A DNA stretch of 29,755 nt from a virus. The stretch covers positions 1 to 29,755 of IMG/VR virus record IMGVR_UViG_3300049489_000838. One strand, 5' to 3'. Positions 1-29,755 of this stretch are shown here, piece after piece. The position numbers and the translations under genes are program-made. Under the pieces are notes generated by a model. That model ran no database searches. It saw only the letters and a program-made list of their open reading frames with translations, and was not told the origin of the DNA. Position 1 is the first letter of the stretch, and every line of letters begins with the position of its first letter.

Positions 1-6
1 CAAACT

Positions 7-98
7 GATAACAAAAATGTTATCGATAACAAAATTTTGTTATCTAAACGTGAAAACCATGTACAGACTACGTTTGAGGATCTTAGGGTTTTGTTATC
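7..98. repeat. Iteron-like tandem palindromes GATAACAAAA
   Basis: Seen directly: an 18-bp inverted repeat at 7-24 (GATAACA, four A, TGTTATC) abuts a perfect 20-bp palindrome at 25-44 (GATAACAAAATTTTGTTATC), and a further half site TTTTGTTATC lies at 89-98. The decamer therefore occurs several times in both orientations within 92 bases, ahead of the small gene at 207. Tandem palindromes of this kind are typical of repressor operators or replication iterons; which one applies here is inference. A truncated copy of the dispersed CCCCGGAGTCA element follows at 111-120. Confidence 0.6.
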
Positions 99-128
99 TG
101 GGGATTAGCTCCCGGAGTCAGAAAAGTT

Positions 129-197
129 CTACTAAGACTAAACCGTTTAGTGTAGAAATGATGATAAAAATGGTGATATGATGTTCTAAACATCACC
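129..197 (+). other. AT-rich leader with two weak hairpins
   Basis: Two small inverted repeats lie before the gene at 207: ACTAAA/TTTAGT (137-142 and 146-151, flanked by CTAC and GTAG) and GATGTT/AACATC (180-185 and 189-194), the latter overlapping an alternative GGTGAT/ATCACC pairing (172-177 and 192-197). No U-run follows either, so these are not convincing terminators; they could be leader structure of the small gene. Confidence 0.25.
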
Positions 198-206
198 TCT
201 ATCACT

Positions 207-377
207 ATGGAATTAACACCGGAAGAAGAAATTTATAGTCTTAAAGCCGAAAACGCACGATTGAGACGCGACATTGAAAAACTTCGAATAAAATTAGGAA
301 AACCTATAATTATTGATGGATCAGACATGGGTATTCTCAATCGTGCCAGATTAGATGCTTACGGAATTGATTACTAA
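207..377 (+). CDS. Small coiled-coil-like protein, 56 aa, unknown function
   Basis: An ATG-initiated reading frame of 56 residues ends 15 bases before tmk. The product begins MELTPEEEIY and has a charged helical N-terminal half (residues 5-35, rich in Glu, Lys, Arg and Leu with heptad-like spacing) followed by a short hydrophobic stretch GKPIIIDG and a tail ending in GIDY. No conserved domain is recognised. Support for it being real is its position, its clean start after a leader, and tight spacing to tmk with which it would be co-transcribed. It could be a small DNA-associated or regulatory phage protein, but nothing in the sequence proves that. Confidence 0.5.
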   Translation: MELTPEEEIYSLKAENARLRRDIEKLRIKLGKPIIIDGSDMGILNRARLDAYGIDY

Positions 378-392
378 CAGAGGATCTTATAT

Positions 393-1001
393 ATGCCATT
401 GATTGTGTTTGAGGGTTTAGACGGGTGCGGCAAGACTACCCAATTGAATTTTACCTATGATTGGTTGGTTTCTCAGGGTATCGAGGTTGTGGCTACGAGG
501 CAGCCGGGAAGCGCGTTAGATAGTTGCCAGGCGATCGCCAAGCTTCTCAAATCCCCCGGAGTCAGCATCGGAGATTTAGCTGAAACTCTTCTATTTAGTG
601 CAGATAGATGTGAACATATAGATAAAATCATAGTTCCCGCGCTTAAAGACGGAAAAGTAGTTTTATGCGATCGCTGGACTTATAGTACGATCGCATATCA
701 GCATTATGGTAGGGGAATTGACTTAGGTCTTATCGAAAATCTTAACAATCTTGCCAATGGCACTGTAAAGCCAGATTTAACGCTTTATTTTGATGTGAGT
801 GTAGAAACATCTTTTAAGAGGGTAGGACGCGCTAGAGACAGAATTGAGAGCGAATCACGTGATTTTTACTTTAGAGTCTTACAGGGTTATGAAAAAATCA
901 TCTCTCATCACTCTATAGATGTTATCAATGGGGAAGATTATCCATTGGAAGTTTTCTGGCAAGTTAAAAATGAGATAAAAAATCTTCGTTTTGTTTATTG
1001 A
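393..1001 (+). CDS. tmk: Thymidylate kinase
   Basis: Phosphorylates dTMP to dTDP with ATP in the cytoplasm, the step after thymidylate synthase. The 202-aa length is normal for the family. Visible motifs: P-loop FEGLDGCGKTTQ (residues 6-17), the thymidine-binding strand TRQPGS (35-40), LLFSADR (66-72), the DRW motif (93-95) followed by YSTIAYQ, and an arginine-rich LID-like segment RVGRARDRIE. One oddity is Gln where most family members have Glu in TREPG. A Shine-Dalgarno AGAGGA lies about 9 bases before the ATG. Together with the intein-containing dCTP deaminase (5516-7702) and ThyX (10623-11384) it forms a dTTP supply set. A dispersed-repeat copy at 552-564 is translated as SPGVS. Confidence 0.95.
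   Translation: MPLIVFEGLDGCGKTTQLNFTYDWLVSQGIEVVATRQPGSALDSCQAIAKLLKSPGVSIGDLAETLLFSADRCEHIDKIIVPALKDGKVVLCDRWTYSTIAYQHYGRGIDLGLIENLNNLANGTVKPDLTLYFDVSVETSFKRVGRARDRIESESRDFYFRVLQGYEKIISHHSIDVINGEDYPLEVFWQVKNEIKNLRFVY
531..538. repeat. HIP1 octamer GCGATCGC, first of 11 copies
   Basis: Exact copies at 531, 667, 2871, 4832, 10109, 10768, 12379, 13768, 14590, 22043 and 27267. HIP1 is a highly over-represented cyanobacterial sequence; in an AT-rich 29.8 kb stretch about 0.1 would be expected by chance (rough estimate at 36 % GC). It supports a cyanobacterial host or residence in one. Confidence 0.9.
552..564. repeat. Dispersed 13-bp element TCCCCCGGAGTCA, single copies
   Basis: First full single copy. 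Others outside the paired hairpins: 111-120 (short), 1974-1984 (variant), 2049-2059, 9560-9569 (short), 12134-12144, 12486-12498, 12675-12685, 14382-14392, 14811-14819 (short), 15988-15998 and 16008-16018 (inverted pair), 17451-17460, 19895-19905, 20380-20391 (variant), 20522-20534, 20870-20880, 20920-20931, 27544-27556, 27696-27707, 27844-27853 (degenerate), 28486-28495. Most are inside genes, in either orientation and in several reading frames (translated SPGVS, PPES, PRSQ, DSG, TPG), so selection is on DNA or RNA rather than on one peptide. Confidence 0.85.
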
Positions 1002-1026
1002 CTACCATCAAATGTTACTGTATAAT
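998..1026 (+). promoter_or_regulatory. Sigma70-type promoter TTGACT-N17-TATAAT
   Basis: A near-consensus -35 (TTGACT, 998-1003) and a consensus -10 (TATAAT, 1021-1026) are separated by exactly 17 bases. The -35 overlaps the tmk stop codon. Transcription should begin near 1033, about 20 bases before the gene at 1054, and would drive the unit that ends at the terminator at 2987-3035. This is one of the two best promoters by consensus in the window. Confidence 0.75.
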
Positions 1027-1053
1027 GTTAACAAATGAACAAAAGTAACTAAC

Positions 1054-1416
1054 ATGAAACTCGTAAACGCATTAGGATCACTTGCTGTTATTTCTGGCAT
1101 AGTTGCAGAATCACAAGTAATAGCACAACAACGTAACACTTATGTGCCTATTTCCGGTGTCACCACGGAAAATTCTAAATTATTTGTTATGGCTAATAGC
1201 ACGCGTACAGTAAGATCGGGAATTGTAGATTTTACTTATATGGTGCGTGATAGTCAAAATAACATCGCTATTAATGATGGTTTGGTTATATGTTCTAATC
1301 GCACCGGGTGGTTAGTTTATGTGGACGGAAATCCATTTAACTATAAATGGGTTTCTACTATATCACAAGCTGGTGAAAATATGATTAATTATGTATGTAA
1401 TAAAGCGGGACGATGA
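1054..1416 (+). CDS. Secreted protein of unknown function, 120 aa
   Basis: The N-terminus has a signal-peptide shape: MK, a hydrophobic core (residues 4-17, LVNALGSLAVISGI), and a likely cleavage site after Val-Ile-Ala (22-24) before QQR. The mature part is about 96 residues, polar and beta-rich in appearance, with only two cysteines (in LVICSNRTG and NYVCNKAG), which could form a disulfide outside the cytoplasm. No known domain is recognised. It is the first gene of a promoter-led unit and its stop overlaps the start of the HNH gene (ATGA), so they are co-translated. An envelope-modifying or host-surface role is conceivable but unsupported. Confidence 0.7.
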   Translation: MKLVNALGSLAVISGIVAESQVIAQQRNTYVPISGVTTENSKLFVMANSTRTVRSGIVDFTYMVRDSQNNIAINDGLVICSNRTGWLVYVDGNPFNYKWVSTISQAGENMINYVCNKAGR

Positions 1417-1799
1417 AAGATTACCAACAACGTTATGGTGATCCTGAACTGTATGTTTTACATTGTTCTAAAGCTCATCATAGCACAGGACAAAGATGTG
1501 TGCTGTGTACAAAAAAATCAGAAGAAATACATCACGCCTATTACATTAGAAACAATAAAGATGTAGTGGGCTTAAATACTTTTCCTGTTTGTAAAAAATG
1601 CCATAACGATGTTTGCCACGGGTCTAATGTTTGGGTAAGACACAATGATCATATGAAATCTAAAAATACAGACCAGTTCATTTTTCATTTAAAAACACGC
1701 TATTTATTTGTCAGTCAAATTTTCAATGAACCCAACGGAGTTTTAAGTTATGGAAGAAAATCAAGAAGTAGAATATATAAAAAGAAAAGAAAAAAATAG
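1413..1799 (+). CDS. HNH-type zinc-binding endonuclease-like protein, 128 aa
   Basis: The pattern is Cys-Val-Leu-Cys (29-32), Glu-Ile-His-His (38-41), then Pro-Val-Cys-Lys-Lys-Cys-His (58-64), which fits a small HNH (beta-beta-alpha metal) nuclease stabilised by two CxxC pairs binding zinc. The C-terminus is strongly basic (KSRSRIYKKKRKK). The gene overlaps its upstream neighbour by 4 bases and the cytosine methyltransferase downstream by 50 bases, indicating one transcript with translational coupling. Function could be a homing or packaging HNH nuclease, or the nuclease of a restriction-modification pair with the methyltransferase; the sequence alone does not decide. Two histidines and both zinc pairs are present, so it appears intact. 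Confidence 0.65.
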   Translation: MKDYQQRYGDPELYVLHCSKAHHSTGQRCVLCTKKSEEIHHAYYIRNNKDVVGLNTFPVCKKCHNDVCHGSNVWVRHNDHMKSKNTDQFIFHLKTRYLFVSQIFNEPNGVLSYGRKSRSRIYKKKRKK

Positions 1800-2763
1800 G
1801 GGTACAGCTATTTCACTTTTTACCGGGGTTGGTGGTTTTGATTTTGGTGTTCATAGATATTTTAATGTTGTTGCCGCTTGTGAGATCGATCCTAAAATCA
1901 GTAAAACATATTCTCAGAATTTCTCCGGTGTTCCGGTTTTTGGTGACATTCGTTATTTAACTGGGGGTCATTTCCCCGGAGTCGCTAAAGGCATTGATTT
2001 AGTTTTTGGTGGATCACCTTGTCAAGGTTTTAGCCGAGCTGGTCATCGTGACTCCGGGGATAAAAGAAATTTATTAATTTTTGATTATCAAAGAATAGTT
2101 TTAGATATCAGACCAAAATATTTTATTTTTGAAAATGTTTCGGAGTTATTTAACGGTCGCAACAAAGTAATTTTAGAGCAATTTTTGAACGGTTTCACCG
2201 ACAATGGATATTCCATAGTTACTCCCATCAAAGTGTTAGATTGTAGTGATTATGGTGTGCCTCAAACAAGAAAAAGAGTTTTTATTTTAGGGTATCGAGA
2301 TGATCAGCTATCGCCGGAATATCCTCCTGTGTTATTGGATAAAAAGGTCGTTTTATCCGATGTTTTAGAATATTTACCTAATGCTAGTGATTATCCTGTT
2401 TTATATAATCGTGATTGGGAAAATGTTATTGAATATGGAATAATCACAGCATCAAAACTTACCCGTCATGATGTCGCCACTTTGAATTTGTTTAAAAGTT
2501 ATCCTCAAGGTCATAGGGAAACTTCGGGGAGACGTATAAAACCTTTTTGGGATAAACCTTGCCCCACTATCATCACAAAACAAAGAATTATTCATCCTCT
2601 CTATAATCGTTATCTCACTGTAAGAGAATGTTCAAGAATACAGACTTTTCCCGACTGGTATATATTCAGTCCTGACATTCAACAAGGGCAAAAAGAAGTA
2701 GGTAATAGTGTACCCCCATCGATGGCACAGTATTTAGCTAAATGTATATATGATGTGTTATGA
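1750..2763 (+). CDS. DNA (cytosine-5-)-methyltransferase
   Basis: Transfers a methyl group from S-adenosylmethionine to C5 of cytosine in duplex DNA. The family motifs are present in order: motif I FTGVGGFDFG (SAM binding), motif IV GGSPCQGFSRAG with catalytic Cys in PCQ, motif VI FENV, motif VIII QTRKRVF, and motif X EVGNSVPPSMAQYLA. The length of 337 aa is normal for a monospecific enzyme. The variable target-recognition segment lies between VIII and the C-terminal part, so specificity cannot be read from the sequence. The chosen ATG follows a CGGAG about 11 bases upstream, inside the preceding HNH gene. A phage methyltransferase usually protects DNA from host restriction or guards against a cognate nuclease. 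Two dispersed-repeat copies lie inside it (1974-1984 and 2049-2059). Confidence 0.95.
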   Translation: MEENQEVEYIKRKEKNRGTAISLFTGVGGFDFGVHRYFNVVAACEIDPKISKTYSQNFSGVPVFGDIRYLTGGHFPGVAKGIDLVFGGSPCQGFSRAGHRDSGDKRNLLIFDYQRIVLDIRPKYFIFENVSELFNGRNKVILEQFLNGFTDNGYSIVTPIKVLDCSDYGVPQTRKRVFILGYRDDQLSPEYPPVLLDKKVVLSDVLEYLPNASDYPVLYNRDWENVIEYGIITASKLTRHDVATLNLFKSYPQGHRETSGRRIKPFWDKPCPTIITKQRIIHPLYNRYLTVRECSRIQTFPDWYIFSPDIQQGQKEVGNSVPPSMAQYLAKCIYDVL

Positions 2764-2786
2764 TGTAAATTTATTTGTGGTGAAAT

Positions 2787-2984
2787 ATGAGTATTCAAGA
2801 ATGGTTCAAGGATAAAGTTTTAGTTAATTGGAAAACGACTTTAGTTGGTTTGATTGGTGCGGCTTCTGTGGCGATCGCTTCTAATCCTTCTCATTTTCCC
2901 CCGTCTTTTGTCGCAGTTGCTCAAGTCTTAGGGACAACTTCTGTTTTAGGTTTAGGTACTGTTGGTAATGATCGTTTGAAATAA
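2787..2984 (+). CDS. Small membrane protein, possible holin-like
   Basis: A 65-aa protein: a charged N-terminus (MSIQEWFKDK), a hydrophobic segment at residues 18-32 (TLVGLIGAASVAIAS), a proline-containing turn, then a second moderately hydrophobic segment at 41-60 and a basic end NDRLK. Size and two possible membrane segments fit small phage holin-like proteins, but no lysis gene is adjacent in this window. It closes the unit starting at 1054, immediately before a strong terminator. Confidence 0.6.
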   Translation: MSIQEWFKDKVLVNWKTTLVGLIGAASVAIASNPSHFPPSFVAVAQVLGTTSVLGLGTVGNDRLK

Positions 2985-2986
2985 AA

Positions 2987-3035
2987 AATCCCCCGGAGTC
3001 ATGCAAAAATTATTCTTGCATGACTCCGGGGGATT
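2987..3035. terminator. Bidirectional terminator from inverted dispersed repeat
   Basis: A perfect 20-bp inverted repeat (2987-3006 with 3016-3035, 9-base loop) built from the CCCCCGGAGTCA element. On the minus strand it is followed by six T (complement of 2982-2987 region), giving a textbook terminator for the tail-fibre unit. On the plus strand the downstream T content is weaker, but the stem alone should stop or slow transcription from the unit ending at 2984. Confidence 0.85.
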
Positions 3036-3046
3036 GATATATTTTA

Positions 3047-3301
3047 TCAAGCGTATACTCCTTCCTGTACTACACCATTGATAATTTTAAAACCGTCATT
3101 TGTAAAGTCATCATTAAGTAATAAATGATCGATGTGATCTGGTTTAAATTCAGGTGGCATTATAGTAAATTCGTATGTCACAGGGTTTTCGAAAATGAAA
3201 TACACACACTTGTGTAACATAACATAACCTTCTCTTACAACTTCTACGTTATTTTCATTAAGCGCAATTACATCTTGGCGATGATAATATTGTTTAGTCA
3301 T
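3047..3301 (-). CDS. Small protein of unknown function downstream of tail fibre, 84 aa
   Basis: An 84-residue acidic protein with no recognised domain and no membrane segment, starting MTKQYYHRQD and ending VVQEGVYA. It lies 5 bases downstream of the tail-fibre stop on the same strand and just before the terminator, so it is co-transcribed with the fibre. In many phages the gene directly after the fibre encodes a fibre assembly chaperone or host-range accessory; that reading rests on position only. Confidence 0.6.
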   Translation of the reverse strand: MTKQYYHRQDVIALNENNVEVVREGYVMLHKCVYFIFENPVTYEFTIMPPEFKPDHIDHLLLNDDFTNDGFKIINGVVQEGVYA

Positions 3302-3306
3302 AAATT

Positions 3307-5196
3307 TTAAGCTACCTTATAATATAAAACAGGGCAAATAAGAGTTGATTGTGAGTTAGGCGCAGGGGCTGTTACGGGTAATGGGCCTGTTGGAAGAGCA
3401 TTCGTTTTGTATGATATTATATTACTTGATGTTTCTACATCACTACCTATATTATAAAACATGATTAATGATCCTGAACATGATCTAATTCCCACATTTG
3501 CTATATCAGATTGTACTACACCCCAATAGTAGTTTTTTTGTAAAAATACCGGAACTGATAATATCAACTTTTTAAAACCTGTAGTACCACTATCTATTTC
3601 ACCAAAATCCACATAAAGATTTGTAGGTAAGCCATTGCTATCGTTATATAAACCGCATCTTAGTTTACTTCCAGTTCCTAATGTTGTCACATCAAACGCT
3701 ATGGTAGTTATTGTAATATCTTCACGTATTTTTACTGGAAAATATACATATTCGGCAGTCGTGGTATTTGCAGAACCAGTTCCGTGTGCTTCCCATGATG
3801 GATACCATCTATTACTTCTATAACTGCTATATTTTTTAGCTTCTTCATTACCACCGTTTCCTGTTTCATCGGTGGCTGGTGCGTAAACAGTACCGTTGAA
3901 TTTTAATACTTGACCGTTAGTAGGTGATGTTGTACTTACTTCTATACCTTGTATTTGGTTAGCATTCCACTGTGCTGTTGTGTTTCCTACTTGTGCAGCA
4001 GTGGTGTTATGAGGATTAGAAGTATTTCCTGTGTGATTTGTCAAGTCTACGATCGCAGGTACACTTAACGCTGTTCTAGCTGTGGAAGCGGTTGTAGATC
4101 CGGTTCCACCTTTAGCAATGGGAACAGTGTTAATAGTCGGGTTGGGATATGTCCCACCCAAGTCGCCCCCTGCCGCACCCGATGGGGTTCTAGAATCGGA
4201 AAGTCTGCTATCAGTTGTCCCTACACCACCCAAAGTTGTTAAAGCTGCTGATGAGGTTGTTGAACCTGTTCCGCCTTTGTTAACTGGTAGAATACCACCA
4301 ATTGATCCTAAAGTTAGATTGGATTCATTTACATCTATGTCAATTTCATTATTAGTATTGTCAAGTGATATACCTATTTTATTCGAGGCGGCATTAATAT
4401 TTCTAAATTCTAGATTGACACCTGTTTTTTGTTTAAAAACTCCTGTTCCACCTACACCAACATTAGACGCTGTGTTTGTTTCTCCGCCACCACCTTCCGT
4501 TCCAGTGTCATCTGAAGCTGGTGCATAAACTGTGCCGTTGTATTTTAAAATTTGACCTGTTGTGGGTAAAGTTGTGCTAACTGCGATTCCTTGTATTTGG
4601 TTAGCGTTCCATTGCGCTGTGGTGTTACCCACTTGTACAGCAGTGGTGTTATGAGGATTAGAAGTATTTCCTGTGTGATTAGTAAGTGAAGTTAAATCAG
4701 CTTTAAACGATAGAGAAGCCGATACTTCTGATGCTAAAGGTACAATAGGATCACTTATCGTGGATGTGGTTTTTACTTTACCTGAGGTTGTAGATGATGC
4801 TATAGGTGTTCCACCTGATACTTCTATGTTTGCGATCGCATCATCTATATAATTTTGTAGAAATTGTAGAACGTTATTATATTCAGGATCATTTACCATT
4901 ATTTCAGATTCTCTTAAAACATTTAAATTTATATCATTTGTGCCTTCAGGCACAACAAAAGTTATTTTCTTGTTATCTGGTAATCTTAAAATATAATAAC
5001 CAGGATTCACACCAGTGTTGGGTGTCACTGGTATTGTTATTGACCCATTTTCACCAGTTCTATATAATTTTATCCATCCTGGATAATGGTTATTATTAGT
5101 ATCAAAAGTTCCATTAACCAGCGATATATATAGTGTAGTACCTACCCATGGTGTCCCATCACTATGTAAAATAGTTCCTACGATATTTCTTGTCAT
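3307..5196 (-). CDS. Tail fibre / receptor-binding protein
   Basis: About 629 aa when started at the ATG at 5196; a TTG 15 bases further out (5211) is an alternative. The N-terminal part (TRNIVGTILHSDGTPWVGT) is a compact domain that could attach to the baseplate. The middle has motifs common in phage fibres: KGGTGST twice, GGDLGGTYPNPTIN, and two copies of an NHTGNTSNPHNTT...WNANQIQGI module. The last 170 residues, beginning near KYSSYRSNRWYPSW, differ in character and are probably the receptor-binding head. The gene runs opposite to all other structural genes and is far from the baseplate cluster, together with the small gene after it. It is expressed from the divergent region at 5197-5250. 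Confidence 0.85.
   Translation of the reverse strand: MTRNIVGTILHSDGTPWVGTTLYISLVNGTFDTNNNHYPGWIKLYRTGENGSITIPVTPNTGVNPGYYILRLPDNKKITFVVPEGTNDINLNVLRESEIMVNDPEYNNVLQFLQNYIDDAIANIEVSGGTPIASSTTSGKVKTTSTISDPIVPLASEVSASLSFKADLTSLTNHTGNTSNPHNTTAVQVGNTTAQWNANQIQGIAVSTTLPTTGQILKYNGTVYAPASDDTGTEGGGGETNTASNVGVGGTGVFKQKTGVNLEFRNINAASNKIGISLDNTNNEIDIDVNESNLTLGSIGGILPVNKGGTGSTTSSAALTTLGGVGTTDSRLSDSRTPSGAAGGDLGGTYPNPTINTVPIAKGGTGSTTASTARTALSVPAIVDLTNHTGNTSNPHNTTAAQVGNTTAQWNANQIQGIEVSTTSPTNGQVLKFNGTVYAPATDETGNGGNEEAKKYSSYRSNRWYPSWEAHGTGSANTTTAEYVYFPVKIREDITITTIAFDVTTLGTGSKLRCGLYNDSNGLPTNLYVDFGEIDSGTTGFKKLILSVPVFLQKNYYWGVVQSDIANVGIRSCSGSLIMFYNIGSDVETSSNIISYKTNALPTGPLPVTAPAPNSQSTLICPVLYYKVA
3870..4680. repeat. 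In-frame direct repeat inside tail-fibre gene
   Basis: Two copies of a roughly 170-bp segment (about 3870-4038 and 4512-4680) are offset by 642 bases, a multiple of three. Their ends share an identical 43-bp stretch (3996-4038 and 4638-4680), while the rest has diverged. The duplication encodes the repeated NHTGNTSNPHNTT and NANQIQGI modules. Recombination between copies would delete 214 residues in frame. Confidence 0.85.
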
Positions 5197-5215
5197 TTTA
5201 TATAATATCAAATAC

Positions 5216-5235
5216 TATGATACAATGATATCATA
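5216..5235. promoter_or_regulatory. Inverted repeat between divergent genes, possible operator
   Basis: TATGATA and TATCATA arms of 7 bases flank a 6-base spacer in the short region between the minus-strand tail fibre and the plus-strand gene at 5251. Its location between divergent starts suits an operator or shared promoter control. No clear consensus -35/-10 pair can be fixed for either direction. Confidence 0.4.
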
Positions 5236-5250
5236 TTACACTCATCTATT

Positions 5251-5529
5251 ATGGAAATAGATACAGGACAGTTTCATAATAGTGTTACTTCCAAGCTGGA
5301 TGAATTAGAAGACAGAATAATTCAATTGGAAAGACCTAAGTATAACCCAAACACATTAATAGCGTTATTAGGTATAGTTATAACCGTAATAGGTGGTATA
5401 TTTACTAACATATACATTACTGTATCTAAGATTGATACTCTAGGATTAAGATATGAAAACTTGAACAATCAAGTAGCAGAACTTAAACTGGATATCAAAG
5501 AGGTAAAAAAACAAAATGATAAAGAATGA
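5251..5529 (+). CDS. Single-pass membrane protein with coiled coils, 92 aa
   Basis: The protein has an amphipathic helical N-terminus (residues 8-28, heptad-like), one strong membrane segment (35-57, TLIALLGIVITVIGGIFTNIYIT), and a C-terminal coiled coil (64-90, NLNNQVAELKLDIKEVKKQ). This architecture occurs in phage holin-associated or spanin-like proteins and in small structural accessories, so a lysis role is possible but not shown. It overlaps the start of the dCTP deaminase gene by 14 bases, so the two are translationally coupled. Confidence 0.65.
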   Translation: MEIDTGQFHNSVTSKLDELEDRIIQLERPKYNPNTLIALLGIVITVIGGIFTNIYITVSKIDTLGLRYENLNNQVAELKLDIKEVKKQNDKE

Positions 5530-7702
5530 TATTTGGATTACACAAATGGCTGAATTAGGAATGATTCAGCCATTTTCGCATAAACTTATCAGACAAGTTG
5601 AAGATCGTAAAATTATTTCTTGCGGTCTTTCTTCTTATGGCTATGATATTAGATTATCAAGCACCGAATTTTACACTTTTAAACATATTCCGGGTGAGAT
5701 AGTAGATCCGAAAAATTTCAATTATAAGCATTTAGAAAAATCTGAATCATATATAGATGAATCTGGGGAATATTTTATTATTCCTGGTAACTCTTACGGT
5801 TTAGGCGTGGCAGTGGAAAAACTGGAAATCCCTGATAACATAACTGTTATCGCGATCGGAAAATCAACTTATGCTCGTTGTTTTTCCGGTGAGACTAAAG
5901 TTAAATTGGTTGACGGTGATTACACTTTTTTAGAATTGATTGATCGTGCTAGTAAAGGTGATAGATTACTCGGATATGGTGTAAAAGACGGTCAAATTGT
6001 CATACAAGAATTACAAGATCCTAGATTTATCGAAAATTCAGGTTTAGTTAGAGTCACATTGGATGATAATAAATATTTCGATTGCACACCTGATCATAAA
6101 ATTCTACTTCGTAACGGTAATTGGGTAGAAGCTCAATATTTACAAAAACAAGATTCATTGCATCCCATATATCAGCATCACAATCATGGATATCCTGCTA
6201 TATTTGATAGCGTGAAAGCAGACAAACTCGAAAATAGAACGGAGAGTTTTAGTAATGTTCATCACATGGTTTGGGATAGATCGGCGTTTAGACGATTTCC
6301 TCATATAATAGAATCATTTAAAAATGGTGAACTTTGTCATAACCATAAAGTTGCAAGTGTCGAACATCTTCATACCATACAACCTACATACTGTTTAACC
6401 GCACCAGAAACCGGGAATTTTGCGTTGAGTGTCGGCGTTTTCGTTTCAAATTGCGGAATCATTGCAAATCTAACCCCCGGTGAAGCTTGCTTACATCCTG
6501 ATACTGAAGTTCTATCAAGGACGGGATGGAAAAAAATAGCTGATGTTTTAGTGGGAGAAGAAATTCTCAGCTTGAATGGGGAAACAGCAGAGTATCAAGC
6601 GGTTCAAGACTTCCATCGTTATTATTTTAATGGGGAATTATTAAACTTTGTAAGTAAATATGTCTCTCAATCTGTTACACCCCAGCATAAAGTCTGGGCT
6701 GCTATATCCAAGAAACGTGTTTTTGTCGAATCTGGGTATGCTTCAGGAAAACAAAAAGGAGTGCTTAGAGAGAAATCTATATTTTTTCCCTTTGAAAGAA
6801 TAGAAGCCCAAAAGATTTTCAAAAAACACAATCTTTATTTTTCTAGGGATGTCAATTGGAACGGATCTATTTTACCCGAAAATTCAATAATCGGTGATCA
6901 GGTTTTACCTACATCGGCATGGTTAAAATTTATCGGATGTTGGTTAGGTGATGGTTCAGCATTCGTTCAAGGAAAAGGTAATCATGTTATTAAACTTGCC
7001 GTTGTCACTAAAGAAAAGAAGCGAGATTATTTTAGAAAAGTTTTAACTGATTTAGGCGTGAATTTTTGGGAAGGTGCTAGCGGATTTGAATTCAGAAATA
7101 AATCTATTTGCTTGTTTTTGAAAACATGGTCAGGAGCGCATAATAAGCGTATCCCTAGACAATATATTGATCTCTGCCCAGATCAGTTGAAACTTATTCG
7201 AGAGGGAATGATGATGTCTGATGGAAACCTTGAATCTTCAACTTATGTGTCTGTAAGTAAAGGATTAATAGAAGATTTCCAAGAAATCTCTTTGAAGATA
7301 GGAGATAACACCTCTGTCTGGACGAAATTGAGTATAATTAATGATGGAAATGAGTTTCTTGCATATTGTTGTCGCTTCAGTGGTCGTAAAACAACCCCTT
7401 GTAAAATTTTACCAGTAAATTGTGAAAAAATTCCCTATACCGGATTTGTTTACGATTTGACCGTCCCTAGTCATGTGTTTCTTGTTCGACATAAAAATAA
7501 AGTTTCATGGACGGGTAACTCATGGAAAGGACATCTAACTTTAGAATTTTCCAATAGTTCACCAGCCGACTGTAAAATATATGCCAATGAAGGTGTGGTA
7601 CAACTCCTATTCTTTGAGGGAGAACCTTGTCAAACAACATACGATGATAGGAAAGGAAAATATCAAGATCAACCGGAAAAAGTAACTATAGCCAGATTAT
7701 AG
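5516..7702 (+). CDS. dcd: dCTP deaminase interrupted by two inteins
   Basis: The 728-aa precursor carries three extein pieces: residues 1-121, 313-324 and 669-728, which splice to a 193-aa dCTP deaminase, the normal size. The enzyme converts dCTP to dUTP for thymidylate synthesis (some relatives also make dUMP). The family segment GKSTYAR (115-121) supplies the Ser and Arg equivalent to E. coli Ser111 and Arg115, and HLTLEFSN (673-680) supplies the catalytic Glu677. Intein 1 sits directly after Arg121 and intein 2 a few residues before the Glu motif, so the unspliced protein cannot have an active site. The reading frame is open throughout, which argues against disruption or sequencing error. 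It overlaps the upstream small membrane-protein gene and ends at the first TAAAGTGACTTTA palindrome. Confidence 0.93.
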   Translation: MIKNDIWITQMAELGMIQPFSHKLIRQVEDRKIISCGLSSYGYDIRLSSTEFYTFKHIPGEIVDPKNFNYKHLEKSESYIDESGEYFIIPGNSYGLGVAVEKLEIPDNITVIAIGKSTYARCFSGETKVKLVDGDYTFLELIDRASKGDRLLGYGVKDGQIVIQELQDPRFIENSGLVRVTLDDNKYFDCTPDHKILLRNGNWVEAQYLQKQDSLHPIYQHHNHGYPAIFDSVKADKLENRTESFSNVHHMVWDRSAFRRFPHIIESFKNGELCHNHKVASVEHLHTIQPTYCLTAPETGNFALSVGVFVSNCGIIANLTPGEACLHPDTEVLSRTGWKKIADVLVGEEILSLNGETAEYQAVQDFHRYYFNGELLNFVSKYVSQSVTPQHKVWAAISKKRVFVESGYASGKQKGVLREKSIFFPFERIEAQKIFKKHNLYFSRDVNWNGSILPENSIIGDQVLPTSAWLKFIGCWLGDGSAFVQGKGNHVIKLAVVTKEKKRDYFRKVLTDLGVNFWEGASGFEFRNKSICLFLKTWSGAHNKRIPRQYIDLCPDQLKLIREGMMMSDGNLESSTYVSVSKGLIEDFQEISLKIGDNTSVWTKLSIINDGNEFLAYCCRFSGRKTTPCKILPVNCEKIPYTGFVYDLTVPSHVFLVRHKNKVSWTGNSWKGHLTLEFSNSSPADCKIYANEGVVQLLFFEGEPCQTTYDDRKGKYQDQPEKVTIARL
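5879..6451 (+). mobile_element. Intein 1 in dCTP deaminase (191 aa, no LAGLIDADG seen)
   Basis: Cys122 to Asn312. Block A is CFSGETKVKLVDG; block B contains TPDHK (191-195) after FDC; block F is NFALSVGVFVSN at the C-terminal end. The +1 extein residue is Cys313. The penultimate residue is Ser rather than the usual His before the terminal Asn, a tolerated variant in some inteins. A linker of some 60-70 residues (about 215-278, containing HHMVWDRSAF) replaces a homing-endonuclease domain; it may be a degenerate HNH-like insert, but I cannot identify a catalytic motif. Confidence 0.88.
6488..7519 (+). mobile_element. Intein 2 in dCTP deaminase with LAGLIDADG-type endonuclease
   Basis: Cys325 to Asn668 (344 aa). 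Block A is CLHPDTEVLSRTGWKKI; block B is SVTPQHKVWA. Two LAGLIDADG-like helices are visible, FIGCWLGDGSAF (472-483) and LIREGMMMSDGNLES (560-574), so a homing endonuclease of the DOD type is probably present. The end reads VYDLTVPSHVFLVRHKN...WTGN with Gly instead of His before the terminal Asn. The +1 extein residue is Ser669. Only a 12-residue extein segment (CGIIANLTPGEA) separates it from intein 1. Confidence 0.9.
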
Positions 7703-7715
7703 TAAAGTGACTTTA
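7703..7715. promoter_or_regulatory. Palindrome TAAAGTGACTTTA, copy 1
   Basis: An exact copy of the 13-bp odd palindrome, starting the base after the deaminase stop codon and followed by CGTAAT. It precedes the repeat hairpin at 7725-7778 and the ParB-like gene. Probable binding site for a phage-encoded protein (inference from recurrence). Confidence 0.6.
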
Positions 7716-7724
7716 TCGTAATAC

Positions 7725-7778
7725 CCCCCGGAGTCATCAGAGGATCGCTTGAGGATCATTTGAGAATGACTCCGGGGG
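7725..7778 (+). terminator. Repeat hairpin, terminator-like, with 28-base loop
   Basis: 13-bp arms CCCCCGGAGTCAT (7725-7737) and its complement (7766-7778). The loop is long and contains two GAGGATC copies. A short T run (ATTTG) follows, weaker than at the other sites. It separates the deaminase from the ParB-like gene. Confidence 0.6.
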
Positions 7779-7841
7779 ATTTGTTGCATACATTGAAAAA
7801 ATATAGTAAGATTAAATGAGTCTAATAACAGCAGTAAACAT

Positions 7842-9071
7842 ATGGCTATCATTTTTGGTTCTTTACAGTATATCAGTGTTGAAAATTTATTATCTAACAT
7901 CAGTAATGGAACTTGGGGATATTGCCAAGACAAATATTACATCAGATCAGAAATTACTGAAGAGATGAAGTCAGATAAAAAAAGAGCTTTAACTTTTACT
8001 GAATCCGGTGAAACATATGTAAAAGTTTTATCACCTTTATCTATTTATGTTGACTCGGAGGGAATTTATCGTCTAGCTGATGGTAATACACGGGTAACGA
8101 CACTTGCAGAATTATTTAATGAAAATCCTGAATATCTTTACGATGATATTCCTTTCAGGATTTTAGATTCTGTATGGACAGCTAACGATCTTGTACGTTT
8201 ACAGGTAGCTTCCAATGATGCTGAAGCCCACAGCACGATAGATACTCTAAAACGTATACTTATCGATCATGATGCTTTCTTGGCTAAAACCAGACTTGAA
8301 AAACCTAAAATTTCCACAAAGCAATTACAAGGATTGGTTAAAGAATATCTATGTGAACAATTTCAAAAATCTGAAATGCAGATTAATAATTATCTACGAC
8401 TAGCCAAAGCTCCTGAATTTGTTCAGGAGTTAGTCGCATCTGATCAGATGGCGTTAAATACCTTCATCGTCGTTGATGGTAAATTGGATAAAAATTTACC
8501 TGCTGATGAAGTGACGAAAGTTTATTCAATATTAGGTGAACTGGCAGGTGAATCTAAGATCACTGAAAAACACGTTAAACAATACTTTGAGTCATCACCA
8601 GAAGGTGTTATCACCGAGAAAAAAGTGAAAACCCCTAAAAACCCCATTGAACCCGAACAATTTACAGAATCCTCTAATAACACTTTTACCAAACTGTTTT
8701 CAATTTCTGCACGGTCTTTTGATGATCCTGAGTTAAAATCCGTTGCTTCTGGGTTGGTTAAAACTTCGCTTAAGACTCTAGCTGATATGCTAGACATTCT
8801 AAGTGACGATCAGGCACTAAGTCTTTTAGATCCAGTTAAAGACGTTCTCATGCGAGCTTTAAGTGATACAGAGAATATCTTAGAACGTGCTAAAGTTTCC
8901 GGTGTTGAAGTGTCTGAGATTGCTTCTAAATATAGCAAACTTGATAAGACGGTTTCACAAGTTTATAAAGCTGTTTATGAGCAACCTGTTCCTAATACAA
9001 CAGAGGAAATCATTGTAACAGATGAAGTTATAGCAACGGTTGAAACACCCTTAGACGACCCTTTTGAATAA
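7842..9071 (+). CDS. ParB-like nuclease-domain protein
   Basis: A 409-aa protein with a ParB/sulfiredoxin-type N-terminal domain: a VKVLSPLSIYV strand (about 61-70) and the signature YRLADGNTRVTTLAEL (76-91), corresponding to the ParB box with a GxxRxxA-like core. A helical middle (about 150-220, including SEMQINNYLRLAKAP) looks like a ParB-type DNA-binding region with KSEMQINNYL in the position of the helix-turn-helix. The C-terminal third is acidic and helical. ParB-family proteins bind palindromic sites and act as CTP switches in partition, or as nucleases/regulators in phages. The gene stands alone between two repeat hairpins, and palindromes TAAAGTSACTTTA lie on both sides, so it is a natural candidate to bind them. 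No ParA is visible. Confidence 0.7.
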   Translation: MAIIFGSLQYISVENLLSNISNGTWGYCQDKYYIRSEITEEMKSDKKRALTFTESGETYVKVLSPLSIYVDSEGIYRLADGNTRVTTLAELFNENPEYLYDDIPFRILDSVWTANDLVRLQVASNDAEAHSTIDTLKRILIDHDAFLAKTRLEKPKISTKQLQGLVKEYLCEQFQKSEMQINNYLRLAKAPEFVQELVASDQMALNTFIVVDGKLDKNLPADEVTKVYSILGELAGESKITEKHVKQYFESSPEGVITEKKVKTPKNPIEPEQFTESSNNTFTKLFSISARSFDDPELKSVASGLVKTSLKTLADMLDILSDDQALSLLDPVKDVLMRALSDTENILERAKVSGVEVSEIASKYSKLDKTVSQVYKAVYEQPVPNTTEEIIVTDEVIATVETPLDDPFE

Positions 9072-9085
9072 TTAATATTCTCTAT

Positions 9086-9125
9086 AAATCCCCCGGAGTC
9101 AATCTTACATGACTCCGGGGGATTT
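9086..9125 (+). terminator. Intrinsic terminator from inverted dispersed repeat
   Basis: 16-bp perfect arms (9086-9101 and 9110-9125) with an 8-base loop, containing CCCCCGGAGTCA and its complement, ending in TTTTTA. It terminates the ParB-like gene immediately before the next promoter. Confidence 0.85.
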
Positions 9126-9128
9126 TTA

Positions 9129-9157
9129 TTGACAATTATGAATTGTCACTTTATTAT
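9129..9157 (+). promoter_or_regulatory. Sigma70-type promoter TTGACA-N17-TATTAT
   Basis: Consensus -35 TTGACA (9129-9134), exactly 17 bases, then TATTAT (9152-9157). The -35 region is embedded in a separate perfect inverted repeat TGACAATT-ATG-AATTGTCA (9130-9148). Transcription would start at about 9164, inside the first palindrome below, and serve the genes from 9226 on. Confidence 0.75.
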
Positions 9158-9159
9158 TA

Positions 9160-9211
9160 CAGTAAAGTCACTTTACTGAAAACCAAACATTATGTTAAAG
9201 TGACTTTAACA
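9160..9211. promoter_or_regulatory. Two extended TAAAGTSACTTTA palindromes, likely operators
   Basis: Two perfect 19-bp palindromes, CAGTAAAGTCACTTTACTG (9160-9178) and TGTTAAAGTGACTTTAACA (9193-9211). Their centres are 33 bases apart, about three helical turns, so dimers bound to both would face the same side. The first covers the predicted transcription start of the promoter at 9129-9157 and the second ends 14 bases before the ATG. That geometry suits repression. These are the longest palindromes of the family in the window. Confidence 0.65.
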
Positions 9212-9225
9212 ACATCTTAAAGATC

Positions 9226-9693
9226 ATGAGTAGGAAAACATTAAAGAAAAATTATCCCGTCACAGCTTTTCGTCTATGGAAATGTGATGATAAAGGTAAG
9301 TGGTACTCATACAATCATGTTTTCGATAGTTCCGATGTGACAACCTATGACTATATGAGTGCATCTAAAATGATGTGTCACGGATGGAAACCATACGCGA
9401 TAGCCATGATTCCAGGCAAGCATGATGCTTTAGAACTAGAAATGGTTGATTATGCACCGTTAGAAGAAATGCTAAAAGAGTCTGATCCCGTAGGCGTATA
9501 TGCAGGTAATGCGATTAGGGAATTTTTACATAAACTTCCTGTTGATGGTCGTAAAACTTCCCGGAGTCAATTGGAAAATAAAGCTAAAGTTTTAGACCGA
9601 GCATTGACAATCGCCATAAAATCATATAAAAATGGCTCTTACGTCCCTAAACATCTATTAGAACGTGTCTTAGAAGGTGAACAAAATGTATAA
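9226..9693 (+). CDS. Protein of unknown function, 155 aa
   Basis: No domain recognised. The protein starts MSRKTLKKNYPVTAFRLW, has several aromatic residues in its first half (WKCDDKGKWYSYNHVF), and a helical basic C-terminal half ending in KHLLERVLEGEQNV. It is the first gene after a consensus promoter with two palindromic operators and overlaps the RuvC-like gene by 8 bases, so it probably works in the same DNA-metabolism unit. A dispersed-repeat copy at 9560-9569 is translated within RKTSRSQ. Confidence 0.6.
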   Translation: MSRKTLKKNYPVTAFRLWKCDDKGKWYSYNHVFDSSDVTTYDYMSASKMMCHGWKPYAIAMIPGKHDALELEMVDYAPLEEMLKESDPVGVYAGNAIREFLHKLPVDGRKTSRSQLENKAKVLDRALTIAIKSYKNGSYVPKHLLERVLEGEQNV

Positions 9694-10147
9694 AAGGATA
9701 TTAGCGATTGACCCCGGTAATATCGAAAGCGGTGTAGTAATTTGGGATGGATCGAACGTGATCCTGTCAGGAGTTTTTTTAAATACCACTCTTAATGACG
9801 CTATACTACAACGAATGTATAAATACGATATAGCACTCATAGAAAATTTGACGCATCAGGGACGCGCTAAAGTCGGTAAAGAAGTTTTTGAGACAGCTAG
9901 GTATATAGGTTATTTAGAAAGATGTTTTGAAAATGTTTCTAAATATTACCAGTTGATTTCCCGTAATGATGTGAAGATGCACCATTGCCGAACATCTAAA
10001 GCGAACGATTCAGACGTTAGGACAGCATTACTTAAGAAGTATCCCAAAGGTAATGTTAAATCCCCAGGTGTCACTTATTTAGTAAAATACCATGCTTGGC
10101 AAGCATTGGCGATCGCAACGTATTACAGCGAATCGCATCGTCTTTAA
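9686..10147 (+). CDS. RuvC-like Holliday-junction resolvase
   Basis: A 153-aa RNase H-fold nuclease. The first strand ILAIDPGNIESGVVIW (5-20) carries the catalytic Asp9 and the GxxxSG pattern; ALIENL (50-55) supplies Glu53; NDSDVRTAL (108-115) supplies further acidic residues; HAWQALAIAT (136-145) matches the last motif (HxxDA in the family) but with Gln139 in place of Asp. Family members resolve branched DNA before packaging. I use the ATG at 9686 because GAAGG lies 8 bases upstream; a GTG at 9677 is the alternative. The Gln substitution may be compensated by a neighbouring residue or may weaken activity. Confidence 0.75.
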   Translation: MYKRILAIDPGNIESGVVIWDGSNVILSGVFLNTTLNDAILQRMYKYDIALIENLTHQGRAKVGKEVFETARYIGYLERCFENVSKYYQLISRNDVKMHHCRTSKANDSDVRTALLKKYPKGNVKSPGVTYLVKYHAWQALAIATYYSESHRL

Positions 10148-10189
10148 TATTGCTATAGGTAGATAAAAAGTTCATGAATAAATTGATAT

Positions 10190-10215
10190 CCTCTGTTTAA
10201 CAAAACAGGGGATTT
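10190..10215 (+). promoter_or_regulatory. Hairpin enclosing the ribosome-binding site of the next gene
   Basis: CCTCTGTTT (10190-10198) pairs with AAACAGGGG (10203-10211; one G-U pair in RNA) around a 4-base loop and is followed by ATTTTAT. The 3' arm contains the likely Shine-Dalgarno AGGGGA of the gene at 10219. It could be a weak terminator, a translational switch, or both. Confidence 0.45.
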
Positions 10216-10218
10216 TAT

Positions 10219-10566
10219 ATGGTTACTGAAACACCACGACCAAACAAAAACATTGAGATTGAATATCACACCAATGAAAAACTGATCATAAGGAATGTCA
10301 AAAAGTACCCTAAAATTACCACAAGAATTGTCGACATGGCAATAAAATATACTGAGGGGCAATTAGTTGTCCCGTCATTAGAATGGTTTAAACCTCAGAT
10401 AAGACATTATGTAGGGAAAAGTATAACCGCACCCGTGGCATTCTGGGATGAGTTGTTGTCACTAGATCCTATATTAGCCAATGTAGAAGAAATATACAAA
10501 AAAGAACATGGTAATGAGATATGGGGAAATGATAGAAAAATAACTCTAGAATTGAGAAAACCATAA
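10219..10566 (+). CDS. Protein of unknown function, 115 aa
   Basis: Starts MVTETPRPNKNIEIEYHTNE; mixed charged composition with one tryptophan-rich patch (LEWFKPQIRHYV, FWDELLSLDP) and a C-terminal end ITLELRKP. No domain recognised, no membrane segment. It has AGGGGA about 7 bases before the ATG and lies last in the plus-strand unit, facing thyX across a bidirectional terminator. Confidence 0.6.
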   Translation: MVTETPRPNKNIEIEYHTNEKLIIRNVKKYPKITTRIVDMAIKYTEGQLVVPSLEWFKPQIRHYVGKSITAPVAFWDELLSLDPILANVEEIYKKEHGNEIWGNDRKITLELRKP

Positions 10567-10570
10567 CAAA

Positions 10571-10604
10571 TCCCCCGGAGTCATGTGGTTATGACTCCGG
10601 GGGA
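10571..10604. terminator. Bidirectional terminator between convergent genes
   Basis: 14-bp perfect arms TCCCCCGGAGTCAT (10571-10584) and complement (10591-10604) with a 6-base loop. A plus-strand ATTTT follows shortly. It sits between the end of the plus-strand gene at 10566 and the end of thyX at 10623, so it can serve both. Confidence 0.8.
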
Positions 10605-10612
10605 CATTTTAA

Positions 10613-10625
10613 TAAAGTGACTTTA
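10613..10625. promoter_or_regulatory. Palindrome TAAAGTGACTTTA, between convergent genes
   Basis: An exact copy overlapping the thyX stop codon. Neither flanking gene starts here, so this copy cannot be a simple promoter operator; this favours a role such as protein loading or partition-like binding for the family, or drift from such a role. Confidence 0.55.
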
Positions 10626-11384
10626 CTGTAATTTTAGTTTTTCTTTCACTATATCAAACACTTTATACTTTTCCAATGTTAACCTTTCTATCAAATGAAC
10701 ATCATAAGCATATTCAAAATCAAAGAGAGCTTTAGAAATTATTGGACAATGTATTTTAAGGTAATCGGCGATCGCCTCAGCCACCATTCTAATTTCTTTC
10801 TGTGCGGTCTTGTGCAGACGTTGGTTAAGGGTGGTTATCCACTCTCTGACAGTCCCATTCATTATTAAACGTGTTTGAGTGCATTCTGGTAGTATGAAGC
10901 GTGCGGTTTCACGGCTAACACCTTTATTTAGTAATAATCTATATTCGTTTTCAATATATAACAATAAATCTTTTATTTCTTCGTCTGCATTTTTGTATAA
11001 CGACGGTGTTAGAATAGGAGTAAAAACTTCCTCAGATGACTGTCGATTATTTTTACATTGCTTTCTAAGTTCTATTTCCTCAAAATGAGTTATTTCTGCA
11101 TATCTTTGGCTCATTTCCTGTGGACGAATAGAAGAATGTCTGAGCAACTCTCTCCCAATAGCACGTGATGTATGAATTTCAAAAACCATATTTACTGTAC
11201 TGAAAACTGACCAATGTTGCTCTAAAAGACAATGTCTGATTAGTTTATGTGGTTCATCAAACAGTTCGTTGATCTCCCTGGAACTACTTAAACGCGCAAT
11301 CCCTACTATGATCTCATCTAGGGTTTTTCCTTCGTACTCTGTTCCTAATTCCCCCGTGGTTTTAGCTATTAATCGTACTTCCAT
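10623..11384 (-). CDS. thyX: Flavin-dependent thymidylate synthase
   Basis: Makes dTMP from dUMP using methylene-tetrahydrofolate and FADH2. The 253-aa length fits. Segments typical of the family: HCLLEQHWSVFSTVNMVFEI (51-70), TSRAIGRELLRH (72-83), the ThyX motif region RHSSIRPQEMSQRY (82-95), and a C-terminal block RLIMNGTVREWITTLNQR...AQKEIR. The start at 11384 has AGAGGA 6 bases upstream; a longer frame to 11654 has no such signal and runs over the divergent gene. Oddity: the canonical RHR-x7-S motif reads RHS-x7-S, with Ser84 replacing the third-position Arg. It supplies dTMP for the phage Tmk. It is transcribed against its neighbours and divergently from 11431. Confidence 0.93.
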   Translation of the reverse strand: MEVRLIAKTTGELGTEYEGKTLDEIIVGIARLSSSREINELFDEPHKLIRHCLLEQHWSVFSTVNMVFEIHTSRAIGRELLRHSSIRPQEMSQRYAEITHFEEIELRKQCKNNRQSSEEVFTPILTPSLYKNADEEIKDLLLYIENEYRLLLNKGVSRETARFILPECTQTRLIMNGTVREWITTLNQRLHKTAQKEIRMVAEAIADYLKIHCPIISKALFDFEYAYDVHLIERLTLEKYKVFDIVKEKLKLQ

Positions 11385-11430
11385 GGTATCCTCTGTTATA
11401 ATATATATGCACAGTATATCAAAATAAAAT

Positions 11431-11733
11431 ATGTATTTCAATGAATTAGTCGGCGGTTTCACAACCACAAAAATTATTTCGGCATACACGATTTTTACAG
11501 AAAAAATCACAAATGATGTAATCGAATTATCAAACACAAGTGATCCTGAAGTTCTCAGAAACAAATTACAAGAACTTGAGGATATTTGCAATGAATCTAA
11601 AGCAGTTGATGGTAACTTAGTTATTGCGCTCAATGCACAGAAAGAAAATATCACCCAATGTTATAGGGCAGTTTTTAGGTTAAAACCCCCTACTAAAACA
11701 CCTACCCCCGTTGCTGAAACTGCCAAATCATAA
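11431..11733 (+). CDS. Protein of unknown function, 100 aa
   Basis: A helical protein (IISAYTIFTEKITNDVIELS, PEVLRNKLQELEDICNES) with a proline/threonine-rich tail (KPPTKTPTPVAET). No domain recognised. It is the only gene between the divergent thyX start and a strong terminator, so it is monocistronic. Its predicted structure is compatible with a small head-decoration or DNA-binding protein, but nothing specific supports either. Confidence 0.55.
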   Translation: MYFNELVGGFTTTKIISAYTIFTEKITNDVIELSNTSDPEVLRNKLQELEDICNESKAVDGNLVIALNAQKENITQCYRAVFRLKPPTKTPTPVAETAKS

Positions 11734-11735
11734 TT

Positions 11736-11766
11736 ATAAAAGGGTGATATTAAATCACCCTTTTAT
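11736..11766 (+). terminator. Intrinsic terminator, unrelated to the dispersed repeat
   Basis: 13-bp perfect arms (11736-11748 and 11754-11766, core AAAAGGGTGAT) around a 5-base loop, ending in TTTTAT. It starts 3 bases after the stop of the 100-aa gene and is symmetrical enough to work in both directions. Confidence 0.85.
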
Positions 11767-11810
11767 ATAGTTTATATGTACTATAATTAAATTCATGCTA
11801 ACATAATTAC

Positions 11811-12203
11811 ATGGATAATACTAGGATAAATTATGCTAAATTAAGAAGTAAATTGGATGAAGTTTTAAAACTTCTCTCGATGATCGATACTTCAATCATG
11901 ACGAAATCAAATTTAAAAATGCTTTATAAAGCGGTTTTAAATTCACTTTTTATTTTTAAATTGGTTTCAGTAAAAAACTTAAACATATTGGATTTTTTGG
12001 TAAAGTCACTTTACTATAGTTTCAATCTATTATTTAAAAATATATATTCAATTCAAGACCCTTTATCAGTTACTAAAAAACTGGATAGTGTTATTTTTTA
12101 TTTAAAGCTATTGGTTTATAGTAGTGTCGAAACTGACTCCGGGGTAAATATAGAGGTGAATAAAGACGAGATTATTATAAATGATACAATCAGATACTAT
12201 TGA
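11811..12203 (+). CDS. Protein of unknown function, 130 aa, start of packaging unit
   Basis: Starts MDNTRINYAKLRSKLDEVLK. It is leucine- and lysine-rich and probably all helical, with hydrophobic stretches (NSLFIFKLVSV, LDFLVKSLYYSFNLLF) that do not look like clean membrane segments. No domain recognised. It overlaps the small terminase gene by 23 bases. The coding sequence includes an exact TAAAGTCACTTTA palindrome (12001-12013, translated VKSLY) and a dispersed-repeat copy (12134-12144). Confidence 0.6.
   Translation: MDNTRINYAKLRSKLDEVLKLLSMIDTSIMTKSNLKMLYKAVLNSLFIFKLVSVKNLNILDFLVKSLYYSFNLLFKNIYSIQDPLSVTKKLDSVIFYLKLLVYSSVETDSGVNIEVNKDEIIINDTIRYY
12000..12014. promoter_or_regulatory. Palindrome GTAAAGTCACTTTAC inside a gene
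   Basis: A 15-bp extended copy wholly inside the coding sequence of the gene at 11811. An intragenic site argues that conservation is at DNA level, and fits a binding site used genome-wide; an internal promoter for the terminase genes (TATAGT follows) is an alternative. Confidence 0.5.
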
Positions 12204-12672
12204 CCTTATTGTGAATGTTATAGAAATGACAGGTGATATCGATAGAGCGTGTGCGGTGTCATCTATAACTATATCCACATTTATCAAATGGTTGAAAGAA
12301 TATCCAGAGTTTAAAAGCTTAGTGGATGAAGCTAAAGAGACGTATAAAAACTCTTTAATGTCATCATGGGATATTAACGCGATCGCTTATACTGACAGTC
12401 TACTAAAAGGTAAACAAACCCGAAAAAAAACCATTAGGCGTTTTGTTTTACCCAAACCACAATTAGAAGATGATGAAGAATTTAATCCCCCGGAGTCATT
12501 AGACTTGGTAGAGATTTATAGGGAAGAAATTATAGAAGAACTTCATCCCCCTAAATGGTTGCTTGAAAGATATTTACCACGGGAACAAGAAAAACCGATT
12601 AAGGTTGAGATTGACTTTGGAGCGATGCCAGAGTTATCTGAAAATGATCCAGAAGCTAAGGAGTTAGATTAG
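12181..12672 (+). CDS. terS: Terminase small subunit
   Basis: A 163-aa protein with an N-terminal helix-turn-helix domain (residues 5-52, DLIVNVIEMTGDIDRACAVSS...FIKWLKEYPEFKSLVDEA) of the type used by small terminases to recognise the packaging site. It is followed by a linker and an acidic C-terminal tail (ELSENDPEAKELD) that could contact the large subunit. Position immediately before the large terminase, with a single base between stop and start, supports the call. A dispersed-repeat copy at 12486-12498 is translated NPPES. Confidence 0.75.
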   Translation: MIQSDTIDLIVNVIEMTGDIDRACAVSSITISTFIKWLKEYPEFKSLVDEAKETYKNSLMSSWDINAIAYTDSLLKGKQTRKKTIRRFVLPKPQLEDDEEFNPPESLDLVEIYREEIIEELHPPKWLLERYLPREQEKPIKVEIDFGAMPELSENDPEAKELD

Positions 12673-12673
12673 A

Positions 12674-14047
12674 ATGACTCCGGGGAAAGATTTTGCTATT
12701 GTCGATCGTTACCATCCCAAACAGGGAAATATTGTGCATCGCGGGATAAAAGGTGTTCAAAATAGTATTTTGGTGTGCGGAAGAGGTTGGGGTAAAAGTA
12801 TCTGTGGTAGGGGTATCATTTATACAACCGCCATTGATTATCAAGGTGCTAGACCACCTAGAAGCAAAGCTAAAATGTATAACGTGATTGCTATGCCATT
12901 CCTGAACCAAGCTAAAAAAATTCATTGGTCGCCACTAGAGTATCTTTTTACTGAAACTGATTTATCTAGACTTGTGAAGAACATCAATCGTGCAGAAGGT
13001 ACTATTGATTTAATAGGGGATTTACCGGGAATTGCGCTGGCAGGACTCAATGATGATGGAGGTAACAAAATAAGGGGCTGGGCTGTTCCTAGAATCGTCA
13101 TAGATGAAGCACAGGACGTTAATAATCTTATAGGCATTTGGTCGTCATTAAAACCCGCCGTTGATAGATGTTTGGGTAGTGTTTTCATGTCGGGAACACC
13201 TAAAGGTAAAGGAACGATGTTCCATCGTTTCTGTAAAGACATGATTGTACAGAAATGGAAATATTACCACTATCACACCAAAGATAACCCATTTCTACCA
13301 GACATCGATAGAGTTTTAGCTGAAGCAAAAGCTATGCTGACTGATAGGGAATACCGCGCCGAGTATGAAGCATCATGGGAAGATTTCCCTGGACAAATTT
13401 TCGATAAATTGGATAAGCATCATGTCTTATCTCCGGAGTTATTCCCAAGCACTTTTGATAGTGTTGTCATGGGTGTAGATTGGGGTGACATACACCCAGC
13501 TTGTGCAATTGTTGGTATTAGAGATTTTCCTTACAAATACTATGTAATTGATTACTGGGAAGGTAATCCTGGTGATACTAGCAACTCAATTTTATTTGAT
13601 GATTTTAAGAATAAATGTGGCGAGCTTTGTAATCGTTATGGGGTGCATAGTACATACCCGGACGTGTTCCAGCCGGGGAATGTGAATTATATTTATGAAT
13701 TTCTAAATAGTGATTATGAAGGGATGAAAAATATTGTAGTTCCTCATAGCAACGACTATACCCGTATGCGATCGCTCAAAGTCATGCCTTCACTCTCAGT
13801 CATGAATAGACTATTTTCACAAAACCGTTTATTTATTCATAAAGGGCTTGAGAATCAATTTAGAGCAATTGTTAGAAAACAAGATAAAATCTCCGGTGCT
13901 TTTATCGATGAAGTAGATAAAAATACTGGGGTATTTCACGTGACAGACTCTGCACGCTACGCAATTAATAATATAGAAGCAGCAATGCAGATATATTATG
14001 GATATAATCAACAATCCTATAGTCCATTTTCTGCTGACTCCGGGTGA
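12674..14047 (+). CDS. terL: Terminase large subunit
   Basis: The packaging motor and headful/site-specific nuclease. Walker A VCGRGWGKS (34-42), Walker B IVIDEAQD (141-148), coupling motif SGTPKG (173-178) and the nuclease domain beginning VMGVDWGDIHPACAIVG (265-281, Asp269) are all visible; length 457 aa is typical. The ATG start lies in the dispersed repeat (ATGACTCCGGGG, 12674-12685), so the first residues MTPG are encoded by the repeat. The stop lies in the next repeat hairpin (14035-14064). Confidence 0.95.
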   Translation: MTPGKDFAIVDRYHPKQGNIVHRGIKGVQNSILVCGRGWGKSICGRGIIYTTAIDYQGARPPRSKAKMYNVIAMPFLNQAKKIHWSPLEYLFTETDLSRLVKNINRAEGTIDLIGDLPGIALAGLNDDGGNKIRGWAVPRIVIDEAQDVNNLIGIWSSLKPAVDRCLGSVFMSGTPKGKGTMFHRFCKDMIVQKWKYYHYHTKDNPFLPDIDRVLAEAKAMLTDREYRAEYEASWEDFPGQIFDKLDKHHVLSPELFPSTFDSVVMGVDWGDIHPACAIVGIRDFPYKYYVIDYWEGNPGDTSNSILFDDFKNKCGELCNRYGVHSTYPDVFQPGNVNYIYEFLNSDYEGMKNIVVPHSNDYTRMRSLKVMPSLSVMNRLFSQNRLFIHKGLENQFRAIVRKQDKISGAFIDEVDKNTGVFHVTDSARYAINNIEAAMQIYYGYNQQSYSPFSADSG

Positions 14048-14064
14048 AGATTGCCCCGGAGTCA
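14035..14064 (+). terminator. Repeat hairpin across the terL stop codon
   Basis: 10-bp arms (TGACTCCGGG 14035-14044, CCCGGAGTCA 14055-14064), loop 10, with the terL stop in the loop. No U run follows, so it may be an attenuator or RNA-processing structure rather than a full terminator. Confidence 0.55.
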
Positions 14065-14078
14065 TAACAGAGTTTCCA

Positions 14079-14091
14079 TTAAGTCACTTTA
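14079..14091. promoter_or_regulatory. Palindrome variant TTAAGTCACTTTA before portal gene
   Basis: One mismatch to the TAAAGTSACTTTA family. It lies 14 bases after the repeat hairpin and 15 bases before the portal ATG, the same hairpin-palindrome-gene order seen at 9086, 17637 and 18707. Confidence 0.5.
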
Positions 14092-14106
14092 CTATCATTT
14101 AGAATT

Positions 14107-15753
14107 ATGTTTTATACCGAAAGATTAAATTATAAATCTCTTAACGTTCGTTCGGATCATTTTAAAAATATTCTTCCTGTTATCCATGATATACAAAAAG
14201 TTGCTAAAGGTGGGCATGAATTAGATCCTCATGACTATCTATTGATTAGGGATAATGAAGATCCTCAAATAACATCTAAACGTGTAGAAAAATTTGCCCC
14301 TGAGAATTATTTCGGTGCAGCAGTGAGATTGCAACGCATACATCAAAAATCTGGTGTAATTGAGATAAAACCTGATTCCCTCCCCGGAGTCATGTTAAAC
14401 GATAATAAAAATGATTCTGGTGTTAATTGGTTATCACTTTGGGAGAACTTTTTTACATCCGTCGATAAGAAAAACAATAGTTTAAAAGATTTTGTATTAG
14501 ATGTTTTCACACAAGCATTAGTTTGTAAATACGCATATGTTCAAGTCGAATTAGAAAATATTTCCGAGGATCAAATAGAAACTAATCAAGCGATCGCTGA
14601 GGAAATTCAAATACTCAGAAAACCATATTATTTTCATTTACCTGTTTCATCTATCATGGCGGAAAAAAATAATGGTGATAGTTTGGAATGGGTGAAATAT
14701 AAACGATTAGATATAGTAGATGATCCTTTTTATAAGACTATCTACAACATGACATATGTGCTTATAGATAATGAGCATATATCAGAGTGGACTTTTTACG
14801 ATGTTTTAGTTGACTCCGGTGAAATATTGAAAATATGGGACAGTACATTAAATAATGGCAAAGGTGGATATAGAACTATTAAACCAGAAGAGGATTACGC
14901 CGATGTGGTTTCTATCGCTCATAGGAGAGGGGCTTGTCCTGTAGTTAAATATAAAATGGATGATTCCTTATGGATGGCTGACCAAGTTTATCTAGCCCAA
15001 AAAATAATTTATGGTCTATCCATGAATATGCTACATACAGCTAGTAATGCCGGATTTATTCAGAAATGGTTAAGACCTTATATAGCGGGAAATGATACTC
15101 GTATCAGTAAAGAGTCGGGCGGAGCTTCTTACATTCCATTACCCAAAGAAGCGTTAGGGGAAATCATTAAGAAATATGCGGAGTCTATGGGTGATGAGTC
15201 AGTGATTATGGCAGACTTTTTCACATTTGAAGAAGTCAAGGGTGATTCAGTGGTCATGATAGAAAAACTCATCGATCGCTTGAAGAACTATATCTTCACT
15301 ACAATACTTTTCAATAATGCTAGATTTGAACAAACATCATCCGATCAACAATCTGGAACAGCCAAAGAAATAGATTTTTATGTGCAGAATTTAGCACTTA
15401 AAGATCATGGTTCAAATATTATTGAATTCACTAAAAATTTAATCAAGCATACCTCTAGAGCTTTTGGTTTTACTGACTTAAGTGTGCTGAGTGGTGTTAA
15501 TGTTTCGGGGATGGATAGATTCGATATCAGACCACTTGACAACGTTTTAGAATTACTTGAGCGTATTCTTAAATTGCCGAATGTGACTCTGTTATTACCT
15601 GAAGAATTATTAATAGAAATAATGTCTCAGTTATCAAGATTAATAGTTGAAAACACTACATATGAGTATAAAAACGATTTAGATAGTGCTATAATAAAAA
15701 AAGTACAAGCGTACTTATCAAGTTTGCCGGAGTCCACACAACCGGGTATTTGA
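14107..15753 (+). CDS. Portal protein
   Basis: A 548-aa protein directly after terL and before scaffold and capsid genes, the standard portal location, with the usual portal length. The sequence is mixed alpha/beta with an N-terminal acidic/basic region (residues 1-80), a middle containing RRGACPVVKYKMDDSLW and a Thr/Ser/Gln-rich loop followed by a long helical C-terminal part (LLERILKLPNVTLLLPEELLIEIMSQLSRLIV). I recognise no decisive motif, so the call rests mainly on synteny and size. Portals form the dodecameric vertex for DNA entry and tail attachment. No Shine-Dalgarno is apparent. Dispersed-repeat copies at 14382-14392 and 14811-14819 (partial). Confidence 0.78.
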   Translation: MFYTERLNYKSLNVRSDHFKNILPVIHDIQKVAKGGHELDPHDYLLIRDNEDPQITSKRVEKFAPENYFGAAVRLQRIHQKSGVIEIKPDSLPGVMLNDNKNDSGVNWLSLWENFFTSVDKKNNSLKDFVLDVFTQALVCKYAYVQVELENISEDQIETNQAIAEEIQILRKPYYFHLPVSSIMAEKNNGDSLEWVKYKRLDIVDDPFYKTIYNMTYVLIDNEHISEWTFYDVLVDSGEILKIWDSTLNNGKGGYRTIKPEEDYADVVSIAHRRGACPVVKYKMDDSLWMADQVYLAQKIIYGLSMNMLHTASNAGFIQKWLRPYIAGNDTRISKESGGASYIPLPKEALGEIIKKYAESMGDESVIMADFFTFEEVKGDSVVMIEKLIDRLKNYIFTTILFNNARFEQTSSDQQSGTAKEIDFYVQNLALKDHGSNIIEFTKNLIKHTSRAFGFTDLSVLSGVNVSGMDRFDIRPLDNVLELLERILKLPNVTLLLPEELLIEIMSQLSRLIVENTTYEYKNDLDSAIIKKVQAYLSSLPESTQPGI

Positions 15754-15796
15754 ACTATTATTGTTTGTCGGTATCTAATAACCGAGTGTATAGCTT

Positions 15797-16504
15797 ATGA
15801 CATTAGAAAAAAATCTTGAAGGTTCACCCACCGATGAAAATAATGAAGGTGCTACACCGGAACAAACTGATATCAATTCTATAATTGATACGAAGTTTTC
15901 CGAGATAGAAAAAAAGTTTAACAAAGCTTTAAACAATGTCGTTGCGAAACTGACCAAACCTAACAAACCCGAAACTTCACCCAAGGATGACTCCGTGGAA
16001 ACAGCCCCCCCGGAGTCAGCTAAAACCAGCCCTGATGAAGCTACCATCAAAGCTATAGAAGCTAAATATAAAAAAGAGGTGGATGCTTTACGTAAGGAAA
16101 TTGAGGAAGAAAAACGGATTCGGGAAGGCGATCGTAAAGAAACTTTTAAAGCTAAATTAGAATCTAAAGCACTCAAAACATTGTCTTCCATCCCAGACAT
16201 TGATGATCCTGAAGGCGCGCTAGAAGTGTTCATGTTAAAACATGATATTGAAAATTTCATTCCTGGTAGTAATGGTTTAACCATTTACAAAACTTCTGAG
16301 GATGATAACGGCTTTATTTTGGATGATTTGATCAAAGACTGGATGAAAACAAAAATCGGTAAGAGATTCATTAAAGTGACTTTACCGAACGGTACGGGTA
16401 AAGACACTCCTGCAAACGAAAATTTATCCAACCAGGGCAAACCTAAAGATTTATTTGCTAAGAAAAAAGCTATGAAAGAAGGTAATATTCAACTTAGATT
16501 TTAA
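15797..16504 (+). CDS. Capsid scaffolding-like protein
   Basis: A 235-aa, highly charged, low-aromatic protein, predicted helical with a long coiled coil (about 80-120, KYKKEVDALRKEIEEEKRIREGDRKE). Disordered Pro/Thr/Glu-rich segments lie near residues 50-80 and a basic C-terminal tail at 205-235. Location just before the major capsid gene and this composition are typical of scaffolding proteins, which guide procapsid assembly and are removed before maturation. No protease domain is seen. The gene contains an inverted pair of dispersed repeats (15988-15998 and 16008-16018) and one TAAAGTGACTTTA palindrome (16372-16384, translated IKVTLP). Confidence 0.7.
   Translation: MTLEKNLEGSPTDENNEGATPEQTDINSIIDTKFSEIEKKFNKALNNVVAKLTKPNKPETSPKDDSVETAPPESAKTSPDEATIKAIEAKYKKEVDALRKEIEEEKRIREGDRKETFKAKLESKALKTLSSIPDIDDPEGALEVFMLKHDIENFIPGSNGLTIYKTSEDDNGFILDDLIKDWMKTKIGKRFIKVTLPNGTGKDTPANENLSNQGKPKDLFAKKKAMKEGNIQLRF
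16372..16384. promoter_or_regulatory. Palindrome TAAAGTGACTTTA inside scaffold gene
   Basis: Exact intragenic copy, translated through without disturbing the frame. It lies about 130 bases before the major capsid ATG, so an extra promoter or binding element for the capsid gene is possible. Confidence 0.5.
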
Positions 16505-16510
16505 AAAGTA

Positions 16511-17611
16511 ATGCCATTAACTACTTTAACCCCAACTGAACTTTTAGCAGCTAAAGCTACGGACTTTCTAGCTAACGATTTCTTGAAAGAAAGTCCCATG
16601 TTTGGGCTTTTGTCTAATCGTGTTATCAATCAACCCCAAAAAGCAATCGAATGGGGAGCTAAAGTTTCCCAATCTGCTGTTGGTGGTCGTGCAAGAACCG
16701 GTGCTTTGGGGGCAGACGATACTGCCGCACAAATTGTAGGCGCATCTATGAGTATTCCTGATTACTACTTTAAACATAAGTTCCAAGTAGGCAAGGATGA
16801 GATTGTCAACGCTGCCAGTACAGGTAAAATTTCGGCGGTTTCTGATCCTGTACAAACAGAATTGGAAGATGCTTTTGATGTACTTGTAAAGCGTATCAAC
16901 AGCGTCTTATATACTGGTTCAGGTGTCGCCGATGCTACTAATTTTGGTGTAGTTGGATTAAATAACATTGTCGGTGCTAACCCCGCCACAGGTACTTATG
17001 CAAATATTAACCGAGCAACTTACACACGTTGGAGAGCTACCCGGACACAGGGAGCAGCTCCCGGAACACCTGAAGCATTGACACAAGCTCGTCTTGATAG
17101 CGTCTTAACTACCCGTAGAACAAACGGGGCAACTTACCGGGGAAATCAAAACGGTAACTTAGTCATTGTCACCACTGATCCTATTGAGCGCACCGTTTTA
17201 CGCACTTTATACGGTTCTATCGTTGCTAACCAAAACAATGACTTTACATCGATGTCAAAGGACTTACAACCATATGTTAAGTATTTGGTGCAAGGTATTC
17301 CCGTTATTTCAGACGTTGATTGTCCCGCTAATACGGCATTCTTATTGGATCTTCGGCGTTTTGCTCTGTATAGCTTTGACCAAAGCAATGCAGACAGGAA
17401 CAACGAGAAAATTCAATATATCCCCCTACGATATACGGATGAAACCGGAATGACTCCGGGTGAATCCACTCTCTGGGTACGTCTGGCTGATGTCAGTGAT
17501 GAGCATCCAGATTTGTTATCTTTTGAACTAAGTGTAGCTTGCCAGCTAGTTTGTTACGATCCTATTGTGGGTATCACAAAACTAGAGGATATCAAGAATT
17601 CTATCCCATAA
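16511..17611 (+). CDS. Major capsid protein, HK97-fold type
   Basis: A 366-aa protein immediately after the scaffold gene. Features fitting HK97-type major capsids: N-terminal helical arm (residues 1-40), a beta-rich early region, a long spine-helix-like segment (DPVQTELEDAFDVLVKRINSVLYTG), and an alternating central P-domain with DPIERTVLRTLYG and C-terminal A-domain strands (ESTLWVRLADVSDEHPDLLSFELSVACQLVCYDPIVGITKL). No decoration domain is obvious. It should be the most abundant structural protein. A repeat hairpin terminator follows. A dispersed-repeat copy at 17451-17460 encodes MTPG. Confidence 0.85.
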   Translation: MPLTTLTPTELLAAKATDFLANDFLKESPMFGLLSNRVINQPQKAIEWGAKVSQSAVGGRARTGALGADDTAAQIVGASMSIPDYYFKHKFQVGKDEIVNAASTGKISAVSDPVQTELEDAFDVLVKRINSVLYTGSGVADATNFGVVGLNNIVGANPATGTYANINRATYTRWRATRTQGAAPGTPEALTQARLDSVLTTRRTNGATYRGNQNGNLVIVTTDPIERTVLRTLYGSIVANQNNDFTSMSKDLQPYVKYLVQGIPVISDVDCPANTAFLLDLRRFALYSFDQSNADRNNEKIQYIPLRYTDETGMTPGESTLWVRLADVSDEHPDLLSFELSVACQLVCYDPIVGITKLEDIKNSIP

Positions 17612-17636
17612 CGATATAGTAATATATTGTTATATA

Positions 17637-17678
17637 AAAATCCCCCGGAGTCATGTAAGATTCACTCCGGGGGATTTT
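17637..17678 (+). terminator. Intrinsic terminator after the capsid gene
   Basis: Inverted dispersed repeat with 15-bp arms (17637-17651 and 17664-17678), AAAATCCCCCGGAGT against ACTCCGGGGGATTTT, loop of 12, ending in TTTTAT. The second copy carries a G-to-C change (TTCACTCC for ATGACTCC), which shortens the pairing slightly. Confidence 0.8.
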
Positions 17679-17723
17679 ATCTCATATAAAAAGTTATCCC
17701 GTATAAGAAAATATCCTATATAA

Positions 17724-17736
17724 TAAAGTCACTTTA
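17724..17736. promoter_or_regulatory. Palindrome TAAAGTCACTTTA before DGQHR gene
   Basis: Exact copy 46 bases after the terminator hairpin and 78 bases before the ATG at 17815. Preceded by AA, giving AATAAAGTCACTTTAC, the same 16-mer as at 27823-27838. Confidence 0.55.
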
Positions 17737-17814
17737 CTGACAAGTGAATATTGCACATTTTTATATGAGATGTTATCCTTAGTGAATAGTAATATCACTA
17801 ACAGAGGACAAAAA

Positions 17815-18672
17815 ATGTCTATTAATAACATCGAAGTAAAAATCATGTTAGTCACACCCGATCTAGCTGAACAGTTTTTGCATGGACAAAATGATAATAG
17901 AAAAGTGAACAAAACAGCTATAGACAAGTATGTGGGTGACATGATAAGCGGTTTATGGAAACCTTATGCACAACCTTTAATGTTTGACATAAACGATAAA
18001 ATGATCGACGGACAACATAGATGTCATTCCGTGATCAAATCTGGTATTCCCCAAACCTTTATAACTTTATGGAATATACCAACAGATATCATGCAAGTTT
18101 TAGACACGGGACTAAAAAGAAAAACTTCTCATGTTGGTCAGATACTAGGATTAGATGTAAATGATAAGATGACATCTACCGTCAATCATATGTTTTTACT
18201 AGACCAATCTAGTAAAATAGAATTGTCGTCATCTAAAATACTAGAACTTTTTGATAAATATGAGGACGGTGTGAGATTCGCTTGTAAATATAATAAGGGT
18301 TTAGCTCTATATACTAGTGCGATGCTGAGAGCATTAATAGCTAAAGCGTATTACTATGAAAATCATAGTGATTTAGATAGATTCATGAGAGTTTTTTTGT
18401 CGGGTGTTCCAGAAACTAATGATGATATAGAGGCTTTACATATCAGAAACTATCATCTAAGTAAAAAAGCTGATGGTGTGGGATTTGGTCAATATTCACA
18501 AATAAAACCTTACTATCTTTTAGCTCAACAAGCATTAATAGATTTTCTTTTAGGTAAAACTTCCGATAAGATAGAATTAAAGAAAAAAACAGATTATTAC
18601 CCTCTACCCGATCAAACATCCATGGAATATAAAAAACGTCTAGAATACTTTGAATATAATCTTTTAAAATGA
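17815..18672 (+). CDS. DGQHR / ParB-fold phage protein
   Basis: A 285-aa protein with NRKVNKTAIDKYVGDMISGLWKPYAQPLMFD leading into MIDGQHRCHSVIKSG, the DGQHR box characteristic of ParB/sulfiredoxin-like domains found in phages and in DndB-type proteins. The C-terminal half is helical with many tyrosines. Start chosen at 17815 (MSINN) because AGAGGA lies 6 bases upstream; the same leader AACAGAGGA precedes tmk and thyX. A second ParB-like gene is at 7842. It is placed between capsid and neck genes, which is unusual for a structural block. DNA-binding, nuclease or modification-related roles are all possible. Confidence 0.7.
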   Translation: MSINNIEVKIMLVTPDLAEQFLHGQNDNRKVNKTAIDKYVGDMISGLWKPYAQPLMFDINDKMIDGQHRCHSVIKSGIPQTFITLWNIPTDIMQVLDTGLKRKTSHVGQILGLDVNDKMTSTVNHMFLLDQSSKIELSSSKILELFDKYEDGVRFACKYNKGLALYTSAMLRALIAKAYYYENHSDLDRFMRVFLSGVPETNDDIEALHIRNYHLSKKADGVGFGQYSQIKPYYLLAQQALIDFLLGKTSDKIELKKKTDYYPLPDQTSMEYKKRLEYFEYNLLK

Positions 18673-18706
18673 AAGATTATCTCTTAATACAAATAGAATA
18701 AACGCA

Positions 18707-18748
18707 AACATGACTCCGGGGGTTTTCCGTATCACCCGGAGTCATGTT
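18707..18748 (+). terminator. Repeat hairpin, terminator-like, after DGQHR gene
   Basis: 14-bp perfect arms (18707-18720 AACATGACTCCGGG, 18735-18748) around a 14-base loop. A -10-like TATAAT (18748-18753) begins inside the 3' arm, so the same stretch may both end one transcript and start the next. Confidence 0.65.
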
Positions 18749-18805
18749 ATAATGATTACAGAATTATTTCTAAGTGATCTTGAGTTTCAGTAAAGTGACT
18801 TTACT
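18748..18805 (+). promoter_or_regulatory. Candidate promoter plus extended palindrome before neck genes
   Basis: GTCATGTTATAATGATTACA (18741-18760) carries a -10-like TATAAT and closely resembles 27850-27867 (GTCATGTTAAAATTATTACA) upstream of the baseplate gene. A 17-bp palindrome AGTAAAGTGACTTTACT (18789-18805) follows in the leader, 6 bases before the ATG at 18812. A second TATAAT (18805-18810) abuts the ATG and is too close to be its promoter. Confidence 0.45.
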
Positions 18806-18811
18806 ATAATT

Positions 18812-19297
18812 ATGCCATCAGCACAAAATCCTCTTACGCTTTTTTATAATCAGTTCATAGGTGATGTGCTACCCGGCACACCTTTAGAAGAGCAAGAAAT
18901 ACAGTTTATTGCTTATTGTATTGGTTTTCCCAGGAATCAACAAGATTTTAATTGGAGGATAACCGAGACGCAAAATTATGAAATGGAAGTGATCAGGCTT
19001 CGACAAATAGTGATTGAGATTTTGCGTTTAGAACAGCTTCGGGAAGATTCTATAAGTAAGAACCAAGTGTCAAAAGTTGAGGATATTACCCTCAATATGA
19101 ATTACACAGATAAAATACTTGATGAACTTTCGAGTAATGTTAAAATGCTTGCAAGAATGCTCAAGCTACCAGTTCTAGATAATCTCTATGTCTCAAGTGA
19201 TGATGTCACAGGACGTTTAAATGATCTAGGGCAACTTTTACCAATGTCTAGGGGCGGTTCACACGATTCTTATCTAACAGCTAGGACGGTTAGATGA
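18812..19297 (+). CDS. Neck / head-tail connector candidate, 161 aa
   Basis: A largely helical protein with no recognised domain. The location (after the capsid block, before the gp10-like neck protein) and size suggest a head-completion or adaptor protein. It overlaps the next gene by 4 bases. It contains DRLNDLG-like turns and a basic/Ser/Gly-rich C-terminus (PMSRGGSHDSYLTARTVR) that could be a flexible extension. Confidence 0.5.
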   Translation: MPSAQNPLTLFYNQFIGDVLPGTPLEEQEIQFIAYCIGFPRNQQDFNWRITETQNYEMEVIRLRQIVIEILRLEQLREDSISKNQVSKVEDITLNMNYTDKILDELSSNVKMLARMLKLPVLDNLYVSSDDVTGRLNDLGQLLPMSRGGSHDSYLTARTVR

Positions 19298-19605
19298 TAA
19301 ACGCTGTAACTTTTGAAGGTGATTTTTTTTATCAAAGAGAGCGTGATAGAGCTTTTCAAATATCATTAGATAAAACTATAGCTTTCGGTGTCGATGTTGC
19401 CGCTAGTTACACTCCTGTCAGGACAGGGAATTTAAAAAGTAGATGGGAAGGGGATGATGATAGTATTTTCAACGATGAGTATTACGCGAAATATGTGGAT
19501 GATGGCACTAGTCGTTTTTCTGGTAGAAATATGACACTTAAATCTGTTCCAGATGTGACAGAAGAATTTATAGATAATGTAATAGATGCTTTAGAAAATC
19601 TATGA
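19294..19605 (+). CDS. HK97 gp10-like neck / tail-completion protein
   Basis: A 103-aa protein with the signature segment of the HK97 gp10-like family: VAASYTPVRTGNLKSRWE (about residues 34-51) and YAKYVDDGTSRFSGRNM (62-79). These proteins make the neck or head-tail joining ring. The length is short for the family but both signature halves are present. It overlaps both neighbours by 4 bases, indicating a tight translational chain. Confidence 0.75.
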   Translation: MINAVTFEGDFFYQRERDRAFQISLDKTIAFGVDVAASYTPVRTGNLKSRWEGDDDSIFNDEYYAKYVDDGTSRFSGRNMTLKSVPDVTEEFIDNVIDALENL

Positions 19606-20009
19606 GTTTATATAGTGAACTGATAAACCTTAAACAAGAAGTGATAGGTATTAGAGAAGAATTAGGCGATCCAAGATTACGCCAATTGGTTTTTGAGTAT
19701 CCTAACGAGTCTTCCCAATATTTTGTAGTTACACCTAAACTTGTGGTATCTCAAGTACCAGATAGAATGATTGGGCTACCGTTAGATAGTCGCTCAAATA
19801 TCATGATTAGTGCTGAAGACTTATATATTAAAAACGTTTCTAGAAACGTACCTAAGGAGGCATTGAGAACTAGAGCGTGGCTAGATCCGGTCTATGACTC
19901 CGGGGGGATAATCACTTCAGGGTTGAACTGTAGAGCGCACGTTATAAATGACAAAGGAGGATTGAGTTACACTCTAATCCTCCGTAAAGAATATGATACA
20001 AGATCCTAA
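19602..20009 (+). CDS. Protein of unknown function in neck cluster, 135 aa
   Basis: Starts MSLYSELINLKQEV and has a helical N-terminus followed by mixed alpha/beta sequence. No domain recognised. It overlaps the gp10-like gene by 4 bases, so a neck or tail-terminator role is plausible from context only. A dispersed-repeat copy at 19895-19905 is translated within YDSGGII. Confidence 0.5.
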   Translation: MSLYSELINLKQEVIGIREELGDPRLRQLVFEYPNESSQYFVVTPKLVVSQVPDRMIGLPLDSRSNIMISAEDLYIKNVSRNVPKEALRTRAWLDPVYDSGGIITSGLNCRAHVINDKGGLSYTLILRKEYDTRS

Positions 20010-20191
20010 ATTTTCCTGAGTATTGGAGGTGCGACGTAGTGATCGCGTCTAGTTGCTGTGAATAACTCCCCTGAATCACTCTCGAAATATATGGAACTTT
20101 CATCTATGAAATTTATCGTGTAAAGTTGTGGTCTATTGTTAGTGTGTGTCACAGCTTCTAGAACATCACCGATTTGATAATTCTTAGACAT
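20006..20191 (-). CDS. Small minus-strand protein, 61 aa
   Basis: A 61-residue protein starting MSKNYQIGDVLEAVTHTNN, with strand-like segments (LYTINFIDESSIYFESDSGEL) and a basic end. The ATG at 20191 has CAGGTG 6 bases upstream. It fills an otherwise coding-free stretch within the plus-strand structural block and overlaps the preceding gene's end by 4 bases. Size and beta-rich character suggest a small regulatory or SH3-like protein, unproven. Confidence 0.55.
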   Translation of the reverse strand: MSKNYQIGDVLEAVTHTNNRPQLYTINFIDESSIYFESDSGELFTATRRDHYVAPPILRKI

Positions 20192-20232
20192 GGGTATCAC
20201 CTGAAGAGCAATAAATATATGATAGCAATTAT

Positions 20233-20934
20233 ATGGTAAAACCATCCTTAATAAGTTCTAAAATTGTTCAATACTTGAACAGTGTGATATGGTTGCAATC
20301 TAAAGGTATTCAAGATCCACTTAAAAATGATCCTATAGTTGCATCGAAATCATACCCATCAAACATAATTACTGAATATCCCCCAGAGTCACTTAAGATT
20401 TACTCTAAAGATTCTAGGGTGAATGATTATGCTGGGGTCAAGCGATTGTTATGTGTTTATATTTATCCTTTCAGTATTACATGGGTATTCAATAGGGAAA
20501 TTTATAAAACTTATCACCAAATCCCCCGGAGTCAACTATCAAATTTGGTGACTCAAGGATTACAATATTTGCTCATATCACCTCAAGGGATAGACCTTGA
20601 AGTTTTAAATATAGATTTAACCGACTGTGAATTTAAAGTGAGACCATCGGAAGATGTGAACAAACAAGAAAATCTTAATAGTTGGTCTGTGATAGCAAAG
20701 TTTGCTTTTGAAGTAACTTTTATATCATCCCCGGATGAATTTACAAACACTGACTATGCGGACATACAGCCAAGTATTTATGACTTTTTGAGTGATCCTA
20801 TAGTGCCTGAAAGTGAATTTGAATTACTAGGATTGAATATAGAAGTCAATCACTCGGATTTACCTAGCGTGACTCCGGGGAATGAAAATTCGTATAGACT
20901 TGATGAGTTAATAGTTATACCCCCGGAGTCATGA
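20233..20934 (+). CDS. Tail terminator / neck protein candidate, 233 aa
   Basis: No conserved motif is recognised. A helical N-terminus (SSKIVQYLNSVIWLQSK) is followed by beta-rich sequence including VYIYPFSITWVFNREIYKTY. Location just before the sheath gene in the contractile-tail order matches tail-terminator or sheath-terminator proteins (T4 gp3/gp15-like role), by synteny only. Dispersed-repeat copies occur at 20380-20391 (variant), 20522-20534, 20870-20880 and 20920-20931; the last supplies the end IPPES and stop codon of the gene. Confidence 0.5.
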   Translation: MVKPSLISSKIVQYLNSVIWLQSKGIQDPLKNDPIVASKSYPSNIITEYPPESLKIYSKDSRVNDYAGVKRLLCVYIYPFSITWVFNREIYKTYHQIPRSQLSNLVTQGLQYLLISPQGIDLEVLNIDLTDCEFKVRPSEDVNKQENLNSWSVIAKFAFEVTFISSPDEFTNTDYADIQPSIYDFLSDPIVPESEFELLGLNIEVNHSDLPSVTPGNENSYRLDELIVIPPES

Positions 20935-20938
20935 GAAA

Positions 20939-21157
20939 ATGATAGAAGGTTATCCCAACGAACAATCAACACTGAAAGAGTTTTGCGATTTTTATGGTTA
21001 TAGAATTTACAACACAAGCTATAGAAAAAGTAGATGTGATTTATATGATCATTTAACAGGTGAAAAAGTTTTAGTTAATGTTTATCGTATCAACGCTCAT
21101 AGATGGTTGATACATAAATATCTTACCATTAAACCTCATAAAGGAATAGTAAAGTGA
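20939..21157 (+). CDS. Small basic protein, 72 aa, unknown function
   Basis: Starts MIEGYPNEQSTLKEFCDFYG; Tyr-rich and basic (RKSRCDLYDHL, RWLIHKYLTIKPHKG). It begins 4 bases after the previous stop and its own stop lies in the palindrome at 21150-21162. No domain recognised. Confidence 0.55.
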   Translation: MIEGYPNEQSTLKEFCDFYGYRIYNTSYRKSRCDLYDHLTGEKVLVNVYRINAHRWLIHKYLTIKPHKGIVK

Positions 21158-21163
21158 CTTTAC
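21149..21163. promoter_or_regulatory. Palindrome GTAAAGTGACTTTAC before sheath gene
   Basis: 15-bp extended copy of the family, overlapping the stop of the 72-aa gene, followed by CGTAAT. It lies upstream of a candidate -10 TATAAT (21213-21218) and of the sheath ATG at 21254. Confidence 0.55.
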
Positions 21164-21173
21164 CGTAATTAAA

Positions 21174-21191
21174 AATCACTATTAAGTGATT
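21174..21191 (+). other. Short inverted repeat upstream of sheath
   Basis: AATCACT (21174-21180) and AGTGATT (21185-21191) around a 4-base loop. Possible weak hairpin or protein-binding site ahead of the sheath promoter region. Confidence 0.3.
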
Positions 21192-21212
21192 ACATAAATA
21201 TATAATGTATGT

Positions 21213-21251
21213 TATAATACTTATAGTACCTTGCAAGTTACTATATTTTTT
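21213..21251 (+). promoter_or_regulatory. -10 element and 5' hairpin with T-run at sheath start
   Basis: TATAAT (21213-21218) is followed by the near-perfect palindrome TAGTACCTTGCAAGTTACTA (21224-21243, one mismatched pair) and eight T running up to the sheath ATG at 21254. A transcript from this -10 would begin almost exactly at the hairpin. Alternatively the hairpin plus T-run is a terminator/attenuator for read-through from upstream. No Shine-Dalgarno is present before the ATG. Confidence 0.5.
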
Positions 21252-21253
21252 TT

Positions 21254-22780
21254 ATGGCTAATTTTCTTAATGGTGTGAATATCGGAACTCCCGGTGCTTA
21301 TGCCTTTTACACAGCTACCCAATCAAGACCTGTAGATATACAACCTTTTAGAACTTGTTATCTAGTAGGTTTTAGTGGGACTGGTGCAACATCTACTAAA
21401 AATAAACCTACACGTGTATCATCGCTAGCGGATTTTAGCAATATCTATGGTACATCTGCAAGCACAGATAATGTAAGATTATTTTTTGATAATTCTGAAG
21501 GATATGGAAATCTATATTTTGTTAACGTTGCGATCCCTGTCCAGTATGATGTTGACATCTTAAACACTACAGCTGGATCATATCCCATCACTATTAATGG
21601 TGTCACTAAAACTTTAGTGGTGACTGGTACACCTACAATAACCGAAATCTGTAATAATTTTATTGCGTTAATAAATGCCGATGTAATTCTAAATAAAGAG
21701 GTTTCGGCATTTATCGATCCTGAAGATAATACTATCGTTATTCTGAAAGCGAAAAACCCATTGCAAACATTGACCGTCAGTGAAAGTAATGCGTTAATGG
21801 CTGCTGTAGTTTCCACACCTCCATCACCTAGCTATACAGACTACGTTTACACCATACAAAATGCTTTCGATCCTACTCTGGAAGCGGGTTTTGTGTGCGC
21901 TCCCGAAGCTTTTTCTTCATTCCTTAAAAGTGATAGGTTAAGTGTTCAAGTTGCTCTAGAAAACCTAGCAAGCGGTTCTCGTTATCAATGGGTTGCGCTA
22001 ATTGACCCGGGGACACACACAGAAATTACTAATCCTGATAGAGCGATCGCGGAAGCCGCTACTTACACATCTGCACAGGGGCATAGTTGCTATTACTACC
22101 CTTATGTCGTGAATCTAACGAATGTTAAAATTCCGCCTAGTACAGGTATTGCCGGCTTGGCGTTGCTTAGATATGTTCGAGATGGTTTTGAAGAACCACC
22201 AGCAGGTGCTTTGTACCCTCTTAAAGGTGTGAAAGATGTTGCTTATCAAACCTCATGGTCTGAACAAAACGTTGCTAACCCTGAAGGTGTTAACATCATT
22301 CTAAATAAACCTAATTATGGGATTGTGGTTTGGGGAGCTAGAACACTGTCGGCAGATCCTCTATTAGTTTTTCTCAATACCAGAGTGATCTTAAACATCA
22401 TCATCAATAGCCTTTATCGTGGTTTTGATTTTGAAATTTTCTCGGCTATTGGAGGAACTGGTGCGGTGTTAAACAATATCCAAAGAAAAGCGATTAACTT
22501 GCTCAATACTTTCTGGCAATCAGGGTTGCTATACGGAGCATCACCACAAGAAGCTTATGCTGTTCTAGGTGACACATCAGTGCAAGTACCAGCTTTATTA
22601 CAACAAGGTATAGCCAATTTATTTGTATGGGTTGTTCCAGCAACTTTATTGGAAAGATTGATGATTAATATCAAACAAACAGCTATAGGTGATCTTCAAA
22701 TCACTGTTGCTAGTGACACAACAGCTTTACAAGATTCTGTTAGCAGTGGTGAAGTTAGTGACAGTGTAACAGCACCATAA
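21254..22780 (+). CDS. Tail sheath protein
   Basis: A 508-aa contractile sheath protein. The N-terminal GTPGAYAFYTATQS...CYLVGFSGTG...KPTRVSSLADFSNIYG pattern and the C-terminal block IQRKAINLLNTFWQSGLLYGASPQEAYAVLGD (near residues 400-435) match the sheath family. The sheath contracts and drives the tube through the cell envelope, defining this as a myovirus-type phage. It precedes the tail-tube gene, and a degenerate repeat hairpin lies between them. Confidence 0.92.
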   Translation: MANFLNGVNIGTPGAYAFYTATQSRPVDIQPFRTCYLVGFSGTGATSTKNKPTRVSSLADFSNIYGTSASTDNVRLFFDNSEGYGNLYFVNVAIPVQYDVDILNTTAGSYPITINGVTKTLVVTGTPTITEICNNFIALINADVILNKEVSAFIDPEDNTIVILKAKNPLQTLTVSESNALMAAVVSTPPSPSYTDYVYTIQNAFDPTLEAGFVCAPEAFSSFLKSDRLSVQVALENLASGSRYQWVALIDPGTHTEITNPDRAIAEAATYTSAQGHSCYYYPYVVNLTNVKIPPSTGIAGLALLRYVRDGFEEPPAGALYPLKGVKDVAYQTSWSEQNVANPEGVNIILNKPNYGIVVWGARTLSADPLLVFLNTRVILNIIINSLYRGFDFEIFSAIGGTGAVLNNIQRKAINLLNTFWQSGLLYGASPQEAYAVLGDTSVQVPALLQQGIANLFVWVVPATLLERLMINIKQTAIGDLQITVASDTTALQDSVSSGEVSDSVTAP

Positions 22781-22827
22781 TTCCCCCCGGAGTCAACAGG
22801 CTATCTCTTGTCATGATTCCAGGGAAT
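22780..22827 (+). terminator. Degenerate repeat hairpin between sheath and tube
   Basis: ATTCCC and GGAGTCA (22780-22795) can pair with TGATTCC and GGGAAT (22814-22827) with one G-U pair and a small internal mismatch. It is a decayed version of the inverted dispersed repeat; no T-run follows, so expect partial attenuation at most. Confidence 0.4.
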
Positions 22828-22862
22828 CTTAGTAAAAAAATTTTATTAGAAGGACTATAAAA

Positions 22863-23381
22863 ATGGCGGTCACAAGACAAAAACAACCTTTTTCTGTTAA
22901 TAGTTATGGTGTAACACTAAATATCGGAAGTGCCATCAATTCGTCTTATTGGTCTAAGTGTAGTAAAATTGAAAAAACATATGAAACTTCTGATTATTCC
23001 GATGGTCAAACTAACATAATTTATAAATTACCAGGAGGTGTCAGATTTACCGATATCACATTGAGTAAACCTTTCACAGAAGATGATGCTGAACTTTTTA
23101 CAGAATTACTTAAAGTCAATTCTGAAAGAAAATTCATAGAAGCTTTTATACAACCGATGTATAGAGACGGTTATTATAGCCAAAACATAGGCGGCGTTGT
23201 TATAGCTCAATTCTGCGTAGTTGTTTCAGCATCACTTATAAGTGAAATTGACACGGGCGGAAATTCTCCTACCATGTTGGAAACTGTTTTATCACCGGGT
23301 TATATTTCTTCCCAAGGTTCAACAATCTGGTGGAGAGAACCTGATTTACAGACAATTACCACGGGAACTAATGGTGCTTAG
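22863..23381 (+). CDS. Tail tube protein
   Basis: A 172-aa protein next to the sheath gene, in the usual sheath-tube order and of the usual tube size. The pattern TYETSDYSDGQTNIIYKLPGGVRFTDITLSKPFTEDDAELFTEL resembles the contractile-tail tube family (T4 gp19-like). Preceded by AGAAGGA about 8 bases before the ATG. Its stop codon (TAG, 23379-23381) ends exactly where the IscB-associated RNA region begins, so the element is inserted at the very end of this gene. Confidence 0.85.
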   Translation: MAVTRQKQPFSVNSYGVTLNIGSAINSSYWSKCSKIEKTYETSDYSDGQTNIIYKLPGGVRFTDITLSKPFTEDDAELFTELLKVNSERKFIEAFIQPMYRDGYYSQNIGGVVIAQFCVVVSASLISEIDTGGNSPTMLETVLSPGYISSQGSTIWWREPDLQTITTGTNGA

Positions 23382-23618
23382 TCAGTAACTCAGCCCTAAA
23401 GGGACTGAGCTTGTAAGAGAAATCAAACAAGCTGTACTGACCAGTCTAAGTCTTAGCTGACTACGTTTTTTGAGTCATGACACCCTGTGGATGCGTAGCT
23501 AGTCCCCTGCTCTGTCATTTGCAATTAAACAGTTTTAAAGTCACTGAAACAGTGTTGCAAATCGAAAAAGCTCTTAAAACATTGACGAAGCTAACATTAC
23601 CCAGAAATGGAGGGACTT
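23381..23618 (+). ncRNA. Predicted omega-RNA (guide RNA) of IscB
   Basis: The 237 bases between the tube stop and the IscB start are structured. An outer stem GTCAGTA/TACTGAC (23381-23387, 23435-23441) encloses two hairpins: CTCAG...CTGAG (23389-23409) and GCTTGT/ACAAGC (23409-23414, 23427-23432). Further 3' are GACTACG/CGTAG (23459-23465, 23494-23498) and a long stem ATTTGCAA/TTGCAAAT (23517-23524, 23555-23562) enclosing CACTG-AAA-CAGTG (23542-23554). In known IscB systems such RNA lies directly upstream of iscB, with the guide at its 5' end taken from flanking DNA; here that flank is the last bases of the tail-tube gene (about 23365-23380). Identification is from position and folding, not from a covariance model. 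Confidence 0.75.
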
Positions 23619-24902
23619 ATGTCCAAAATATTTGTTTTAGATACAAACAAAAAACCATTAGACCCAATTCACCCAGCACAAGCTAGACAATTGTTACGAA
23701 ACAAAAAAGCAGCAATCCTCAGAAGGTTTCCGTTCACAATCATTTTGAAAGAACCATCCCCTGATACACCACATCTCCTTTTGAGATTAAAGGTTGACCC
23801 TGGTGCAAAATATACAGGGGTTGCTTTGGTCAACGATTCTACAGGAGAGGTTGTATTTGCTGCTGAGTTAAAGCATAGAGGTTTTGCAATTCGAGATGCT
23901 TTGACATCCAGGAGACAATTAAGAAGAAGTAGACGTGCGAGAAAAACTCGTTACAGAAAACCACGATTTTTAAATAGAACACGTCCAGATGGATGGTTAG
24001 CACCTAGCCTACAAAGTCGCATTGAAAATATCAAAGCTTGGGTTGAAAAATTACGCAAACTTGCACCAATTGCAGCAATTAGCCAAGAGTTAGTTCGCTT
24101 TGATATGCAGCTAATGCGTAATTCAGATATTCAAGGTAAAGAGTATCAACAAGGTACTCTTGCTGGCTATGAAACTAGGGAATTTTTACTAGAAAAATGG
24201 GGTAGACAATGCGCTTATTGTGGTGTTAAAGATGTTCCTTTACAGGTTGAACACATTCACCCGCGCTCTAAAGGGGGTAGTAATTCGATTACAAATCTGA
24301 CTCTAAGTTGCGAAAAATGTAATACCAAAAAAGGGACTAAAGATATTAAAGACTACCTCAAAAAAGACCCATCTAAACTATCAAAAATCTTGGCACAAGC
24401 TAAAAGACCCTTAGCTGATGCAGCAGCAGTAAACACAACCAGATTTGCATTACTGGAAGTTTTAAAGAAAACTGGACTACCTGTAGAAACGGGTTCAGGA
24501 GGTTTAACAAAGTATAATCGCAGTCAACAGAAATTAGATAAAACTCATTGGCTTGATGCTGCTTGTGTTGGTACGTCAACGCCAATTCTCAAAATTAAAG
24601 GTATTAAGCCATTGTTAATTACAGCTAACGGTCACGGTTCAAGACAGTCATGTAGGACTGATAGATTTGGTTTTGCTTCGCGGTATGTTCCAAGATTCAA
24701 ATTTGTCAAAGGTTTTCAGACGGGCGACATCGTAAGAGCCGTTGTTACTAATGGTAAAAAAGTAGGCGAATATGTTGGAAGAATTGCAACTCGTTCGACA
24801 GGAAGTTTTAATATATCAACTAAGAATGGATTGGTTCAAGGAATTAGCTACAAAGCTTGTACGCACATACATAGAAAAGATGGATATAACTACTCAACTT
24901 AG
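23619..24902 (+). CDS. iscB: RNA-guided endonuclease IscB
   Basis: A 427-aa IscB, the ancestor-type relative of Cas9, which uses an omega-RNA to cut DNA. Order of parts: PLMP domain (residues 1-45, NKKPLDPIHPAQARQLL), RuvC-I VDPGAKYTGVAL with Asp60, arginine-rich bridge helix (98-122), RuvC-II SQELVRF with Glu157, an HNH domain (198-248) with zinc cysteines CAYC and CEKC, VEHIHPRSKGGS containing His212, and Asn226/Asn235, RuvC-III THWLDAA with His310 and Asp313, and a C-terminal domain with GFQTGDIVRAVV and GSFNI. All catalytic residues expected of both nuclease sites are present, so it looks active. Start chosen at 23619 because GGAGGG lies 5 bases upstream; an in-frame ATG 12 bases earlier would include that sequence. 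Confidence 0.93.
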   Translation: MSKIFVLDTNKKPLDPIHPAQARQLLRNKKAAILRRFPFTIILKEPSPDTPHLLLRLKVDPGAKYTGVALVNDSTGEVVFAAELKHRGFAIRDALTSRRQLRRSRRARKTRYRKPRFLNRTRPDGWLAPSLQSRIENIKAWVEKLRKLAPIAAISQELVRFDMQLMRNSDIQGKEYQQGTLAGYETREFLLEKWGRQCAYCGVKDVPLQVEHIHPRSKGGSNSITNLTLSCEKCNTKKGTKDIKDYLKKDPSKLSKILAQAKRPLADAAAVNTTRFALLEVLKKTGLPVETGSGGLTKYNRSQQKLDKTHWLDAACVGTSTPILKIKGIKPLLITANGHGSRQSCRTDRFGFASRYVPRFKFVKGFQTGDIVRAVVTNGKKVGEYVGRIATRSTGSFNISTKNGLVQGISYKACTHIHRKDGYNYST

Positions 24903-24912
24903 AAGATTCCAT

Positions 24913-24985
24913 GCGACTAAAGTCGCCCGTGTCGCTTCCCTCTCAGGGCTAAAGCCACTGAGTTTCCCGCATACCGTGAGGTCTT
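24913..24985 (+). mobile_element. Right end of the IscB element
   Basis: Contains two hairpins: GCGAC-TAAA-GTCGC (24913-24926, perfect) and CTCAG-GGC-TAAA-GCC-A-CTGAG (24942-24962). The terminal part ends CCGTGAGGTCTT immediately before the chaperone ATG at 24986; GAGG at 24978-24981 would act as the ribosome-binding site of that gene. GAGGTC is shared with the end of the second hairpin set at 27815-27820. Confidence 0.7.
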
Positions 24986-25399
24986 ATGAAAATTAAAACA
25001 CAACAAGATGTTTTTCCAATTGAACTAGAAGATACTAATATCACTGATCAAGAACCGGAAATAGTAGGACAAAGAGAAGTAGAAAACATCAAAGTCGATG
25101 AGGTATTGACCCCTAGTGGTAAGGAAGCAATTTCTTTTATATCACCTATTACTCAATATGAAATTATCATCCTTAAACCATCTACCAGGGACATGATAAA
25201 CATCGAAAGAGATATGAAAAAATACCATAAAGACGGAGGGAACTTTGAAAATGCAGTGGTAATGATTACACATCTACTTGTAGGTTACGGTGATAAACGA
25301 GGCGAAAAAATTTACAGTTTTAATAAAGTCATAGACACATTTAAACTGGAAGAGGTTATGCTGATAACTTCTATTTTAACTGAAGTTTTTTTCTCGTAG
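24986..25399 (+). CDS. Tail assembly chaperone, short product
   Basis: A 137-aa protein directly upstream of the tape-measure gene, in the position of lambda gpG-type chaperones that hold the tape measure during tail assembly. It has a charged, disordered N-terminus (DVFPIELEDTNITDQEPE...) and a helical C-terminal part ending EEVMLITSILTEVFFS. The 3' end carries TTTTTTC (25387-25393), a slippery heptamer in the correct frame (T TTT TTC). A shift of -1 there gives the longer product described next. The start codon follows the IscB element's right end. Confidence 0.75.
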   Translation: MKIKTQQDVFPIELEDTNITDQEPEIVGQREVENIKVDEVLTPSGKEAISFISPITQYEIIILKPSTRDMINIERDMKKYHKDGGNFENAVVMITHLLVGYGDKRGEKIYSFNKVIDTFKLEEVMLITSILTEVFFS

Positions 25400-25614
25400 G
25401 ATACTGTGATGAACCAGACGTGATAATGGTTAATGGCGATCCAGTAGAACTCAAAAGACTTGTGAAAAACATACTTTCTATATGTGGAGGTAATTACACT
25501 GAAACGTTTTATAGAATGATGTTAGAACCTCTTGAATCGATTAATTATTATATAGAAGTATTTAATGATTATCAAAAAGAGGTTTCAGAATCGATGAAAA
25601 AAAAATCTGAATGA
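24986..25614 (+). CDS. Tail assembly chaperone, -1 frameshift fusion product
   Basis: Predicted product of programmed -1 slippage at 25387-25393: residues up to about 136 from the first frame, then LVGYCDEPDVIMVNGDPVELKR onward from the -1 frame to the stop at 25612-25614, about 209 aa in total. The -1 frame is open through the junction, and the downstream frame has only a GTG (25420) and no convincing ribosome-binding site of its own, which fits the frameshift model. Its C-terminal part is the gpT-like extension that contacts the tape measure. The G/GT pair is conserved in long-tailed phages in this exact location. Confidence 0.72.
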
Positions 25615-25646
25615 TGACTCCGGGGGGAGAAATTCCCCGGAGTCAT
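25614..25646 (+). terminator. Terminator-like repeat hairpin before tape measure
   Basis: Perfect 12-bp arms ATGACTCCGGGG (25614-25625) and CCCCGGAGTCAT (25635-25646), loop 9, followed by TTTTATAAA. It starts at the stop of the frameshift product and lies 27 bases before the tape-measure ATG, so it may act as an attenuator between chaperone and tape measure. Confidence 0.7.
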
Positions 25647-25673
25647 TTTATAAAAATAATATGGTGAATTATT

Positions 25674-27692
25674 ATGGCTAATAGGAATATATCTATTAAT
25701 CTCCAATTACTGACAGGCACTTTTAACAGTCAGATGGATAATTTCATGAATGGTTTCAATAACCGTTTTAGAAATTTTAATCAGGATTTAACAAACTCTT
25801 TCTTTGGTTCTAACGGCGCATTTAGTATGTCGTTATGGGATCAAGCCTTTGATACTATCTATTATTTAGGTGTGAGAGCTTTTAGAGCTATTGGTGATGA
25901 AATAGGAAGAGCTATAGATTATCAAAACGACTTAATAAGTACAGCTTCTGCCTATCAAGGTTTATTGAATATATCTTTTGGTGAAGCTGAAAAACTAGCA
26001 AAACGATCTAACATAATTTTCCAATCTCAAAACGCATCTTTACCTTTTCAACAATTAGGTTCACAGTTTCGAGCCGCTTATGGAGATGACATCTTAAGTG
26101 CATTATATGATAAAGATAATATTGATGGGTCGTTATCACGAACCGCCACCATGATAGGTAGATTACAAGTATTAATGGGCAGTATTAGCGGTGTAACAAA
26201 TTATCAACGAGCATCATTTCTGAGCAATGCTTTAAGTAGTGACTATAAACATTTAAATAGGCTGGAAGTATTAAGAAACTCTCCTCAAATGTCACGCGCT
26301 TTCAATCAAGAAGTAGCTAACGTTGGTGGTGTTGACATATTCAATAAATTAGATAGGAATGAAAGAATAAAACTCTTGGAACGTGTAGCCAACGCTGCAA
26401 TCAGTGAAGATGTTATAAGTGCTTATAGTAATAGTTTAGGCGGCATTTTTAGCCGGATCATGTTACAATTTTTCGGTGATATAGGAATATTTTCTTTTAC
26501 AAGAGAAATATTTGGGGAAGCTGATAACAACGTCATATCATCTTTAACCGGATTGTTTAAAGAATTGTTCAATCCTAGAGGAATTTTTGGGTTATTTTTT
26601 CAGTTTTTAAAAGGTGTTGCGGACGGTTTTCTAATCACTCTTAAAACAGCAATGGATGTTGCTGTAATCGTGCTGAAGCCATTAAATATGCTTGCTATGG
26701 TGTTATCACCTTTAGCACCACTTGTCTATGGCTTGAGTACAGCTTTGACTGTATTGGCGACTATAGGACTAGCAAAAGCAACAGCTTCAACAATTGCTAA
26801 TATTGCTACTAATGGTGTAGGGGGAATTCTAGGCAGGGTAGGTTTAGGTTTTTTAGCACCGGGGGCAGGTGTTATTGGTAGTATGATAAATCCTGCTAAC
26901 ATCATGAAAGGGTTAGGGGGATTAATATCGTCTGGTTCTACTACAGTTGTTAATGGTTTCTTAGGTTTAGGAGCTGGCATAAAAGCCTTTAGCACTAGTT
27001 TAGTAGCATTAGCCGCCAATCCTGTGTTTTGGGTAGTAGCCGGGGTTGTAGGGGCGATTGCACTGGCAGGTTATACGATGTGGAAATACTGGAAGCCATT
27101 AGGAATGTTTTTTAATGGTTTCTGGGAAGGATTCCTGGAAGGATTAGAACCTGCCAGTTTAATGATGGACGGTTTCAATGAAGTCCTGGTGATGATAGGC
27201 AAATCGCTATCACCCATTGCTGACGGTTTTGATTCAATTTTCAGTTCTATGAAACCTGTTCTAGATGCGATCGCCACATTCTTTAATTTGCAACAGGAGG
27301 AAGGAAGTAGAGAGAATTTTGATGCAGGTAAGGCTATAGGTAAAGGTGCAGGTAATATAGTCAAATTTGGTGTAGGAGGATTACTAACAAATCCACTAAT
27401 AAATCCCTTTCACGCGTTTTTTAAATTCCCCTCTTTCGCTTCTGGAAATGATCCTTATGGTTTCATGGATGCTGTTAACCGGGAATCTAGAGCCATGCCG
27501 ACAGGCTCTAAACTAGCACTAGCCAATAATAGTGAAATGATTATCCCCCGGAGTCAACAAGGGATAATGGGTAATAATTATAGTTTTAATCCCACAGTGA
27601 TAGTAAACGGAAACAGCAATGCAAATATAGCAAACGATGTCACAAACGCGTTAAATATTTGGTGGCAACAAGCTAAACTCGAAAACATCTAA
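25674..27692 (+). CDS. Tail tape measure protein
   Basis: A 672-aa protein after the chaperones, in the tape-measure position. Long helical N-terminal part, then a hydrophobic middle with several membrane-like stretches (LNMLAMVLSPLAPLVYGLSTALTVLATIGLAK split over about 335-370; AANPVFWVVAGVVGAIALAGY near 450-470), and a Ser/Gly/Asn-rich end. Tape measures set tail length and line the tube lumen; the hydrophobic segments help DNA cross the membrane. Moderate length suggests a fairly short tail. A dispersed-repeat copy at 27544-27556 encodes IPRSQ. Confidence 0.8.
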   Translation: MANRNISINLQLLTGTFNSQMDNFMNGFNNRFRNFNQDLTNSFFGSNGAFSMSLWDQAFDTIYYLGVRAFRAIGDEIGRAIDYQNDLISTASAYQGLLNISFGEAEKLAKRSNIIFQSQNASLPFQQLGSQFRAAYGDDILSALYDKDNIDGSLSRTATMIGRLQVLMGSISGVTNYQRASFLSNALSSDYKHLNRLEVLRNSPQMSRAFNQEVANVGGVDIFNKLDRNERIKLLERVANAAISEDVISAYSNSLGGIFSRIMLQFFGDIGIFSFTREIFGEADNNVISSLTGLFKELFNPRGIFGLFFQFLKGVADGFLITLKTAMDVAVIVLKPLNMLAMVLSPLAPLVYGLSTALTVLATIGLAKATASTIANIATNGVGGILGRVGLGFLAPGAGVIGSMINPANIMKGLGGLISSGSTTVVNGFLGLGAGIKAFSTSLVALAANPVFWVVAGVVGAIALAGYTMWKYWKPLGMFFNGFWEGFLEGLEPASLMMDGFNEVLVMIGKSLSPIADGFDSIFSSMKPVLDAIATFFNLQQEEGSRENFDAGKAIGKGAGNIVKFGVGGLLTNPLINPFHAFFKFPSFASGNDPYGFMDAVNRESRAMPTGSKLALANNSEMIIPRSQQGIMGNNYSFNPTVIVNGNSNANIANDVTNALNIWWQQAKLENI

Positions 27693-27695
27693 GGA

Positions 27696-27729
27696 TGACT
27701 CCGGGGGCATTACCAGATTTCGTATCTGG
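27696..27729 (+). repeat. Dispersed repeat copy and small hairpin after tape measure
   Basis: TGACTCCGGGGG (27696-27707) begins 3 bases after the tape-measure stop; it lacks the usual inverted partner. A hairpin CCAGAT/ATCTGG (27713-27718, 27724-27729, loop TTCGT) follows. They precede the IS-type hairpins. Confidence 0.6.
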
Positions 27730-27751
27730 GAAACCAAAACTAAAAAGCGGA

Positions 27752-27822
27752 GAGGGACGGCTTTAGCCTCCCTCGTAGCAACAGTTTAGAATCCCCTCGG
27801 CTTTAGCCAGGGGAGAGGTCAA
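27752..27822 (+). mobile_element. Orphan IS200/IS605-type end hairpins (relic or minimal element)
   Basis: Two hairpins share the GGC-TTTA-GCC core: GAGGGA-C-GGCTTTAGCC-TCCCTC (27752-27774) and CCCCT-C-GGCTTTAGCC-AGGGG (27793-27813). The stretch GAATCCCCTCGGCTTTAGCC and the following GGGGAGAGGTCAA have the look of the right end of a cyanobacterial TnpB-type IS200/IS605 element. No TnpB or TnpA gene is present nearby, so this is a remnant or a non-autonomous element. The last bases abut the palindrome at 27825-27837. Confidence 0.6.
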
Positions 27823-27824
27823 AA

Positions 27825-27837
27825 TAAAGTCACTTTA
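27825..27837. promoter_or_regulatory. Palindrome TAAAGTCACTTTA before baseplate genes
   Basis: Exact copy lying directly against the IS-type right end (GTCAA...AATAAAGTCACTTTAC) and 51 bases before the ATG at 27889. A module GTCATGTTAAAATTATTACA (27850-27869) like that before the neck genes follows, a candidate -10 region. Confidence 0.55.
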
Positions 27838-27888
27838 CCGTGTTCCCGAAGTCATGTTAAAATTATTACATGAGTATTAAATTTTACT

Positions 27889-28752
27889 ATGTTTTATAGA
27901 AATAAAGCTGTTATAGATGGATTACCATCAATAAAAAGAACGGGATACCAATTTGCACAATTGGTAGAAGAAATTGACATAAATAATAGAACTAAAAGGA
28001 CACCGGAGCAAAACAAAAACTTTTTATATGAAGGAGTTCCCGTTTACTCATTTTTAATGAATCCTGAATCTATTCAATGGTCATTACCAATTGAATATAG
28101 GGAGACTCAAATACCATACACAAACATGAATCAAGTGAATTTTGTTAGTGGCGGAAACATCGCTATGACAATCCCCGAAATGATTCTAGATTCACATGAA
28201 GAGAGTAAAAGTATAGAATTACTTCTAAATCGTTTAATAGAGTTAAGAGTACCTACAACTAAAAACGGGCTAGTATCTTATCCTAAACGTTTATATTTTA
28301 GATGGGGTTCGTATAGGTTCGGTGTGTGCGTGCTGACAAGCATACAAACAACTGTAACCAAAGTCATAGACGGAAAACCAAGTAAAGCCAGGGTGTCTAT
28401 AACGCTTAAAGAAGTTCCCGCGATCACACCTAGTAGTGCAATAAACGAAGCCAAGAAAACTATATCTACCGCCACGGGTAAAATTCCCGGAGTCATTATC
28501 AATACTCCTACACCAACACTAAAGAAAGCTTTAAGCGGTAAGCAAATAGAAGACGGTAAAACAGCAGTTAATAAATATTTAGCTGTTAAAAAAACGTTGC
28601 TAGCTAAAAAAACTAGAGATGTTTTAAATGATCCTAAAGCGTCAATACAAATCAATAAAGATACTGGATCAGTTGATTTAATTAACTCTACTAATGGTAG
28701 TGTTATCAATTTAGGTATTTATAACGGTAATATTTTTGTACCAGCTATTTAA
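27889..28752 (+). CDS. Baseplate protein, contractile injection system tube-initiator type
   Basis: A 287-aa protein. Residues about 50-177 (YSFLMNPESIQWSLPIEYRE ... SYPKRLYFRWGSYRFGVCVLTS ... DGKPSKARVSITLKEVP) match the domain found in tube-initiator/hub-adaptor proteins of contractile injection systems and phages. It is followed by a basic, repetitive C-terminal region. It sits between the tape measure and a LysM protein, as in these systems, and would join the tube to the baseplate hub. No Shine-Dalgarno is visible. A dispersed-repeat copy at 28486-28495 is translated within KIPGVII. Confidence 0.72.
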   Translation: MFYRNKAVIDGLPSIKRTGYQFAQLVEEIDINNRTKRTPEQNKNFLYEGVPVYSFLMNPESIQWSLPIEYRETQIPYTNMNQVNFVSGGNIAMTIPEMILDSHEESKSIELLLNRLIELRVPTTKNGLVSYPKRLYFRWGSYRFGVCVLTSIQTTVTKVIDGKPSKARVSITLKEVPAITPSSAINEAKKTISTATGKIPGVIINTPTPTLKKALSGKQIEDGKTAVNKYLAVKKTLLAKKTRDVLNDPKASIQINKDTGSVDLINSTNGSVINLGIYNGNIFVPAI

Positions 28753-28755
28753 ATT

Positions 28756-29292
28756 ATGACAACGCAAGAATTTATGTCGGGTGAAACTTTTGAAGGTACA
28801 GAGTATTGGGGTGAGATTTTACCAGGGGAAGATTTTAACAAGAATGATCCTAGAATAAAACCTAATACGACAGATTCCATTTTAACTAGAGGTAATCAAA
28901 AAATAATAGAACAATTGCAGAAAGGTGATTATTATAATGTCGAATATCAACAAGGTAAAACTCTCAATAAATTAGCAACAGAATATTTAGGTGATAGTTT
29001 TGCATGGCAGATAGTTGCAGAAGTTAATGAGATAGATCCTCAAAAACCTATAGACATCAATAAACTTTCTAAAAGTGGTTTAAAAATACCTGATCAAAAA
29101 ATATTACAAGAAAAAGCTGTTAAGTACATAGTTAACTCGCCTCAAGGTAAACAAATAATAAAAGATGTTAAAGGATCAATTTTAGATTTTGCTGGAATAG
29201 GAGAAAACTCACAAGATGAATTTTCTAAAGGTATTAGAGAATGTGTTAATAAGATCATAAATTTCAAATTTGATGACACTAAAACGAAATAA
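28756..29292 (+). CDS. LysM-domain baseplate protein
   Basis: A 178-aa protein with a LysM-like domain at about 58-113 (DYYNVEYQQGKTLNKLATEYLGDSF...WQIVAEVNEIDPQKPIDINKL...LKIPD), as in T4 gp53-type and injection-system baseplate proteins; in these it usually mediates assembly rather than cell-wall binding. An N-terminal acidic region and a helical lysine-rich end flank it. It starts 4 bases after the previous stop. Confidence 0.75.
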   Translation: MTTQEFMSGETFEGTEYWGEILPGEDFNKNDPRIKPNTTDSILTRGNQKIIEQLQKGDYYNVEYQQGKTLNKLATEYLGDSFAWQIVAEVNEIDPQKPIDINKLSKSGLKIPDQKILQEKAVKYIVNSPQGKQIIKDVKGSILDFAGIGENSQDEFSKGIRECVNKIINFKFDDTKTK

Positions 29293-29304
29293 AACAGTTT
29301 TAAT

Positions 29305-29755
29305 ATGACTCAAGATCCATATATAAGTATCAATATTGGCAATGATACTTTCACCACAGGTAAAGAATTGGTTGGTGCTAATGTAACGATAGGTGAAGGT
29401 AAAAAGCAAAACTATTGTGTTTTCAGTATTTATGATCCGAACGGATACTATGCGGATAAGTATATATCAGCTAGCTACGTGACAAACGGAATAGAATTAC
29501 CAAATGAATTTTACGAAACAACAACAGAAAATAGTAATAATGTTGTCACAGATATTGACGCAGGAGGGGGAACAGTATCTAAAGGGGGGATTTTTACACC
29601 AGAAATAAGAGCATTTTTAGATACCGTTGCTTGGAAAGAAGTTGCCCCTGGAACTGAAACGTCACTACAAGGTTATTACTCAATATCCCTAGAAAATGGT
29701 AAATTTCTATCTGTTGCCGAAACTGAAGCAGGATATCCTCCTTATGGCAGGAGGT
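29305..29755 (+). CDS. Baseplate hub protein with possible muramidase domain, partial
   Basis: A reading frame from ATG 29305 runs open to the window end (150 codons visible, no stop). The N-terminal part (ISINIGNDTFTTGKELVGANVTIGEGKK, IYDPNGYYADKYISASYV) is beta-rich, as in hub or spike proteins. From about residue 100 the sequence IRAFLDTVAWKEVAPGTE resembles the start of GH104-like phage muramidase domains, with Glu112 as a candidate catalytic residue. This would make it a tail-associated lysozyme that opens the cell wall during infection. The rest is outside the window, so both assignments stay tentative. Confidence 0.55.
   Translation, partial: MTQDPYISINIGNDTFTTGKELVGANVTIGEGKKQNYCVFSIYDPNGYYADKYISASYVTNGIELPNEFYETTTENSNNVVTDIDAGGGTVSKGGIFTPEIRAFLDTVAWKEVAPGTETSLQGYYSISLENGKFLSVAETEAGYPPYGRR

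Follow-up and report, generated by a model that had tools for sequence, protein, structure and literature searches.

In the model for the phage lambda tail assembly chaperones G and GT, the tape measure is bound by G, and tube subunits are brought in through the T part (PMC5009743, the portion available). The same portion describes tail chaperone shifts of −1, −2 or +1 among different phages. The E/E+E' pair of phage P2 lies between the tube and tape measure genes and is read with a −1 shift at a T-run heptamer close to where the first gene stops. In the P2 record the −1 site is marked in E, where T TTT TTG occurs in phase. In the available part of PMC3931495, the run T7G is predicted in phage Smp131 and T7C in P2-like prophages.

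The locus described here lies in a viral contig of 29,755 nucleotides (IMG/VR record IMGVR_UViG_3300049489_000838); this whole stretch is called the window. When the tail sheath of the window was compared with 50,697 phage records, 26 matched at E 1e-3, and seven of these fell at 60–80% identity. The seven are Anabaena phages A-1(L), Elbi and YongM2, Nostoc phages A1, N1 and YongM, and Dolichospermum phage Dfl-JY23, with sheath identities to the window of 61–64%. A1 equals A-1(L) at the junction studied and was dropped from the count there, leaving six distinct relatives. Matches to 14 of the 16 window proteins queried were located in the first 20 kb of A-1(L). By protein comparison, the window is a relative of the Anabaena/Nostoc myophages A-1(L), N1 and Elbi. 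It belongs to a contractile-tailed phage, and its relatives, some of which have the laboratory strain Anabaena PCC 7120 as host, point to a probable host among the filamentous cyanobacteria.

Further relatives were sought in several collections. Protein, alignment and pattern scans of viral contigs returned a single one, IMGVR_UViG_3300047556_000057, which carries the same T7C run as the window. Alignment of the sheath to genome contigs gave no relatives, and the plasmid collection held distant sheaths only, none with 80% query coverage. A G alignment against 388 genomes from the order of Nostoc linckia found none in a set that held no known positive, and this result shows little. In the S-TIM5 region, neither a chaperone nor a tape measure is annotated. 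A sheath tree had little resolution and was left unused.

Table 1. Features of the tail region of the window (coordinates from the first base of the window).
Feature	Position	Strand	Basis
Tail sheath gene	21254–22780	+	tail sheath PHROGs
Tail tube gene	22863–23381	+	phrog_35249, E 1.7e-60
G (137 aa, zero frame), upstream portion of the tail assembly chaperone	24986–25399	+	phrog_38331, E 1.3e-34
T, −1 frame, open from just ahead of the heptamer to its stop	25384–25614	+	phrog_30247, E 3e-10
Slippery heptamer T TTT TTC, in phase for a −1 shift	25387–25393	+	sequence
Zero-frame stop TAG, one codon past the heptamer	25397–25399	+	sequence
Hairpin between the T stop and the tape measure start, stem common to relatives; no part in the shift	25616–25644	+	sequence
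Tape measure protein gene	25674–27692	+	phrog_32306 tail protein, E 3.6e-194; phrog_28 tape measure, E 3.2e-14

Two overlapping frames, G and T, sit downstream of the tail tube gene and immediately ahead of the tape measure gene (Table 1). The first-pass annotation, which was made from the letters of the window, had recognized in them the conserved G/GT arrangement that precedes the tape measure. This is supported by a homologous G and T in the same place, between tube and tape measure, in each of the seven related records. G homologues reach E 8e-18 or better in all seven, and ten further matches are all at E 0.2 or worse. The T region was found in the same seven (tblastn E 8e-5 to 0.6) and matched nowhere else. 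The seven are also the only tape measure matches with at least 80% coverage, at a coverage of 99%. Both halves of the window pair thus have the homology and position of the A-1(L)-like chaperones, in which phrog_38331 occurs with phrog_30247. The T frame of the window is intact and keeps the residues that are invariant across seven aligned sequences.

The annotation of the pair differs from record to record. G is called a tail assembly chaperone in three of the seven (Elbi, YongM2 and A-1(L)) and hypothetical in the other four, and the name used here for G rests on that annotation and on position. T is a separate gene in five of the seven records, the YongM record has none, and in the Elbi record a joined chaperone appears as a CDS. 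In Nostoc phage YongM, we noted an open and unannotated T frame at 3907–4143. Because both halves are homologous ahead of the tape measure in all seven records, and because a joined chaperone is annotated in Elbi, the G/GT interpretation of the pair is supported, with the fusion as a putative product. The pair shares with lambda G/GT its layout and the proposed two-product mechanism (PMC5009743, in part). The G proteins of the window and the six relatives gave no candidate against PF10109 (Phage_TAC_7), unlike those of P2 and Mu, which match it, and hmmscan of the seven G proteins detected no PF10109 match either. Membership in the P2 E/Mu gp41 chaperones was rejected for want of a profile match. 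A structure of G predicted from one sequence had a mean pLDDT of 55.7, too weak for use.

The window also has an insertion between tube and G. A HEARO RNA (RF02033, 153 bits) occupies 23381–23600 and is followed by an RRXRR/HNH gene at 23607–24902 (PF14239, E 2.2e-70; PF01844), which is of the IscB kind. The tube-to-G gap of the six distinct relatives is 3 to 61 bases long and lacks this insertion. Relatives of the HNH gene occur in many cyanobacterial genomes, with identity up to 84% among the best 80 of 132 confirmed matches.

The G frame begins at an ATG and ends GAA GTT TTT TTC TCG TAG, so that the heptamer T TTT TTC stands in the correct phase with one codon, TCG, between it and the zero-frame stop. 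The sequence, phase and position reported for the heptamer in the first-pass annotation are right, and the −1 frame is open across it as claimed, for 75 codons from the heptamer and 64 from GTG 25420. Its predicted junction peptide, FFLVGYCDEP, is what the −1 frame reads. The lambda slip sequence differs from this one. By analogy, the window site would work as that of P2 does, T-run slip sites being a known type, although the stop in P2 lies further downstream of the heptamer. No Shine–Dalgarno-like stimulator was seen by eye near the slip site. Folding of 25394–25500 gave no sign of a structural stimulator on the 3' side: 121 of 200 shuffled sequences folded equally well (z 0.25).

By itself, the heptamer is only modest evidence. 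Across 26 chosen ORFs with 7216 in-phase positions, 52 positions carry an in-phase heptamer of the form X XXY YYZ (Y = A or T), and 16 carry T6N or A6N. When the codons of G were shuffled 20,000 times, 5.0% of the shuffles placed some in-phase heptamer inside the overlap that is open in −1, which is why we grade the heptamer alone so low. Of the in-phase heptamers in the 27 ORFs listed, this one is followed by the longest open frame in −1, with 75 codons against 56 for the second longest. It is the homology of the −1 frame, to phrog_30247 and to the T region of all seven related records, that raises the case above chance.

An in-phase A AAA AAA was also observed at 1790–1796 of the window, 3 bases ahead of the end of ORF 1413–1799. 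The −1 frame there is open for 56 codons, and the neighbour is the overlapping ORF 1750–2763. This could be another shift site, or chance.

When the junctions of the relatives were aligned, the six distinct relatives all had T in the +1 frame of G, which is reached by a +1 or a −2 shift, at GAA TTT TTT CGG. These codons are identical in all six, and the codon that follows has four forms. Such conservation is uncommon in G, where one codon is kept in just 16 of the 54 columns with an invariant amino acid. CGG makes up 12 of 203 arginine codons in 16 structural genes from four of these phages, and a rare codon after TTT fits the general model of a forward slip (PMC10885494, the portion available). 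The window is without the GAA TTT TTT CGG site and has T in the −1 frame, a difference that concerns mechanism and not homology. By alignment, 83 bases separate the conserved GAA from the conserved T block in the window, against 85 in Elbi. The junction is two bases shorter in the window, so T falls in the −1 frame, and the place of the +1 site of the relatives is taken by a canonical −1 heptamer. The direction of the shift has thus apparently changed between orthologous chaperones. No paper on frameshifting in these cyanophages was found among the portions of the literature results examined. The word "frameshift" is absent from the main text of PMC10966104, PMC4916379 and PMC9382816, and the Elbi announcement (PMC8297451) contains no discussion of frameshifting. 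A change of direction inside one clade of orthologous chaperones is not mentioned in the parts of the literature available. A parallel is described in the available portion of PMC5009743 for the related Trichomonas vaginalis viruses 1 and 2–4, whose shifts are −2 and −1, respectively, and serve the same purpose; unlike the window, these are RNA viruses of a protozoan, with other proteins.

The distant Leptolyngbya phage Lbo402-yong5 bears on which frame is older. Behind its annotated tail assembly chaperone lies an unannotated +1 frame at 7213–7458 that is open across AAA TTT CGC. In a single hhalign comparison, this frame matched the family T profile at 89% (E 2.3e-6), and its first start is GTG 7408, downstream of the conserved block. 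It is likely a missed chaperone extension. The G of Lbo402-yong5 reached an hhalign probability of 0.6% against the family with no convincing alignment, and neither its G nor its T matches the PHROG of the family. The comparison suggests, weakly, that the +1 state is older than the −1 state, and it is kept tentative because that G fails to align convincingly and neither half matches the PHROG of the family. We lean, with some reserve, towards a switch within the clade in which a +1 (or −2) shift at TTT CG(G/C), the earlier state, gave way to a canonical −1 shift at T TTT TTC by a net change of two bases, with G, T, their order and presumably the product ratio kept.

The −1 assignment hinges on the length of one T run, and this is its chief caveat. 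If this run had been miscounted in assembly, the true T frame would be +1, as it is in the six distinct relatives, and the frame of the window does depend on a single homopolymer. The one contig that agrees with the window, IMGVR_UViG_3300047556_000057, may share its site or its data, but it has different ends and is identical to the window over 13,022 shared bases. The matches of the 14 window proteins to A-1(L) run in one piece and one frame through nine other runs of 7–8 bases, two of which sit near an alignment start. Moreover, the TTT CGG context of the relatives is missing from the window at any run length. A miscount is unlikely, and the evidence favours a real change, short of proof. 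Decay of the junction, with T no longer expressed here, could also account for the loss of the site that is invariant in the family; an intact T frame with its invariant residues and a canonical heptamer inside the short overlap make this extremely improbable.

Two other readings accept the frame as it stands and dispense with a ribosomal slip. T might be translated independently from GTG 25420 or ATG 25426, both of which precede the T block conserved in the family. The first-pass annotation described the −1 frame as having no good start. There is indeed no ATG, GTG or TTG in that frame before GTG 25420, a fair observation but a weak claim. The sole Shine–Dalgarno-like sequence 5' of the two codons is GTGA, 10 and 16 bases off, and a clear core is missing from several other genes of the window as well, so that its absence here counts for little against an internal start. 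This absence elsewhere, together with an ATG, GTG or TTG in the T frame near the junction of all six distinct relatives, has added weight to translation from an internal start, as does the annotation of T as its own gene in five records. Against it, the position of the start codon is not conserved among the six relatives while their slip-site codons are invariant, and in Lbo402-yong5 T has no start before one that lies past its conserved block. We regard independent translation as quite unlikely. Slippage of RNA polymerase on the T run would also yield a fusion, and the genomic frame would then be free to vary. According to the available part of PMC3711429, orthologues that use ribosomal frameshifting conserve the direction of the shift and those that use transcriptional realignment do not, and here the direction differs. 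Runs of 6–7 are short for slippage, for which runs of 9 are cited (PMC5009743, in part), and the longest T run in the Lbo402-yong5 overlap is 3. In the relatives, the run is flanked by an invariant GAA and CGG, which slippage should not need. Polymerase slippage is therefore judged very improbable.

The hairpin between T and the tape measure gene is a dispersed element of these genomes. A perfect hairpin of the form GACTCCGG(N4-20)CCGGAGTC occurs in the window at 14036–14063 and 18712–18743 in addition to the copy in Table 1. Elbi has seven copies, YongM2 five, YongM and A-1(L) four each and Dfl-JY23 two, and none was found in N1 or in Lbo402-yong5. N1 carries eleven copies of GATTCCGG(N4-20)CCGGAATC instead, a form with no copy in the other eight records searched. 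It seems that the stem was changed throughout the N1 genome without loss of pairing. The G gene of N1 contains one of the N1 copies, and a copy in the window overlaps terL at its end. Of 11 copies read from five sources, ATTTTA follows each of the 5 located at the GT/tape-measure junction, and no T run follows the remaining 6. The hairpins are thus not simply terminators and are perhaps a small mobile or protein-recognised element.

Ribosomal frameshifting at the heptamer is the reading we consider likely: the locus would be the G/GT pair of an A-1(L)-like myophage, in which an occasional −1 slip produces a G–T fusion, T being reached in the relatives by a +1 (or −2) shift at a different site. 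Most ribosomes would translate G and terminate at 25397. A minority, with tRNA-Phe on TTT TTC, would slip back one base, re-pair on TTT TTT and continue with CTC GTA GGA, giving a fusion of about 209 residues with its end at 25614. If lambda is a guide, G would bind to the tape measure, and tube subunits would be recruited through the T part of G–T. The junction would then have changed its shift direction and retained its two-product layout.

The locus adds one more clear case of a widely conserved phage device. If the switch of direction is true, it would be an exception to the reported rule of conserved shift direction among orthologues with ribosomal frameshifting (PMC3711429, in part), and it would suggest that selection acts on the product ratio and not on the mechanism. 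If the frame difference is real, the window and its relatives provide two homologous chaperone junctions, a compact pair made by nature with −1 in one and +1/−2 in the other, in which a change of direction can be tested; the same pair also probes whether selection maintains the G:GT ratio.
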